Of a stretch of DNA of 64,000 bases, positions 1-64,000 are shown piece by piece. The position numbers and the translations under genes are program-made. The notes under the pieces are model-generated. The model did not search any database. It was not told the origin of the DNA and saw nothing but the letters and a program-made list of their open reading frames with translations. Origin of the DNA: Sphingopyxis terrae subsp. terrae NBRC 15098 (lineage in GTDB: Bacteria; Pseudomonadota; Alphaproteobacteria; Sphingomonadales; Sphingomonadaceae); the NCBI RefSeq assembly GCF_001598815.1, contig NZ_BCZQ01000020.1, forward strand, positions 1 to 64,000. Direction: 5' to 3'. How positions within the stretch are numbered: the first letter of the stretch is position 1; each line of letters begins with the position of its first letter.

Positions 1-1
1 A

Positions 2-340
2 TGCCCCACCCCGGAATACACCATCGCCTACACCGGAAATTACACCACGAGCGCGGACGCTAACAAACGGGTGCCGATGAAGGCCCAGACCGGCTACCAG
101 AATGGGCTTGTCGCGAGCTACAATCGACTGGTCGCAAGACCCATATTGGGGATAGTGGTGGGGGTTTCGGAAAACTTATCACATTATAACCACACGATAT
201 ATGCTGTCCGTGGATCTCTCCTCCGTCCATTAATCATGAAAATCTCAGTTGTTGTTCGGCCGGGCTGGATCGCCAGACCAGTCGAACACCGCAGTCAGGC
301 ACCGTCATTCGCGCGGAGGCGGCCTTGGCGTGGCCGATAG
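2..340 (+). other. Open frame, possible 3' fragment of an unknown gene
   Basis: The frame is open from the left window edge to a stop near 340. Its first ~45 residues (starting CPTPEYTIAYTGNY) look protein-like. After about position 150 the translation loses that character and the DNA becomes AT-rich compared with the rest of the window. It may be the tail of a gene cut by the window edge and then decayed, or chance. I recognise no family. Confidence 0.2.
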
Positions 341-660
341 CGTGGCAATGACCAGCCGTACCTGATTGCGCCTCCGCGCAGTGCGAAGCCTACCATGAAT
401 GCCGCGGACACGCCGACTTCCCGGTCAATGCCCAGCGCGTTGGTGCAAACGAAAGTGATTGCAGCGGCCAATGCGGCGGTCACGTAGATCTCGTAGGAAA
501 AGATGATGGACCGCTCCTGGCTCAGCGTGTCACGGACGATGCCGCCAAAGCATGCCGTTATCATGCCCATGATGACAGAAGCGACCGGACCTGCGCCGGC
601 ACCGATCGCCCGTTCGGCGCCTCTCGCGGCAAACAGGGCTAACCCGACTGCTGCGGGATG
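295..660 (-). pseudogene. Truncated TRIC/UPF0126 (YicG-like) membrane protein, C-terminal half
   Basis: Reading the minus strand from ~660 gives GLALFAARGAERAIGAG, then MGMITACFGGIVRDTL, then GFALRGGAIRYGWSLPRY and a stop. This is the second repeat and C-terminus of a TRIC/UPF0126 protein, a trimeric inner-membrane cation-channel family of about 200 residues. The glycine-rich GGIVRD motif is intact. The whole first three-helix repeat is missing. At the truncation point the sequence switches directly to a LysR-family remnant read on the other strand. An in-frame ATG at 570 could only yield a 91-residue piece, so I treat it as a pseudogene. C-terminal stop at 295. Confidence 0.7.
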
Positions 661-1097
661 CCTTTCCCGATGCGCTTATCGGTTTTCGCTCCAACAGCCG
701 CGAAGTGCAGGTTCACGCGACTCTTGCAGGGGCCGGGGTTGCGGCGCTCGCCCGCTATCGTGCCGATGGGGAGCTCGGGCTAATTCGCCTGTACCCCGAC
801 AGACCTGACCTTGTTCGAGACATCTGGATAGGTGTGCATGTGGACATGCGCCACATGCCGAGAGTGCGGGCAGTGACCGATACAGTTGTCGAAGCACTGC
901 GGAAAACGCCGCGATTCTCAATCCGGGTTACTGAACCCCAAGTGTTGATAGAGCAAGACAGGCTCGAGCACACGCTGGAGCCAGCTTTTCGTCGCAATAC
1001 CTTGATCAACCGTCGCCGGATCCGCTGCTACCTAGAGAGCTACCTAGCGATCTGCGAGCGGAAATCCAGTTGGCCCAACGGCCATTTAATACGTTGA
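648..1097 (+). pseudogene. LysR-family regulator remnant (C-terminal effector-domain part)
   Basis: The plus-strand translation contains GAGVAALARYRADGELGLIRL and RPDLVRDIWIGVHVDMRHMP followed by RVRAVTDTVVEALR. This is the usual ending of the LysR substrate-binding domain. There is no helix-turn-helix half upstream: that position is occupied by the antisense TRIC remnant. The frame runs ~50 residues past the normal end of the family with low-quality sequence until a stop at 1097, so the native stop seems lost as well. A GTG at 705 could start a small product, but a functional regulator is not possible without the DNA-binding domain. Confidence 0.65.
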
Positions 1098-1112
1098 AAT
1101 ATATGGATAAAT

Positions 1113-1188
<76 letters not shown>

Positions 1189-1530
1189 ACGTGCCGGTTT
1201 TCGGCGGACTTCGCGGCGGCCACAAAGGCTTTGTGCTGCGAAGAGAGCGGCCCGCTATCATGCTCGTTCGGGCATGGCAATGGGCTTCGGCAATATTTTT
1301 TCGCAAAAGGCATTTTACCTTGCTTGAGCGGGGCGGGGGATCGGGCATTTGCGTTGAGGGCGTCGGACGGCGGCGGCTCGAAATGTCGGGCATGGGGGAG
1401 CGTCAGTGAGTAAAATGGAGGCATCGGACCGCTCGCGCGGCGCCCGAAAGCTTGCGCATTCCAGCAATTTATGGTCTGCCGTCCAGCAAGCGCGGCGATT
1501 TTGCATCCGCGGTGGGACTTTGAGGGGCGC
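1189..1530. other. Non-coding gap between tRNA-Lys and the efflux operon
   Basis: I see no convincing gene in these 342 bases. They should contain the tRNA-Lys promoter (minus strand) and the efflux-operon promoter (plus strand). The one clear structure is an inverted repeat at 1209-1243: outer arms CTTCGC/GCGAAG and a perfect inner palindrome CACAAAG-G-CTTTGTG at 1221-1235. Confidence 0.6.
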
Positions 1531-2955
1531 ATGCAGACGGGAAGGCGCTGGCTGACAATAGCCCTGTTGGCGGGCGGGCTTGGGGGCTGCGTTTCGGCGC
1601 CGACCGAATATCCATCCGGGCCGGGCATTCCCGTTCCCGAGCAATGGTCGGTCGAATCGGGAGGCAATCCCGCCGCGACGGCATCCTATTGGACGCAGTT
1701 GAACGATCCGCTGGTCGATTCCTATGTCGCGCAGGCGCTGGCGAACAATCGTGACATTGCCCAGTCGGCGGCCCGCCTGGCGCAGGCGCGCGCAGGCGTG
1801 CGCGCGGCGCGGGCAGGCTATTTCCCGCAGGTCACGGCATCCGGAGGCGTCCAGCGCGATGTTGGCGATCTGGCCGACGAGCGGCTGCAATATTCGCTCG
1901 GCGCCGACGCGCAGTGGGAGATCGATCTTTTCGGACGGATCGGCGGCAATGTTGCCGCATCGCGGGCCGATCTTGCCGCCGCCGGCTATGGCCTTGCCGA
2001 CCTGCAGCGCCTGATCGTGGGACAGGTGGCGCAGACGACCGTGTCGGCGCGAACGCTCGCGGTACAACTCGCGATCGCGCGCGAGACGCTGACCATTCAG
2101 GACGATAATCTCCAGATCGCGCGCTGGCGACGCGAAGCCGGCCTGGTATCGAGCCTCGATGTCGAGCAGGCCGCCGCGCAGCGGGCGCAGACCGCGGCGA
2201 GCATTCCGGCGCTCGAGCGCGATCTCGCGCAGGCGGCGAACAGCATCTCGACCCTGATCGGCGAAGCCCCCGGCCCGGTACGGACGGCGATCGAGGGTGA
2301 TGCAAGGGCAATTCCGGTCCCTCCGGATGCGGTGGGGTTCGATGCGCCGGCTGCGGTGCTGCGCCATCGCCCCGACGTCCGCCAGGCCGAAGCGACGCTG
2401 CTCGCCGACACGGCGCGCATCGGCGTTGCACGCGCGCAGATGCTGCCGCTGGTCAACCTCACCGGAAACCTCGGCACCGCCTCGTTCGGGATCGGCAATC
2501 TGTTCGATGTGATAACCGGGCGGCTCTTTGCGGGGATCAGCCAGCTGATCTTTGACGGCGGCCGCGCGCGCGCGGGTGTCGACGCCGCCAATGCAGCCGC
2601 GCAGGCTTCGCTTGCGGCATGGCAAAAGGCGATCCTCGCCGCGCTGGAAGATGTCGAGAGCGCTGCCGCGGCCCAGCGCGCGGCGGGCGAACGCGTGGGC
2701 TTATTCGCAGCGGCGCGCGATGCGGCAAGCAACGCCGCGCTGCTGGCGCGGAGCCAGTATCAGGCGGGGCTGATCGACTTTCAGACTTTGCTGACCGCGG
2801 AGAACCAGCTGCTGTCGGCACGCAACGCGCTGGCGGCGAGCGAGGCCGAGCGCGCCAATGCCTTTATCAGCCTCAACCAGGCTCTTGGCGGCGGTTGGGA
2901 CGGGACCAATTTCGATCCGGATGCCGGCGTTCGGACACAGGGGACTAGCGAATGA
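1531..2955 (+). CDS. NodT/OprM-family outer membrane efflux lipoprotein
   Basis: This is the outer membrane channel of a tripartite efflux system and would dock on the adaptor encoded next. The start at 1531 (474 aa) is chosen because GAGGGG lies just upstream and it gives a proper lipoprotein signal with lipobox LGGC (Cys20). The open frame extends 20 codons further upstream. The body shows two TolC-type repeats rich in Ala/Gln/Arg helices, for example ASYWTQLNDPLVDSYVAQAL, VSSLDVEQAAAQRAQT and the family motif LRHRPDVRQAEATLLA. It is the first gene of a tightly coupled operon, and its stop overlaps the adaptor start (ATGA). The substrate cannot be told from sequence. Confidence 0.93.
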   Translation: MQTGRRWLTIALLAGGLGGCVSAPTEYPSGPGIPVPEQWSVESGGNPAATASYWTQLNDPLVDSYVAQALANNRDIAQSAARLAQARAGVRAARAGYFPQVTASGGVQRDVGDLADERLQYSLGADAQWEIDLFGRIGGNVAASRADLAAAGYGLADLQRLIVGQVAQTTVSARTLAVQLAIARETLTIQDDNLQIARWRREAGLVSSLDVEQAAAQRAQTAASIPALERDLAQAANSISTLIGEAPGPVRTAIEGDARAIPVPPDAVGFDAPAAVLRHRPDVRQAEATLLADTARIGVARAQMLPLVNLTGNLGTASFGIGNLFDVITGRLFAGISQLIFDGGRARAGVDAANAAAQASLAAWQKAILAALEDVESAAAAQRAAGERVGLFAAARDAASNAALLARSQYQAGLIDFQTLLTAENQLLSARNALAASEAERANAFISLNQALGGGWDGTNFDPDAGVRTQGTSE

Positions 2956-4256
2956 CCGATACCGGCACTGCGCCGCAGGAACTCGAGGATTTTCTTGGCG
3001 CGAAGCCGCGTCCCAAGTGGCGGCGCTGGATGAAATATTGGCTGCCCGCGGCGCTGATACTCGTCATATTGCTGGCGATGGCGACTTGTTCGCGCGGGAA
3101 GGGCGAGGCCAAATATATCACCGAGCCGGTGACCGAGAAGTCGCTGACGCTCAGCGTCACGGCGACCGGGAATCTGCGGCCGACCAATCAGGTCGAGGTC
3201 GGGTCCGAAGTGTCAGGCAAGATCGATCACATCTATGTCGATGTGAATGATCGCGTCTCCAAGGGGCAGATCCTCGCCCAGATCAACACCGACGTGATCG
3301 AGGACCAGATCACCCAGGCCGAGGCCAATCTCAACGCGGCGCGCGCGCAGGTGGCGCAGGCGCAGGCGACGCTGGACGTCGACAAGGCGCAGCTCGCGCG
3401 GCTGGAAAATGTGTTCAAGATCTCGGGCGGCAAGGTTCCCTCCGGGGTCGAACTCGATCAGGGCCGCGCGGCGGTGAAGCGCGATACCGCCGCCGTTGCC
3501 GCGGCGCAGGCGAATGTCCGCGCGGTTGAGGCGCAATTGTCGTCGGCGGTGACCAACCGCAACCGCGCGGTGATCCGTTCGCCCGTTTCTGGTGTCGTGC
3601 TCGCGCGCCAGGTCGAGCCCGGGCAGACTGTCGCGGCAAGCTTCAACACCCCGACCCTCTTCATCATCGCCGAAGATCTGTCCGCGATGCAGCTTCGCGT
3701 CGAGATCGATGAAGCCGACGTCGGACAGGTTCAGACCGGACAGAAGGCCGATTTTACGGTCGATGCCTATCCCGGTCGCCGCTTTCCCGCGGTCGTCGAG
3801 CGCGTCGATCAGGCGTCGAGCAACACCGCTTCGCAGGCGAGCCAGCAGACGGCCACCGCAACCGCCAATGCGGTCGTCAGCTATGAGGCGAGGCTGGCGG
3901 TGGCCAATGGCGACGGGCTGCTGCGTCCGGGGATGACCGCTACGGCGACCATCGCAACGGGCAGCACGGCCAAACAATTGCTGGTTCCGAACGGGGCCTT
4001 GCGCTTTCAGCCCGATGCGAAGGAAAAGGAAAAGGCCGGCGTACTCAATCCCGAAATCGGGCTGGAAAAGAATGAACAGCGCGCGACGATCGGCGTGGGC
4101 AGCCAGCAGCGCGTCTGGGTGCTTCAGGCCGACGGGATGCTGAAGCCCGTCGATGTGGTGACGGGGCAGAGCGACGGCCGCCTGACCGCGGTGACGGCCA
4201 AGGGGCTGCGGCCCGGCATGAAGGTGGTGACGGGCAAGGGGGCGACGGGCCAGTGA
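2952..4256 (+). CDS. HlyD/MacA-type periplasmic adaptor of ABC efflux system
   Basis: The product (434 aa) is a membrane fusion protein linking the inner-membrane ABC transporter with the outer membrane channel. A cytoplasmic N-terminus is followed by one membrane anchor (about residues 28-46). Then come a split lipoyl domain (VGSEVSGKIDHIYVDVNDRV and VIRSPVSGVVLARQVEPGQT), an Ala/Gln-rich coiled-coil hairpin between the two halves, a beta-barrel and a membrane-proximal domain. The insert of Gln/Ala/Thr residues near 290 is slightly unusual. The start ATG overlaps the preceding stop by 4 bases, and the next gene starts inside its stop region, so translation is probably coupled. MacA-like, but no substrate is implied. 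Confidence 0.92.
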   Translation: MTDTGTAPQELEDFLGAKPRPKWRRWMKYWLPAALILVILLAMATCSRGKGEAKYITEPVTEKSLTLSVTATGNLRPTNQVEVGSEVSGKIDHIYVDVNDRVSKGQILAQINTDVIEDQITQAEANLNAARAQVAQAQATLDVDKAQLARLENVFKISGGKVPSGVELDQGRAAVKRDTAAVAAAQANVRAVEAQLSSAVTNRNRAVIRSPVSGVVLARQVEPGQTVAASFNTPTLFIIAEDLSAMQLRVEIDEADVGQVQTGQKADFTVDAYPGRRFPAVVERVDQASSNTASQASQQTATATANAVVSYEARLAVANGDGLLRPGMTATATIATGSTAKQLLVPNGALRFQPDAKEKEKAGVLNPEIGLEKNEQRATIGVGSQQRVWVLQADGMLKPVDVVTGQSDGRLTAVTAKGLRPGMKVVTGKGATGQ

Positions 4257-4974
4257 CGCCCCCCGAGATCCCGCTGATCGAACTCGAAGGGATAACGAAG
4301 ACCTTCGGCCGGGGCGAGGCGGCCTTTCAGGCGCTCAAGGGCGTCGACATGCGGATCGAGCGCGGCGATTTCGTTGCGGTGATGGGGCCTTCCGGGTCGG
4401 GCAAGTCGACGACGATGAACATCCTCGGCTGCCTGGATGTCCCGACGAGCGGGATTTTCCGCTTTCGCGGGGTCGAGGTGCAGGCGCTCGATCGCGATCA
4501 GCGCAGCCTGCTGCGGCGGCGATATCTCGGCTTCGTCTTTCAGGGCTTCAATCTCCTTGCCCGCACCAGTGCCGTCGAAAATGTCGAATTGCCGCTGCTC
4601 TATCGCGGCGAAAAGAAGAGCGAGCGTCACGCCGCAGCCATGCGCGCGCTCGATCAGGTGGGTCTTGCGCCCTGGGCGGATCACACGCCGGCCGAATTGT
4701 CGGGCGGGCAGCAGCAGCGGGTGGCGATCGCGCGCGCGCTCGTCACCCAACCCGACGTGCTGCTCGCCGACGAGCCCACGGGCAATCTCGATACCGAACG
4801 CTCGATCGAGATCATGCAGTTGCTCACGCGCCTGAACGGCGAGGGCATCACGATCCTCATGGTCACGCATGAGGAGGAAATGGCGGCCTTTGCCAACACC
4901 ATCGTGCGCTTTCGCGACGGGCTGGTCGAACGGGTCGAGCGCGGCCGGCGCACCCGCAGGGAGGAACCCGCCTG

Positions 4975-4975
<1 letters not shown>
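4253..4975 (+). CDS. MacB-type ABC transporter ATP-binding protein
   Basis: ATPase of the efflux system (240 aa). Walker A is GPSGSGKST at residues 45-53, the signature is LSGGQQQRVAIARAL, and Walker B is [12 protein letters not shown]. It falls in the LolD/MacB/FtsE clade. The start is GTG at 4253, overlapping the adaptor stop (GTGA). The stop overlaps the permease ATG (TGATG). In E. coli MacB the ATPase and permease are fused; here they are separate genes. It ends in a short basic tail (RGRRTRREE). Confidence 0.94.
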
Positions 4976-6174
<1,199 letters not shown>

Positions 6175-6207
6175 GCGGCACGCGCGGTCGCTGCGTCGCT
6201 GCCGTCG

Positions 6208-7314
6208 TCAACTCAGCCGGCTGTGCCGCTTCTTGCTGTCATTCTCGATCGCGAGGATGATGCCGATGCAAGTCATGATCGTCAGCATCGACGATCCGCC
6301 ATAGGAGAAGAGCGGCAGCGGGATGCCGACGACCGGCGCCAGCCCCATCACCATCCCCAGATTGATGGCGATATAGAAAAAGATCGTCATGGTGAGGCCC
6401 GTCGCGGTCAATTGGCCGAAGCGCGTCCGTGCATTGAGTGCGACGCGCGTCGACCAGCGCAGCAGGAAGAAGAAGCCGAGGAGCAGCAACAGCCCGCCGA
6501 CCAGCCCCCATTCTTCCGACATCGTCGCGAAGATGAAGTCGGTATGGCCTTCGGGCAAATAGTCGAGGTGGCTTTGCGACCCGTTGAGGAAGCCCTTGCC
6601 GAAAATGCCGCCCGATCCGATCGCAATCTTCGACTGGCTGATATGATAGCCGGCACCGAGCGGGTCGCTTTCGGGGTCGAGGAAAATCAGGACGCGCTTC
6701 TGCTGATAGTCGTGCAGCATCGAAAAGAGGATCGGCAGCGCGGCCAGTCCCGCGAGCGCGGCGCTGCCGAACCACCACAGCGGAAGGCCCGACACGAACA
6801 TCACGATCGCCGCGCTGGCGCAGATCGCCAGCGCCGTGCCGAGGTCGGGCTGGAGCATCACGAGCGCCGCGGGGATACCGATCATCACCAGCGCGGGCCA
6901 CAAGGCGTTAAAGGTCCGCGTGCTGCCCGGCGGCAATTGCGCGTAGAAGCGCGCGAGGGCGAGGACGATCGCGACCTTCATCAGTTCCGACGGCTGGAGG
7001 TTCATGAAACCCAGATTGAGCCATCGCTGGCTGCCGCCGCCGACAAAGCCGAGCGCCTCGACCGCGAGGAGCAGAAGCGCGACGCCCAGATAGCCGAGGT
7101 ACGAGAAATCCTCGAAAATGCGGATCGGCATGCGCCCGATTGCGAGCGCGACGAGCAGGAAGACGATGAAGCGCACCCCCTGTTGCAGCGCCCAGGGCGT
7201 CACGCTGCCGCCAGCGGCCGAATAGAGAACGAGCAGGCCGAAGCCGGTGATCGCCGACAGGAGCGCGATCAGCTTCCAGGGGATGCGCTGGACGGCGGGC
7301 GGAACCGGGATCAT
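6208..7314 (-). CDS. rodA: Rod shape-determining glycosyltransferase RodA (SEDS family)
   Basis: SEDS-family peptidoglycan glycosyltransferase that works with PBP2 in cell elongation. The start is the ATG at 7314 (MIPVPPAVQRIPWKL, 368 aa), which overlaps the PBP2 stop by 4 bases; a longer frame to 7356 would read into the PBP2 gene. It has about ten membrane helices. SEDS landmarks include GGGSQRWLNLGFMNLQPSELMK, the extracellular loop with LIFLDPESDPLGAGYHISQS, and the C-terminal PLPLFSYGGSSMLT. It is the last gene of the mreBCD-mrdA-rodA operon. Confidence 0.97.
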   Translation of the reverse strand: MIPVPPAVQRIPWKLIALLSAITGFGLLVLYSAAGGSVTPWALQQGVRFIVFLLVALAIGRMPIRIFEDFSYLGYLGVALLLLAVEALGFVGGGSQRWLNLGFMNLQPSELMKVAIVLALARFYAQLPPGSTRTFNALWPALVMIGIPAALVMLQPDLGTALAICASAAIVMFVSGLPLWWFGSAALAGLAALPILFSMLHDYQQKRVLIFLDPESDPLGAGYHISQSKIAIGSGGIFGKGFLNGSQSHLDYLPEGHTDFIFATMSEEWGLVGGLLLLLGFFFLLRWSTRVALNARTRFGQLTATGLTMTIFFYIAINLGMVMGLAPVVGIPLPLFSYGGSSMLTIMTCIGIILAIENDSKKRHSRLS

Positions 7315-9218
7315 TGCGCGAGCCCCGGATCGGGGCGCGCGATACCCGCCTTCCATGCGGCATAGTCGCGGTCCATCCGCTCCTTGATCGTGCCGCCCCA
7401 GCCCGCCTCGAAGGCGGTCAGTGCCTCCATCGCCTTTTCACGGTCGTAGAGGAAGGTGAAGATGTCCTTGGCAACGGGCGCAGCCGCGCGGCTGCCGCCC
7501 ATGCCATGTTCGATGATGACCGACGCGGCATAGCGCGGATTTTCAACCGGCGCGAAGCAGATGAACAGGCCGTGATCGCGAAATTTCCACGTTCCGCCCT
7601 TGCCGTTGCCGGTGTTGAGGCCGCGAACCTGTGCCGTGCCGGTCTTGCCCGCCATCTGGATACCGTCGAGCGGCAGGCGGCTGCGCCCCGCGGTTCCGCC
7701 GGGGGCGTTGACGACGCGGTTCATCCCCTCGCGCGCGGTCGCGAAGGCCTCGGCCGAGAAGGGCAAAGGCTCGTTCGAGAATTGCCGGCTGACGAGGCGC
7801 GGGTAGAGTTTGCGGCCCGAGGCGATACGTGACGCCATGACGGCGAGCTGGAGCGGATTCACGCTGACATAGCCTTGGCCGATCACCGCATTCAGCGAAT
7901 CGGACGCCGACCAGGGTTGGCCGTATTTCTTCATCTTCCACGCGCTGTCGGGGATGGTGCCGTAACGCTGGTTGCTTCCGGCAAGCTGGAATTCCTCGCC
8001 CAGCCCCATCATCTTCGCGGTCGGCGCGATGGCGTCATAGCCCAGCCGGTCGGCGACCCAATAGAAATAGCTGTTGCAGCTTTTCATGATCGCGGTCGGC
8101 ATGTCGACGCTGCCGTGGGTGCCGAGACAGCGGAAGAAACGGTTGCCGAGGCGATAGCCGCCGATGCAGGTGTGGCGCTCGCTCGGGTCCATGCCATGTT
8201 CGATCGCGGCGATCGCGGCCATCGGCTTCAGCGTCGATCCCGGTGGGTAGAGGCCGCGGGTCGCCTTGTTGATCAGCGGCTGGTGGTCGTCGGCGCGCAG
8301 CCAGCCATATTCGGCATTGCTGATCCCGTCCGAAAAGCTGTTCGGATCGAACGACGGCATCGAGACGAAGGCGAGGATGTCGCCATTGAGGCAGTCGATG
8401 ACGACCGCCGCCCCTGATTCGGGGCCCATGCGGCGCGCGGCATATTCCTGCAGATCGGCGTCGATGGTCAGGTGGACGGTCTTGCCTTGCGTATCGGGCT
8501 GGGTGCTGAGATCGCGCACGACCTTGCCCCGCGCGGTGACTTCGACGCGCTTGGCGCCGGCCTTGCCGCGCAACAGTTCCTCGAAATATTTCTCGAGCCC
8601 GTCCTTGCCGGTCTTGAAGCCGGGGGTGATGAAGAGCGGATTCTTGACCTTTTCATATTCCTCGGCGGTCGGGGCGCCGACATAGCCGATCAGGTGGCCG
8701 ACCGCGGCGCCGGTGGGATAGTTGCGGGCAAAACCGCGCGTCGGGGCAATGCCCGGCAGGTCGGGGAGGCGGACGAGGATCGATGCATATTGCTGCTCGG
8801 TCACGTCCTCCGCAACCGCAACCGGCTGGAATCCCGATGCCGCCTTGAGGTCGCGTTCGATGCGCGCCATTGCGTCGCCGTCGAACTGCAACAGCGTGCG
8901 GAGCTGGCCCAGAACCAGTTCCTTGCTGTGCATGCGATCGGGAATGATGTCGATGCGGAGCGACACGCGGTTGTTGGCAAGCGCCTTGCCGTGGCGGTCG
9001 ACGATCCAGCCGCGGCGCGGGGGGATGAGCGTCAGATTGACGCGGTTGCTTTCGGATTCGAGGACGTAGCGATCATTGTCGATGATCGAGATATAGCCCA
9101 TCCGCGTCGCGAGCGCGGCGCCCACGGCGATTTGTCCGCCGCCGACGACAAGGGTGCGGCGCGTGAAGGTGAGGCCCCTCCAGGTTTCGGTAATGGGCGG
9201 ACTTTTCTTGCGGGACAT
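7311..9218 (-). CDS. mrdA: Penicillin-binding protein 2 (elongasome transpeptidase)
   Basis: Class B PBP (635 aa) that crosslinks peptidoglycan during elongation, partner of RodA. A short cytoplasmic N-terminus and one membrane anchor (about residues 22-42) precede the pedestal domain (RGWIVDRHGKALANN). The transpeptidase domain has the active-site Ser328 in GSTLKPM, SxN in KSCNSYFYW, and K525-T-G in AGKTGTAQV. The size is typical. It lies 54 bases downstream of mreD and overlaps rodA by 4 bases. Confidence 0.97.
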   Translation of the reverse strand: MSRKKSPPITETWRGLTFTRRTLVVGGGQIAVGAALATRMGYISIIDNDRYVLESESNRVNLTLIPPRRGWIVDRHGKALANNRVSLRIDIIPDRMHSKELVLGQLRTLLQFDGDAMARIERDLKAASGFQPVAVAEDVTEQQYASILVRLPDLPGIAPTRGFARNYPTGAAVGHLIGYVGAPTAEEYEKVKNPLFITPGFKTGKDGLEKYFEELLRGKAGAKRVEVTARGKVVRDLSTQPDTQGKTVHLTIDADLQEYAARRMGPESGAAVVIDCLNGDILAFVSMPSFDPNSFSDGISNAEYGWLRADDHQPLINKATRGLYPPGSTLKPMAAIAAIEHGMDPSERHTCIGGYRLGNRFFRCLGTHGSVDMPTAIMKSCNSYFYWVADRLGYDAIAPTAKMMGLGEEFQLAGSNQRYGTIPDSAWKMKKYGQPWSASDSLNAVIGQGYVSVNPLQLAVMASRIASGRKLYPRLVSRQFSNEPLPFSAEAFATAREGMNRVVNAPGGTAGRSRLPLDGIQMAGKTGTAQVRGLNTGNGKGGTWKFRDHGLFICFAPVENPRYAASVIIEHGMGGSRAAAPVAKDIFTFLYDREKAMEALTAFEAGWGGTIKERMDRDYAAWKAGIARPDPGLAQ

Positions 9219-9272
9219 GAAAGCGGAAATTCGTTGGCAATCTGGGGCGAAGGCTAAGGCGGAGGCGGGCGA

Positions 9273-9794
9273 TTATCGGCGCTTGAGACGGAAATTGTCA
9301 AACTTGCCGGTCAGGCGGAGGAACAGCGGCATCAGCAGCACCGAAATGATGATCTGCGGCAGGACAAGGCCGAGCATATGCCCGGCGGGAGCGTGTGGAA
9401 AGGTGATAAGCACCGCAAGCGCCTGAACAGCGGCGACGAGCAGGGCGCCGATCGCCCAGTCGTGCAGGAAGCCGCGCCAATAGATGCGCTGCGACAGATA
9501 GGCGATCGCGATGCTCGCGGCGGTCCACAGCGCGATGGCGGTGCCGATCGGCGCGCCGCTGAACAGATCGTCCCACAGGCCGAGCGGCAGGCCGATCCAC
9601 ACCGGCCACATTTCGGTGCGCAGAAGTTGCCAGCTCAGGAAGAAGAGGAGGCCGAGCGGGGGCAGCACGGGCGAACTGGCGACGAGCGGCAGCATCAACG
9701 GCAGCGCCGACGCGATCATCACCGTCGCGATCGGCACGATCTGCATCCGCCAGCGCGAGGCTGGTTCGCCGATCCGCTGCCCGTGCCGGTTCAT
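9273..9794 (-). CDS. mreD: Rod shape-determining protein MreD
   Basis: Small integral membrane protein (173 aa) of the elongasome with about five hydrophobic helices. The motif LPLGLWDDLFSGAPIGTAIAL is the recognisable MreD signature. It follows mreC with a 4-base ATGA overlap, so translation is likely coupled. MreD sequences are poorly conserved; the position between mreC and mrdA makes the call firm. Confidence 0.94.
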   Translation of the reverse strand: MNRHGQRIGEPASRWRMQIVPIATVMIASALPLMLPLVASSPVLPPLGLLFFLSWQLLRTEMWPVWIGLPLGLWDDLFSGAPIGTAIALWTAASIAIAYLSQRIYWRGFLHDWAIGALLVAAVQALAVLITFPHAPAGHMLGLVLPQIIISVLLMPLFLRLTGKFDNFRLKRR

Positions 9795-10690
9795 GGCTCG
9801 CCGGCCGCCGTGGAGGATTGGGCGGGCACGGCCTGCGCCTCGATATTATCGGGCGTATAGGGGCGCAGCACCGCCACCGCATCGACCTTTGCCGGGTCGG
9901 CAAGCGGACGCGCGAGCGCACCATCGTCCTGGCGCCGCACGACGATGGCGACCGGAATGTTCGGCGGATAAAGGCCGCCGGTTCCCGACGTCACGAGGAT
10001 GTCGCCGGGCTTGAAGGGATTGTTCGCGATGTTGAGCGTGCGGACGTCGAGATCGCCGTTGCCGCGTCCCGTTGCGAGCGCCGGCAGGCCGTCGCGCGCG
10101 CGGCGCACCGGCACGACATTTTCGACGTCGGTAAGGAGCAGCACCTGCGACACCGACGGTCCGGCGGTCAGCACGCGGCCGATCAGGCCGTCGGCACCGC
10201 GTACCGGCTGGCCCGCCGAAACACCCCGGTTGCGCCCCAGGCTGAGCAGCGCGATGCGGCGGCTGCTCGTCGAGGTCGAGGTGAGCAGATAGCCATGGGC
10301 GAGCGCCGAGCGATCGGTCTGTTGCAATCCGAGCAGCGACTTGAGCTGACGATTTTCCTCTTCGAGCGCGCTGGTCGCGACGAGACGGCGGCGCGCCTCG
10401 GCCAGTTCCTTGCGCAAGCGGCGGTTCTGCGATCCCGCGCCGACATAGGCCGACACAGTGTCGTCGACGCCGGAGATCGACCCGATCACCGACCGCGTGC
10501 CGCGCGCGATCGGCGCGGTTATTTCCTGACTGGCGACGCGCAGGGCGGCAAAGCCGACGGGGTCGGCGACCGAAAGGATCGCCAGCAATAGCCCCGCAAG
10601 CGCGCCCGTTATCGCAATAACATAGGCGGCGAACAGGCTGTACTGGGCCTTCCGGGATTGCCCCGGACGCCGATGTGCCGGGCGAACCAT
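9791..10690 (-). CDS. mreC: Cell shape-determining protein MreC
   Basis: Periplasmic scaffold (299 aa) that links MreB filaments to PBP2. It has a basic cytoplasmic N-terminus (HRRPGQSRKAQYS), one transmembrane helix at about residues 18-40, a coiled coil (NRRLRKELAEARRRLVATSALEEENRQ region) and two beta domains with conserved GLIGRVLTAGPSVSQVLLLTD and FKPGDILVTSGTGGLYPPNIP. A proline/alanine-rich tail ends the protein. It is 17 bases downstream of mreB. Confidence 0.96.
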   Translation of the reverse strand: MVRPAHRRPGQSRKAQYSLFAAYVIAITGALAGLLLAILSVADPVGFAALRVASQEITAPIARGTRSVIGSISGVDDTVSAYVGAGSQNRRLRKELAEARRRLVATSALEEENRQLKSLLGLQQTDRSALAHGYLLTSTSTSSRRIALLSLGRNRGVSAGQPVRGADGLIGRVLTAGPSVSQVLLLTDVENVVPVRRARDGLPALATGRGNGDLDVRTLNIANNPFKPGDILVTSGTGGLYPPNIPVAIVVRRQDDGALARPLADPAKVDAVAVLRPYTPDNIEAQAVPAQSSTAAGEP

Positions 10691-10707
10691 GGACCGTCTG
10701 TCCGCGA

Positions 10708-11769
<1,062 letters not shown>

Positions 11770-11953
11770 TCATCGGCACCTGCCAGCCGGGTCGGTCTGG
11801 GCCTGCCGCCATCGAATGTGAACCCGCGCGCCTACCGGCACAGGACCAATCAGGGGGAGATTCCGGCTCTTCCCGGACGGGGTGGCTGGACAAAATGATC
11901 AGGGCTGAGCGGATGGGTCGCGATTTGCGTCCGACTGCGCTAGGACAGCCCCC

Positions 11954-13768
11954 ATGTCAATACGCCGCCTGCCGGAAAAGCTAGTAAATCGGATCGCAGC
12001 CGGTGAAGTGGTCGAAAGACCCGCCGCAGCGCTCAAGGAACTGGTCGAAAACGCCCTCGATGCGGGGGCGACTCGCGTTGCGGTGCGAATCGCCGAGGGC
12101 GGAATCCTGCGGCTGGAAGTCGACGACGATGGGTGCGGGATGACCGCGTCCGACATGGCGCTCGCGCTCGAGCGCCATGCGACATCGAAATTGCCGACCG
12201 ATGCGATCGAGGATGTAACGACGATGGGCTTTCGCGGCGAAGCCTTGCCGTCGATTGCCAGCGTTGCGCGGTTGACGCTTGAAAGCCGCGTCGCGGGCGG
12301 GGACGGGTGGCGGCGCGTGATCGACAATGGCAGCCTCGTCGCCGAAGGGCCGGCGGCGCTCGCCAAGGGCACGCGGGTGATGGTCGAGGATCTGTTCGCG
12401 CGCGTGCCTGCCCGGCGCAAGTTTCTGCGCAGCGCACGCAGCGAATATGCCGCCTGTCTCGATGTCGTGAAGCGTCTGGCGATGGCGCGTGCCGACGTGG
12501 GCTTTACGGTCGAGCATGACGGGCGCCGCGTGCTCGACGTGCAGGGCGGCCAGGATCGTCTCAGCCGTGTCGCGGCACTGACCCAGCGCGACCTGGCGGC
12601 AAACAGCATCGGGGTCGATGTCGAGCGCGGCGAGGTCCGGCTCGGCGGCGTGATCAGCCTGCCCACCTACAACCGCGGCATCGCCGACCATCAATATCTG
12701 TTTGTCAACGGCCGTCCGGTGAAGGACCGGCTGCTCGTCGGGGCATTGCGCGGCGCCTATGCCGATCTGCTCGCGCGTGATCGCCATCCGGTCGTCGCGC
12801 TCTTCCTCGATCTGCCGACGAGCGAGGTCGATGTGAACGTCCATCCGGCGAAGACTGAAGTGCGGTTCCGCGATCCGCAGCTTGTGCGCGGGATGATCGT
12901 CGGCGGGTTGCGCCGCGCGCTCGACGAACAGGGGTTTCGCAGCGTCCAGCGCCCTGCCGAAGCCGCGCTCGCGGCGTGGCAGCAGGAGCCGGCAGCGCCA
13001 GCGCCGACGAGCGGCTTTCTGTTCGGCCAGCGCAGCGAACCCGCGGTGCATCTGTTCGGCGCGGACGTCGCGCCGCCCCCCGCCGATGCGGCGCGCGTCT
13101 ATGACCGGATGATGCCCTTTGCGGGCGCGTCCGCGCCGATCGCGGGCCGCGCCGAAGTGGCCGAGGCGCCGCCGCCGGTGGCCGCCGACCATCCGCTCGG
13201 AATCGCACGCGGACAGATTGCCAACACCTATATCGTCGCCGAGGCCGAGGACGGTCTGGTCATCGTCGACCAGCATGCGGCGCATGAGCGTCTGGTGCTC
13301 GAACAATTACGCCGCGGCATGGCGGGGCAGGCGGTGCCGTCGCAGGGCTTGCTGCTGCCCGAGGTCGTCGAGATCGACGAGCCGGCGTGCGACCGCCTCG
13401 AAGCGGCGGCGGCGCAGCTTTCCGCGCTGGGAGTCGAGATCGAGCGCTTCGGTCCCGCGGCGGTGATGGTGCGCGCGACACCCGCGATGCTGGGTGCGAT
13501 CGACTGCCACAAGCTCGTCACCGATATCGCCGACGATCTCGCGGGCTATGACGCCGCGCTGGGTCTGTCCGAACGACTCGAACTCGTGGCGGCGACGATG
13601 GCCTGCCATGGGTCGGTGCGCGCCGGGCGTCCGCTTAACGTCGCCGAAATGAACGCCTTGCTCCGCCAGATGGAAGTGACGCCCCATTCGGGCCAGTGCA
13701 ATCACGGCCGTCCGACCTGGGTGAAGCTGGCAATGGACGATGTGGAGAAGCTGTTCGGGCGGAAGTGA
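11954..13768 (+). CDS. mutL: DNA mismatch repair protein MutL
   Basis: Mismatch repair ATPase/endonuclease (604 aa). The N-terminal GHKL ATPase has NRIAAGEVVERPAAALKELV, DDDGCGMTASD and TMGFRGEALPSI. The linker at about residues 330-410 is Pro/Ala-rich. The C-terminal domain carries DQHAAHERLVLE (D439 to E450), matching the metal-binding endonuclease motif DQHA(X)2E(X)4E found in MutL of bacteria that lack MutH. The other endonuclease elements (ACHGSVRAGRPL, CNHGRPTW) are also present. It is divergent from mreB. Confidence 0.97.
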   Translation: MSIRRLPEKLVNRIAAGEVVERPAAALKELVENALDAGATRVAVRIAEGGILRLEVDDDGCGMTASDMALALERHATSKLPTDAIEDVTTMGFRGEALPSIASVARLTLESRVAGGDGWRRVIDNGSLVAEGPAALAKGTRVMVEDLFARVPARRKFLRSARSEYAACLDVVKRLAMARADVGFTVEHDGRRVLDVQGGQDRLSRVAALTQRDLAANSIGVDVERGEVRLGGVISLPTYNRGIADHQYLFVNGRPVKDRLLVGALRGAYADLLARDRHPVVALFLDLPTSEVDVNVHPAKTEVRFRDPQLVRGMIVGGLRRALDEQGFRSVQRPAEAALAAWQQEPAAPAPTSGFLFGQRSEPAVHLFGADVAPPPADAARVYDRMMPFAGASAPIAGRAEVAEAPPPVAADHPLGIARGQIANTYIVAEAEDGLVIVDQHAAHERLVLEQLRRGMAGQAVPSQGLLLPEVVEIDEPACDRLEAAAAQLSALGVEIERFGPAAVMVRATPAMLGAIDCHKLVTDIADDLAGYDAALGLSERLELVAATMACHGSVRAGRPLNVAEMNALLRQMEVTPHSGQCNHGRPTWVKLAMDDVEKLFGRK

Positions 13769-14157
13769 GGGCGGCGCGAGGGTCCGGAATCACGATGGCC
13801 CGGTGTCACGATGGCCGGGAATCACAACGCCCGGGCCTCATCCGAGACCCGGGCGCCTGTGACGAACGTCGCCATCCCCCTTGTGCACAGGCCAGGCGAC
13901 CGGCCTGCACTCCCTGGAACCGGGCCTTGCGCCGCGTTGAACCAGAAGCCATTGGGCTATGCGCCGCGCCGGGCTTTGTCACCCATTCGTCGACAGGCTG
14001 CGGCGCTTTTGCACCGTCCTGTGGCCGTTCGGCAACATATTCTGCGAATCGTTCGCAGCGAATTGCGCCCCACGGTGGCCATTGCCAGCGGCCCGGACGC
14101 CCCCTAAAGCGGCGGCATGACCGCAACGCGCACCGCGCCTGAAGGGGCGTCCGCCCG
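13769..14157. other. Non-coding gap mutL-lolC with palindromes; possible small RNA
   Basis: 389 bases lie between mutL and lolC. Small open frames exist (for example minus strand 14126-13806), but their third codon positions are only about half G/C, unlike the strongly GC3-biased neighbours, so I do not call a protein. Two clear structures are present: a perfect 8-bp hairpin at 13828-13855 (CGCCCGGG/CCCGGGCG) and a 7-bp palindrome at 14042-14058 inside a motif that recurs upstream of hemA. Their order on the minus strand (operator-like site, ~200 bases, GC hairpin) would fit a small regulated RNA. This is inference. Confidence 0.35.
14039..14057. promoter_or_regulatory. Fur/Irr-like palindromic site (copy 1)
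   Basis: The sequence ATTCTGCGAATCGTTCGCA is a palindrome with arms CTGCGAA/TTCGCAG around TCG. The same 19 bases occur on the minus strand at 54244-54262 upstream of hemA. The layout TGCGAAT-C-GTTCGCA fits a Fur-family 7-1-7 site, and GAA-N3-TTC also fits the core of Irr (ICE) sites. It could control lolC (100 bases downstream) or a minus-strand transcript in the gap. Confidence 0.45.
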
Positions 14158-15400
14158 ATGATCCTGCGTCCTTACGAACGCGCCATCTTCAAACGCTATC
14201 TGCTTCCGCAACGCGGCGAAGGCTTCATCTTCGTCGCGGCGGCGTTCAGCTTTACCGCGGTGATGCTGGGGGTCGCGGCGCTGGTTATCGTGATGAGCGT
14301 GATGAATGGCGTCCGCTCCGACCTGTTCGACAAGATCGTCGGGTTGAACGGGCATGCGGTGGTGCAGGGCTTTGGCGGCCGTCTCGACGACTGGCGCGAT
14401 CTGCTCAAGGAGGTGAAGGCGACGCCGGGCGTCGTGTCGGCGACCCCGCTGATCGAGCAACCCTTGCTCACCACCTTCAACGGGCGCGTCGAGGGGGTGC
14501 TGGTGCGCGGGATGACCGTCGCCGACATTCGCGGCAACGGCGTGCTCAACGGCAAGGTGTTGCAGGGCAATCTCGATTCGCTGACGCCGGGGACGGACAA
14601 TGTCGCCATCGGCAGCGAATTGGCGCGCAATCTGGGCGCGACAGTCGGGTCGATGATCACGATCATCAACCCCGCAGGCCGGTCGACGCCGTTCGGAACC
14701 GTGCCGCGCGAAATTGCCTATCGCGTGTCGGCGATCTTCGAGATCGGCGTCTATGATTTCGACAAGGCCTATGTCGTGATGCCGATGGAGAATGCCCAAC
14801 TGCTGCTGCTCACCGGCGATCAGGTCGGGATGATCGAGATCAAGACGACCGATCCCGACAAGGTCGGCGAGATATTGCAGCCGCTGGCCGAAAAGGTCGC
14901 CGCGCAAGCGGTGATTTCGGACTGGCGATCGATGAACAGCAGCCTGTTCGAGGCGCTGTCGGTCGAGCGCGTCGCAATGTTCGTGATCCTGTCGCTGATC
15001 GTGCTCGTTGCCGCTTTCAACATCATCTCTTCGCTCATCATGCTCGTCCGCGCCAAGACGCGCGACATGGCGATCCTGCGCACCATGGGCGCGCCGCGCG
15101 ATGCAGTGATGCGCATCTTCATGGCGATCGGCCTGTCGATCGGCGTCGCGGGAACCATTGTCGGCATGATTATCGGCTTCAGCCTGCTCTACTTCCGCGC
15201 CGGCGTGCTGCGCGGGGCGGAGTTCCTCACCGGGCAGCCACTGTGGGATCCGTCGATCCGCTTTCTGACCGAATTGCCGTCGAAGCCCGATCCGTTCGAA
15301 ATCGTCGGCATTGCGGTGATGGCGATCGTCTTCAGCTTCCTCGCGACGCTCTATCCGGCGCTCAAGGCCGCGAATACCGATCCCGTGCAGGTGCTGCGCT

Positions 15401-15408
<8 letters not shown>
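14158..15408 (+). CDS. lolC: Lipoprotein-releasing ABC transporter permease LolC/E
   Basis: Inner-membrane permease (416 aa) that extracts outer-membrane-destined lipoproteins and hands them to LolA. It has an FtsX/LolE fold: N-terminal helix after [20 protein letters not shown] with [18 protein letters not shown], a periplasmic domain at about 50-260, and three C-terminal helices with [17 protein letters not shown] and the end [20 protein letters not shown] single permease gene next to lolD is usual outside enterics, where one LolF-like protein replaces LolC and LolE. A 14-codon frame (14117-14161) overlaps its ATG; it may be chance. Confidence 0.94.
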
Positions 15409-16078
<670 letters not shown>

Positions 16079-16087
16079 GTTTTTTTA

Positions 16088-16242
16088 CCCCGCCCGCTTG
16101 CGGGAGGGGCAGCGAGACTTGGTTCGGTATAGCCGAACCTAGTCGCAGCGGGGTGGGCTGGTGACGATTTGGTTCAACCCACCCCGTTGCGAGTAGCGAG
16201 CAAGCTCGCAACTCTCACTGCCCCTCCCGCAAGCGGGTGGGG
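16088..16242. repeat. 155-bp multi-hairpin inverted repeat element
   Basis: Outer arms of ~25 bp (16088-16112, starting CCCCGCCCGCTTGCGGGAGG; and 16218-16242) are inverted copies with a near-perfect match. Inside lie three further hairpins: GGTTCGG/CCGAACC at 16121-16139, CGGGGTGGG/CCCACCCCG, and TTGCGAG/CTCGCAA just before the right arm. The whole folds like a cloverleaf. It sits between lolD and the glutathione peroxidase, outside coding sequence. It resembles dispersed intergenic palindromic repeats of sphingomonads, an attribution from general knowledge rather than comparison. Confidence 0.75.
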
Positions 16243-16262
16243 ACGAAGTGAGGAGAAAGCGA

Positions 16263-16739
16263 ATGGGGCTCTACGATTTCTCAGCGAAACTGCCGGGCGG
16301 CGGATCGCAGGCGATGGCCGATTACAAGGGCAAGGTGCTGCTGATCGTCAACACCGCCTCCAAATGCGGCTTTACCCCGCAATATGAAGGGCTGGAGGAG
16401 CTCTACCGCGATTACAAGGATCGAGGGTTCGAGGTTCTGGCCTTCCCCTGCAACCAGTTCGGCGCACAGGAGCCCGGCGATGCGGAAGAAATCAAGAATT
16501 TCTGCTCGCTGACCTATGATGTCAGCTTCCCGCTGATGGCGAAGATCGATGTCAACGGCGACGACGCCGATCCGATCTTCAAGCATCTGAAGAAGGAAAA
16601 GACCGGGCTGCTCGGCAGCGGCATCAAGTGGAACTTTACCAAATTCCTGGTCGACCGCGACGGCAAGGTCGTCTCGCGCCACGCGCCGATGACGAAGCCC
16701 GAGCAGTTGCGGAAAGAGATCGAGGAATTGCTGGGTTAG
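16263..16739 (+). CDS. Glutathione peroxidase family protein (Cys type)
   Basis: Thiol peroxidase (158 aa) reducing hydroperoxides, probably with thioredoxin or glutathione. The start at 16263 (MGLYDFSAKL) is chosen because GGAG lies ~10 bases upstream. The catalytic Cys35 is in NTASKCGFTPQYE and is encoded by TGC, so it is not a selenoprotein. The other tetrad residues are Gln in FPCNQFGAQEPG and Trp/Asn in GIKWNFTKFLVDRDG. The second Cys (FPCNQF) and NFCSLTY could act as resolving cysteine. Small monomeric BtuE/GPx-like size. Repeats flank it on both sides. Confidence 0.93.
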   Translation: MGLYDFSAKLPGGGSQAMADYKGKVLLIVNTASKCGFTPQYEGLEELYRDYKDRGFEVLAFPCNQFGAQEPGDAEEIKNFCSLTYDVSFPLMAKIDVNGDDADPIFKHLKKEKTGLLGSGIKWNFTKFLVDRDGKVVSRHAPMTKPEQLRKEIEELLG

Positions 16740-16763
16740 CAGCAATATTGGCGGTCAATCGAC

Positions 16764-16840
16764 CGTCATTGCGAGCGCAGCGAAGCAATCCAGAGCGGTT
16801 TACGCCTAGTCTGGATTGCTTCGCTGCGCTCGCAATGACG
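16764..16840. repeat. Perfect 31-bp inverted repeat (GTCATTGCGAGCG family)
   Basis: The left arm 16764-16794 begins CGTCATTGCGAGCGCAGCGA and its exact reverse complement is at 16810-16840, with a 15-base loop. A second member of the same family is at 22079-22161. It sits in the short gap between the glutathione peroxidase stop and the dnaE start. Confidence 0.9.
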
Positions 16841-16894
16841 ATTTTGTGAAACGAGGTCATGGTCGAATCGCCATCGTCACGTTAGCGTAATCAA

Positions 16895-19800
16895 ATGGCC
16901 TATAGCCCCTTTGTTCCCCTGCGCGTCTTTTCCAGTTTCACCATGCTGGAGGGGGCGATCGAGCCCAAGGCGATCGCGAAGGCGGCGCGGGAGCGGGGCT
17001 TTCCGGCGATTGCGGTCGCGGATCGCAACGGGCTGTACGGCGTCATGGCCTTTGGCGATGCGTGCAAGGCGGCGGGCATCCAGCCGATCGTCGGTGCGCT
17101 GCTGAGCGTGGCGCGGCCGGGGCAGCGGCTGGCGAGCGGCGCGCCGCTGATCGACTGGATCGCGCTCTATGCGCAGGACGATGCGGGCTACAACAATCTG
17201 TGCGCGCTGGTGTCGGCGGCGCATCTCGGCCGACCGGTCGAGCAGGAGCCGCATGTGCTGCTGTCCGACCTCGCCGGCAAGACCGACGGGCTGATCTGCC
17301 TGACCGGGGGCGGCGAGGGCGCTCTCGCGCGCTTGCTGGCCGGCGAGCAGAAGACGGCCGCCGACGAGTATGTCGAGCAGTTGGAGGCGCTGTTTGCCGG
17401 GCGGCTGTATGTTGAGCTGTCGCGGCGGGGCGATGCAACCGAAAAGGCCGCCGAGGCAGCGCTCATCGAATTGGCCTATGCCCGCGCGCTGCCGCTGGTC
17501 GCGACCAATCCCGCCAATTTCGTCGATCCGCAGTTCCACCCCGCGCATGATGCCATGCTGTGCATTGCGCAGTCGGCCTATGTCGAAAGCGAGGATCGCC
17601 GCGCTTCCAACCCCGAAGCCTGGTTGAAATCGGCCGAGGCGATGGAGGACAGTTTCTCCGACCTGCCCGAAGCGATCCGCAACACGCTGGTGATCGCGCA
17701 GCGCTGCGCCTTCATGGCGCCCAAGCGCAAACCGATCCTGCCGAGTCTTGCGGGCGACCGCGAGGGCGAGGCGGCGCAGCTCAAGGCCGACGCCCACGCG
17801 GGCTTGGCCGAACGGCTGGCGCTCTATCCGGACCTTAGCGAGGAAGAGCGGCAGGCTTATGTCGAGCGGCTCGACTTCGAGGTCGACGTCATCACGCAGA
17901 TGGGCTTTCCCGGCTACTTCCTGATCGTTGCCGACTTCATCAAATGGGCGAAGGCGCACGATATTCCGGTGGGGCCGGGGCGTGGATCGGGTGCGGGCAG
18001 CCTCGTCGCCTGGTCGCTGACGATCACCGACCTCGATCCCTTGAAACTCGGGCTGCTGTTCGAACGCTTCCTCAACCCCGAGCGCGTGTCGATGCCCGAC
18101 TTCGACATCGACTTCTGCGAAACCCGCCGCGGCGAGGTGATCCGCTATGTGCAGGAGAAATATGGCCGCGACACCGTCGCGCAGATCATCACCTTCGGTA
18201 AGCTGAAGGCGCGCGCGGTGCTGAAGGACACCGGCCGCGTCCTCCAGATGAGCTATGGTCAGGTCGACCGGCTGGCGAAGCTGGTACCGAACCATCCGAC
18301 CGATCCCTGGACGCTCGAACGCGCCTTGAATGGCGTCAGCGAACTGATGACCGAATATAAGCAGGATGATGGGGTGCGCCGCCTGTTCGATATGGCGCGC
18401 CAGCTCGAAGGCCTGCCGCGACACAGTTCGACCCACGCGGCTGGGGTCGTGATCGGCGACCGGCCGCTCGACCAGCTTGTCCCGCTCTATCGCGATCCGC
18501 GCTCGGATATGCCGGTCACGCAGTTCGACATGAAATATGTCGAGACGGCGGGGCTGGTGAAGTTCGACTTTCTTGGCCTCAAGACGCTGTCGGTGCTCAA
18601 GGAAGCGCGGCGCCTGCTCGCGCTGCGCGGGATCGATGTCGATCTCGACACGCTCGGCTGGGACGATCCCGCGGTCTATGAGCTGCTCCAGCGCGGCGAC
18701 ACCGTCGGGGTGTTCCAGCTGGAATCCGAAGGGATGCGGCGCACCCTGTCGGCGGTGAAGCCGACCAATTTCGGGGATATTATCGCGCTCGTCGCGCTGT
18801 ATCGGCCGGGGCCAATGGACAATATTCCGCTGTTCGGCGCGCGCAAGAACGGGCGCGAGCCGATCGCCTATCCGCACCCGCTGCTCGAAGGCATCCTCGC
18901 CGAAACCTACGGCATCTTCGTCTATCAGGAACAGGTAATGCAGGCGGCGCAGATCCTCGCCGGCTACAGCCTCGGCGGCGCGGACCTGTTGCGCCGCGCG
19001 ATGGGCAAGAAGGTGCAGGCGGAGATGGACGCGCAGCGCGATACCTTCGTTAAAGGCTGCGGCGAGCATAATGGCATCGACGCCAAGGCCGCGAATGAGC
19101 TGTTCGACTTGATCGACAAATTCGCAGGCTATGGCTTCAACAAGAGCCATGCTGCGGCCTATGCGCTGCTCTCCTATCAGACGGCGTGGCTGAAGGCGCA
19201 TTATCCGCACGAATTCTTCGCCGCGTCGATGTCGTTCGACAGCCATCAGACCGACAAATTGTCGATCTTCATCGACGATATGCGCCGCCTCGACATCGCG
19301 ATCGCGCCGCCCTCGATCAACGACAGCGAGGCCGATTTTTCGGTCGGGCGCAGTGAAGAGGGGCTGGCGGTTCGCTATGCACTCGGCGCGCTCAAAGGTG
19401 TGGGCGAAAAAGCGATGGAGGCTCTGGTTGCCGAGCGGCAAGCCAAGGGTGATTTTGCGAGCCTCGACGATTTTGCGGCGCGCATCGACCCCAAGCTGCT
19501 CAACCGCCGCCAGATTGAGGCGCTGGCGGGGGGCGGCGCGTTCGACTGCGTTGAGCCCGACCGCCCGCGCGCCTTCGCCGGGGCCGAGGCGCTTCTGGCC
19601 TGCGCCAATAGTTCGGCGCACGAACGCTCGACGGGGCAGGGCGGGCTGTTCGGCGGCGATGTCGCGATCGCGCCGGTGCTCCAGCTGTCCGCCGCCGAAC
19701 CCTGGACGCTTGCCGAGCGGATGGCGAAGGAGAAGGATGCGTTCGGCTTCTATTTCTCGGCGCATCCGGTCGAACAATATGAAGCGGTGATCGCGGCGCG

Positions 19801-20383
19801 CGGTGCGCGGACCTATGGCGATATCTGCGAAACGGTCGACATGACGCCCGGAACGCGCATCCCGATGGTGATGGCGGCGATGGTCGAAAGCGCGCGCCCG
19901 CGCGTGTCGCAGCGTGGCAACCGTTTTCTCAACCTAACGCTGTCGGATCGCAGCGGACAATTTCAGTCGAGCTGCTTCGACGAGCAGGCCGGCAAGATAT
20001 TGGAGGCCTTGGCGGCCGACGGCGGCTGCGCCCTGCTCAACGTCGAGCTCGATCTGCTGGAGGGTGAGGAAACGCCGCGCGTGACGGTGCGCGGGGCGCA
20101 GTCGCTCGCCGACATTGCGGCGAGTGCGGCGCTGCAACTCGACTGCCGCGTCGAACTGACCGAGGCGCCGGGCGAGATGCTCCGCTATCTCGAACGGCGC
20201 GAGGATGCGCGCGGGCGGGTGATCGTAGCGACGACCGATCCGCTGACGGGCGAGGACATCCGGATCGAGCTGGGACGCGGCTTCGCGCTCGGCCCAGACA
20301 CCGTCTCGCGGCTCCAAATGGTTGCAGGCGTAACCGAAGTGGCGCTTTCGCTGGTTCCGCCGCGCGATTTTCGCGTCCGTTAG
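16895..20383 (+). CDS. dnaE: DNA polymerase III alpha subunit
   Basis: Replicative polymerase (1162 aa). Order: PHP domain (1-~280), palm/thumb/fingers with catalytic aspartates in PDFDIDF (D402, D404, with D406), GPGRGSGAGSLVAWSL, helix-hairpin-helix, beta-binding region and C-terminal OB/tau-binding part. In the PHP domain the usual metal-binding HxH near the N-terminus reads LRVFSSFTMLEG, so the PHP site is probably inactive. Length fits DnaE1, not the shorter DnaE2/ImuC. No clear ribosome-binding site precedes the ATG at 16895. Confidence 0.97.
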   Translation: MAYSPFVPLRVFSSFTMLEGAIEPKAIAKAARERGFPAIAVADRNGLYGVMAFGDACKAAGIQPIVGALLSVARPGQRLASGAPLIDWIALYAQDDAGYNNLCALVSAAHLGRPVEQEPHVLLSDLAGKTDGLICLTGGGEGALARLLAGEQKTAADEYVEQLEALFAGRLYVELSRRGDATEKAAEAALIELAYARALPLVATNPANFVDPQFHPAHDAMLCIAQSAYVESEDRRASNPEAWLKSAEAMEDSFSDLPEAIRNTLVIAQRCAFMAPKRKPILPSLAGDREGEAAQLKADAHAGLAERLALYPDLSEEERQAYVERLDFEVDVITQMGFPGYFLIVADFIKWAKAHDIPVGPGRGSGAGSLVAWSLTITDLDPLKLGLLFERFLNPERVSMPDFDIDFCETRRGEVIRYVQEKYGRDTVAQIITFGKLKARAVLKDTGRVLQMSYGQVDRLAKLVPNHPTDPWTLERALNGVSELMTEYKQDDGVRRLFDMARQLEGLPRHSSTHAAGVVIGDRPLDQLVPLYRDPRSDMPVTQFDMKYVETAGLVKFDFLGLKTLSVLKEARRLLALRGIDVDLDTLGWDDPAVYELLQRGDTVGVFQLESEGMRRTLSAVKPTNFGDIIALVALYRPGPMDNIPLFGARKNGREPIAYPHPLLEGILAETYGIFVYQEQVMQAAQILAGYSLGGADLLRRAMGKKVQAEMDAQRDTFVKGCGEHNGIDAKAANELFDLIDKFAGYGFNKSHAAAYALLSYQTAWLKAHYPHEFFAASMSFDSHQTDKLSIFIDDMRRLDIAIAPPSINDSEADFSVGRSEEGLAVRYALGALKGVGEKAMEALVAERQAKGDFASLDDFAARIDPKLLNRRQIEALAGGGAFDCVEPDRPRAFAGAEALLACANSSAHERSTGQGGLFGGDVAIAPVLQLSAAEPWTLAERMAKEKDAFGFYFSAHPVEQYEAVIAARGARTYGDICETVDMTPGTRIPMVMAAMVESARPRVSQRGNRFLNLTLSDRSGQFQSSCFDEQAGKILEALAADGGCALLNVELDLLEGEETPRVTVRGAQSLADIAASAALQLDCRVELTEAPGEMLRYLERREDARGRVIVATTDPLTGEDIRIELGRGFALGPDTVSRLQMVAGVTEVALSLVPPRDFRVR

Positions 20384-20451
20384 GCCCGCCCCCTCTTGCG
20401 CGCCGCGCATTTCCGGCCCTATCCCTGACGAAAGACACGGGAGAGAAGCAT

Positions 20452-22056
20452 ATGGGAATGCAGGGCCAGCCGCTGCTCGTTACAAGCCTGATCGATCATG
20501 CGGCGCGCGAACATGGCGCACGCGAAATCGTCTCGCGCTGGGCCGACGGCAGCATGACGCGGTCGAGCTGGGGCGAGGTCGGCAAGGATGCCCGCCGCTT
20601 CGCTGCCGCCATGACGCGGCTGGGGATGACGAAGGGCGACCGCATCGCGACGCTCGCGATGAACCATGGCCATCATCTGGTGAGCTGGTACGGGACCGCC
20701 GGCATGGGCGGGGTGCTGCACACGGTGAATCCACGGCTGTTCGACGAACAGCTTGTCTATATCGTCAACCACGCCGAGGACCGCATTCTCTTCTTCGACG
20801 CGGCCTTTCTGCCGATCGTCGAACGGCTGCGCGATCAGCTTCCCACCGTCGAGCATTTCGTGCTGTTCGATGCGCCTGCACGCGACGGCTATCTGTCCTA
20901 CAAGGATCTGATCGAGGCCGAGGATGGCAGCTTCGAATGGGTCGATCTCGACGAGCGCGATCCGGTGGGCCTCTGCTATACCAGCGGGACGACGGGCAAT
21001 CCGAAGGGCGTACTCTACGAACATCGCTCGAACGTCATCCATGCGATCACCGAGATTCAACCCGACGTGTTCGACATGTCGAACCGCAGCGTCATCCTGC
21101 CGATCGTGCCGATGTTTCACGCCAACAGCTGGGGCATCCCCTTCGCCGCCGCGACGGTTGGGGCGAAGCTCGTCTTTTCGGCGACCAACGATGCGCAGGT
21201 GCTCTGCGAACTGATGCACGCCGAAGGGGTGACGCACAGCGCCGGCGTGCCGACGGTGTGGCTCGCGATGTTCGCGCATATGGATGCGACCGGGATCGAC
21301 TATGGCAAGCTTTACCGCGTCATCATCGGCGGGTCGGCGGCGCCTCGTGCGATGATCGAGCGCTTCATGAAGGCCGGTATCGACGTGGGCCACGCATGGG
21401 GCATGACCGAAACCTCGCCGATCGGAACGATGGGCAAGCGGCCGTGGAACTGGGACGAAATGAGCTTCGACGAGCGTGTCGATATCGTCTGCCGTCAGGG
21501 CTGCCCGCCCTTTGGCGTCGAACTGCGCATCGTCGACGAGGAGGATAATGTCCTGCCGCGCGACGGGGTGACGAGCGGGCGGCTGCAATGCCGCGGACCA
21601 TGGATCATCCAGCGCTATTTCAAGGCCGACGCCGATGCCGCCGACGGCGACGGCTGGTTCGACACCGGCGACGTGTCGGTGATCCATCCCGACGGGGTCA
21701 TGCAAATCACCGACCGGGCGAAGGATGTCATCAAGTCGGGCGGCGAGTGGATTTCGTCGATCGAACTCGAAAATGCCGCGGTGGGCGCGCCCGGGGTTCA
21801 GGAGGCGGCTGCGGTCGGCGTGTTTCATCCCAAATGGGACGAGCGACCAATCCTGCTGATCGTCCGGAAGCCCGGTTCAGAGGCGACCGAAGCGGGTATC
21901 CTCGATTATCTGAAGGACAAGGTCGCCAAATGGTGGCTGCCCGACGAGATCGTCTTCGTCGACGAACTGCCGCACACCGCGACGGGCAAGATCCTGAAGC
22001 GCCAGATCCGCGACGATTACAAGGATTACAAGCTGAAGTCGCTGGTGGGGGCGTAA
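20452..22056 (+). CDS. AMP-forming acyl-CoA synthetase (medium/long-chain fatty acid type)
   Basis: ANL-superfamily ligase (534 aa) that activates a fatty acid to its CoA thioester through an acyl-adenylate. The P-loop is [19 protein letters not shown]. The adenine motif is [16 protein letters not shown], the hinge is [25 protein letters not shown], and the catalytic lysine is in [15 protein letters not shown]. The N-terminus resembles AlkK-type medium-chain ligases. GAGAGAAG lies just upstream of the start at 20452. Chain-length preference cannot be read from sequence. Confidence 0.93.
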
Positions 22057-22078
22057 GGGGCGCCAAAGAAACACGCGT

Positions 22079-22161
22079 CGTCATTGCGAGCGGAGCGAAG
22101 CAATCCAGGTTGGTTCCACCACACTGGATTGCCGCGTCGCCTTCGGCTCCTCGCAATGACG
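22079..22161. repeat. Palindromic repeat, second copy of the GTCATTGCGAGCG family
   Basis: The left arm (22079-22108) differs from the copy at 16764 by one base in the shared 30. The outer 12 bp (CGTCATTGCGAG/CTCGCAATGACG) and the inner GCAATCCAG/CTGGATTGC pair perfectly, while the middle of the right arm has diverged. It lies between two convergent genes and may also act as a bidirectional transcription stop. Confidence 0.88.
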
Positions 22162-22170
22162 ATACTCACC

Positions 22171-23259
22171 CTAGAATAACTCCATCTGTCCGTCCCGTTC
22201 CGGCGGCCTGAACAGGTCGCTGCGGATTGGCGGAAAGCTTTTGTCGAGGCCATGTTCGCGCGCGGCACGCTTGACGCGGGTGCGGATGAGCTGCGCCCAA
22301 ACGCCGCGTCCCTTCATCCGCGAAAAATACTCGGGGTCATTGTCGCGGCCGCCGCGAATGTCCTGCACCATGTGCATCACCTTGGCGGCGCGATCGGGAT
22401 AATGGGCGTCGAGCCAGGCACGGAACAGCGGCGCGACCTCGTGCGGCAGGCGGAGCAGGATATAGGAGGCGCGGATCGCGCCGGCCGCTGCCGCTGCATC
22501 CATGATCGCCTCTATCTCGTGATCGGTAACAGCGGGAATGATCGGAGAGATATTGACCTGCGTCGGGACGCCCGCGTCGATCAGCTTGCGGATCGCCGCG
22601 AGCCGCCGCTGTGGATGCGGCGCGCGCGGCTCCAACGTTCGGGCGACTGTTGGGTCGAGCGTCGTGACCGAAATCGCGACCCCGACCAGATTGTCGCGCG
22701 CCATGTCGGCGAGCAGATCGATGTCGCGAAGGATGCGATCGGACTTGGTCGTGACGATCAGCGGATGCCGCGTTTCGGCCAGCACCTCGATAACCGCACG
22801 CGTCACGCCCCATTCGCGCTCGATCGGCTGATAGCCGTCGGTGTTGGTGCCGATGGCGAGCGGGGCGGGCACATAGCTGCGCCTGGCCAGTTCCTTGCGG
22901 AGCAAGGCGGCGGCATCGGGCTTGGCAAAGAGCCGGCTTTCAAAATCGAGCCCCGGCGACAGGTCGTGGAAGGCGTGGGTGGGGCGCGCGAAGCAATAGA
23001 TGCAGCCATGTTCGCAGCCGCGATACGGATTGATCGAACGGTCGAAACCGATGTCTGGCGAGTTGTTGCGCGCGATGATCGTCCTGGGATGTTCGACGGT
23101 GACGGTGGTGCGCAGCGCCGGCGCGGCGCCGTCGATGTCTTCGGCCGTGTCGAGCCAGTCGCCGTCGGCTGCGCGGTCGAGCGATCCGGTCCGCGTCGGG
23201 CGGAGATTGGTCGGGGCGCCGCGGCCCGAAATCGGGGCAAGAGGACGGATCGATTCCAC
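22171..23259 (-). CDS. PA0069/Rv2578c-family radical SAM protein (SplB-like)
   Basis: Radical SAM protein (362 aa) with cluster motif CEHGCIYC (CxxxCxxC) in RSINPYRGCEHGCIYCFARP. Members are related to spore photoproduct lyase-like enzymes; the substrate is unknown. Other conserved parts: GTNTDGYQPIEREW, TKSDRILRDIDLL and RPTHAFHDLSPGLDFE. The start is a GTG at 23259, which lies inside an inverted repeat that could hide it in mRNA. A consensus alphaproteobacterial LexA box stands 25 bases upstream, so the gene is probably DNA-damage inducible. The C-terminus is short and lacks extra domains. Confidence 0.9.
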   Translation of the reverse strand: MESIRPLAPISGRGAPTNLRPTRTGSLDRAADGDWLDTAEDIDGAAPALRTTVTVEHPRTIIARNNSPDIGFDRSINPYRGCEHGCIYCFARPTHAFHDLSPGLDFESRLFAKPDAAALLRKELARRSYVPAPLAIGTNTDGYQPIEREWGVTRAVIEVLAETRHPLIVTTKSDRILRDIDLLADMARDNLVGVAISVTTLDPTVARTLEPRAPHPQRRLAAIRKLIDAGVPTQVNISPIIPAVTDHEIEAIMDAAAAAGAIRASYILLRLPHEVAPLFRAWLDAHYPDRAAKVMHMVQDIRGGRDNDPEYFSRMKGRGVWAQLIRTRVKRAAREHGLDKSFPPIRSDLFRPPERDGQMELF

Positions 23260-23278
23260 TGCCGTAATCTAGTGGAAT
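23253..23278 (-). promoter_or_regulatory. Inverted repeat overlapping the GTG start codon
   Basis: On the minus strand ATTCCACT and AGTGGAAT are perfect complements separated by 10 bases, and the second arm contains the GTG start of the radical SAM gene. In mRNA the hairpin would pair the start codon. As DNA it could be an operator. Confidence 0.5.
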
Positions 23279-23283
23279 GTTGA

Positions 23284-23298
23284 GAACATATAAAGAAC
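23284..23298 (-). promoter_or_regulatory. LexA (SOS) box, GTTC-N7-GTTC
   Basis: The minus strand reads GTTCTTTATATGTTC, an exact match to the alphaproteobacterial LexA operator GTTCN7GTTC. It lies 25-39 bases upstream of the radical SAM start, in the 79-base gap after moaB, and is AT-rich in a GC-rich context. Confidence 0.75.
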
Positions 23299-23338
23299 AA
23301 ATATCGTCGCCCGCGGGAAGCCGGCGGCGACATTTCCG

Positions 23339-23863
23339 CTATTCCATCAATCGCGGGATCAGGTCGATGAAGTTGCAGGGGCGGTGCCGGCTGTCGAGCT
23401 GGCTTTCCAAAATGCCCTCCCAAGCGTCGGTGACGGCGCCGGTCGACCCCGGCAGCGCAAAGATATAGGTGCCGCGCGCGACGACGGCGCAGGCGCGCGA
23501 CTGGATCGTCGAGGTGCCGATCTTTTGAAAGCTGATCCAGCGGAACAGTTCGCCGAAGCCGGGAATATCCTTGCCGTCGAGCCGGTGCAGCGCCTCGGGC
23601 GTCACGTCGCGGCCGGTCAGGCCCGTGCCGCCGGTGGTGATGACGACATCGACCGCGGGGTCATCGATCCAGTTGTGCAGCCGCGATACGATAAGATCGG
23701 TTTCGTCGCGAATGATCGCGCGCGCCGCAAGCTCGTGCCCCGCGCCGGTCAGCAGTTCGACGAGCTTGTCGCCCGATGTATCGTCGTCGGTGCTGCGGCT
23801 GTCGGAAATCGTCAGGATGGCGATGCGAACGGGCTTGAACGGGCGCGCGGGTTCAATCGGCAT
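23339..23863 (-). CDS. moaB: Molybdenum cofactor biosynthesis protein MoaB/MogA family
   Basis: Molybdopterin adenylyltransferase-type protein (174 aa), acting late in molybdenum cofactor assembly. Conserved features are ILTISDSRSTDDDTSGDKLVELL, VVITTGGTGLTGRDVTPEAL and ALPGSTGAVTDAWEGILESQLDSRHRPCNF. The length and C-terminal CNFIDLIPRL fit MoaB. The start overlaps the end of the lytic transglycosylase gene by 11 bases, so the two are probably co-transcribed. No other moa gene is nearby. Confidence 0.94.
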   Translation of the reverse strand: MPIEPARPFKPVRIAILTISDSRSTDDDTSGDKLVELLTGAGHELAARAIIRDETDLIVSRLHNWIDDPAVDVVITTGGTGLTGRDVTPEALHRLDGKDIPGFGELFRWISFQKIGTSTIQSRACAVVARGTYIFALPGSTGAVTDAWEGILESQLDSRHRPCNFIDLIPRLME

Positions 23864-25625
23864 TGGCGAGGCCGGCGGGACCGGCGTAGGTCAGCCGCAC
23901 CCGGTCCTTGCTGTCCGGAAAGCGCGGCCATTTGCCCTGCGCAAGCGCGGCGCGGCTGACCGACGGCTTGCCCTGTTCGGCTTCGTACATCCAGTAATTG
24001 CGCAGCACGATGCCGACATAGGCGCGCGTTTCCCAATAGGGGATCGATTCCATGAACAGCAGCGGATCGCCATTGTCGCGCACTTCGGTCGACCAGCGTG
24101 CGACCGGCGCGGGGCCGGCATTATAAGCCGCGATCACCTTGGGCAGCAGGCCGCCGGTCGAGGAATCCTTGCTGAGATATTGCAAATAGCTCTGGCCGAA
24201 ATCCATGTTCACCGCGGGGATGCGCAGGTCGGCGGGATTGACGCTTTCGCCGCGCCACCGCGCCAGATCCTTGGCGGTGCCGGGACGCACCTGCATCAAG
24301 CCATAGGCGCCGGCGGGGCTGACCACCGTGCGCTGGAATCGCGATTCCTGCAGCGTGTGGGCAAAGACCAGCGCCGGATCGACCTTCCAACCGCCATTGG
24401 GCTCCCACCGCGGCTGCGGATAGCGCGTCGCGGCGGCGAGCTTGCGGCCCTGCGGCGTGTTGTGGGCCAGATAAAGCTGGGTTTCGGGCAGGCTGAGCGC
24501 CTGCGCCATGGCAATAAGCTGTTCGTGCTGGCGCGGATCGCCGATGCGCGCCTGCTGGCGCAGCAGCGTGTCGGCGTAGCCGTCCTCGCCGATCTCGGCC
24601 ATCGCGACGGCGGCGCGGACATTGGGCAGTTCTTCGAGCGCGCGGAAGGCGCTGCGGTCGGCGCGGACATTCTCGCGCTGGATATTGGTTTCCAGACCCA
24701 GCGTTTCGGCGGCGAGAAGGCCGTAGAAGGTTTCCTCATTGCTCGCCGCGGCGCGCAGGCGCGGTTCTACAAGCTGCGGCTCGCCCGATGCGATGGCCGC
24801 GCGTGACGCCCAATAATAAGCGGCGGCGCGCTGCTCGCTGTCGGGGGCTTCCTTGGCGACGCGGTCGAAAGCGACGAGCGCGGTGCGATAGTCGCGCAGG
24901 CGCCATGAAGCGAGGCCCTGCACCCACGCGCCCTGCACCGGCCAGGCGCCCTGGCTCGCGCTGCATTCCATCGCGAGGCGCAGCGCATTGGCGTCGTCAT
25001 TTTCGATATAATAGGACCATGCGATTTTCTGCCGCCATTCGTCGCGCGCCTCGGGCGTCAGCTTGTCGGCGACCGCAGCATAGAGCGCCTCGGCGCCGGC
25101 GGGATCGTCGTTCTTGATACGATCGGGGATGGTACGCGCAAGGCCGGCGGCGACGGGATCGCCGCCCACGCTGTCGGCGCCGAGCCGGCGCGGGGCGCTG
25201 CCCGACCAGCTCAGGCGGTTCTGGTTGGGCAGGACCGGGACGTCGGTGGCGCCGCGTTTCGCGGCAAGGCTTGCGAGGCGGTCGGCCTGCGGCAGTTCGG
25301 GCGATCGTGCGAGAACCGGCATCAGGTCCGATACTTCGGCGCGCGGGCTGTTCGCCGCGAGCAGCAATTCGGCGCGCAGGAAGTCGTTGAGCGGGCCGTT
25401 TTCGGCGCCGTCGAGCATCGATTTGGCATCGGCCCAGCGCTGACCACGAATAGCAGTCAGCACCTGTGTGTAAAATTGCTTCTGCTTCGCTGACAGGATT
25501 TCGGGCACCGTTTGCGACGGGGCCGAAAAATCGCGATCGGGCGCGTCGGCGGCCATCGCCGGGACGGTTCCGGCCGCTAGGAAAATCAGGATCGAGGCGC
25601 CGAGCGCCCATTTCGCTTTCGTCAT
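23853..25625 (-). CDS. Soluble lytic murein transglycosylase (Slt70-like)
   Basis: Periplasmic enzyme (590 aa) that cleaves glycan strands to anhydromuropeptides. A Sec signal peptide (ALGASILIFLAAGTVPAMAA) is followed by an alpha-superhelical U/L region of TPR-like repeats (about 40-420). The C-terminal SLT domain has catalytic Glu in FAHTLQESRFQRTVVSPAG and the motifs AYGLMQVRPGTAKDLA and VIAAYNAGPAPVARW. It is downstream of the UDG-like gene by 3 bases and upstream of moaB with overlap, so these three form one transcription unit. Confidence 0.94.
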   Translation of the reverse strand: MTKAKWALGASILIFLAAGTVPAMAADAPDRDFSAPSQTVPEILSAKQKQFYTQVLTAIRGQRWADAKSMLDGAENGPLNDFLRAELLLAANSPRAEVSDLMPVLARSPELPQADRLASLAAKRGATDVPVLPNQNRLSWSGSAPRRLGADSVGGDPVAAGLARTIPDRIKNDDPAGAEALYAAVADKLTPEARDEWRQKIAWSYYIENDDANALRLAMECSASQGAWPVQGAWVQGLASWRLRDYRTALVAFDRVAKEAPDSEQRAAAYYWASRAAIASGEPQLVEPRLRAAASNEETFYGLLAAETLGLETNIQRENVRADRSAFRALEELPNVRAAVAMAEIGEDGYADTLLRQQARIGDPRQHEQLIAMAQALSLPETQLYLAHNTPQGRKLAAATRYPQPRWEPNGGWKVDPALVFAHTLQESRFQRTVVSPAGAYGLMQVRPGTAKDLARWRGESVNPADLRIPAVNMDFGQSYLQYLSKDSSTGGLLPKVIAAYNAGPAPVARWSTEVRDNGDPLLFMESIPYWETRAYVGIVLRNYWMYEAEQGKPSVSRAALAQGKWPRFPDSKDRVRLTYAGPAGLANAD

Positions 25626-25628
25626 CTG

Positions 25629-26414
25629 TCAACGTCCCCGGTTGAGCAGTTTCAGGCTATCCCAGGCCGCCGCCTTGTGCGCTGGCCGGGCGAGGAGCAT
25701 CGCGGGATGCGCGATTGCCACCGCCTCCACTTTGCCGCCATCATGGTTAATATCGAGTAACTTTCCGCGCACATCGGCAAGCGGGCGTCCCGTCGCAAGA
25801 CGCAGCATGTCGCTGCCGACGAGCAGCAGCCGCTGCGGCCGCGCCAGCGCGACATGGTGCCGCAGCAGTCGGCCGAGCTCCGCCGCGTCGCTTTCGTCGC
25901 AGCGGCCGCCCGCCGGGCGCGTCACCGCGAGGCTGGCGATATAACAGTCGCCGCGCGTCAGCCCGATCGCGCGCAGCATCGCGTCCAGTAACGGACCCGC
26001 CGGTCCCGTAAAGAGCGTCCCGTCACGCTGATCGTCGACCTCGGGCCAGGCGGCGAGGACCATAAGCGCCGAATCCTGCGTTCCCTGCGGCAGCACGCGG
26101 CGCGCGTCCCACTGGCTGCCCGGCACGTCGGGGTGCTCGGCGAGCCAAAGCTGGAATTCGTCCCATTCGCCCGGCAAGGCGACCGGCCCTTTGGGTTCGT
26201 CCGTTGCGGGGGCTTCGACGCGCTGGAGCGCGGCGGGCAGCGGTGCGACCTCGGGTTCGGCAAGGAGGGGACTTCGCCGCGGTGCCGCAGCGTCATTGGC
26301 GACAGGCACGTCGAGCCAGCCGGCCGGCACCTCGCCGACCAGTGCATCGACGCCGGCCAGCGACCACCAGTCGCAATAGCTTTCCGCCAGCAAGGCTGAA
26401 TTCCGCCCACCCAT
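25629..26414 (-). CDS. Uracil-DNA glycosylase family 4-like protein lacking FeS ligands
   Basis: The start at ATG 26414 gives 261 aa; a TTG frame to 26450 is possible. The C-terminal ~170 residues follow the family 4/5 UDG fold: TLFTGPAGPLLDAMLRAIGLTRGDCYIASLAVTRP (motif 1 to cluster region), LLVGSDMLRLATGR and IAHPAMLLARPAHKAAAW. In FeS UDGs the corresponding stretch reads like NVVKCRPPGNR...C; here the Cys positions are Thr and Leu, and no CxxC is present N-terminally. The catalytic GExPG motif is also replaced (VLAAWPEVDDQ). It is probably a diverged paralogue, perhaps not a glycosylase. The N-terminal 100 residues are low-complexity Pro/Ala. Confidence 0.75.
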   Translation of the reverse strand: MGGRNSALLAESYCDWWSLAGVDALVGEVPAGWLDVPVANDAAAPRRSPLLAEPEVAPLPAALQRVEAPATDEPKGPVALPGEWDEFQLWLAEHPDVPGSQWDARRVLPQGTQDSALMVLAAWPEVDDQRDGTLFTGPAGPLLDAMLRAIGLTRGDCYIASLAVTRPAGGRCDESDAAELGRLLRHHVALARPQRLLLVGSDMLRLATGRPLADVRGKLLDINHDGGKVEAVAIAHPAMLLARPAHKAAAWDSLKLLNRGR

Positions 26415-26434
26415 GAAAATGTTGAAACAGGAGG

Positions 26435-26450
26435 TTGACGCGCGCGTCAA
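26435..26450. promoter_or_regulatory. 16-bp perfect palindrome between divergent genes
   Basis: TTGACGCGCGCGTCAA reads the same on both strands. It sits 21 bases from the UDG-like ATG and 83 bases from the ETF-QO GTG, in the shared upstream region. Its TTGACG half could double as a -35 element. Likely an operator, but no regulator is identifiable. Confidence 0.4.
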
Positions 26451-26532
26451 TTGGAAGGCATCGCAAATCGTGACAGAATGAGCGCCGCTTACGATGAATG
26501 ATCGCGGCGGGGACGGCAGAAAGGGCTTTGAG

Positions 26533-28188
26533 GTGAGCGAACGGGAATCGATGCCTTATGACGTGGTGATCGTCGGGGCAGGGCCGGCGGGCCTTTCGGC
26601 GGCGATCCGCCTGAAGCAACTCGCGAACGAAGCGGGCAGCGAGCTCTCGGTCTGCGTGCTCGAAAAGGGATCCGAAGTCGGTGCGCATATCCTGTCGGGA
26701 GCGGTGATCGATCCCAAATCGCTCGACGAGCTGCTTCCCGACTGGCGCGACCAGGGCTGTCCGCTCGCCGAGGTGCCGGTGAACGACAATCAGCATTGGG
26801 TGCTGACGAAGAAGAAGAAAATCTCCGTCCCGCATCTGATTGCGCCCGGCTTCATGCACAACAAGGGCACCTATACGGGCAGCCTCGGCAATCTCTGCCG
26901 CTGGCTCGCCGAACAGGCCGAAGGGCTGGGCGTCGAAATCTTCCCCGGCTTTGCCGCCGCGGAAATCTTGTATAACGACGATGGGTCGGTGAAGGGCGTC
27001 GCCACCGGCGACATGGGCATCGCGCGCGACGGCAGCCACAAGCCCGACTATGCGCCGGGGCTTGAGCTCCATGCGAAATATACCTTCTTTGCCGAAGGCG
27101 TGCGCGGCCACCTGACCAAGATGCTGAAGCCGCAATTCGCACTCGACGCAGATTGCGAGCCGCAGGTCTATGGCATCGGCATCAAGGAATTGTGGGACAT
27201 CGATCCCGCAAGTCATGCCCCCGGCCGCGTCATCCACACGCAGGGCTGGCCGCTCGACGCCAACGCCAATGGTGGCGGTTTCCTCTATCATCAGGCGAAC
27301 GGGCAGGTGGCGCTGGGGTTCGTGACCTGGCTGAACTATCGCAACCCGCACATCTCCCCCTTTCAGGAGATGCAGAAGTGGAAGACGCACCCCGAAATCG
27401 CGAAGATTTTGAAGGGCGGCAAGCGCATCTCTTACGGCGCGCGCGCGATCAGCGACGGCGGCTACCAGTCGGTGCCGAAGCTCGCCTTTCCGGGCGGCGC
27501 GCTGATCGGCGACAGCGCCGGCTTCCTCAACGTGCCGCGCATCAAGGGCACGCACACCTCGATGAAGTCGGGGATGATGGCGGCCGAAGCGGCTTTCGCT
27601 GCGGTCAATGCCGGTCGGTCGGGCGATACGCTGACCGCCTATCAGGACGCCTATGACGACAGCTGGGTGAAGAAGGAACTGGGTTTCGTCCGCAACGTGC
27701 TGCCGCTGGTCGAAAAGTTCGGCGATCTGGCGGGGACGATCCTGTCGGGGATGACCATGTGGCTGGAAAGCTTCGGCATCCGCATGCCCTTCACGATGAA
27801 GCATCACCCCGACAATACGACGCTCTATCGCGCCGATATGATGCCCAAGCCCGAATATCCGAAGCCCGACGGGGTGCTGACTTTTGACCGGTTGTCCTCG
27901 GTGTTCCTGTCGAACACCAACCATGAGGAAGATCAGCCGATCCACCTGCAGCTCAAGGATCCGACGATCCCGATCGAATATAATCTGCCGATGTATGACG
28001 AACCGGCGCAGCGTTATTGTCCGGCCGGCGTCTATGAGGTTGTCGGGCAGGATGAGGGCGAACCGCGCTTCGTCATCAACGCGCAGAATTGCGTGCATTG
28101 CAAGACGTGCGACATCAAGGATCCGACCCAGAATATCAACTGGGTCACCCCCGAAGGCGGCGGAGGCCCCAATTATCCCAATATGTAA
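26533..28188 (+). CDS. Electron transfer flavoprotein-ubiquinone oxidoreductase
   Basis: Membrane-associated FAD/[4Fe-4S] enzyme passing electrons from ETF to ubiquinone, serving acyl-CoA dehydrogenases. The GTG at 26533 (MSERESMPYDVVIVGAG, 551 aa) is preferred because AAAGGG lies upstream; an ATG at 26494 would add 13 residues. FAD-binding GAGPAGLSAAIRL, quinone-binding region GTYTGSLGNLCRWLAEQAE, and C-terminal ferredoxin-like cluster (RYCPAGVYEV with NCVHCKTCDIKDPTQNINW) are all present. It ends in the usual GGGGPNYPNM. Monocistronic or leading the TPR-ispE group. Confidence 0.95.
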   Translation: MSERESMPYDVVIVGAGPAGLSAAIRLKQLANEAGSELSVCVLEKGSEVGAHILSGAVIDPKSLDELLPDWRDQGCPLAEVPVNDNQHWVLTKKKKISVPHLIAPGFMHNKGTYTGSLGNLCRWLAEQAEGLGVEIFPGFAAAEILYNDDGSVKGVATGDMGIARDGSHKPDYAPGLELHAKYTFFAEGVRGHLTKMLKPQFALDADCEPQVYGIGIKELWDIDPASHAPGRVIHTQGWPLDANANGGGFLYHQANGQVALGFVTWLNYRNPHISPFQEMQKWKTHPEIAKILKGGKRISYGARAISDGGYQSVPKLAFPGGALIGDSAGFLNVPRIKGTHTSMKSGMMAAEAAFAAVNAGRSGDTLTAYQDAYDDSWVKKELGFVRNVLPLVEKFGDLAGTILSGMTMWLESFGIRMPFTMKHHPDNTTLYRADMMPKPEYPKPDGVLTFDRLSSVFLSNTNHEEDQPIHLQLKDPTIPIEYNLPMYDEPAQRYCPAGVYEVVGQDEGEPRFVINAQNCVHCKTCDIKDPTQNINWVTPEGGGGPNYPNM

Positions 28189-28231
28189 GTTCGCTCGCCG
28201 ATCGATTCTCGCGCCGCTGGCGGCCACCCTG

Positions 28232-29863
28232 ATGGTGGCTGCGGCGCCCGCTGCGATGGCGGCGGTCGATCCCGATCAGGCAGCGCTCGACGCGCTTGTC
28301 CGGGCACGGCTTGCCGAGGAAGCGGGCAATCCCGCCGAGGCGCTGGCTGCGCTGCAATCGCTCGCAAGCCAAGCGCCCGATCTGCCGGGCTTGCGTGCCG
28401 AAATGCTCGAGCGGGCCATCGACGCCGGCGACCTCATCGCTGCGCGCAGTGCGGCTGCAGCGCTGTGGGCGAGCGGCGATCAGCGGTTCGACGCGCGGCT
28501 CGTGCTCGTCGTCGACGCGATGCGGCGCAGCGACTGGAAGGGCGCGCGTGCCTATCTGGGGACGGCGCAGGACGACAAGTCGGGTGGCGATGCGATATCG
28601 CGGTTGATCGATCCGGCGCTGGGCGCGTGGGTCGATGTCGGGCAGCGCGCGCGCCAGCCCGAACGCGCGCTGGTGGCCGCCGCGATGCGCGGGCGCCCCG
28701 AACCCGCCTATGCGCTCGAAGCCGCGCTGGTTCAGCTTGCGGCCGGACAAAGCGATGCCGCCGTGGCCGCTGCCTTGGAAACAACGCCGACGGACCGGCT
28801 GAGCCAGCTCGTCGCGCTGCGCCTTGTCGCCAGTCTCGATGCCGCCCGGCAGAGGGATGCGGCCCAGACGCTGCGGTCGCGTATCGCCTTGGCGGCGGGT
28901 GAGCGCGAGGATCCTTTGCTCTTGCTGCCCGAACAGGCGGTGACCAACCCGCGGGCCGGCGCCGCCCACTGGCTGGCGCTCGTCGCCGATACGCTTGCGC
29001 GGTTGCCCAAGAGCAATGCGCGCCTGCCGCTGACCTTCGCGCGCGCCGCGACCTGGCTCAACGATCAGGACTGGACCGCGCGCAGCGCGCTTGCCGACGC
29101 CTTGGCGCGCAGCGACCGCGCCGCCGACGGCGCGGCCTTTCTTGGCGAACTGCGCGGACCGTTGCCGCCGGTGTTGCGGATGCGGCTTGCCGAGCTGACG
29201 GCAGAGGAGGGCGATCGTGCCGCGGCGGTGAAGATGGCCGAGGAAGCCGTCACGGGCGATGCGCCGCGCAGCCTGCTCGTCCGTTTCGCCGATCTGGCAC
29301 GGCAGAGCGACGATGCCGCGGCGGCAGAGCGCGCCTACACGCGGCTCGAAGCCGCGCTCGGCGATGGCGACGACAGCGCACCGCTACGCGCAACGCTGCT
29401 TGTGGCGCGCGCCGAACTGCGGCTGCAGGCGAAGGATTGGGACGGTGCGGCGCCGCTGATGCAACGCGCGCTCGCGCTGCGCCCGAACGACCCGACAATC
29501 CTGAATTTCGTCGGCTATTCCGCGCTTGAACGGCGGATCGATGTCGATCGCGCGCTGGGTCAGATCGAGGCGGCATGGAAGGCCGAGCCGCAGAATGCGA
29601 GCATCACAGATTCGCTCGGCTGGGCTTATTTCCTGACCGGACGCACCGACAAGGCCGTCGAACTGCTCGAACAGGCCCAGCAGGGCGAGCCCGAAAATGC
29701 CGTGATCGTCGAGCATCTGGGCGACGCCTATTGGAAGGCGGGGCAACGCTTCCGCGCGCGCTATACGTGGCGCGCCGCGGCGCTGCTCGCCGAAGAGGAT
29801 ATGGCGGCGCGCGTTGCTGCGAAGCTCGAAGGCGGGCTGACGCCGCAAACGACCGCGCCCTGA
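28232..29863 (+). CDS. Secreted tetratricopeptide repeat protein (start uncertain)
   Basis: An alpha-helical repeat protein of ~550 aa, Ala/Arg-rich, with TPR motifs best seen near the end (PNDPTILNFVGYSALERR, SITDSLGWAYFLTGRTDKAV, AVIVEHLGDAYWKAGQRFRA). The first in-frame ATG is 28232, but the 17 codons before it (KFARRSILAPLAATLMVAA...) form the n- and h-region of a good signal peptide, so the true start is probably ~28181. There, no ATG, GTG or TTG is in frame; only ATA (28181) and ATT (28205) are available. It overlaps or abuts the ETF-QO stop. Close to ispE (8 bases). Function unknown; possibly envelope scaffold. Confidence 0.8.
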   Translation: MVAAAPAAMAAVDPDQAALDALVRARLAEEAGNPAEALAALQSLASQAPDLPGLRAEMLERAIDAGDLIAARSAAAALWASGDQRFDARLVLVVDAMRRSDWKGARAYLGTAQDDKSGGDAISRLIDPALGAWVDVGQRARQPERALVAAAMRGRPEPAYALEAALVQLAAGQSDAAVAAALETTPTDRLSQLVALRLVASLDAARQRDAAQTLRSRIALAAGEREDPLLLLPEQAVTNPRAGAAHWLALVADTLARLPKSNARLPLTFARAATWLNDQDWTARSALADALARSDRAADGAAFLGELRGPLPPVLRMRLAELTAEEGDRAAAVKMAEEAVTGDAPRSLLVRFADLARQSDDAAAAERAYTRLEAALGDGDDSAPLRATLLVARAELRLQAKDWDGAAPLMQRALALRPNDPTILNFVGYSALERRIDVDRALGQIEAAWKAEPQNASITDSLGWAYFLTGRTDKAVELLEQAQQGEPENAVIVEHLGDAYWKAGQRFRARYTWRAAALLAEEDMAARVAAKLEGGLTPQTTAP

Positions 29864-29870
29864 TCGCGCC

Positions 29871-30719
29871 ATGACCCTGTTCCACGAAACCGGCTGGGCA
29901 AAGATCAACCTCGCGCTGCACGTCCGGGCGCGGCGCGCCGACGGCTATCACGAGATCGAGACATTGTTCGCGTTCATCGACGGCGGCGATGCAATTGCGG
30001 CGGCGGTGTCGGACGCCGATGAACTGACTATCGACGGACCGTTCGGCGACGGGCTGAGCGCCGGCGCCGACAATCTGGTGCTGCGCGTGCTCGCCTTGCT
30101 GCGCGATCGCTATGGTGCGGCTCGCGTGCCGCCGCTTGCCATCCGCCTGACCAAGACGTTGCCGGTCGCGGCGGGGATCGGTGGCGGATCGGCCGATGCG
30201 GCGGCGATGGCGCGGTTGGTGCGGGCGCATTTCCTGCCCGATGTCGGCGAAGCCGCGCTGGCGCGGCTCGTCGGTACGCTCGGCGCCGATATCGCCGCCT
30301 GCGTCGCCAGTACGACCTGCCTCGGCGTCGGGACCGGCGCCCAATTGAGCCCGGTGCCCGAACTGGCGCTGGGCGGGACTCCGGTGCTGCTGGTCAATCC
30401 GCGCGCACCCGTCGCGACCGGGCCGGTGTTCGCGGCGTGGGACGGCACCGATCGCGGCCCGCTGTTCACTGGCGCCGACCTGCGCGCGCAATTGTTTGCG
30501 GCGCGCAATGATTTGCAGCGCCCGGCGATCGCGCAATGCCCGGCGATAGCCGACATATTGACCGAGCTTGGCGGGCTGGGCCCGTGGCTCGCGCGCATGT
30601 CGGGATCGGGGGCGACCTGTTTCGCGCTGTTCGACGCGCCCGCCGAACGTGATGCCGCGGCGACGGCGCTGGCTGTACGCCATCCCGGCTGGTGGCAGAT
30701 GGCGGGGGCGCTGCGATGA
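29871..30719 (+). CDS. ispE: 4-diphosphocytidyl-2-C-methyl-D-erythritol kinase IspE
   Basis: GHMP kinase (282 aa) that phosphorylates CDP-ME in the non-mevalonate isoprenoid pathway. N-terminal WAKINLALHVRARRADGYHEIETLFAF is the IspE signature. The ATP-binding glycine loop is LPVAAGIGGGSADAAAMARL, and the C-terminal GHMP motif is RMSGSGATCFALFD. The start lies 8 bases after the TPR gene stop, and its own stop overlaps the next start by 4 bases. Confidence 0.97.
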   Translation: MTLFHETGWAKINLALHVRARRADGYHEIETLFAFIDGGDAIAAAVSDADELTIDGPFGDGLSAGADNLVLRVLALLRDRYGAARVPPLAIRLTKTLPVAAGIGGGSADAAAMARLVRAHFLPDVGEAALARLVGTLGADIAACVASTTCLGVGTGAQLSPVPELALGGTPVLLVNPRAPVATGPVFAAWDGTDRGPLFTGADLRAQLFAARNDLQRPAIAQCPAIADILTELGGLGPWLARMSGSGATCFALFDAPAERDAAATALAVRHPGWWQMAGALR

Positions 30720-31447
30720 GCGAGGCGTGGCAACAATTGGGCACGCCGCGCGCCGGCGGGGTGCTGTTGATCGGCGATCATGCGTCGGCGGCCGTGCCGC
30801 CCGACATCGACCTCGGCATCGACCCCGCGCTGCTGTCGCAGCATATCGCGATCGACATCGGCGTTGCGGAGGTCGCGGCGTTGCTCGTCCGGAACGGCGC
30901 GGTCGACGCGGCGATCCTGGGCGGCGTGTCGCGGCTGGTCGTCGACTGCAATCGCGACGAGGATGCGCCGGGCGCGGTGCCGATCGCCAGCGACGGCCAT
31001 GCGATCCCCGGCAACGCGCTCGATCACGCCGGACGCGAGGCACGGATTGCGCGCTTTTTCCGCCCCTATCACGATCATATCGCGGCGGTGATTGCCGCGC
31101 ACCGGCCTGCGATGATCCTGTCGCTGCACAGCTTCACCCCCACGCTCGCCAGCGATCCGGCGCAGGCGCGGCCGTGGCATGTCGGCGTTCTCTATAACGA
31201 GGACGCGCGGTTGGCGCCGGGGGCGATTGCGGCGCTCGGCGACGAGGGGCTGATTGTCGGCGACCAGCTTCCCTATTCGGGTAAGCTGCTCAACGCGACG
31301 ATGAACCGCCACGCCGAGGCGAATGGCATCCCCTATGTCGGGATCGAGATGCGGCAGGACCTGGTCGGCGATCCGGCGGGGCATGCGCTCTGGGCGCAGC
31401 GGCTGTCCAATATGTGCCGGAAACTGGGTTTGATTCTACCGCGCTAG
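30716..31447 (+). CDS. N-formylglutamate amidohydrolase family protein
   Basis: A protein of 243 aa with the family pattern GGVLLIGDHASAAVPPD, SRLVVDCNRDEDAPGAVP, FRPYHDHIAAVI, LSLHSFTPTL and GIPYVGIEMRQDL. The family contains zinc-dependent HutG-like hydrolases, and the His/Asp/Glu ligands appear kept. The reference function is histidine degradation, but no hut gene is near, so the true substrate is open. The ATG at 30716 overlaps the ispE stop. Confidence 0.85.
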   Translation: MSEAWQQLGTPRAGGVLLIGDHASAAVPPDIDLGIDPALLSQHIAIDIGVAEVAALLVRNGAVDAAILGGVSRLVVDCNRDEDAPGAVPIASDGHAIPGNALDHAGREARIARFFRPYHDHIAAVIAAHRPAMILSLHSFTPTLASDPAQARPWHVGVLYNEDARLAPGAIAALGDEGLIVGDQLPYSGKLLNATMNRHAEANGIPYVGIEMRQDLVGDPAGHALWAQRLSNMCRKLGLILPR

Positions 31448-31472
31448 GCGTGTAGAGGCGCCTTCTGTCGCT

Positions 31473-31489
31473 ATTTTATGAAATAAAAT
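31473..31489. promoter_or_regulatory. AT-rich palindrome upstream of ilvD
   Basis: ATTTTAT-GAA-ATAAAAT has perfect 7-bp arms and ends 19 bases before the ilvD ATG. It is the most AT-rich spot in this part of the window and probably includes or overlaps the ilvD promoter or an operator. Confidence 0.4.
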
Positions 31490-31507
31490 TATCAGAAAGA
31501 CGCTAAA

Positions 31508-33367
31508 ATGCCTTCTTATCGTTCGCGAACCACTACCCACGGCCGCAACATGGCGGGCGCGCGCGGCCTGTGGCGCGCCACGGGAATGAAGGACAGCGAC
31601 TTCGGCAAGCCGATCATCGCAGTGGTCAACAGCTTCACCCAGTTCGTGCCGGGCCACGTCCACCTCAAGGATCTGGGGCAGATGGTCGCGCGCGAGATCG
31701 AAGCGGCGGGCGGTGTTGCCAAGGAATTTAACACCATCGCGGTCGATGACGGCATCGCGATGGGGCATGATGGCATGCTCTATTCGCTGCCGAGCCGCGA
31801 CCTGATCGCCGACAGCGTCGAATATATGGTCAACGCGCACTGCGCCGACGCGATGATCTGCATCTCCAACTGCGACAAGATCACGCCGGGGATGCTGATG
31901 GCGGCGCTGCGGATCAATATTCCCGTGGTGTTCGTGTCGGGCGGGCCGATGGAAGCCGGCAAGGTGGTGCTGAAGGGCAAGGAGGTCGCGCTCGACCTCG
32001 TCGATGCGATGGTCGTCGCAGCCGACGAAGCCTATAGCGACGAAGAGGTTGCGGCGGTAGAACGGTCCGCCTGTCCGACCTGCGGCAGCTGTTCGGGCAT
32101 GTTTACCGCCAATTCGATGAACTGCCTCACCGAAGCGCTGGGCCTGTCGCTGCCCGGCAATGGATCGCAGCTCGCGACGCATGCCGACCGCAAGGCGCTG
32201 TTCCTGCGCGCCGGCGCGATGATCGTCGACATGTGCCGCCGCTATTATGAGGAAGGGGACGAGCGGGTATTGCCGCGCAGCATCGCGAGTTTCGAGGCGT
32301 TCGAAAATGCGATGAGCCTCGACATCGCGATGGGCGGATCGACGAACACCGTGCTCCACCTGCTTGCCGCCGCGCATGAGGCGGGGGTCGATTTCACGAT
32401 GAACGATATTGACCGGCTGTCGCGCCGCGTGCCGTGCCTGTCGAAAGTCGCGCCGGCGAAGAGCGACGTCCATATGGAGGATGTTCACCGCGCGGGCGGG
32501 ATCATGGCGATCCTTGGCGAACTTGAACGCGCGGGGCTGCTCCACGCGCATCTGCCGACGGTGCACAGCGCGACGCTGGGAGACGCGCTCAACAAATGGG
32601 ACATTGCGCGCACCAACGATCCGGCGGTGCAGACCTTCTACCTCGCGGCGCCCGGCGGCGTGCCGACGCAGACGGCGTTCAGTCAAGACCGGCGCTGGGA
32701 TTCGCTCGACCTCGACCGCGAAAATGGCGTGATCCGCTCGGCAACGCACGCGTTCAGCAAGGATGGCGGCCTCGCCGTGCTGTCGGGCAATCTCGCGCTC
32801 GACGGCTGCATCGTGAAGACCGCCGGGGTCGACGACAAGATACTGAAGTTTTCCGGCCCGGCGAAGGTCTATGAAAGCCAGGATGCGGCGGTGGCGGGCA
32901 TTTTGACCGGACAGGTCGAGGCGGGCGATGTCGTCGTCATCCGCTACGAAGGGCCCAAGGGCGGGCCGGGGATGCAGGAAATGCTCTATCCCACGAGCTA
33001 CCTCAAATCGAAGGGGCTGGGCGCCGCCTGCGCACTGATCACCGACGGGCGCTTTTCCGGCGGAACGTCGGGGCTGTCGATCGGCCACGTGTCGCCCGAG
33101 GCGGCCGAAGGCGGCACGATCGGGCTGGTCGAAAATGGCGACAGGATCGAGATCGACATCCCGAGCCGCACGATCACGCTGGCGGTCCCCAATGCCGAAC
33201 TGGCGGCGCGCCGTGCCGCGATGGAGGCGAAGGGCGAGGCTGCCTGGCAACCCGAAAAGCCGCGCCCGCGCAAGGTTTCGGTAGCACTTCAGGCCTATGC
33301 TGCAATGACGACGAGTGCGGCGCGCGGCGCTGTGCGCGACCTGTCGCAGTTGAAGGGCAAGGGATGA
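31508..33367 (+). CDS. ilvD: Dihydroxy-acid dehydratase
   Basis: FeS enzyme (619 aa) of valine, isoleucine and pantothenate synthesis, converting 2,3-dihydroxy-acids to 2-keto-acids. N-terminal [20 protein letters not shown] is typical of IlvD. Cluster ligands: [14 protein letters not shown] and [18 protein letters not shown]-terminal [23 protein letters not shown] carries the catalytic serine region. The size class (~616-620) matches the E. coli type. The stop overlaps the lipoprotein start. Confidence 0.97.
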
Positions 33368-33750
33368 AATCGATCGCGGGGGCAGGGCTGCTGCTCGTTC
33401 TGGCGGGCTGCAATGCCGGTCCCGACAATGGCGCGCTGGCAGAGGCCGAAGCGCAGGGATCGAAGGACGCCGCGATCAGCGGACGGATCGATTGCGCGCT
33501 TGGCGGCGCCAAGCTGTTCGACCGCACCTGCACCATTGCCGAAATGAGCAGCGCCGACGGCACGATCCTGATCGTCGGGCGCAGCGACAGCGGCTACCGC
33601 CGCCTGCAGGTAACAACCGATGGCCGCGGGGTCGTTTCGGCCGACGGCGTCGACCCGGCGAAGGTGACGGTGATCGGCGACGGGGTGATCGAGGTTGCGG
33701 TCGGCCCCGACCGCTACCGGCTGCCTGCCAACACCGGCGGCGCGAAGTAG
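33364..33750 (+). CDS. Small putative lipoprotein, unknown function
   Basis: 128 aa, starting in the ilvD stop (ATGA). Signal peptide with lipobox LVLAGC (Cys16) followed by NAGPDNG, which suggests outer membrane sorting. Two further cysteines (DCALGG and RTCTIAEM) could form a disulfide. The rest is a beta-rich domain of ~90 residues. I recognise no named family. Coupling to ilvD is probably fortuitous as to function. Confidence 0.8.
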
Positions 33751-33784
33751 CGCGACTTTTCCTGCTCGCATGGTAGGAAAGGGC

Positions 33785-35143
33785 ATGTCCGTTCCCGCCG
33801 ATGCACCGATCCTGACCGCCGCCGCCATGCGCGAGGCCGAGGCCGCGACGGCGCGCGCGGGCGTGTCGCTTGGGGATTTGATGGAGCGCGCGGGGGCGGC
33901 GGTCGCCGATTTCGCTTGGCGCATGGCGGCAGGCGCGCCGATCCTGATCCTGTGCGGTCCGGGCAACAATGGCGGCGATGGCTATGTCGCGGCGCGCCGG
34001 CTTAAGGCCCGCGGTGTCGCGGTGCGCGTGGCTGCGCTCGCGCCTCCGGCCACCGATCTTGCCAAGGCGGCGCGCGATGCCTGGGACGGGCCCGTCGAAA
34101 GCCTGACCGACAATATCGCTTCGGCGCCATTGATCGTCGATGCGCTGTTCGGCGTCGGGCTGACGCGGCCGCTGGCCGATGATCTGTCGGCGATGCTGCG
34201 GCGCTTTTCCGGGCGGCGGATATTGGCGGTCGATGTGCCGAGCGGGGTGGCGAGCGACGGCGATGCCGACTGGTTGCCGCCGTTCGCTGCTGACGTGACG
34301 CTCGCGCTCGGCGCGCTCAAACCCGCGCATGTGCTGTTGCCGACAGCGCCCGCCTGTGGGCGCTGTCTGCTGGCGCCGATCGGGATAGCGGCGGATCGCC
34401 ATATGCAGACCCTGCCTGCGCCGCCGGGCGCGGTGCCCTCTGCGGACGCGCACAAATATAGTCGCGGTATGGTCCTCATCGCGTCCGGGCCGATGCAGGG
34501 CGCGGCGGCGCTGAGTGCGGCGGCGGCGCTGCGCGCCGGGGCGGGCTATGTCGTGCTCGAAGGCGATCGCCCGGCGCCGCTGTCGGCGATCATCGTCGAG
34601 GAGGGCGACGCCTTTGCCAAACGGCTCGGCGACCCGCGTGTCGGCGCGCTCGTCATCGGCCCCGGCTTTCCTGCCGGCGATGCGCTCGATGCGCGATTGG
34701 CCGCCGCGCTGGCGAGCCGGACGCCGCTGGTGCTCGATGCGGCGGCGATCCCGGCCGCGCTGCCCCATCTCGCAGGCGGAGGCGCGCACGCGATCCTGAC
34801 ACCGCACGCGGGCGAGTTCGCGCGCGCCTTTCCGGAGGCGACCGGCAGCAAGATCGACCGAGCGCGCGCCGCGGCGGCGCAGGCGCGTTCCGTGGTGATC
34901 TACAAGGGCGCCGACACGGTGGTCGCTGCGCCCGATGGGCGGATATGCACGGCCTGGCCCGGCAGCCCCTGGCTCGCGACCGCGGGGACCGGCGATGTCC
35001 TGGCGGGGGCGTGCGGGGCGATGCTGGCGCGCGGCGGCGACCCCTTCGATGCCGCGGTCGCGGCCGTCGGCTGGCATATTGTGCAGGCGCGGCGTATAGG
35101 CGCCGGCCTTGTCGCCGACGATCTCGTCGCCGCGCCGTTCTGA
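33785..35143 (+). CDS. nnr: Bifunctional NAD(P)H-hydrate epimerase / ADP-dependent dehydratase
   Basis: Metabolite-repair enzyme (452 aa) restoring damaged NAD(P)HX. The N-terminal epimerase (NnrE) has ILCGPGNNGGDGYVAARRL and VDALFGVGLTRPL with VDVPSGVASDGD. The C-terminal dehydratase (NnrD, ribokinase-like) has MVLIASGPMQGAAALSAAAA, LTPHAGEFARAF and the ATP/ADP motif TAGTGDVLAGACGAMLARG. The ATG at 33785 gives the usual fused length. An earlier in-frame start at 33695 would overlap the lipoprotein gene. Confidence 0.95.
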   Translation: MSVPADAPILTAAAMREAEAATARAGVSLGDLMERAGAAVADFAWRMAAGAPILILCGPGNNGGDGYVAARRLKARGVAVRVAALAPPATDLAKAARDAWDGPVESLTDNIASAPLIVDALFGVGLTRPLADDLSAMLRRFSGRRILAVDVPSGVASDGDADWLPPFAADVTLALGALKPAHVLLPTAPACGRCLLAPIGIAADRHMQTLPAPPGAVPSADAHKYSRGMVLIASGPMQGAAALSAAAALRAGAGYVVLEGDRPAPLSAIIVEEGDAFAKRLGDPRVGALVIGPGFPAGDALDARLAAALASRTPLVLDAAAIPAALPHLAGGGAHAILTPHAGEFARAFPEATGSKIDRARAAAAQARSVVIYKGADTVVAAPDGRICTAWPGSPWLATAGTGDVLAGACGAMLARGGDPFDAAVAAVGWHIVQARRIGAGLVADDLVAAPF

Positions 35144-35157
35144 CGAAAGTTTTACCC

Positions 35158-36357
35158 GTGACCGAAACCGACCTGATTGTCCGCATCGCCGCGCGCGGTG
35201 ATGGCGTAACCGCCGACGGTCGCCATGTCGCGGGCGGGGTTCCCGGCGATCATGTGGCGGCCGACGGAACGCTCGTCGCCGGGCCGAACCGCGCGGTTCC
35301 TGTCTGCCGGCACTTCGGCAAATGCGGCGGCTGCCAGCTCCAGCATGTCAGCGAGGCGGCGCTTGCGGATTTCGTGCGCGAGCGCGTGGCCGGGGCGCTC
35401 GCCGGTCAGCAGGTGACGGCGGGCGATGTCCGTCCTGCGCATCTGTCGCCGCCGCATAGCCGCCGCCGGGCGGTCCTGACTGCGATCAAGGCGGGCAAGC
35501 AGGTCGCGATCGGCTTCAACGCGGCGCAAAGCAATCAGATCGTCGACATGCGCGAATGTCCGTTGCTCGCGCCCGAACTGTTCGCGCTGATCGCCCCGAT
35601 CCGCAATCTGCTCGGGCTTATCGCGCCGCAGCGGCGCCCGGTGAAGGTCAAGCTGCAACGGCTCGATCAGGGCGTCGAACTCATCCTCGAAGGCGTGAAG
35701 GCCGAGGGGCTCGATGCCGCGATGGCGCTGCAGGATTTTGCCGGCGCCCATGCGCTCGCGCGCTTCGCCATCGATCAGGGCGATGGGCTCGAAATCCTGT
35801 GGCAACCCGAACCGCCGACGGTGTGCTTCGGCGACATTGCCGTGGAAGTACCGCCCTTTGCCTTTCTGCAAGCGACGACTGCGGGCGAAGCGGCTCTGCT
35901 CGGCGCGGTGCGCGAGGCAATCGGCGATGCGCCTGCGGTGGCCGATCTGTTCGCGGGCGTGGGCACCTTCGCGCTATCAGTGCAGGCGGGACGGAAAGTC
36001 TATGCCGCCGAGGGCGCGCGCGATGCGGTCGCGGCGCTGACCGGCGCTGCAAACCGCGCGCGGGCGCTCGTCGCGACCGAGCATCGCGACCTGTTCCGGC
36101 GGCCGCTGGTGCCTGCGGAACTCGACCGCTTCGGCGCCGTGATCCTCGACCCGCCGCGCGCCGGCGCCGAGGAGCAGGTGAAGCAGCTTGCCGCCGCGGC
36201 GACGCCCGTGATCGCCTATGTCAGCTGTAATCCGGCGAGCTTCGCCCGCGACGCGAAGCTGCTCGTCGTGGGCGGCTATCGGCTCGACTGGGTACAACCC
36301 GTCGGCCAGTTCCGCTGGTCGACCCATGTGGAACTGGCCGCGCGGTTCTCCAGATAA
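35158..36357 (+). CDS. TrmA/RlmC/RlmD-family RNA (uracil-5) methyltransferase
   Basis: SAM-dependent m5U methyltransferase (399 aa) with an FeS cluster, likely acting on 23S rRNA or tRNA. The start is GTG at 35158 (MTETDLIVRIAARGDGV, the TRAM-like beginning); upstream frame lies inside nnr. Cluster cysteines are CRHFGKCGGCQLQH plus RECPLLAP. SAM motif is VADLFAGVGTFALSVQ. Catalytic Cys is in YVSCNPASFARDA, with DPPRAGAEEQV before it. RlmD versus RlmC/TrmA cannot be settled from sequence alone. Confidence 0.92.
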   Translation: MTETDLIVRIAARGDGVTADGRHVAGGVPGDHVAADGTLVAGPNRAVPVCRHFGKCGGCQLQHVSEAALADFVRERVAGALAGQQVTAGDVRPAHLSPPHSRRRAVLTAIKAGKQVAIGFNAAQSNQIVDMRECPLLAPELFALIAPIRNLLGLIAPQRRPVKVKLQRLDQGVELILEGVKAEGLDAAMALQDFAGAHALARFAIDQGDGLEILWQPEPPTVCFGDIAVEVPPFAFLQATTAGEAALLGAVREAIGDAPAVADLFAGVGTFALSVQAGRKVYAAEGARDAVAALTGAANRARALVATEHRDLFRRPLVPAELDRFGAVILDPPRAGAEEQVKQLAAAATPVIAYVSCNPASFARDAKLLVVGGYRLDWVQPVGQFRWSTHVELAARFSR

Positions 36358-36358
36358 G

Positions 36359-36436
36359 CGTCGCCCCCGCGCAGGCGGGGGCCGCTTGCTATCCAGTGCT
36401 ACCTCGACAGCGACCCCCGCTTGCGCGGGGGCGACG
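36359..36436. repeat. Palindromic repeat, GC-rich family (CGTCGCCCCCGCG)
   Basis: Two 26-bp inverted arms (36359-36384 and 36411-36436) match at 24 of 26 positions around a 26-base centre. Each arm itself forms a small CCCCGC..GCGGGG hairpin. It begins 2 bases after the methyltransferase stop and ends 12 bases before the convergent MAPEG stop, so it may serve as a two-way terminator. Confidence 0.85.
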
Positions 36437-36447
36437 TGTCCTTCAAA

Positions 36448-36882
36448 TCAATGCAGCACAAAGCCCATGAAGGCGTGCAGACATAGCGCGATCAGCGCGA
36501 GGCTGGCGAGCGCGAAGATGGCAAAGCGCCACATCACGCGGTTGATCGTCGCCTGCACGATGCTGTGGACGATACGCAGGCCGACATAGGCCCAGGCGAT
36601 CTGGGCATTCAGCCCGCCGCCCATGCCGCCGACCGCGAGCGCCAGCGCGACGGCATAGAAGACCGTCGGCTGTTCCATCAGATGGTTATAATTGTGCGCC
36701 TTCCACTGCACCTCGGGCGGAAGCACCTCGTCGAGCCCGCGCCCGGTCGTGCCGACCAGATTCTTGGCGTCGATCTTGGCGCGGTTCATCGCCGGGATGC
36801 GCGTCGCATACATCCACACCCACATGACCATCGACCAGAGCGCGAGCGTCGCGACCGGCCCCAATATTGCATTCGTGTCCAT
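36448..36882 (-). CDS. MAPEG family membrane protein (paralogue 1)
   Basis: 144 aa, start ATG 36882 (MDTNAILGPVATLALWSMVM) with GGGGGAAA upstream. Four membrane helices and the MAPEG motif VQWKAHNYNHLMEQPTVFYA and AWAYVGLRIVHSIVQATINR. Eukaryotic members are microsomal glutathione transferases; the bacterial role is unknown. It follows its paralogue with a 10-base gap. The two proteins share the pattern throughout, which indicates tandem duplication. Confidence 0.9.
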   Translation of the reverse strand: MDTNAILGPVATLALWSMVMWVWMYATRIPAMNRAKIDAKNLVGTTGRGLDEVLPPEVQWKAHNYNHLMEQPTVFYAVALALAVGGMGGGLNAQIAWAYVGLRIVHSIVQATINRVMWRFAIFALASLALIALCLHAFMGFVLH

Positions 36883-36892
36883 GATTTCCCCC

Positions 36893-37324
36893 TCAGCCCA
36901 AGGTTGCGATAACGGCCAGCACCGACAGCGCGAGCAGGCACAATGTCGACAGCGAAAACAGCGCGAAGCGCACCGGAACCCGGTTGACCGTCGCCTGCCA
37001 CAGGCTGTGCACGATGCGCAGCACGACATAGGCCCAGGCAAAACCCTGCGTCAGTGCCGTGTCACCACCCGACAGGTGCAGAAACACGATCACCGCGTAG
37101 AAGAGCGTCGGCTGTTCGAGCAGATGCGTGTAATTGTGTGATTTCCAGTTCACGCCGGGCGGCAACACCGGCTCCAGATCGGCGCCGCGCCCGCCGGGCT
37201 GCGCCGTTTTGACGTCGATTCCGGCCTTCGCCATCGCCGGGAAGCGCGTTGCCGCAACCCAGACGAGCATGATGAGCGTCCAGAGCACGAGCACCGCGCC
37301 GGCCGCCAGCAGATTTCCTGGCAT
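36893..37324 (-). CDS. MAPEG family membrane protein (paralogue 2)
   Basis: 143 aa with four membrane helices and the same signature as its neighbour: GVNWKSHNYTHLLEQPTLFYAV and AWAYVVLRIVHSLWQATVNR. A conserved loop contains TAQPGGRGADLEPVLPPGVNW in place of NLVGTTGRGLDEVLPPEVQW. It is the upstream gene of the pair. Glutathione-binding residues of the family (E/N/R in the second and third helices) seem present, but activity is not proved. Confidence 0.9.
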   Translation of the reverse strand: MPGNLLAAGAVLVLWTLIMLVWVAATRFPAMAKAGIDVKTAQPGGRGADLEPVLPPGVNWKSHNYTHLLEQPTLFYAVIVFLHLSGGDTALTQGFAWAYVVLRIVHSLWQATVNRVPVRFALFSLSTLCLLALSVLAVIATLG

Positions 37325-37415
37325 AAAGTCCCCCTTGTCCTCGCGGCTCGTTCACGACCTGGCCGCCTGCGCGCGATGCTAGGGCGTGCGTCGCAATATG
37401 CAACGGAAACTGATG

Positions 37416-38576
37416 TCAGGGTGCGCCGCGCGCCAATTCGTCGCGGATAGCGGCCCCGTCGCCGTCGATCCGCGGCGCGAAGCGCGGTTCGACATGCGGC
37501 GCGGCGCCATAGCGCACGGGCGAGCGCATCTCGAAAAAGGCCCCGACATCGGGGTGTTCACGCCGGTGGAAGAAGCCCGAGGCGCGCAAATGCGGATCGT
37601 CGATCACATCGTCGAGATCGCGCGCCACCATCGCCGGAATATCGTTGGCAGCAAAGATTTCCAGCCATTCGGCATTGGTCTTCGCCGGCGTCTTGCGCGC
37701 GATTTCGGCGTAGACGAGCGACATATGGGTTCCGGCGGCGCGCGCCGCTTCGAACGCCGGACTTGCGAGCAGCGCCTCGCTGCCCAGCAACGTCATCAGC
37801 CGCGCGGTCGATTCGGGCGTATAGGGTACGATCGCTAGATAGCCGTCGGCGGTGGGGAAGGGCTGACGCGTCGGATCGAGCTGGCACGGATAGCCGGCAG
37901 GTCCGATCGGCGGATCGAGCGCGGCATCGCGCAGATGCTCGGTGAGCATGAAGGCCGCGAAACATTCAAACATCGGAACTTCGACGGCCTGGCCTTCACC
38001 GGTGCGCAATTTGTGAACCAGCGCAGCGAGAATCGCCTGCGCGCCGAACTGGCCTGCGATCTTGTCGGCGATGAGCGAGGGGAAATAGCGCGGGCGCGGG
38101 TCGCCATCGACGCGCGGCAAGAGGCTGGTCGTCCCTGTCGCCGCCTGAATGACGTCGTCATAGGCCTGAAGGTCGGCATAGGGGCCATTCTGGCCGAAGC
38201 CGGTGCCATGGACATAGATGATATCTTCCTTCAGCGCCTTGCAGCTCGCATAGTCGAAACCGAGCCGCTCGATCGCCTTGCCGCGGACGTTGTGGAAGAA
38301 GACGTCAGCCCCGGCAATCAGATCGCGCAGCACGGCGGCATCGGCGGGCTGCTTGAGATCGAGCGCGATCGAGCGCTTGCCGCGATTGACGGTCAGATGG
38401 ATCGATCCCATCGTCGGGTCGCTGCGCGCGGACCCCAGATAGCGCGATACGTCACCGAGCCCCGGTGCCTCGACCTTGATGACCTCGGCCCCCAGATCGG
38501 CGAGCATCTGCGTAGCATAGGGGCCGAAGATGACCGTCGTCAGGTCGATAATGCGGATGCCAGACAGCATGGTCAT
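37416..38576 (-). CDS. CaiB/BaiF family III CoA-transferase
   Basis: Family III CoA-transferase (386 aa), transferring CoA between carboxylic acids through an aspartyl-CoA intermediate. N-terminal MTMLSGIRIIDLTTVIFGPYATQMLADLGAEVIKVE is typical; the catalytic Asp falls in the DPTMGSIHLTVNRGKRSIALDL to VFFHNVR region. Pattern GTGFGQNGPYADLQAYDDVIQAATG is also standard. The donor and acceptor are not predictable. Monocistronic on the minus strand. Confidence 0.9.
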   Translation of the reverse strand: MTMLSGIRIIDLTTVIFGPYATQMLADLGAEVIKVEAPGLGDVSRYLGSARSDPTMGSIHLTVNRGKRSIALDLKQPADAAVLRDLIAGADVFFHNVRGKAIERLGFDYASCKALKEDIIYVHGTGFGQNGPYADLQAYDDVIQAATGTTSLLPRVDGDPRPRYFPSLIADKIAGQFGAQAILAALVHKLRTGEGQAVEVPMFECFAAFMLTEHLRDAALDPPIGPAGYPCQLDPTRQPFPTADGYLAIVPYTPESTARLMTLLGSEALLASPAFEAARAAGTHMSLVYAEIARKTPAKTNAEWLEIFAANDIPAMVARDLDDVIDDPHLRASGFFHRREHPDVGAFFEMRSPVRYGAAPHVEPRFAPRIDGDGAAIRDELARGAP

Positions 38577-38714
38577 GCCCGCACGGTCCCTGTCTGCGCA
38601 CGCCCCCGCCCCGATCGTACCGATGACGTCCGCATAGCTTGTCCTCCCATTTGCTTTTCGCCGCCACGATAGAATGGTTGCGGAACAAAACGGAAGGGCA
38701 AATCCGCCAGCGGA

Positions 38715-40001
38715 TCAATTGTCTATCGCGAGCGGAAGATCGATCATCACGGCGAAGCCCTCGCTGTCGCGGGCAAAGTGCAAACGTCCGCCAGTCGCCC
38801 GGACCGCGCGGTCGGCGATCGCCAGCCCCAAGCCCGCACCGTCGCCGCCACGCGCGCTATCGCCGCGGGCGAAGGGGCGCAGCATTGCGTCTGCCTGCTC
38901 GGTTGACAGCCCCGGCCCGGCATCGCGGACCATGATGCCCAGCCGGTCGCCCTCGATCCGGGCGGTAAGCGATATCGGCGCCGCGCCGTGGCGCAGCGCG
39001 TTGCCGAGCAGGTTGGCGACGGCGCGGGCCAGCGCGTGCGGGCGCGTACGGATGACGATATTGTCGCCGAGCGAGACGGTCGCGCTGTCGGTTGCTCCGC
39101 AATCGGCGACGACCTGACGCAGCAGCGGCGCGAGATCGGTGCGCGCGATCGTTTCGGATTCAAACCCCCGCGCGAAATCGAGAAACTGGCCGAGCATCGC
39201 TTCGATGCGGTCGACCTGCCGCACCGCGACATTCCTTAGCTCGTCGTCGCCGCGGATCATCTCGAGCGACAGGCGAAGGCGGGTAAGCGGGGTGCGCAGG
39301 TCGTGACTGACGCCGCCGAGCATCAACGCGCGGTCGGCATCGTTGCGGGCCAGGCGCTGGGTCAGCCGGTTGAAGGCGGTCGCGACCGCCGCGACCTCGG
39401 CGGGGCCGTCGGTTGCAACGGGCGGCGACAGGCGTTCGGGGTCATAGGCATCGACCGAAGCGGCGAGCCGGCGCAGCGGGCGATCGAGCCGGCGCTGCAG
39501 GAACAGGCCGGCGATTGTCGCGACGAGGAAGGCCGCCGCGAGTGCGGCGAGCAGGCTGGTCATCGCGCTGCGCCGACGCGGCGGCGTCACGCTGACCCAA
39601 TAATCGTCGGGGCCGAGCGCAAGCCTGATCCACAGCCGCCCGCGCGTGTCGGTAATCCAGTCGAGCTTGTGCTGCGTCGTCAGGCGCGCGGCGAGTGCGC
39701 GCATGAACCTGTATTCGATGAAGGTGGGAAAACGCTGCCCGTCGGTCGGGGGATCGGAAACCGGGCGGATCAACAAACGCGATCCGTCGCTGAGATCGGC
39801 GATGACTGCTGCTCGGCGCTCGGCAGGGAGATTTCCCACTGTCGTCGACAGCGCATGGATCATGTCGGCGGTCACGTCGGCGACGCGGGTCGTTTGCGGG
39901 CCGATTACCCATATCTGTACCAGCAGCCCGGCGAGCAATTGCCCTGCCAGCACGACGCCGATCAGCATCGCGACGTTGCGGCTGAGCAGCCGCCTAAGCA
40001 T
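38715..40001 (-). CDS. EnvZ-type sensor histidine kinase
   Basis: Membrane sensor kinase (428 aa, start ATG 40001, MLRRLLSRN). First helix about residues 9-33, periplasmic domain to ~155, second helix, HAMP, then H-box GGVSHDLRTPLTRLRLSLEMI with His233. ATPase: N-box LANLLGNALRHGAAPI, G1 VRDAGPGL, and G2 GGDGAGLGLAIADRAV. It overlaps the response regulator end by 8 bases. Signal unknown; EnvZ/OmpR-like systems of this kind often act on envelope or osmotic conditions. Confidence 0.93.
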   Translation of the reverse strand: MLRRLLSRNVAMLIGVVLAGQLLAGLLVQIWVIGPQTTRVADVTADMIHALSTTVGNLPAERRAAVIADLSDGSRLLIRPVSDPPTDGQRFPTFIEYRFMRALAARLTTQHKLDWITDTRGRLWIRLALGPDDYWVSVTPPRRRSAMTSLLAALAAAFLVATIAGLFLQRRLDRPLRRLAASVDAYDPERLSPPVATDGPAEVAAVATAFNRLTQRLARNDADRALMLGGVSHDLRTPLTRLRLSLEMIRGDDELRNVAVRQVDRIEAMLGQFLDFARGFESETIARTDLAPLLRQVVADCGATDSATVSLGDNIVIRTRPHALARAVANLLGNALRHGAAPISLTARIEGDRLGIMVRDAGPGLSTEQADAMLRPFARGDSARGGDGAGLGLAIADRAVRATGGRLHFARDSEGFAVMIDLPLAIDN

Positions 40002-40704
40002 CGGTACCCGGCGCCAGCACATAGCCGACGCCCCATATCGTCCGAATGAAGCGGGGATTGGCGGCATCGTCGCCGATCGCCTTGCGGAGACGGCCGATCT
40101 GCACGTCGATCGCCCGGTCGGTCACCTCGGCATCGCGCCCCAGCGCGCGGTCGATCAGCTGCGCGCGGCTGAGCGGCCGCCCGGCGCTCCGCGCGAGCGC
40201 GGCGAGCAGCGCGAATTCGCGCGAAGAGAGCGCCAGCGCCTGATCTTCGCGGCGCACCGACATCGCAGAAAAATTGATGACGAAGGGACCGACGGTCACC
40301 ACCTCGTCGCGCAGCGTCGCCCGGTCGGTCGAAAGGCGGCGCAGCAAGGCATTGATGCGCGCAACGAGCTCGCGCGGGAGAAAAGGTTTGCCGAGATAGT
40401 CGTCGGCGCCCATTTCCAGGCCGAGCACACGGTCGACCGGATCGCCGCGCGCCGTCAGCATGATGATCGGGATCGTCTCGCCGCGCTCGCGCAGCCGGCG
40501 CACGATCGCCAGCCCGTCTTCGCCCGGCATCATCAGATCGAGCACGATCAGGTCGGCCGGATCGCGCGTCAGGCTGATATCCATCGCCTTGCCGCCGTCG
40601 GCCGCGCGCACGGCGAAGCCATGCTCGCCCAGAAAGCGCTGGAGCAATGCGCGCAGTTCGGGATCGTCGTCGACAATCAGGATGCGGGGTGCCTTGGCGT
40701 CCAT
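39994..40704 (-). CDS. OmpR-family response regulator
   Basis: Two-domain transcription factor (236 aa, start ATG 40704). Receiver: ILIVDDDPELRALL, phosphoacceptor Asp56 in LIVLDLMMPGEDG, MLTARGDPVDRV and YLGKPFLPRELVARINALLRR. C-terminal winged helix: LSSREFALLAALARSAGRPLSRAQL and DVQIGRLRKAIGDDAANPRFIRTIWGVGYVL. Cognate to the sensor kinase just downstream. It is divergent from the secreted Gly/Ser-rich protein, a plausible target. Confidence 0.95.
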   Translation of the reverse strand: MDAKAPRILIVDDDPELRALLQRFLGEHGFAVRAADGGKAMDISLTRDPADLIVLDLMMPGEDGLAIVRRLRERGETIPIIMLTARGDPVDRVLGLEMGADDYLGKPFLPRELVARINALLRRLSTDRATLRDEVVTVGPFVINFSAMSVRREDQALALSSREFALLAALARSAGRPLSRAQLIDRALGRDAEVTDRAIDVQIGRLRKAIGDDAANPRFIRTIWGVGYVLAPGTDA

Positions 40705-40876
40705 GGACCCGACATGCCAGCCCCGTGGCACCGTCGCCAGAGCCAAAGATGTGACAAAGCATGTCGAAGCGGCACCCCTGTCGCATTTTGCCGCACAGTC
40801 GCGTTTGGCCGACATCGCCGCGATACAGGGCAGCGGCATTGGACGCTGGTCTTCACCATCAGGAAGGATGAAATCG

Positions 40877-41386
40877 ATGAACACCCCCTCCCGCATTTTG
40901 ACCGCCTTCGTCGCCACCGCCGCGCTGGCGGCCGTTACCGCCGCCGAGGCCCGACAGGGTTCGTTCCGCGCCCGCGGTTCGAACGGCGTCGTCGCCGGCA
41001 GCGCCGGGCCCAAGGGCGGCGTGGTCCGCGGCCGCGGCGCTGTGCAGAACGGCGATGGATCGGTGACCACGCGCTCGGGCGGCGCGTTCCGCGGCGCCAA
41101 TGGAAGCAAAGGCAGGCGACAGTCGACGACGACGGTCAACCCCGACGGTTCGCTGACCCACAGCGGCAGCGCTTCGGCCACCGGCGCGCGCGGCACCTTC
41201 GACAGCAGCGGCGCGGTCGCGCGCGCGTCCGACGGGAGCTGGTCGGGTGGCCGTTCGACGAGCGCCACCAATTCGACCACCGGCACCAGCTATTCGGGAT
41301 CGACGACGATCGACCCTGCGACGGGCAAGCCTGTTCACAGCGGAACCTGCACCGACGCGTCGGGCGCCGTCATCCCCTGCCGTTAA
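40877..41386 (+). CDS. Secreted Gly/Ser/Thr-rich repetitive protein, unknown
   Basis: 169 aa, start ATG 40877 with AGGAAGG upstream (40868 possible). A Sec signal (ILTAFVATAALAAVTAAEA) is followed by short imperfect repeats of glycine/serine/threonine pattern, such as GSVTTRSGGAFRGANGSKG, NPDGSLTHSGSASATGARG and TFDSSGAVARASDGSWSGGR. The C-terminus has two cysteines (SGTCTDASGAVIPC). Probably exported, beta-rich and perhaps surface or periplasmic. It is divergent from the OmpR-type regulator. No family recognised. Confidence 0.75.
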   Translation: MNTPSRILTAFVATAALAAVTAAEARQGSFRARGSNGVVAGSAGPKGGVVRGRGAVQNGDGSVTTRSGGAFRGANGSKGRRQSTTTVNPDGSLTHSGSASATGARGTFDSSGAVARASDGSWSGGRSTSATNSTTGTSYSGSTTIDPATGKPVHSGTCTDASGAVIPCR

Positions 41387-41419
41387 CCGGGGCCTCCCCC
41401 CTCCAGACCCACCCCGGTT

Positions 41420-41446
41420 GGGAGGGGCGTCCCCATCGCCCCTCCC
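41420..41446. terminator. Strong GC hairpin after the Gly/Ser-rich gene
   Basis: GGGAGGGGCG and CGCCCCTCCC pair perfectly (10 bp) around a 7-base loop. It is between the secreted protein gene and the EF-hand gene. There is no T-run, so it may be a structural repeat rather than a Rho-independent terminator. Confidence 0.45.
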
Positions 41447-41477
41447 GTAACGGCATCGAAGCGCTATCAGGATATTT

Positions 41478-41909
41478 ATGCGAATCAGGATTGTCTTCCC
41501 GCTTGCCGCCTTTGCGGCGTTTCTCCCGGCCACAGGTGCGCTGGCCGCGCCCGGCGGCGATTTCGAACGCGCGGCACAGGAATTGCGCGACGCCGACCGC
41601 AATGGCGATGGCGTCGTCAGCCGCGCCGAGTTTCAGCAATATCGCGTCGGCCGCTGGGCGAAGATGGATCGCAACGGCGATGGCTATTTCAGCAAGGACG
41701 ACTTGCCCGCGCTGGCGCGGTCGCGCTGGGATAGTGATCACCTGACGCAGCTCCGCCGCGATTTCGATAAGAATCGCGACGGTCGCATCTCGCGCGCCGA
41801 ATTCGTCGGCGGGCCGATGCCGATGTTCGAAGCAGCCGACAGCAACCGCGACAATCAGGTCAGCAAGGCCGAATTGCAGGCATTGGGGCAAAAGGCGAAA
41901 GCGCGGTAG
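41478..41909 (+). CDS. Secreted EF-hand calcium-binding protein
   Basis: 143 aa with signal peptide (MRIRIVFPLAAFAAFLPATGALAA). Four EF-hand loops are visible: DADRNGDGVVSRAEF, DRNGDGYFSKDDL, DKNRDGRISRAEF and DSNRDNQVSKAEL. The fourth has Asn at loop position 5 and Gln at 7, which may weaken calcium binding. It is exported to periplasm or beyond. Its role is unknown; it may act as calcium buffer or sensor. It follows the Gly/Ser-rich gene by 91 bases and a terminator-like hairpin lies just downstream. Confidence 0.88.
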   Translation: MRIRIVFPLAAFAAFLPATGALAAPGGDFERAAQELRDADRNGDGVVSRAEFQQYRVGRWAKMDRNGDGYFSKDDLPALARSRWDSDHLTQLRRDFDKNRDGRISRAEFVGGPMPMFEAADSNRDNQVSKAELQALGQKAKAR

Positions 41910-41930
41910 CCCGACCTGCAGACGCAACGG

Positions 41931-41965
41931 AAAAGGGCCGACGCATCGCTGCGCCAGCCCTTTTT
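41931..41965. terminator. Bidirectional terminator between convergent genes
   Basis: AAAAGGGC ... GCCCTTTTT forms a stem with an A-run on one side and a T-run on the other. It lies between the convergent EF-hand gene and ornithine decarboxylase gene, so it can end transcription from both directions. Confidence 0.75.
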
Positions 41966-41985
41966 GTTTGGCTTTTTCGGCCGGT

Positions 41986-43176
41986 TCAGAAGAGCTTCGT
42001 CACCGTCGCGCTGCGGCGTTCCTGCTCGACTTCGCCGGTGTAGAGGCTCACCATCGGTTCGTCGCTGACGACGTGGGTTTCCTCGGCACCGAAGCCGTTG
42101 AAGCGTGTCCGCATCGCACAGCCATAGGCGCCGAGCATGCCGATCTCGATGAAATCGCCGGCCTTCACATCGGCCGGGAGATAGAAGGGGCCGGCCATAT
42201 GGTCGAGGTCGTCGCACGTCGGACCATAGAAGCTGAACGCCGTCATCTCGTCGCTCGCCGTCTCGCGGATCAGCGAAACGGGGAAGCGCCAACCGACATG
42301 CGCGGCATCGAACAGCGCGCCATAGGCACCGTCGTTGATATAAAGCTCTTCGCCGCGGCGCTTTTCGACGCGCACGATCAGCGAGCTATATTCGGCCGAC
42401 AGCGCGCGGCCCGGTTCGCACCACAATTCGGCCGAATAGCTGATCGGCAGGCTTTCGAAGCTGCGGTGGATCGTGTCGAAATAGGCGTCGAGCGGCGGAG
42501 GCTCCATGCCCGGATAGGACGACGGAAAGCCGCCGCCGACATCTATGATATCGACCGTCACCGCGGCCGCCACGATTGCCGCGCGCACACGCTCCATCGC
42601 CTGCGCATAGGCGTGCGGCGTCATCGCCTGGCTGCCGACGTGGAAGCAGATGCCCAGAGCATCGGCCGCCTGACGGGTCGCCATCAGCAGTTCGGCGACA
42701 TCTTCGGGCTCGGCACCGAATTTGGCGGCGAGGCTCAGCTTCGAATGATCGGACGAGACGCGCAGGCGGACGAGCAGGTTGAGATCCTGCGCGCCCTCTG
42801 TCGCGCGGACGATTTTCTGAAGTTCGTCCATCGTGTCGAGCGAGAAGGTGCGCACGCCATGTTTGAAATAGGCTTCGTGCACGGCTTCTTCGGCCTTGAC
42901 CGGGTGCATGAAGCACAGGGTGGCGCCGGGCAGCGTGCGGGCGACCAGACGCACTTCCGCGATCGAGGCGACGTCATAATGGATGACGCCCGAATCCCAC
43001 AGCACGCGCAGCAGATCGGGCGACGGATTCGCCTTGACCGCATACATGGTCGTGCCGGGAAATCGCTCGATGAAGAAACGCGCTGCGCGCCGCGCGGCGT
43101 GCGGGCGGACAAGCGTAACAGGTTCGACCGGCGAAAGTGCCTGAATCAGCCCGTGGGCGCTATGATGCTGGTGCAA
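41986..43176 (-). CDS. Ornithine decarboxylase, alanine-racemase fold type
   Basis: PLP enzyme (396 aa) forming putrescine from ornithine. Fold III signature YAVKANPSPDLLRVLW with PLP lysine K48; H in RLRVSSDHSKLSLAAKFGAE; GGGFPSSYPGM phosphate loop; ELWCEPGRALSAEYSSLIVRV; active-site cysteine in FYGPTCDDLDHM. The WCEPGR and GPTCDD motifs favour ornithine/lysine over diaminopimelate. The start is TTG at 43176. It stands first in the polyamine route with the two carboxynorspermidine enzymes further on the same strand. Confidence 0.92.
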   Translation of the reverse strand: MHQHHSAHGLIQALSPVEPVTLVRPHAARRAARFFIERFPGTTMYAVKANPSPDLLRVLWDSGVIHYDVASIAEVRLVARTLPGATLCFMHPVKAEEAVHEAYFKHGVRTFSLDTMDELQKIVRATEGAQDLNLLVRLRVSSDHSKLSLAAKFGAEPEDVAELLMATRQAADALGICFHVGSQAMTPHAYAQAMERVRAAIVAAAVTVDIIDVGGGFPSSYPGMEPPPLDAYFDTIHRSFESLPISYSAELWCEPGRALSAEYSSLIVRVEKRRGEELYINDGAYGALFDAAHVGWRFPVSLIRETASDEMTAFSFYGPTCDDLDHMAGPFYLPADVKAGDFIEIGMLGAYGCAMRTRFNGFGAEETHVVSDEPMVSLYTGEVEQERRSATVTKLF

Positions 43177-43321
43177 CTCAAGGGACCCCCAAAATTAACG
43201 TTAAACATCAAAGGCTGCCTTGCGGTTATTGGAAGTCCCCCTGGGGCAGCGGGGTGCGCATATATGGCGGGGGGGCCCCCCTGTAAAGACCCTTATCGGA
43301 CCGCGCGTTAACTTCTGGCGT
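43177..43321 (-). promoter_or_regulatory. Leader region before ornithine decarboxylase
   Basis: 145 bases between the two decarboxylase genes. It contains TTAACGTTAA at 43195-43204 (10-bp palindrome) and GGGGGGCCCCCC at 43270-43281. The latter may be a terminator or attenuator for the upstream gene. The following gene uses a TTG start. No known riboswitch motif can be confirmed by eye. Confidence 0.35.
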
Positions 43322-44494
43322 TCAACCGAGCCGCGTTTTGAAATCCTCATAGGAAAAGCGCCGTATCTCCGTCAGTTCGTCGCTCTCGCTGTCCCACAGC
43401 CAGATCGACGGCAGCGGGACGCCGTTGAAGCTATTGGTCTTCACCATCGAATAATGCGCCTGATCGAGGAAGGCGAAGCGCTGGCCGATGCGCGCGCCGC
43501 CCGGCAGGCGGTAGTCGCCGATCACATCACCCGCGAGGCAGGACGGGCCGCCGATCCGAACCGGCTTGCCGGTGCTTTCCTCACCCAGCATCGCCGGGCG
43601 ATACGGCGCCTCGATGACATCGGGCATGTGGCACGTCGCCGAAATATCGGTGATGCCGATCGCCATGCCATTGTCGAACAGGTCGAGGATTTCGCCCACC
43701 AGGATACCTGCGTCGAGCGCGACGGCTTCGCCGGGTTCGATCATCACGTCGCAGTCGGTCGATGCGCGCACCTGCTTCAGGAAGGCGATAAGGTCGTCCG
43801 TTTGATAGTCGGCGCGCGTCACATGGTGGCCGCCGCCGAAATTGATCCATTTGAGCTGGCGGAAAAAGGGGCGCAGCATCGGTTCGACCGCCGCCCAGGT
43901 GCGCGCGAGCGGAGGGAAATCCTGTTCGCACAGCGTGTGCATATGCACGCCGTCGACGCCGTTCATATGTTCGGGCAAAAGCTGGCTGATCGGAAAGCCG
44001 AGCCGGCTGCACGGTGCCGCGGGGTCATATTTGGGGACATCGCCTTCGCTATGCTGCGGATTGATGCGCAGCCCGACATCGAACGTCGCGCCCTTGGCGC
44101 GCAATACGTCGAGCAGCGGCCGAAAGCGCGCGATCTGTCCCGGCGAGTTGAAGATCAGATGATCGGACAGCGCCGCTATTTCGGGTAGATCGGCTTCCTT
44201 GTAGCCTGCGCAATAGGTTGCAACCTCGCCGCCATATTCCTCGCGGCCGAGTTTGGCTTCGTAAAGCCCCGAGGCGCACACCCCGTCGAGATAGTGCGCG
44301 ACCGTGGCGCCGAGCGGCCACATCGAAAAGGCCTTGAGCGCGGCAAGCACCCGCGCGCCCGATGCGTCGCCGATGTGGCGAAGGACGGACAGGTTCGCTC
44401 GAATCTTCGCCGCATCGACGACGAAGGCCGGCGAGGGGACGCGATCGAGGTCGAAATGGGCAAAGGCTCCGGGGTCGCCGGCACGGGTTTCCAT
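43322..44494 (-). CDS. nspC: Carboxynorspermidine decarboxylase
   Basis: PLP fold III decarboxylase (390 aa) that removes CO2 from carboxynorspermidine or carboxyspermidine to give the triamine. PLP lysine K54 in LAALKAFSMWPLG. Conserved LRINPQHSEGDVPKYDPAAPCSRLG, HMHTLCEQDFPPLART, INFGGGHHVTRADY, IEPGEAVALDAG and GPSCLAGDVIGDY. The family is NspC/CANSDC. It pairs with the dehydrogenase at 46047-47255. Confidence 0.95.
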   Translation of the reverse strand: METRAGDPGAFAHFDLDRVPSPAFVVDAAKIRANLSVLRHIGDASGARVLAALKAFSMWPLGATVAHYLDGVCASGLYEAKLGREEYGGEVATYCAGYKEADLPEIAALSDHLIFNSPGQIARFRPLLDVLRAKGATFDVGLRINPQHSEGDVPKYDPAAPCSRLGFPISQLLPEHMNGVDGVHMHTLCEQDFPPLARTWAAVEPMLRPFFRQLKWINFGGGHHVTRADYQTDDLIAFLKQVRASTDCDVMIEPGEAVALDAGILVGEILDLFDNGMAIGITDISATCHMPDVIEAPYRPAMLGEESTGKPVRIGGPSCLAGDVIGDYRLPGGARIGQRFAFLDQAHYSMVKTNSFNGVPLPSIWLWDSESDELTEIRRFSYEDFKTRLG

Positions 44495-44507
44495 GATATC
44501 GTTCCTG

Positions 44508-44858
44508 TCAGGCCGCGATCGGCCCCTTGAAGATGAAAAAGGCGCCCGCCGCGATCAGCGAAAAGCCGACGAGATGATTCACCGTCAGCTTTTCGCCGAG
44601 CCAGAAGACCGCGAAGCCCGCAAAGATGATGAGCGTGATCACTTCCTGCAAGGTCTTGAGTTCGGCGGCGGTGTAGACGCTATAGCCGATCCGGTTCGCC
44701 GGAACGGCCAGGCAATATTCGAAGAAGGCCAGCCCCCAGGCGAGCAGCACCGCGAGCCAGATTGGCCGCGACATGTCGCCGAGGTGGCCGTACCAAGCGA
44801 AGGTCATGAAGATGTTCGAAACGAACAGCAGGCCGATCGGTAAAAGATAGGCGATCAT
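44508..44858 (-). CDS. DUF486 (DMT family) small membrane protein
   Basis: 116 aa, four predicted membrane helices. The motifs FVSNIFMTFAWYGHL and FFEYCLAVPANRIGYSVYTAAELKTLQEVITL are the DUF486 signature. Its ATG overlaps the hydrolase stop (ATGA), so the two are translationally coupled, and it is 13 bases upstream of nspC. Location inside the polyamine cluster suggests a possible transport role, but this is inference. Confidence 0.85.
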   Translation of the reverse strand: MIAYLLPIGLLFVSNIFMTFAWYGHLGDMSRPIWLAVLLAWGLAFFEYCLAVPANRIGYSVYTAAELKTLQEVITLIIFAGFAVFWLGEKLTVNHLVGFSLIAAGAFFIFKGPIAA

Positions 44859-45943
44859 TTCTTCTCTTTCGTCAGCGGCAGCACGTTGTTCAGCAATGCG
44901 GCGAAGAAATGTCCCGGCTCCTCGACCATCGGCATATGCGCCGAATGTTCGAGCCATACGAGCGTCTTCGACGGCGCCTTGACCTGCGCGAACCAGTCGG
45001 CGGCAACGGGCGAGGGAACAGTATAGTCGTGGCGGCCGAGGAGGAAGACGATCGGGACGTTCATCTTGTGCACGCCCCGGAAGCTGACATCGGCAAGGCG
45101 CGGCCACAGTGTCGTCACCGAAAATTCGCTGCCCTTGCCCCACGCCTGAACGTCGGCTGCGGTATATTCGGGTGAGAGCCGCGGGGTCTGGAAATAATAT
45201 TTGAGATCGGGCTTGTCGTAGATCAGCGAGCCGTAGGGGATCGCATATTTGCGCCAGCCATCGGCTTTCGCGATCGTGAAGTCGCCCTGCGGATAGGGCG
45301 CGAGCGCGTCGATCGCTGCAACGGCCTCCTTGTTCCCGGCGGCCAGCGCCTTTGCACGTGTCCAGGCCATGCCGGCTTTCTCGCCCTCGCGAAAGTCGAT
45401 GCCTTGGCCGACGCCGACATAGGCGTAGAGCAGATCGGGGCGTTTGACCGCGACCGACAGGCCGACGATTGAGCCCCAACTGTGGCCCATCAGGACGACC
45501 TTGCGCTTCCCATAGCGTTTCTTCAGCAGTTCGATCAATTCGATGGCGTCGTCGCGGTAACGCTCGGGCGTCATCGTCGGCGCAAGCGCCACCGGATCGT
45601 TCAGCGGATAGCTGCGCCCGGCGCCGCGCTGATCGTACTGGACGACCGTGAAAACGTCCTCCCACGGCCGCTGGAACGCCCATGCAAAGGGCATTTCGAC
45701 GGCGCCGGGGCCGCCGTGAACGAAGACGAGAATCGGATTGTCGCGGTCTGCGCCGCGTACGTTCACAACCTGCCGCGCGCCGCCCAGCGTGGCTTCGAAC
45801 GTCTCCTGCACACCGTTCGGGGTGACGATCCTGCCGATGTCGGCGACAATGGCGCGCGCGGGAGCGTAGGCGTCGTCGGTTTGGGCGGCAGCGGGGGCGA
45901 CGCAGGCCGCGAGCAGAGCAAGTGCGGCTATTCGAAGTCTCAT
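44855..45943 (-). CDS. Secreted alpha/beta hydrolase (proline iminopeptidase-like)
   Basis: 362 aa with a Sec signal peptide (MRLRIAALALLAACVAPAAAQ). Oxyanion-side motif FVHGGPGAVEMPF and YDQRGAGRSYP are typical of proline iminopeptidase relatives. Nucleophile Ser is in LMGHSWGSIVGLS; Asp in LLGRHDYTVPSPVA and His in LEHSAHMPMVEEPGHF complete the triad. The substrate is unknown. It is coupled to the DUF486 gene and lies between nspC and the dehydrogenase gene. Confidence 0.88.
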   Translation of the reverse strand: MRLRIAALALLAACVAPAAAQTDDAYAPARAIVADIGRIVTPNGVQETFEATLGGARQVVNVRGADRDNPILVFVHGGPGAVEMPFAWAFQRPWEDVFTVVQYDQRGAGRSYPLNDPVALAPTMTPERYRDDAIELIELLKKRYGKRKVVLMGHSWGSIVGLSVAVKRPDLLYAYVGVGQGIDFREGEKAGMAWTRAKALAAGNKEAVAAIDALAPYPQGDFTIAKADGWRKYAIPYGSLIYDKPDLKYYFQTPRLSPEYTAADVQAWGKGSEFSVTTLWPRLADVSFRGVHKMNVPIVFLLGRHDYTVPSPVAADWFAQVKAPSKTLVWLEHSAHMPMVEEPGHFFAALLNNVLPLTKEKK

Positions 45944-45958
45944 CGATTATCCAACCCT

Positions 45959-46028
45959 CGTCGTTCCCGCGAAAGCGGGAACCCAGTTCAGCCGTTGCTA
46001 CCGGGTTCCCGCTGTCGCGGGAATGACG
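45959..46028. repeat. Palindromic repeat, CGTCATTCCCGCG family
   Basis: Inverted 26-bp arms (45959-45984, 46003-46028) agree at 24 of 26 positions around an 18-base centre. Each arm contains a TTCCCGCG..CGGGAA self-complement. It is in the intergenic gap between the hydrolase start and the dehydrogenase stop. Confidence 0.85.
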
Positions 46029-46046
46029 AAATTGAAAGACGTGGCG

Positions 46047-47255
46047 TCAGAAATCCAGCGGCGCGTCGAGTTCCTTCACCTGCCAGGGCAGGCCGTGCTT
46101 CATCAGCATGTCCATGAAGGGGTCGGGGTCCATCTGTTCCATGTTGAACACCCCCTTGCCGGACCAGGTGCCGGTGACCATCATCGCCGCGCCGATCATC
46201 GCGGGGACACCGGTCGTATAGCTGACCGCCTGATTGCCCGTCTCGGCATAGGCGTCTTCATGATCGCAGATATTGTAGAGATAGAGCGTTTTTTCCTTGC
46301 CGTCCTTGCCAAGACCGGTTGCGATGACGCCGATGTTGGTCTTGCCCTTCGTCGTCTCGCCGAGGCTCGACGGTTCGGGGAGAACGGCCTTCAGAAATTG
46401 CAGCGGGATGATTTCCTTGCCTTCATAGATCACCGGGTCGATCCGCGTCATGCCGACATTCTGCAGCACGGTCAGGTGCTGGATATAGGCATCGCCGAAG
46501 GTCATCCAGAAACGGATGCGCTTGATCTCGGGCAGATGCGTTTTGAGGCTTTCGATTTCCTCGTGATACATGAGGTACATATTCTTCGGGCCGACCGCCT
46601 CGAAGTCGAATTGCTGCTTCACCGACATCGGCGGGGTTTCGACCCAGTCGCCATTTTCCCAGTGGCGCGCGACCGCGGTCACTTCGCGGATGTTGATCTC
46701 CGGATTGAAGTTGGTCGCGAAATGCTGACCATGGTCGCCGCCGTTGCAGTCGAGGATGTCGAGCGTGTCGATACGGTCGAAATGATGCTTTCGGAGCCAG
46801 GTCGTGAAGACGCTCGTGACGCCGGGGTCGAAGCCCGAGCCAAGCAGCGCCATCAGGCCGGCGTCCTTGAACCGGTCCTGATAGGCCCATTGCCAATGAT
46901 ATTCGAACTTCGCCTCGTCGCGCGGTTCATAGTTGGCGGTGTCGAGATAATGCGCGCCGGTCGACAGGCACGCCTCCATGATCGTCAGATCCTGATAGGG
47001 AAGGGCAAGGTTGACGACGTGCGTCGCACCCACCGAGCGGATGAGCGCTGCGGTCGCGTCGATATGGTCGGCATCGACCTCGGCGGTCTTGATCGTCACG
47101 CCGGTGCGTTCCTTGACCGATTCGGCGATCGCATCGCATTTGAACTTGCGGCGGCTGGCGAGGGTGATGTCGGGAAAGATGTCGGGGTTCATCGCCATCT
47201 TGTGAACCGCAACCGATCCGACGCCACCGGCGCCGATCACCAGAACCTTGGTCAT
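46047..47255 (-). CDS. Carboxynorspermidine/carboxyspermidine dehydrogenase (saccharopine reductase-like)
   Basis: NADPH-dependent reductase (402 aa, start ATG 47255, AGGAG upstream) joining aspartate semialdehyde with a diamine such as putrescine. Rossmann VLVIGAGGVGSVAVHKMA; saccharopine dehydrogenase pattern LALPYQDLTIMEACLSTGAHYLDTANYEP and LLGSGFDPGVTSVFTTWL. It forms a functional trio with ornithine decarboxylase and NspC for spermidine or related triamine. LYS1-type lysine synthesis is unlikely because of that context. Confidence 0.93.
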   Translation of the reverse strand: MTKVLVIGAGGVGSVAVHKMAMNPDIFPDITLASRRKFKCDAIAESVKERTGVTIKTAEVDADHIDATAALIRSVGATHVVNLALPYQDLTIMEACLSTGAHYLDTANYEPRDEAKFEYHWQWAYQDRFKDAGLMALLGSGFDPGVTSVFTTWLRKHHFDRIDTLDILDCNGGDHGQHFATNFNPEINIREVTAVARHWENGDWVETPPMSVKQQFDFEAVGPKNMYLMYHEEIESLKTHLPEIKRIRFWMTFGDAYIQHLTVLQNVGMTRIDPVIYEGKEIIPLQFLKAVLPEPSSLGETTKGKTNIGVIATGLGKDGKEKTLYLYNICDHEDAYAETGNQAVSYTTGVPAMIGAAMMVTGTWSGKGVFNMEQMDPDPFMDMLMKHGLPWQVKELDAPLDF

Positions 47256-47322
47256 TCGAAAATCTCCTGTCGCGGCGATCATCGCCGCTTGTCTTGTATG
47301 CCGCGCCCTATAGGACGAAGCC

Positions 47323-48312
47323 ATGACACAGCAAAGCCCCGATCCCTTGCTCAGCCCCGACCGTACGCCGACCCTCGCCGGAGTGGAACGCGCGGCGGCG
47401 AAAGTCGCTGCACTCCTGCCGCAAACGCCGCTCCTGCCGCTCGATGTTGGCGGGCGCACGATATGGTGCAAGGCCGAATGCCTGCAACCGGTCGGCGCGT
47501 TCAAGATTCGCGGCGCGTGGCACCGGCTGACCGACCTGACCCCCGATCAGGCGGCGGCGGGCGTGGTTGGCGTATCGAGCGGCAACCATGCCCAGGGTGT
47601 CGCCTGGGCGGCGAAGCGGCTGGGGATCAAGGCGACGATTGTGATGCCAAGCAACGCGCCGCAGATGAAGCTCGCGGCAACGCGCGCGCTCGGCGCGGAC
47701 GTCGTGCTTTATGACCGCGTTACCGAATCGCGCGATGCGGTCGCCGCCAATTTGCTCGACGAGCGCGGCGGCACGCTCGTCCATGCCTATGGCGACCCGT
47801 GGATCATCGAAGGCCAGGGGAGCATGGGGATCGAGGCGCGCGCTCAGCTGGCCGCGCGCGGCATTGTGGGGCCCGACAAGGTCGTCGCCTGCTGCGGCGG
47901 CGGCGGCTTGTCGGCGGGACTGGCGCTTGCCTGTCCCGATGCCGAGATCGTCGCGGTCGAACCCGAAGGATGGGACGATGTAACCCGCAGTCTGGCCGCG
48001 GGCGAAATCTTGTCGGTAGAGGATCTGGCAGCGCCGACCGAATGTGACGCTTTGCAGACGCCGCAGACCTGGCCGATCAATTTTGCGGTGCTGCAGGCGC
48101 GCGGTGTGCGCGGCGTGTTTGTGACGCGCGATGAAGTGCGTCACGCGATGCGCGTCGCGTTCGAAAAGCTTCACCTCGTCGTCGAACCCGGCGGCGCGGC
48201 GGCGCTGGCGGCGGTCCTTGCGGGGAAGGTCGAGCCGGGCGAGGCGACGCTGGTGACCCTGTCGGGCGGCAATGTCGATCCGCAAAAATATGCCGAGATC
48301 ATTGCCGGCTGA
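47323..48312 (+). CDS. Threonine/serine dehydratase-like PLP enzyme
   Basis: Fold II PLP enzyme (329 aa). PLP lysine in PVGAFKIRGAWHRL. SSGNHAQGVAWAAKRLG and the phosphate loop CCGGGGLSAGLALA are standard. C-terminal FAVLQARGVRGVFVTRDEV and LSGGNVDPQKYAEI complete the catalytic domain. It lacks the ACT domain of IlvA, so it resembles catabolic threonine dehydratase or serine racemase. Divergent from the dehydrogenase with a 67-base shared promoter region. Confidence 0.9.
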   Translation: MTQQSPDPLLSPDRTPTLAGVERAAAKVAALLPQTPLLPLDVGGRTIWCKAECLQPVGAFKIRGAWHRLTDLTPDQAAAGVVGVSSGNHAQGVAWAAKRLGIKATIVMPSNAPQMKLAATRALGADVVLYDRVTESRDAVAANLLDERGGTLVHAYGDPWIIEGQGSMGIEARAQLAARGIVGPDKVVACCGGGGLSAGLALACPDAEIVAVEPEGWDDVTRSLAAGEILSVEDLAAPTECDALQTPQTWPINFAVLQARGVRGVFVTRDEVRHAMRVAFEKLHLVVEPGGAAALAAVLAGKVEPGEATLVTLSGGNVDPQKYAEIIAG

Positions 48313-48368
48313 GCCATCAAGGATATTTGTCGGCGCTGGCGCGTTTACGAAGGCGAAGGAGACGCAAG

Positions 48369-48824
48369 ATGACGAAGACCATGGTTTTGGCCAGCGCCGC
48401 GGCGATGGCCCTGCTCGCGGGTTGTCAGAAGGCCGAAGCGCCCGCCCCGACACAGACCGAAACGACCGAGGTTCCGGTCGAAACCGCCATGCCGGCGGAT
48501 ACTGCCGACACTGCGGCCGAGAGCGATCCCGCGACCGCGCCGCACCGCTTTGCCAGCTGGGCCGGCAAATGGACCGGGGTCGAGGGCATGTATGTCACCA
48601 TCACCCCGACCGAACCCGAGCATTACAAGCTGGAGATGCAATCCGATCTCGACACCAAGGGCACATATGACGGCTGGGACAGCGAGCATGGCATCAAGTT
48701 CAAGCGCGGCGGCGAGGAACTGAGCCTGCATCGCGGCAATGGCGACGATACCGGCCTCAAATATCTGGCGGGCAAGAAGGAATGCCTGATCGTCAAGAGC
48801 GGAGAGGGTTATTGCCGCGACTAG
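48369..48824 (+). CDS. Putative lipoprotein, unknown function
   Basis: 151 aa (start ATG 48369 with GAAGGAGACG upstream). Lipobox LLAGC (Cys19) is followed by a ~40-residue Pro/Glu/Thr/Ala linker, then a ~95-residue domain (FASWAGKWTGVEGMYVTITP, YDGWDSEHGIKFKRGGEELSL) with two C-terminal cysteines (KECLIVKSGEGYC). The domain looks beta-rich. No named family recognised. Confidence 0.82.
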   Translation: MTKTMVLASAAAMALLAGCQKAEAPAPTQTETTEVPVETAMPADTADTAAESDPATAPHRFASWAGKWTGVEGMYVTITPTEPEHYKLEMQSDLDTKGTYDGWDSEHGIKFKRGGEELSLHRGNGDDTGLKYLAGKKECLIVKSGEGYCRD

Positions 48825-48832
48825 TTGGCCTC

Positions 48833-48862
48833 CATCCCGGCAGCCCGGCCCCTGCCGGGATG
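48833..48862. terminator. GC hairpin after lipoprotein gene
   Basis: CATCCCGGCAG and CTGCCGGGATG are perfect 11-bp complements around an 8-base loop, 9 bases after the stop. There is no long T-run, but the position suits a transcription terminator. Confidence 0.55.
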
Positions 48863-48983
48863 TCGGGATAGGATCATAATTTTCGTCCGTGTCGCCGATT
48901 TGTCATCGAAACGACGCGGGAATCGCAACATAGGCTGTCATGCGCGGCCCCGGATACATCGCTTTTCCGGGAGACCATGACCC

Positions 48984-50210
48984 ATGGCCAGCCAAGCAAA
49001 TCGCAAGATCGCCACCGCCGTCGTCCGCGAGGATGCGGACCAGAAACAGCGATTGCTCGACCGCGCCTTTGCGCTTGCCTTCAAGGGCCTTGTCTATGCC
49101 CAGATATGGGAAGACCCGGTGGTCGACATGGAGGCGCTTGCGATCGAACCGGGCAACCGGATCGCGACGATCGCAAGCGGCGGCTGTAACGTCTTCTCCT
49201 ATCTCACCGCCGACCCCGGCGAGATCGTCGCGGTCGATCTCAACACCGCGCATGTCGCGCTCAATCATCTGAAGCGCACCGCGATCGAGCGCTTGCCCGA
49301 TCACGCCAGCCTTCGCCGCTTTTTCGGCGATGCCGACAGCAAGGCGAATATCGCCGACTACCAACATTATATCGCGCCGCATCTCGACGCGGTCAGCCGG
49401 GCTTATTGGGAGGGGCGCGATCTTGCGGGACGGCGCCGGATCGGGGGCTTCGCACGCGGGGTCTATCGGCGCGGCCTGCTCGGCAGCTTCATCGGCCTTG
49501 CGCATCTGGCGGCGCGCCTGAACGGCGTCGATCCGCGTGTGCTGCTGACCGCGAAGAGTGTCGCAGAACAGCGGGCGATCTTCGACGCGAAATTCGCGCC
49601 CTTTTTCGACCGCGGCTTCATTCGCTGGGTTACGGCGCAGCGGTCTTCACTTTTCGGACTCGGCATTCCCCCCGCGCAATATGACGCATTGGCGGGCGGC
49701 AAGCCGATGGCCGATGTCCTGCGCGCGCGGCTCGAAAAGCTCGCCTGCGATTTCCCGCTCGCCGAAAATTATTTCGCTTGGCAGGCGTTCGGGCGCGGCT
49801 ACGCCAAGGATGATAGGGCGCCGCTGCCGCCCTATCTTCAGCGCCATCATTATGACGCGGTCAAGGCGCGCGCCGGCCGCGTGCAAATGCTCCACGCGAA
49901 TATGACCGACATGCTGGCGGCGTCGGACGCCGCGAGCTTCGACCGCTATATCTTCCTCGACGCGCAGGACTGGATGAGCGACGCGCAGCTTGCGGCGTTG
50001 TGGACCGAGGTTACACGCACCGCGCGGCGGGGCGCGCGCGTGCTGTTTCGCACCGCGGCCGAACCCAACCTATTGCCGGGCCGCCTGCCCGACGATCTGC
50101 TACGCCGCTGGGACTATCGGGCCGAGGAATCGGCCGGCTTCGCGCGCCGCGACCGCTCGGCGATATATGGCGGTGTGCATCTCTATGGGCTTCGGGGCGC
50201 TGGCATATGA
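48984..50210 (+). CDS. btaA: BtaA-like diacylglycerol 3-amino-3-carboxypropyl transferase (DUF3419)
   Basis: 408 aa. The DUF3419 family includes BtaA, which moves the 3-amino-3-carboxypropyl group of SAM onto diacylglycerol to give DGHS. Features: LVYAQIWEDPVVDMEALAI, the SAM loop IATIASGGCNVFSYL, IVAVDLNTAHVALNHLK, and LSYL-region FIFLDAQDWMSDAQLAALWTEV (here YIFLDAQDWMSD). The next gene overlaps by 4 bases and encodes the methyltransferase needed for the second step, which supports the assignment. Confidence 0.9.
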   Translation: MASQANRKIATAVVREDADQKQRLLDRAFALAFKGLVYAQIWEDPVVDMEALAIEPGNRIATIASGGCNVFSYLTADPGEIVAVDLNTAHVALNHLKRTAIERLPDHASLRRFFGDADSKANIADYQHYIAPHLDAVSRAYWEGRDLAGRRRIGGFARGVYRRGLLGSFIGLAHLAARLNGVDPRVLLTAKSVAEQRAIFDAKFAPFFDRGFIRWVTAQRSSLFGLGIPPAQYDALAGGKPMADVLRARLEKLACDFPLAENYFAWQAFGRGYAKDDRAPLPPYLQRHHYDAVKARAGRVQMLHANMTDMLAASDAASFDRYIFLDAQDWMSDAQLAALWTEVTRTARRGARVLFRTAAEPNLLPGRLPDDLLRRWDYRAEESAGFARRDRSAIYGGVHLYGLRGAGI

Positions 50211-50848
50211 GCAGCCATGGGGCGTTGATGGACCGCGTCTACCGCGGTCAGCGCCACATCTATGATGCTACGCGCAAATATTATCTGCTCGGCCGTGATG
50301 CGCTGATCGCCGATCTCGCGCCGCCGGCGGGCGGCACCGTGCTCGAGATCGGTTGCGGGACGGGCCGCAATCTGATCGCCGTCGGGCGGGCATGGCCCGG
50401 GGCGGAGCTGTTCGGGATCGATATATCGGCGGCCATGTTGGAAAAGGCCGAGGCATCGCTTGCAAAAGCCGGGATTGCGGCATCGCTCGTTCGCGGCGAC
50501 GCGTGCGATTTCGACCCGGTAGTGCTCTTCGGCCGCCCCACATTCGACCGCGTTTTCATCAGCTATGCGCTTTCGATGATCCCTGATTGGCGGAGGGCGC
50601 TAGCGCAAGCGGCGCGCTGCGTCGCACCGGGTGGACGGCTGGAGATTGTCGATTTTGGCCAGCAGGACGAATTGCCCGGCCTGTGGCGCCGATTGCTGTT
50701 CGGCTGGCTGTCGCATTTCCATGTCGCGCCGCGCGCCGATCTGCCGATCGCGATCGCGAGCCTGGCGGGGGAGGCCGACGCCGCGCGGGTGACTTGCGAT
50801 CGGCTCTATCGTGGCTATGCGATCCGCGCGGGCCTCGCGCGGCGCTGA
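50207..50848 (+). CDS. btaB: BtaB-like SAM methyltransferase (betaine lipid synthesis)
   Basis: 213 aa. Class I methyltransferase with SAM motif VLEIGCGTGRNLIAVGRAWP and GIDISAAMLEKAE. Start ATG 50207 (MSSHGALMDRVYRGQRHIYDATRKYYLLGRD); YRGQRHIYDATRKYYL is characteristic of BtaB-type enzymes that N-methylate DGHS three times to DGTS. Coupled to btaA by ATGA. Product is a phosphorus-free membrane lipid. Confidence 0.9.
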   Translation: MSSHGALMDRVYRGQRHIYDATRKYYLLGRDALIADLAPPAGGTVLEIGCGTGRNLIAVGRAWPGAELFGIDISAAMLEKAEASLAKAGIAASLVRGDACDFDPVVLFGRPTFDRVFISYALSMIPDWRRALAQAARCVAPGGRLEIVDFGQQDELPGLWRRLLFGWLSHFHVAPRADLPIAIASLAGEADAARVTCDRLYRGYAIRAGLARR

Positions 50849-50890
50849 AAAGCTGCTATCCCCATGCGCGCAACAGGGGGAGAGTGGGTG

Positions 50891-51490
50891 ATGGAACAGG
50901 CGATCGTGACGGCGCGGCCCGGCGATGCAGCGGTTGTGGGCGAAACGCTGGCACAGGCGTTCCAGACCGATCCCGCCTTGTCGTGGATATTGCCCGACCC
51001 CGTCCATCGCGCGCGGGCCTTGCGCGGACTGTTCCGCACGCTCGTCCCCGCAGATATGCGCGCGGGCGTAGCGCTGCGATCGCATGCCGGCGAAGCCGCT
51101 GCCCTGTGGCGTGGGCCGGGGCGGGCGCACAGCGGCGGGCTTGAGTTTCTGCGCACCGTGCTGCCACTCATCGCAACCTTCGGCACGGCGCTCCCGCGCG
51201 GGCTGAAAGTACAGGGCAGCATCGACGCGCACCGGCCCAAAGTGCGCTTCTGGTATCTCCATTATGTCGGCGTGCGCCCCGATCATCAGGGAAAGGGGCA
51301 CGGCGGACGGATCATCCGGGCGCAGACGGCGGTGGCCGATGCCGATGGCCTTCCTTGCTGGCTGGAAACGGCGACGCCCGAGAATGTGCCGCTATACGAG
51401 CGGCTTGGCTTCGTGATCGAGGCCGAATGGGACGTTGCGGGCGGCGGTCCCCATTTCTGGGGCATGATGCGACAACCGGTCATGACCTAG
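50891..51490 (+). CDS. GNAT family acetyltransferase
   Basis: 199 aa from ATG 50891 (GGGGGAGAG upstream; 50864 also possible). GNAT core with YLHYVGVRPDHQGKGHGGRII, the acetyl-CoA binding motif, and CWLETATPENVPLYERLGFV near the C-terminus. The N-terminal half (AQAFQTDPALSWILPDP) resembles acetyltransferases of unknown target. It convergently overlaps the oxidoreductase stop by 4 bases. Confidence 0.85.
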   Translation: MEQAIVTARPGDAAVVGETLAQAFQTDPALSWILPDPVHRARALRGLFRTLVPADMRAGVALRSHAGEAAALWRGPGRAHSGGLEFLRTVLPLIATFGTALPRGLKVQGSIDAHRPKVRFWYLHYVGVRPDHQGKGHGGRIIRAQTAVADADGLPCWLETATPENVPLYERLGFVIEAEWDVAGGGPHFWGMMRQPVMT

Positions 51491-52197
51491 GCTTGGCGTC
51501 GGACGAAATTTTCATAGTCGGCGGCGTGTATGACAGGGAGTGTCGGCGCCGACGCGAGGTTCATCAGTCGCAACCGATACTGGGCAAGCGTTGCCGCGCG
51601 CTGAAGCTCGGTCATTCGCGATGGACCGTAAACGATAAATGGTTCGATCACCTGAAAACCGGTGAACCGCAAAATTCCGTGATGGATCGGATAGAGTATG
51701 GGATCGATCGGACCGTAGAGCCCGACATCCGCATAGGGTGCCGCCCCGCCGCCGGTCGTAACCGACAGCATCGCTCGCCGCGGCGCCAGGCGCCCTTGGT
51801 CAAGCCATTTGCCACCGCCATAGGCGACGCCCACGGCGAACACGCGGTCGATCCACCCTTTCATGATTGCGGGCATTCCCAGCCACCAGATGGGGAATTG
51901 AAAGATCACCGTGTCCGCCCACAGCAATTTGTCCATCTCTGCGCGCAGGTCGCTTGAAAAACTGCCGGCGGACGCGGCGAAACGCTCTTCGGCCTGCTGA
52001 TCGTATCGCTCCGGATCGGCGCGTATCGTGAAATTGCGTCGATCCGATACCGGATCCCACTCCATGGCATAGAGGTCGGACACGATCAGTTCGTGACCGA
52101 TCGTCGGCAATAATGCGCGGGCGCTATCGGTTAGCGCGCCGTTGAAGCTGCGGGGTTCAGGGTGGGCGTGGACGATCAGGATGCGCATGGCCGTCAT
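51487..52197 (-). CDS. Flavodoxin-fold NAD(P)H quinone oxidoreductase
   Basis: 236 aa, NQO1/MdaB/Kef-ancillary family. N-terminal ILIVHAHPEPRSFNGALTDSA is the FMN/FAD phosphate-binding region; FQFPIWWLGMPAIMKGWIDRVFA and LSVTTGGGAAPY are standard. It reduces quinones by two electrons. Possible co-transcription with the nitroreductase upstream (55-base gap). Confidence 0.87.
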   Translation of the reverse strand: MTAMRILIVHAHPEPRSFNGALTDSARALLPTIGHELIVSDLYAMEWDPVSDRRNFTIRADPERYDQQAEERFAASAGSFSSDLRAEMDKLLWADTVIFQFPIWWLGMPAIMKGWIDRVFAVGVAYGGGKWLDQGRLAPRRAMLSVTTGGGAAPYADVGLYGPIDPILYPIHHGILRFTGFQVIEPFIVYGPSRMTELQRAATLAQYRLRLMNLASAPTLPVIHAADYENFVRRQA

Positions 52198-52252
52198 TCG
52201 GCGCCTGCGGCTCCGACGTTACAGGGGCCCTCGAAAGGCGGGACGCTTGCGA

Positions 52253-52942
52253 TCAGTCGTCGAAGCCGACGAAACGCACCGCCTCGTCAACGGTTTTGCG
52301 GTTCGATACCACGGCGTTGGCGGGAAACGCCTCGTCGGGCCAGCCCATGGCGACGCAGATCATGATGACCTGATCGTCGGGGATTTGCGCATGTTCGCGC
52401 ACGACCGGGCTCTGCATGATGCCTTGGCTGTTGATGACGCACCCCAGCCCGCGCGACCAGGCGGCGTTGACCAGCGCATTGGTCACCGCCCCGCAATCGA
52501 AAGGCGCGATATCGCTGCCGAGCAGCACCCGGTCATAGGTTACGACGATGCTGACCGGCGCGTCGAACTGGCGAAAGCCGCGCAGCACCCAATCCTGCCG
52601 CGCATCCTTGTCGTCGCGCGCAATGCCCATCGCCCCGAAGAGCTGCTTCGCGATTTCGATCTGCCGGAAGCGATGCTCCTCGGCGATGCCGTCGAAACGG
52701 CGAAACTCGCGGCTGTCGGGCTTGCCGGCGAGAATGCCGTCGGTGTTGCCCTGGCGGATGGCGGCGAGCGCATCGCCGGTGACGACCGAGAAATTCCAGC
52801 ACTGGTTGTTGAATGACGAAGGCGCGCGCATCGCGACGCCGATGATTTCGGCGATCAGTTCGCGCGGAACGGGCTTGTCGAGGAAGCCGCGGATCGAGCG
52901 GCGGCCGCGAACGACCGCGTCATACGCTTCGGCTTCAGTCAC
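52253..52942 (-). CDS. Nitroreductase family protein
   Basis: 229 aa FMN enzyme. N-terminal [21 protein letters not shown] and [18 protein letters not shown] give the FMN-binding region; [18 protein letters not shown] and [18 protein letters not shown] the C-terminal FMN site. Substrate unknown. The start overlaps the hemA stop by 4 bases (ATGA), so it is translated with HemA. Confidence 0.9.
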
Positions 52943-54165
52943 GCGGCGATTTTGAATTCGAGTTCGAGCCGGCCCCAGATTTCGACCAGCGCCTGCGTCA
53001 GCTCGCGCATCATCGCTTCGTCATGCGCCGGGCCGGGCGTGAAGCGCAGCCGTTCGGTGCCGCGCGGCACGGTCGGGAAATTGATCGGCTGCACATAGAC
53101 GCCATATTCGGCGAGCAATATGTCGCTGATCTTCTTGGCGCGCACCGGATCGCCGACCATCAGCGGGACGATGTGGGTCACCGAATCCATGACCGGCAGG
53201 CCGGCATCGCGGAAACATTGCTTGAGGTAAGCGGCGGCGGCCTGCTGCGCATCGCGTTCCTCGCTCGACCCCTTGAGGTGGCGGACGCTGGCGAGCACGC
53301 CAGCAACGAGCACCGGCGACAGGCTGGTCGTGAAGATGAAGCCCGGCGCATAGCTGCGGATCACGTCGACGATATTCTTGTCGGCAGCGATATAGCCGCC
53401 CATCACGCCGAACGCCTTGCCCAGCGTGCCTTCGATGATGGTCACGCGGTGCGCGGCTTCGTCGCGTTCGGTGATACCGCCGCCGCGCGGGCCGTACATG
53501 CCGACCGCATGGACTTCGTCGCAATAGGTGAGGGCGTTATATTTGTCGGCGAGGTCGCAGATCGCGTGGATCGGCGCGACGTCGCCGTCCATCGAATAGA
53601 CGCCCTCGAACGCGATCAGCTTCGCCGCGTCGGGATCGTCGGCGGCCAGAAGCTCCTCGAGATGCGCGAGGTCATTATGGCGCCAAACGCGCTTTTCGCA
53701 GCCCGAGTTGCGGATACCCGCTATCATCGAGGCGTGATTGAGTTCGTCCGAATAGATGATGCAGTTCGGGAGCAGCTTGCCGAGCGTGCCGAGCGTCGCT
53801 TCGTTCGAGATATAGCCCGAGGTGAAGAGCAGCGCGCCTTCCTTGCCGTGCAAATCGGCGAGTTCGGCCTCGAGATCGATGTGATAGTGCGTGTTGCCGC
53901 CGATGTTGCGCGTGCCGCCCGATCCGGCGCCGACGTCGTGCAGCGCTTCTTCCATCGCGGCGATAACCTTGGGGTGCTGGCCCATGGCGAGATAGTCGTT
54001 CGAACACCAGACGGTGATCGGCTTCGGCCCGTTGTGCCCGGCAAAGCATCGCGCGTTGGGGAAGGCCCCCTTGTTGCGCAGAATGTCGATAAAGACGCGG
54101 TAACGGCCTTCTTCGTGAAGGCGGTCGATGGCCCGGGCGAAAATATCGTCGTAGTTCACTTGCAT
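52939..54165 (-). CDS. hemA: 5-aminolevulinate synthase
   Basis: PLP enzyme (408 aa) condensing glycine and succinyl-CoA in the C4 heme pathway, typical of alphaproteobacteria. Start ATG 54165 ([20 protein letters not shown]); the open frame extends upstream but that part is not family-like. Motifs: [49 protein letters not shown] and PLP Lys250 in [15 protein letters not shown] Fur/Irr-like palindrome lies about 80-100 bases upstream. Confidence 0.97.
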
Positions 54166-54243
54166 GCCCCGCAGTTTCGGGTGCGCGGCCCCCGCCGGCG
54201 CGATAACCGGGCGGCAATACGCGCGATTTTCCGTGAAATCCAG

Positions 54244-54262
54244 TGCGAACGATTCGCAGAAT
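54244..54262 (-). promoter_or_regulatory. Fur/Irr-like palindromic site upstream of hemA (copy 2)
   Basis: The minus strand reads ATTCTGCGAATCGTTCGCA, the same 19 bases as 14039-14057. Arms TGCGAA/TTCGCA flank TCG. It lies 79-97 bases upstream of the hemA ATG, just downstream of the murI stop. Iron or heme control of hemA is a plausible function. Confidence 0.5.
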
Positions 54263-54266
54263 TGGG

Positions 54267-55073
54267 TCAAATTGTCTCAATTCGCCCGATGCCATACGGC
54301 GCCAGCGCGGCCAGCGGCGGGGGCGGGCGATCGTCGCTGCGCGTGAAGACCGCAATGCCGGGCGCTGCCGTCTTGGGCCACGCCTGCCCTTGGGTGAGGT
54401 GCGCGATCCGCCGCGCAATTCCCGTAGCGCCGTCGATCAGCGTGACGCCGGCTCCGGCCGCTGCCTGCAATTCGTCCTGCAGCAGCGGGAAGTGGGTACA
54501 GGCCAGGACGATGACGTCGATGGCATCGCCGCCCGCCTGATCGGTCAGCCCGGCGAGCGCGCGTGCAATCGTGGCGGGATCGACCGGATCGCCGCGTAGC
54601 TTGCCCTCGGCGGCGGTGACGAGTTCGGGGCTGCCGTGGCGAAGCACGGTCTTGTCGCGCGCGAATTTGGCGCTGAGGTCGTCGACATAGGGCTGCCGCA
54701 CCGTCGCCTCGGTCCCCAGCACGCCGATCACGCCGCTGCGCGTCAGTTCAGATGCGGGCTTGATCGCGGGCACGGTTCCCACGATCGGCAGGTCGAGCGC
54801 CGCGCGAACATGCGCTAGCGCGATGGTCGATGCCGTGTTGCAGGCGATGACGGCGAGCCGGGGATGGTAGCGTTCGACCAGCCGGCCGAGCAGCGCCGGC
54901 ACACGCGCCGCGAGTTCGGCATCGCTTTTCTTGCCATAGGGCAGGCCGGCATAGTCGGCGGCATAGACGATCGGCGCCGTCGGCAGCAGCGCGCGCGTCG
55001 GCCCGAGGACGGTCAGTCCGCCAAGGCCGCTGTCGAAAAAAAGAATGGGCGCGTCGGGCGCGGGAGTCTGCAT
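54267..55073 (-). CDS. murI: Glutamate racemase
   Basis: Cofactor-independent racemase (268 aa) making D-glutamate for peptidoglycan. N-terminal [22 protein letters not shown]; catalytic cysteines Cys78 in VIACNTAST and Cys192 in [24 protein letters not shown] near the C-terminus. Size is normal. Divergent from plsY, with ~126 bases between them. Confidence 0.96.
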
Positions 55074-55199
55074 GCGAGCCGGTTAGCATGCGCCCGCCCG
55101 GCGTCAATCCGGTCCGTTCCGGCACCCACATTCATCGAATCCATTGATTGCCCACTGCAACATCGCCACAATATTCCCGAACCAACGCCCGGGAGCGCC

Positions 55200-55802
55200 A
55201 TGACCATCTTTCTGTTGACCGCCGCAGGCTATCTGCTCGGCTCGATTCCGTTCGGCGTCCTGCTGACGCGCGCGTTCGGCGCCGGTGATCTGCGGCAGAT
55301 CGGATCGGGCAATATCGGCGCGACCAACGTGCTGCGCACCGGGCGCAAGGGGCTCGCCGCGGCGACGCTGGTCCTCGACGGCGCAAAGGGGGCGGTCGCG
55401 GTGCTTCTCGCGCGCCATTTCGTTCCGCAGCTCGGCGATCATGCCGCGATGATCGCGGGTGCGGCGGCGATGATCGGCCATTGCTACCCGGTCTGGCTGA
55501 AGTTTCGCGGCGGCAAGGGGGTTGCGACATTGCTCGGCCTCGCGCTGGCGCTCGCCTGGCCGATCGGGCTGGTGTTCGCGGCGGTGTGGCTGGGGACCGT
55601 GTTGCTGCTGCGCATTTCGTCGCTCGGCGGAATGGCGGGAGCGGTCGCGGCGCCGGTGGCGGCGCTTGCCTTGGGCTATCCGGTCTATGCGGTCGGCCTC
55701 GCCGGTCTGGCGGTGATCGTGCTGTGGCGCCACCGTGAGAATATCGCGCGGCTGCGCGCCGGAACCGAGCCGCGGGTCGGCGCAAAGAAGGGCGCTGCGT
55801 GA
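55200..55802 (+). CDS. plsY: Glycerol-3-phosphate acyltransferase PlsY
   Basis: Integral membrane enzyme (200 aa) using acyl-phosphate to acylate glycerol-3-phosphate, the first step of phospholipid synthesis. Motifs: GYLLGSIPFGVLLTR, IGSGNIGATNVLRTGRKG, HCYPVWLKFRGGKGVAT and LWRHRENIARLRAGTEPR. About five membrane helices. Start ATG 55200 follows GGGAG. The stop overlaps the dprA GTG. Confidence 0.96.
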   Translation: MTIFLLTAAGYLLGSIPFGVLLTRAFGAGDLRQIGSGNIGATNVLRTGRKGLAAATLVLDGAKGAVAVLLARHFVPQLGDHAAMIAGAAAMIGHCYPVWLKFRGGKGVATLLGLALALAWPIGLVFAAVWLGTVLLLRISSLGGMAGAVAAPVAALALGYPVYAVGLAGLAVIVLWRHRENIARLRAGTEPRVGAKKGAA

Positions 55803-56884
55803 CGCACGCCGAGCGGCTGGCGCGGATCCGGCTGATCCGCACGCCGCACGTCGGTCCGGTCAGCTGGCACCAGTTGATCCAGCGCTTCGGATCGGGCGAA
55901 GCGGCGCTTGCGGCGTTGCCCGAGCTTGCGCTGCGCGGCGGCGGCGGCAGACCGCGCATCGCGCCTGCGGAGCTTGCCGAGCGCGAGATGGCGCGCGTCG
56001 CCGACCTCGGGGCGCGGCATCTGTTCCATGACGAGCCCGACTATCCTTCGCTGCTGCGCGAGGCGGAAGGGGCGCCGCCGATCCTGATCGTGCGCGGTGA
56101 CGCCGCCATGCTCTGCCGGCCGTGCGTCGCAATCGTCGGCGCGCGTAATGCCTCGGCGGTCGCCTGCCGCTTTGCGCGGCAGATGGCGAGCGATCTTGCC
56201 GCGCGCGACGTGACCGTGGTCAGCGGCCTTGCGCGCGGAGTCGATACCGCGGCGCATGTCGGCGCGCTCGGCGGTTCGACCGCGGCGGTCATTGCCAGCG
56301 GCATCGACATAGCCTTCCCGCCCGAGAATGCCGCCTTGCAGGACAAGATCGGCGCCGACCAGCTCCTCATTTCCGAACAGCCGCCCGGTACCGAGCCGCT
56401 CGCGCGGCATTTCCCGGCGCGCAACCGCATCATCGCGGGACTGGCGCACGGAACGCTGGTGATCGAGGCGGCGCCGAAGTCGGGATCGCTGATCACCGCC
56501 CGGCGCGCTGGCGACTATGGGCGCGAGGTGATGGCCGTGCCCGGCTCGCCGCTCGATCCGCGCGCGCAGGGATGCAATATGCTGATCCGCGAGGGCGCGA
56601 CGCTGATCCAGTCGGTCGACGACGTGCTGGAAGCTCTTGGCCCGATCGACACGCGCATGGTGCGCGAACCTGTGCAGCAATATGCCCCCGTGCCGGTGCC
56701 GGAGCCGTCGGGCACGCAGGACCGCGATGTCGTGACCGGCCTGCTCGGCCCGACGCCGGTGGCGATCGACGAGATCGTTCGCCAGTCGGGACATCCTGCC
56801 GCGTCGGTGCAAATGGTCCTGCTCGAACTCGAACTGGCCGGGCGGCTGGCGCGCCATGCGGGGGCGCGGGTGTCGCTGCTTTAG
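55799..56884 (+). CDS. dprA: DNA-processing protein DprA
   Basis: 361 aa. RecA-loading protein for incoming single-stranded DNA. Starts with GTG 55799 overlapping plsY. N-terminal SAM-like helical part (RLIRTPHVGPVSWHQLIQRFG), then Rossmann domain CVAIVGARNASAVACRFARQMAS, VVSGLARGVDTAAHVGAL, and HFPARNRIIAGLAHGTLVIEA; C-terminal winged helix. Natural competence in the host cannot be inferred from this alone. Confidence 0.95.
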   Translation: MTHAERLARIRLIRTPHVGPVSWHQLIQRFGSGEAALAALPELALRGGGGRPRIAPAELAEREMARVADLGARHLFHDEPDYPSLLREAEGAPPILIVRGDAAMLCRPCVAIVGARNASAVACRFARQMASDLAARDVTVVSGLARGVDTAAHVGALGGSTAAVIASGIDIAFPPENAALQDKIGADQLLISEQPPGTEPLARHFPARNRIIAGLAHGTLVIEAAPKSGSLITARRAGDYGREVMAVPGSPLDPRAQGCNMLIREGATLIQSVDDVLEALGPIDTRMVREPVQQYAPVPVPEPSGTQDRDVVTGLLGPTPVAIDEIVRQSGHPAASVQMVLLELELAGRLARHAGARVSLL

Positions 56885-56973
56885 TGTCCTCAACGGCTCG
56901 GCGCGGTTCAGCCACGGTTCAGCGGCGCGGCGACAGGCTGATGATATTGTATAACATGCCGGGGAGTTGGGTG

Positions 56974-58542
56974 ATGCGGAACAGGTTTCTGACAGGTGTG
57001 ACATTGACGGCGCTGCTGGCTTCCGGTCCGGCGCCCTTGCCGATTGTTGCGGCGCAAGCGGCGGCGCCGGGCTGGAATGGCGGCTTTTGCCGCAATGCCG
57101 AGCCGCTGCCGCAGCTCAATCCCGAAACGCGGCCGCGGCCCGTTCCGGCCACCGGCGGCAAGGGCGGTCGCTATGACAGTGTGGCGCCGGTGATGGCTGC
57201 GCCGCCGCCCCCGCCACCCCCTGCGCCGCCGCCGCCGCCGATTATGGCGCCGGTCGCCGAAATGGCGCCGCCGCCGGCGGGCGACGTCGTCGTTACCGGT
57301 TCGCGCAGCGACGCGAGCGCCGGTGCGGCCGAATCCGCCGCCATGGAAAAGGGATCGTCGGCCGATTTCGATCGCGCACCGGGCGCCGTGATGCCGCCGC
57401 GTCCCTATCCGCAGCCGCAGCCGCAGTCGGGCATCTTGACCGCCGGCGAGCATGACGATCTGCTCAATCCGGAACTTTACGCAGCCTATGTCGGGCGCAG
57501 CAATCTGGGCCAGCAAATCCGCGACCTGCCGCGCGTCGATACGATGCGCGTGGTGACCGTAAAGGTGAACGATCGTAACGGGCAGCCCATTCCCTTCGCC
57601 GATGTCGTGGTGACGTGCAGCGACGGCAACAGCATCACCATGGCGACGCAGGCCGACGGCAGCGCGGTCTTCTTTCCGGGGCTGGACCGGTTGAGCGAAC
57701 GCATCACGGTGTCGGCGCGCCAGGGCGGGCGGACGATCGCCGACGCGCGTCCGGTGCTCGTCGCCGATGCGCCGGGGGGTCAGCTTGTCGGTCTGACCGC
57801 GAGCCAGATGGCGACGAAAGCAACCAAGCTCGACCTGATGCTGGTGATCGACACGACCGGCAGCATGGGCGACGAGATCCGCTATCTTCAGTCCGAACTG
57901 CGTTCGATCATCAACGCGATCACGACGCGGCACCGCGACCTCGACATTCGGGTGGGCTTTGTCTTCTATCGCGACCTCGGCGATGATTATGTGACGCGCA
58001 CTATCGGCTTCGACCGCGATATCGGCCGCGCGCAGGGCGTGCTGGCACAGCAGGAGGCGAACGGAGGCGGGGACTATCCCGAAGCGATGGATCAGGCGAT
58101 GATCCGCGCGGTCGGACAATCCTGGCGCCCCGATGCGGTCAAATCGCTGCTGCTTGTAGCCGATGCGCCGCCGCACGACGACAAGGTCGGGCGTACCTGG
58201 GCCGCCGCCGAAGCGGCGCGCGCCAAGCGTATCCATATCACCCCGGTCGCCGCTTCGGGCGTTGCGGACGAGGCCGAATATGCGATGCGCGCGATGGCCG
58301 CAGCAACGCAGTCGCGCTACCTGTTCCTGACCGACGACAGCGGCGTGGGCAATCCGCACGCACCGCCGGCGATCGACTGCTATCTCGTGACCCGGCTCGA
58401 CGCGCTGGTACGCCGGGTGATCGACAGCCAGATAAGCGGCCGCCGCATCGAACCCGACAAGGACGAGGTGATCCGCAGCGTGGGTCAATATGACGGCGGC
58501 AAATGCGTGCTTCCCGCCGACTTCAAATGGGACAGCAACTGA
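56974..58542 (+). CDS. Secreted vWFA-domain protein, unknown function
   Basis: 522 aa, start ATG 56974 (GGGGAG upstream; 56941 possible). Sec signal (FLTGVTLTALLASGPAPLPIVAA). N-terminal region is Pro-rich (residues ~70-95) with GDVVVTGSR. A carboxypeptidase-regulatory-like beta domain lies at about 190-265 (VKVNDRNGQPIPFADVVVTC). The vWA domain has a MIDAS DTTGSMGDE starting at Asp293, and a conserved LLLVADAPPHDD. C-terminal CYLVTRLDALVRRVI and GGKCVLP. Followed by another secreted gene. No transmembrane helix apart from the signal. Confidence 0.8.
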   Translation: MRNRFLTGVTLTALLASGPAPLPIVAAQAAAPGWNGGFCRNAEPLPQLNPETRPRPVPATGGKGGRYDSVAPVMAAPPPPPPPAPPPPPIMAPVAEMAPPPAGDVVVTGSRSDASAGAAESAAMEKGSSADFDRAPGAVMPPRPYPQPQPQSGILTAGEHDDLLNPELYAAYVGRSNLGQQIRDLPRVDTMRVVTVKVNDRNGQPIPFADVVVTCSDGNSITMATQADGSAVFFPGLDRLSERITVSARQGGRTIADARPVLVADAPGGQLVGLTASQMATKATKLDLMLVIDTTGSMGDEIRYLQSELRSIINAITTRHRDLDIRVGFVFYRDLGDDYVTRTIGFDRDIGRAQGVLAQQEANGGGDYPEAMDQAMIRAVGQSWRPDAVKSLLLVADAPPHDDKVGRTWAAAEAARAKRIHITPVAASGVADEAEYAMRAMAAATQSRYLFLTDDSGVGNPHAPPAIDCYLVTRLDALVRRVIDSQISGRRIEPDKDEVIRSVGQYDGGKCVLPADFKWDSN

Positions 58543-58563
58543 CGCTCTGACGTCAGCCATTGA

Positions 58564-58596
58564 CACACCCCTGCATCTGACCGATGCAGGGGTGTG
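58564..58596. terminator. Perfect 14-bp hairpin after the vWA gene
   Basis: CACACCCCTGCATC and GATGCAGGGGTGTG pair perfectly around TGACC, 21 bases after the vWA stop. No T-run follows. It may be a terminator or processing site in the gap to the next gene. Confidence 0.5.
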
Positions 58597-58662
58597 GGTT
58601 GCGTCGGGAAATCTCCCGTCGCTGGCCTGATTCCGGCCGCGGGAGGTCGGAGGTTTATTTTC

Positions 58663-59658
58663 ATGAAAAAATTGCTGTCGGCCATCGCCCTTGCGGCGAT
58701 GCTGTTTCAGCCTGTCGTCGTCGCTGCGAAGGATCAGGAACCCGTCAAGATTTCAGGGCCAGCCAATGCAAAGGGCGTGACAACGGTCACGATCGGCGCC
58801 TTCAACGTCGGCTTTATCTTTGAATCGACCGACCAGATCAAGAAGACGGGAGGTCTGATGGGTGCCTTTGGCGGCACAACCAAGGCCAAGAGCGAACTGG
58901 TCGGTGTCACGCCGGAGATGATGCAGGCCATCACCGATGCCGCCTATGCCGATTTCGTGTCGCAGTTGGGTGCGCGCGGCTATGTCGTTCAATCTGCCGC
59001 CGACCTGTTCGGCCATGCGGCCCTCGCAAAGACCAAGTCGCTGGAAGCGCCGCTCGACGTCAATATTGCGCTCGAGAAGGGCAGCAAAGGCAAGGCGACC
59101 TATTACAAGCCGAGTGCGCTCCCGTCGCTGTTGATGATCCCGGGCGACTTTACGGGATCCGGTATGAGCAGCATGGGGATCAATATGTCGGCGGGGCAGG
59201 CGAATATGGCCCTGTCCAATTACGCCAAGCAAACGGGCGTCGGCGTGATCGATGTCGTCTATCTTATCGACTTTTCGGATCAGAAGCGCCCGGGCTTTTT
59301 CAGCTTCGGCGGCGGGGTCAACGTTAACAGCGGCCTGTCTGTCAGCGCGGACTATTCGCGCATGACGCTTATTGCCCCGTCGGGCAAGCAGGCGGTCATT
59401 ACGGTCAAGGCCCCCATCGGCGTCGAAGGCGAGTTCATCGACAAGAGCGATGCATCGACCGGCACCGAAAAAGCCGTGCAATCGGCTGCCAATGTGGCAG
59501 GCGGCCTTGCAGCGGCAGCGAACATCGGCCTGCCGATGTTCGGCAAAACGCGCAAGTTCCAGTTCACCGCAAAGCCGGGAAATTACGAGGAGGGCGCGGC
59601 GAAAGCAGCGAGCCTGGCAAGCGAATTGTTGCTGGGAAGACTTGGCGCATTGCGTTGA
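58663..59658 (+). CDS. Secreted protein of unknown function
   Basis: 331 aa, start ATG 58663 with GGGAGG upstream. Sec signal (KKLLSAIALAAMLFQPVVVAA). Pattern of beta strands and helices (TVTIGAFNVGFIFES, AITDAAYADFVSQLGARGYVV, GVGVIDVVYLIDFSD), loosely like a TolB-N/CsgG-type nucleotide-free fold, which is only an impression. C-terminal Ala-rich stretch AANVAGGLAAAANIG. I recognise no named family. It has no cysteine. Confidence 0.78.
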   Translation: MKKLLSAIALAAMLFQPVVVAAKDQEPVKISGPANAKGVTTVTIGAFNVGFIFESTDQIKKTGGLMGAFGGTTKAKSELVGVTPEMMQAITDAAYADFVSQLGARGYVVQSAADLFGHAALAKTKSLEAPLDVNIALEKGSKGKATYYKPSALPSLLMIPGDFTGSGMSSMGINMSAGQANMALSNYAKQTGVGVIDVVYLIDFSDQKRPGFFSFGGGVNVNSGLSVSADYSRMTLIAPSGKQAVITVKAPIGVEGEFIDKSDASTGTEKAVQSAANVAGGLAAAANIGLPMFGKTRKFQFTAKPGNYEEGAAKAASLASELLLGRLGALR

Positions 59659-59666
59659 TCCCCGAC

Positions 59667-59713
59667 GGCGGGCGCTCTATTTCCCCTCTTGACGGAGGGG
59701 AGCGGCGCCCGCC
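59667..59713. terminator. Nested hairpin between secreted gene and topA
   Basis: Outer GGCGGGCGC/GCGCCCGCC (9 bp) encloses CCCCTC/GAGGGG. It begins 9 bases after the stop. Likely stops transcription before topA. Confidence 0.5.
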
Positions 59714-59760
59714 ACCCTCGCGCGTACGTACGTAAGAGTTTTCGGGGAAACGAATTTTCG

Positions 59761-62316
59761 ATGCAATTGGTGATTGTGGAATCGCCCGCCAAGGCGAAGA
59801 CGATCGAGAAATATCTCGGCCGCGATTTCAAGGTGTTGGCAAGCTATGGCCACGTCCGCGACCTGCCGCCCAAGGACGGCTCGGTCGATCCGGATGACGG
59901 TTTTTCGATGGAGTGGCAGCTCTATCCCGACAAGGCAAAGCGACTGAAGGATATTCAGGATGCCGCGAAGCAGGCCGACCGTCTGATTCTCGCGACCGAC
60001 CCCGATCGCGAGGGCGAAGCGATCAGTTGGCACGTGCAGGAATTGCTACGCCAGAAAAAGGCGCTGCCGCAAAAGGTCGACCGCGTGACCTTCAACGCGA
60101 TCACCAAGCAGGCGGTGACCGATGCGATGGCGCATCCGCGCGGCCTCGACGACGATCTGATCGACGCGTATCGAGCGCGGCGCGCGCTCGACTATCTGGT
60201 CGGTTTCACCTTGTCGCCAGTGCTGTGGCGCAAGCTGCCCGGCGCCAAATCGGCGGGCCGCGTCCAGTCGGTGGCGCTGCGCCTCGTCGTCGAACGCGAA
60301 CGCGAAATCGAAGCCTTTGTTGCGCAGCAATATTGGTCGATCACGGGCCAGTTCGAAATGGGCGGCACGCCGTTCAAGGCGCGGCTCGCGCGCTGGCGCG
60401 GCGACAAGATCGAGCGTTTGACGATCACCAACGAGGCCGATGCGCGCGCCGCCGAAGCCGACGTGAAGGCGGGGCATTTCACCGTCGACAGCGTCGAAAC
60501 CAAGCCGCTGACGCGCAATCCGCCGCCGCCCTTCACGACATCGACCCTGCAACAGGAAGCCGCGCGCAAGCTGGGGTTCTCGGCCAGCCACACGATGCGG
60601 GTTGCGCAGGATCTCTATGAGGACGGCGCGATCACCTACATGCGTACCGATGGCGTTCAGATGGACGGCAGCGCGATCAGCGCCGCGCGGCGGGCGATCG
60701 CCGACCGCTACGACGGCGGCTATGTTCCCGATCAGCCGCGCCAGTATCAGACCAAGGCGAAGAACGCGCAGGAAGCGCACGAGGCGATCCGTCCGACCGA
60801 TTTCGGCAAGGACAAGGTCGGCGGCGGCGATCATGCGCGCCTCTACGATCTGATCTGGAAGCGTGCGCTGGCGAGCCAGATGGCCTCGGCGCGGCTCGAA
60901 CGCACCAGCGTCGACCTGAGCGACGGAACAGGCAAGACAATGCTCCGCGCGACCGGTCAGGTGGTGAAATTCCCCGGCTTCCTCGCGCTCTATGACGAAA
61001 GCCGCGACGACAGCGCCGACGATGAGGACGCGCGCCTGCTTCCCGCGATGGCAAAGGGCGACGCACCGGCCAAGACCGGCGTCGAGGTCGAAGCCCACGA
61101 GACGCAGCCGCCGCCGCGCTATTCGGAAGCGAGCCTGGTCAAGAAGATGGAGGAACTCGGCATCGGGCGCCCGTCGACCTATGCCTCGATCCTCCAGGTG
61201 CTCAAGGACCGCGCCTATGTGCGCGTCGAAAAGAACCGCTTCCTGCCCGAAGAGAGCGGGCGGCTGCTCACCGCCTTCCTCGAGCGCTTCTTCGGCCGCT
61301 ATGTCGAATATGATTTCACCGCGGGGCTCGAAGAAGAGCTCGACGATGTCTCGGGCGGCCGCGCCCAGTGGCAGGCGGTGCTCGAACGCTTCTGGCGCGA
61401 CTTCAAGCCGCGCACCGGCGAGGTGATGGAGCAGAAGCCGTCGGAAATCACCGCGGCGCTCGACGAATTTCTCGGCCCCTATCTCTTCCCCGACAAGGGC
61501 GACGGCAGCGATCCGCGCGTCTGCCCGAATTGCGGCACCGGGCGGCTCGCGCTGCGCGGCGGAAAGTTCGGTCCGTTCATTGCGTGCAGCAATTATCCCG
61601 AGTGCAAGTTCACGCGCAAATTTGCGCAGCCGGGCGGCAGCGACGGCGCCGACGCCGGCCCCGAAACGCTCGGCACCGATCCCGAAAGCGGGCTCGAGGT
61701 GACGAAGCGCAGCGGCCGGTTCGGACCGTACATTCAGCTTGGCGACGGCAAGGAGGCGAAGCGCTCGTCGATCCCGAAGGATATTCCGGCAGAGGATTTC
61801 GATCTGGACTATGCGCTGCGGCTCCTGAGCCTGCCGCGCGACGTCGGGACGCATCCCGAAAGCGGCAAGCCGATCGTCGCGGGGCTGGGGCGCTATGGTC
61901 CCTATCTGCTCCATGACGGCAAATATGCGAAGCTGACCGGCACCGCCGAAATCTTCGACATCGGCATGAACGCGGCGGTGGCGCGTATCGCCGATGCGGC
62001 CAACGGCGGCGGTCGCGGGCGCGCCAAGGCCGAGCCATTGAAGACCTTCGGCCCGCACCCGACGAGCGGCGGCGAGATGAAGCTGATGGCCGGACGCTTC
62101 GGGCCTTATGTGACCGACGGCACGACCAACGCGACGCTGCCCAAGACGGTCGAGCCCGAGGCGCTGACCGTCGAGGAAGCCGTCGCCCTGATCGACGCGC
62201 GTGCCGCAAAGGGGCCGGCGAAGGGCAAGAAGAAGGCGCCCGCGAAGAAAGCTGCCGCTAAAAAGCCCGCCGCCAAGAAGGCGCCGGCAAAGAAGAAGGC
62301 CGCGAAGGACGCGTGA
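59761..62316 (+). CDS. topA: DNA topoisomerase I
   Basis: Type IA topoisomerase (851 aa) that relaxes negative supercoils. TOPRIM: LVIVESPAKAKTIEKYLG and DPDREGEAISWH. Active-site Tyr293 in ITYMRTDGVQM. One C4 zinc ribbon (CPNCGTGRLALRGGKFG with CSNYPEC). Several C-terminal topo repeats (SGRFGPYIQLGDGKEAKR, LGRYGPYLLHDGKYA, AGRFGPYVTDGTTNATLP) and a Lys/Ala tail of ~35 residues. The ATG 59761 is preferred over an upstream frame start at 59689. Confidence 0.97.
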   Translation: MQLVIVESPAKAKTIEKYLGRDFKVLASYGHVRDLPPKDGSVDPDDGFSMEWQLYPDKAKRLKDIQDAAKQADRLILATDPDREGEAISWHVQELLRQKKALPQKVDRVTFNAITKQAVTDAMAHPRGLDDDLIDAYRARRALDYLVGFTLSPVLWRKLPGAKSAGRVQSVALRLVVEREREIEAFVAQQYWSITGQFEMGGTPFKARLARWRGDKIERLTITNEADARAAEADVKAGHFTVDSVETKPLTRNPPPPFTTSTLQQEAARKLGFSASHTMRVAQDLYEDGAITYMRTDGVQMDGSAISAARRAIADRYDGGYVPDQPRQYQTKAKNAQEAHEAIRPTDFGKDKVGGGDHARLYDLIWKRALASQMASARLERTSVDLSDGTGKTMLRATGQVVKFPGFLALYDESRDDSADDEDARLLPAMAKGDAPAKTGVEVEAHETQPPPRYSEASLVKKMEELGIGRPSTYASILQVLKDRAYVRVEKNRFLPEESGRLLTAFLERFFGRYVEYDFTAGLEEELDDVSGGRAQWQAVLERFWRDFKPRTGEVMEQKPSEITAALDEFLGPYLFPDKGDGSDPRVCPNCGTGRLALRGGKFGPFIACSNYPECKFTRKFAQPGGSDGADAGPETLGTDPESGLEVTKRSGRFGPYIQLGDGKEAKRSSIPKDIPAEDFDLDYALRLLSLPRDVGTHPESGKPIVAGLGRYGPYLLHDGKYAKLTGTAEIFDIGMNAAVARIADAANGGGRGRAKAEPLKTFGPHPTSGGEMKLMAGRFGPYVTDGTTNATLPKTVEPEALTVEEAVALIDARAAKGPAKGKKKAPAKKAAAKKPAAKKAPAKKKAAKDA

Positions 62317-62349
62317 TGTTGCTTGGGCGACCGGCCCAAGCTCCATCGC

Positions 62350-62691
62350 TTATCCCGCGCAGGGCGGATCGGCGGCGCGGAAGGCGTGCTGGGCGACGTC
62401 GTCGTGACGAACAAGGCGGATTTTCGATCCGCTATGGCAATGCGCGTTGGCGGGCAGCGCGACCGTCGCCTGCTGCAGGCTGTTGACGCGCACGACGGCC
62501 TGCTCCGGCTTGCCGGGCCGCGTTTCGATCCGCATGACTTCGCCGGCGACGAGATGGTCCTTGCCGCTGCTCGCGAAACGGTCGCGCTCGATGACGAGCG
62601 CGATCAGCACGGCGATGAGCAGATAGGCCTGCCAATAGCGGAAGACCGCTCGGAACCGGTCGCCAGGGGTGTTGAAGGGGTCGTGCGCCAT
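62350..62691 (-). CDS. Small membrane protein downstream of era
   Basis: 113 aa from ATG 62691 (MAHDPFNTPGDRFRAVF). One hydrophobic segment (YWQAYLLIAVLIALVI, about 20-35), then ~75 residues presumably periplasmic (HLVAGEVMRIETRPGKPEQAVVRVNSLQQATVALPANA). C-terminal AFRAADPPC. It follows era by 8 bases. The topA end is convergent 33 bases away. No recognised family; confident only that the frame is coding-like. Confidence 0.65.
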   Translation of the reverse strand: MAHDPFNTPGDRFRAVFRYWQAYLLIAVLIALVIERDRFASSGKDHLVAGEVMRIETRPGKPEQAVVRVNSLQQATVALPANAHCHSGSKIRLVRHDDVAQHAFRAADPPCAG

Positions 62692-62699
62692 ATCGCCGC

Positions 62700-63593
62700 T
62701 CAATCGACCCAGTCGAGGCCCATGTCGCGATAGACGCCGCGGTCCTCGTCCCAATTTTCCTTGACCTTCACGTGCAGGAAAAGGTGGACCTTGCGGCCCA
62801 TCAGTTCGGCGAGCTCGGCGCGGGCTTTTGCGCCAATTTCTTTGATGCGGGCGCCGCCCTTGCCGAGGACGATCGCGCGCTGGTTGTCGCGCGCGACAAA
62901 AATCTGCTGGTGGATTTCGGCACTGCCGTCGGGACGGGTCTTGAACAACTCGGTTTCGACCGTCGACTGATAGGGCAATTCCTCATGGAGCTGGCGATAG
63001 AGCTGCTCGCGCGTGATTTCGGCCGCGAGCATCCGCTCGGGTGCGTCGCTGACTTCATCCTCGGGGAAATGCCACGGTCCTTCGGGCATCAGCGCGGCAA
63101 GGTGCGCCTTGAGCTCGAGCACGCCGTCGCCGCTGCTCGCCGCGATGAAGAAGGTTTCGTCGAAGGCGAGCCGGGCATTCAGCTCGGTCGCGATGGTGAG
63201 CAGCTTGTCCTTCTTGGTCAGATCGACCTTGTTCAGCACCAGATATTTCTTCTCGGGCCGGTTCGCGACTCCTTCCAGCACGCGTTCGACACGGCCCGTC
63301 AGCTTGGCCGCGGCGTCAACCATGACAAGGATGGCTTCGGCTTCCTCCAGGCTGCCCCACGCCGCGGCGACCATCGCGCGGTCGAGCCGGCGGGTGGGCG
63401 CGAAGATGCCCGGCGTGTCGATCAGGATGATCTGCGTGTCGCCGTCCATCGCAACGCCCATCAGGCGGGTGCGCGTCGTCTGCGCCTTGGGGCTGACGAT
63501 GGCGACCTTCTGGCCGACAAGGGCGTTGACGAGGGTCGATTTGCCGGCGTTCGGTGCGCCGACGACCGCCACGAAACCGCAGCGCTGGGTCAT
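62700..63593 (-). CDS. era: GTPase Era
   Basis: Ribosome assembly GTPase (297 aa, start ATG 63593) binding 16S rRNA 3' end. G1 [20 protein letters not shown]2 [10 protein letters not shown]3 DTPGIF; G4 [10 protein letters not shown]-terminal KH domain with [36 protein letters not shown]. Coupled with rnc by ATGA, as is usual in proteobacteria. Confidence 0.97.
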
Positions 63594-64000
63594 TTTACGT
63601 CTTCCTGGGTCAAGATTTCGAGCAGGGCGGTGGCGGCCGCCTTTTCGGCGGCCTGCTTCGAGGGGCCGTCGCCTTCGGCCTCGGCGAGCTTGCCGATCGC
63701 GACGGCGACGCGGAAGCGCGGCGCGTGGTCGGGGCCGTCGCGGCGGACGAGGCGATATTCGGGGGGCTTGCGCTTGCGCGCGAGCGCCCATTCCTGGAGC
63801 GCCGCCTTGGGATGTTTGGGCGCGGCGACCTGGCCTTCGATCATGCTCCCCCAATTGCGGACGATGAATGCCCGCGCGGCGTCCTGGCCAAGGTCGAGCC
63901 ACAGCGCGCCGATCAGCGCTTCGAGCACATCGGCGGCGATATTGTCGCTATGCCGCCCGCCGTCGCCGATCGCCTGCGCGCCGAACCGGACATGCGCGGT
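63590..64000 (-). CDS. rnc: Ribonuclease III, 3' part (cut by window edge)
   Basis: Only the C-terminal ~136 residues are inside. The RNase III catalytic core end ([29 protein letters not shown], with the acidic D/E of the second motif) and the double-stranded RNA-binding domain ([23 protein letters not shown]...[18 protein letters not shown]) are visible. The enzyme processes rRNA precursors and dsRNA. The start lies beyond 64000. Confidence 0.95.

Follow-up and report, generated by a model that had tools for sequence, protein, structure and literature searches.

Probable Fur boxes upstream of hemA and lolC in Sphingopyxis terrae

Results

The same 15-bp palindrome, TGCGAATCGTTCGCA, lies upstream of both hemA and lolC in Sphingopyxis terrae subsp. 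terrae NBRC 15098, and we consider it highly probable that the cell's Fur protein uses the two copies as operators (Fur boxes). This reading rests on comparison of sequences, which revealed a motif of the Fur type, iron genes as its neighbors, a Fur protein that keeps the DNA-contacting residue pair, and the conservation of the two sites. As an element the Fur box is familiar, and the hemA and lolC sites are new instances of it. The DNA analyzed (the window) is the first 64,000 nucleotides of contig NZ_BCZQ01000020.1; the features described below are listed in Table 1.

Table 1. Palindromes, genes and putative promoter elements in the window
Feature	Position	Strand	Remarks
Fur-box-like palindrome TGCGAATCGTTCGCA upstream of lolC	14043..14057	+	Fur-like in 43/50 distinct Sphingopyxis sequences
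Putative -35 of lolC, TTGCCA	14082..14087	+	From conservation
Putative -10 of lolC, TAAAGC	14105..14110	+	From conservation
lolC, lipoprotein-releasing ABC transporter permease	14158..15408	+	TIGR02212, 403.6 bits (cut-off 362.45)
hemA, 5-aminolevulinate synthase	52939..54165	-	TIGR01821, 649.4 bits (cut-off 338.55)
Putative -10-like hexamer of hemA, GTATTG	54215..54220	-	23 nt 3' of box
Putative -35-like hexamer of hemA, CTGGAT	54238..54243	-	Taken 17 nt 5' of putative -10
Fur-box-like palindrome TGCGAATCGTTCGCA upstream of hemA	54244..54258	-	30/30 Sphingopyxis and 47/71 further family loci

A palindrome repeated in two intergenic regions

The original prediction drew attention to a longer repeat, the 19-mer ATTCTGCGAATCGTTCGCA, which it described as non-coding and unlikely to recur by chance. 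Exact copies were found at 14039-14057 on the plus strand and at 54244-54262 on the minus strand of the window, with no third copy even when three mismatches were allowed. Gene coordinates around each copy placed both outside coding DNA, one in the gap between mutL (end 13768) and lolC (start 14158), the other between murI (54267-55073, minus strand) and hemA (start codon 54165, minus strand); mutL and murI were named from Pfam MutL_C and Asp_Glu_race. Shuffled sequences contained a mean of 0.07 matches and none of 100 shuffles contained two, and on these shuffles and the reversed-pattern control given below chance was dropped as the source of the repeat. The palindrome proposed for its core needed trimming: the strict form TGCGAA-TCG-TTCGCA stood, and the outer C...G pair was present only in the lolC copy and absent from the hemA copy. 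The weight given to the full 19 bp had to be reduced as well, since the identity is real in the window but is partly luck. In the near-identical sister genome G013 the sequence is agatcTGCGAATCGTTCGCA at hemA and attcTGCGAATCATTCGCA at lolC (rows L035 and L065), and the two loci no longer have 19 bp in common. The 19-bp identity was therefore dropped as a separate signal; the conserved part of the 19-mer is the 15-bp core.

Occurrence of the palindrome across the genome

Analysis of the whole genome with TGCGAANNNTTCGCA at no more than one mismatch identified 24 places, compared with 5 for the reversed pattern. All four exact copies of the palindrome were intergenic and contained the whole 15-mer. 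The expectation that the motif would be found beside iron and haem genes was upheld at 12 of the 15 intergenic places, which adjoin iron, haem or Fe-S genes; against it, 9 of the 24 places lay within genes (as split by a codon-usage gene caller made for this analysis), one of these overlapping the start of a TonB-dependent receptor gene. The 12 iron-adjoining places comprised TonB-dependent receptors (four, one of them beside a FecR-like gene), an ECF sigma factor (one), a BFD-like ferredoxin gene (three), and FTR1 permease, a PepSY_TM protein (classed as iron-related by judgement), cysteine desulfurase and hemA (one each). Of the remaining intergenic places, one is beside lolC, one beside a PAP2 protein and one beside an ORF that has no NCBIfam match. 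We also observed three Fur-like palindromes within 76 bp immediately 5' of a bfd-like ferredoxin gene (G000:C19:41923-41998, L029).

A scoring matrix was prepared from 11 training sites, with the hemA and lolC sites, the third bfd place, the PAP2 place, the second L020 place and the genic places left out. In the window, the hemA copy had the highest matrix score (20.1) and the lolC copy the second highest (17.1), followed at 12.6 by the next best site. The training sites scored 18.6 to 32.5, and the lolC copy thus falls under the lowest of them. When the 15-bp core was scored alone both copies reached 24.2; their flanks are poorer than those at most training sites.

Likeness to known Fur operators and proteins

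That the motif resembles a Fur operator was borne out by comparison, made by eye, with the footprinted and crystallized operator of Magnetospirillum gryphiswaldense, whose Fur protects the feoAB1 operator TTAATCGCAACTCATTCGCAATTGC and was co-crystallized with the form TTAATTGCAAATCATTTGCAATTGC (PMC4506495, in the part covered here). On the same part of that source, the operators share an odd palindrome, GCAA/GCGA half-sites and a TC(A/G)T center (PMC4506495). They differ in that the Magnetospirillum arms are GCAAA, as far as that source was covered, whereas those of Sphingopyxis are usually GCGAA, and the Sphingopyxis sites are predicted ones with hemA and lolC as targets.

The genome of the strain encodes two FUR-family proteins by Pfam, a clear Fur (L016) and a more distant member (L017, 36.9 bits to Pfam FUR) that by our own reading is Zur-like. 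L016 is 141 amino acids long and reaches 132.1 bits with Pfam FUR. Among NCBIfam models it matches Fur best, but the score of 103 bits is under the cut-off of 146 and counts against the assignment. It is orthologous to Magnetospirillum Fur over residues 7-136 (E 2.3e-55, 190 bits), and as we read the alignment, the DNA-contacting Tyr-Arg pair is kept, with Arg in place of Lys15. By score, the nearest of the solved structures was 5fd5 (E 1e-57, 197 bits), deposited as a ferric uptake regulation protein, which we take to be rhizobial Fur/Mur. This score, higher than the 190 bits for Magnetospirillum Fur, would suit a Fur orthologue that responds to manganese (Mur) and not to iron as the protein bound at the boxes; we regard this as improbable, as the neighbors of the motif are iron genes and the Fur-box promoters of tonB2, fiuA and feoA in Sphingobium respond to iron (PMC7376174, in the part covered).

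The Irr alternative raised in the original prediction fared worse. Irr controls haem synthesis in other alphaproteobacteria as a regulator of haem status, and hemA as a target would fit such an operator; moreover, two of 149 family genomes encode proteins barely under the 170-bit Irr cut-off, at 160 and 157.5 bits (G243:C1:434493-434867 and G245:C150:8796-9164, respectively). However, none of the 149, the genome of the strain included, exceeded the cut-off. The strain has only the two FUR-family proteins described above, its best Irr score was 49.9 bits (L016, about 50 bits, 49.9-50.3), and the same motif also stands before iron-uptake genes. We therefore consider Irr very unlikely. Operator likeness, iron-gene neighbors, one clear Fur and the lack of an Irr over cut-off together support Fur and not Irr, and it may fairly be inferred that one iron regulator acts at both loci.

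Two other Fur systems offer further points of comparison, each taken from a partly covered source. In Sphingobium sp. SYK-6, of the same family, gel shifts demonstrated binding of purified Fur1 to iron-gene promoters that contain Fur boxes, and Fur boxes precede TonB-dependent receptors, as the motif does here; in contrast, hemA and lolC each occur 0 times in the main text of that study (PMC7376174). In the Fur regulon of Caulobacter crescentus, iron genes are likewise preceded by a palindromic Fur motif, 19 bp in length, whereas the main text, as covered, is without hemA, ALA synthase or lolC (PMC3751524).

Conservation and promoter layout of the hemA box

For each gene, the best 30 loci from a search of 60 genomes were taken, and records titled only Sphingomonadaceae, Alphaproteobacteria or Proteobacteria but close by lolC were counted as Sphingopyxis. 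The box was present in all 30 of the best Sphingopyxis hemA loci (27 exact), with variable flanking bases. At the level of the order, represented by 80 of 134 matched genomes, 47 of the 80 hemA loci exceeded the best of 60 shuffles. With a core score above 12 as the criterion, 47 of 71 loci from the same family have the box, as does, weakly, 1 of 9 loci of other families. The 71 include two from divergent Sphingopyxis members, and both of these have the box. Its absence followed lineage, with 18 of 18 loci of genera g2 and g15 lacking the box and 47 of 53 family loci outside these genera having it. Since the matrix marks down boxes of the GCAA type, absence outside Sphingopyxis was rechecked with a looser pattern, which was found in 6 of the 32 box-less loci, at -199 or further. 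The loci are related, so these counts are not independent of one another.

A consensus scan identified no promoter for hemA. All 30 Sphingopyxis loci nevertheless have a -10-like tetramer exactly 23 nt 3' of the box. In the other 48 boxed hemA loci, tetramer matches numbered 33 at 32 nt, 8 at 23 nt and 9 elsewhere, and 4 loci had none. At a fixed spacing of 17 nt 5' of the tetramer, the hexamer frequently takes the form CTGGNT or GTGGNN, which is poor for a -35. This layout predicts the center of the hemA box near -43 or -52, two positions 9 bp apart. Activators often bind near these positions, although a repressor may also do so.

The lolC box in Sphingopyxis

For lolC, 69 loci with a start gave 50 distinct sequences, after rows in which the start was not found had been dropped (L092, L111, L133, L137, L166, L167 and L169). 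The lolC of the strain is 85-91% identical to those of its Sphingopyxis relatives and at most 72% identical to those of the next genera. A Fur-like palindrome was present upstream of lolC in 43 of the 50 sequences (GCGA type, 36; GCAA type, 7). Most of the GCAA-type palindromes are GCAAATCATTTGC, the core of the crystallized Magnetospirillum operator; the strict pattern was lost in 7 of the 50. Conservation was thus detected before both orthologous genes, for lolC in Sphingopyxis only. Of 34 lolC loci from other genera, one was above a core score of 12, at -392, and no counterpart stood out among them, the looser pattern matching 2 of 34 (at -145 and -73) compared with 24 of 680 shuffles.

The consensus scan returned no promoter for lolC. 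TTGC[CG] followed 17 nt on by TAAAG was present in 50 of 50 distinct sequences. The distance from the center of the box to this putative -35 was 28-32 bp in 38 sequences, 20 in 3 and 43 in 2; the shifts may correspond to about one helical turn, a reading given little weight as it concerns five sequences. In the strain itself the putative start lies about 67 bp 3' of the box center.

Two further features were observed near the lolC box. Directly 5' of it, at 14020-14037, lies TGTGGCCGTTCGGCAACA. The pattern TGTGRC-N6-GCAACA was present at this spot in 69 of 69 Sphingopyxis loci, and TGTG[AG][CT]-N6-GCAACA in 17 of 34 lolC loci of other genera; the genome of the strain contains the former at 4 exact places, or 33 with one mismatch compared with 18 for the control, and several of the neighboring genes resemble, by eye, those of TonB-dependent receptors. 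In addition, a 14-codon ORF at 14117-14161 starts near the predicted transcription start and ends in a TGA that overlaps the lolC ATG. Its ATG is visible in most rows of the lolC alignment (judged without counting), and the ORF is either a leader peptide or chance.

Methylation and hairpin readings of the conserved palindrome

CcrM and GcrA exert cell-cycle control through GANTC methylation, and a GANTC sequence lies within the box at all 30 of the best Sphingopyxis hemA loci. That the site serves such methylation is, in our judgement, most improbable. Any such core with a central C or G beside T contains GANTC, 20 of 48 order-level hemA boxes and the lolC boxes of the form GCAAATCATTTGC are without it, and the conserved palindrome reaches beyond it. 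GANTC methylation was dropped as the main constraint because the sequence is missing from many boxes. Least probable of all is an RNA or DNA hairpin, such as a mutL terminator or an RNA leader element: the short dyad is perfect and as RNA the lolC site folds into a hairpin of 7 pairs, but neither palindrome has the G+C-rich hairpin plus T-run of an intrinsic terminator, Rfam matches in the window amounted to a tRNA only and folding energies were close to shuffled values (z -1.33 and -0.25), on which three grounds it was dropped, and the same core stands before iron genes.

Box position at cysteine desulfurase genes

Orthologous cysteine desulfurase loci (L254-L283, with L271 and L275 dropped as the start was not found) kept the box in 28 of the 28 scored. 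In 12 of the 28 the box lies 33-34 bp 5' of the start codon, and the AAGGA that follows would be a ribosome-binding site. An arrangement in which iron-gene boxes lie between -35 and -10, with AATAGA or AATAAG often 3', was weakened as a candidate by these orthologues. This layout leaves unproven any difference between uptake genes and hemA in where the box lies. Separately, the 28 scored loci carry CTATATAG or CTATACAG at a fixed distance of about 35 bp 5' of the Fur box; this sequence is perhaps a -10 element or another operator.

Discussion

Our preferred reading is that the two palindromes are Fur boxes. Iron-loaded Fur dimers would bind the TGCGAAtcgTTCGCA core at both copies, and Fur bound there would alter transcription. 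At hemA there are two fixed distances, either of which would set the box immediately 5' of the putative core promoter. Fe-Fur appears slightly likelier to activate hemA than to repress it, and activation would couple haem synthesis to iron; this lean follows from the position of the box and from the need of haem for iron; both the lean and the promoter positions are uncertain because the consensus scan gave no promoter at either place.

A broader proposal is more tentative and, on balance, doubtful: that Fe-Fur activates hemA directly in the Sphingomonadaceae, almost all of which lack Irr, and that lolC of Sphingopyxis has joined the same iron regulon. Direct activation would take place from a box just upstream of a poor -35, at two positions 9 bp apart. 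As in Irr systems, haem synthesis would be tied to iron through a FUR-family protein, in contrast to those systems with no Irr over cut-off among the 149 family genomes. Caulobacter crescentus Fur has direct positive targets in some instances, but its positive control is mainly indirect, according to the part of the study covered (PMC3751524).

Within a literature search of partial coverage, no Fur box before a sphingomonad hemA or lolC was found, though a 2006 comparative iron-regulon study may list one; none appears in the covered parts of PMC7376174, PMC3751524, PMC4506495 and PMC6154995. Conservation of the hemA box in many relatives suggests that Fur may tie haem production to iron in these bacteria. 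The real question is how alphaproteobacteria without Irr match haem to iron, and a Fur box before hemA makes that question testable across the family. If the lolC site works, it would reveal an unexpected tie between iron and the export of outer-membrane lipoproteins.
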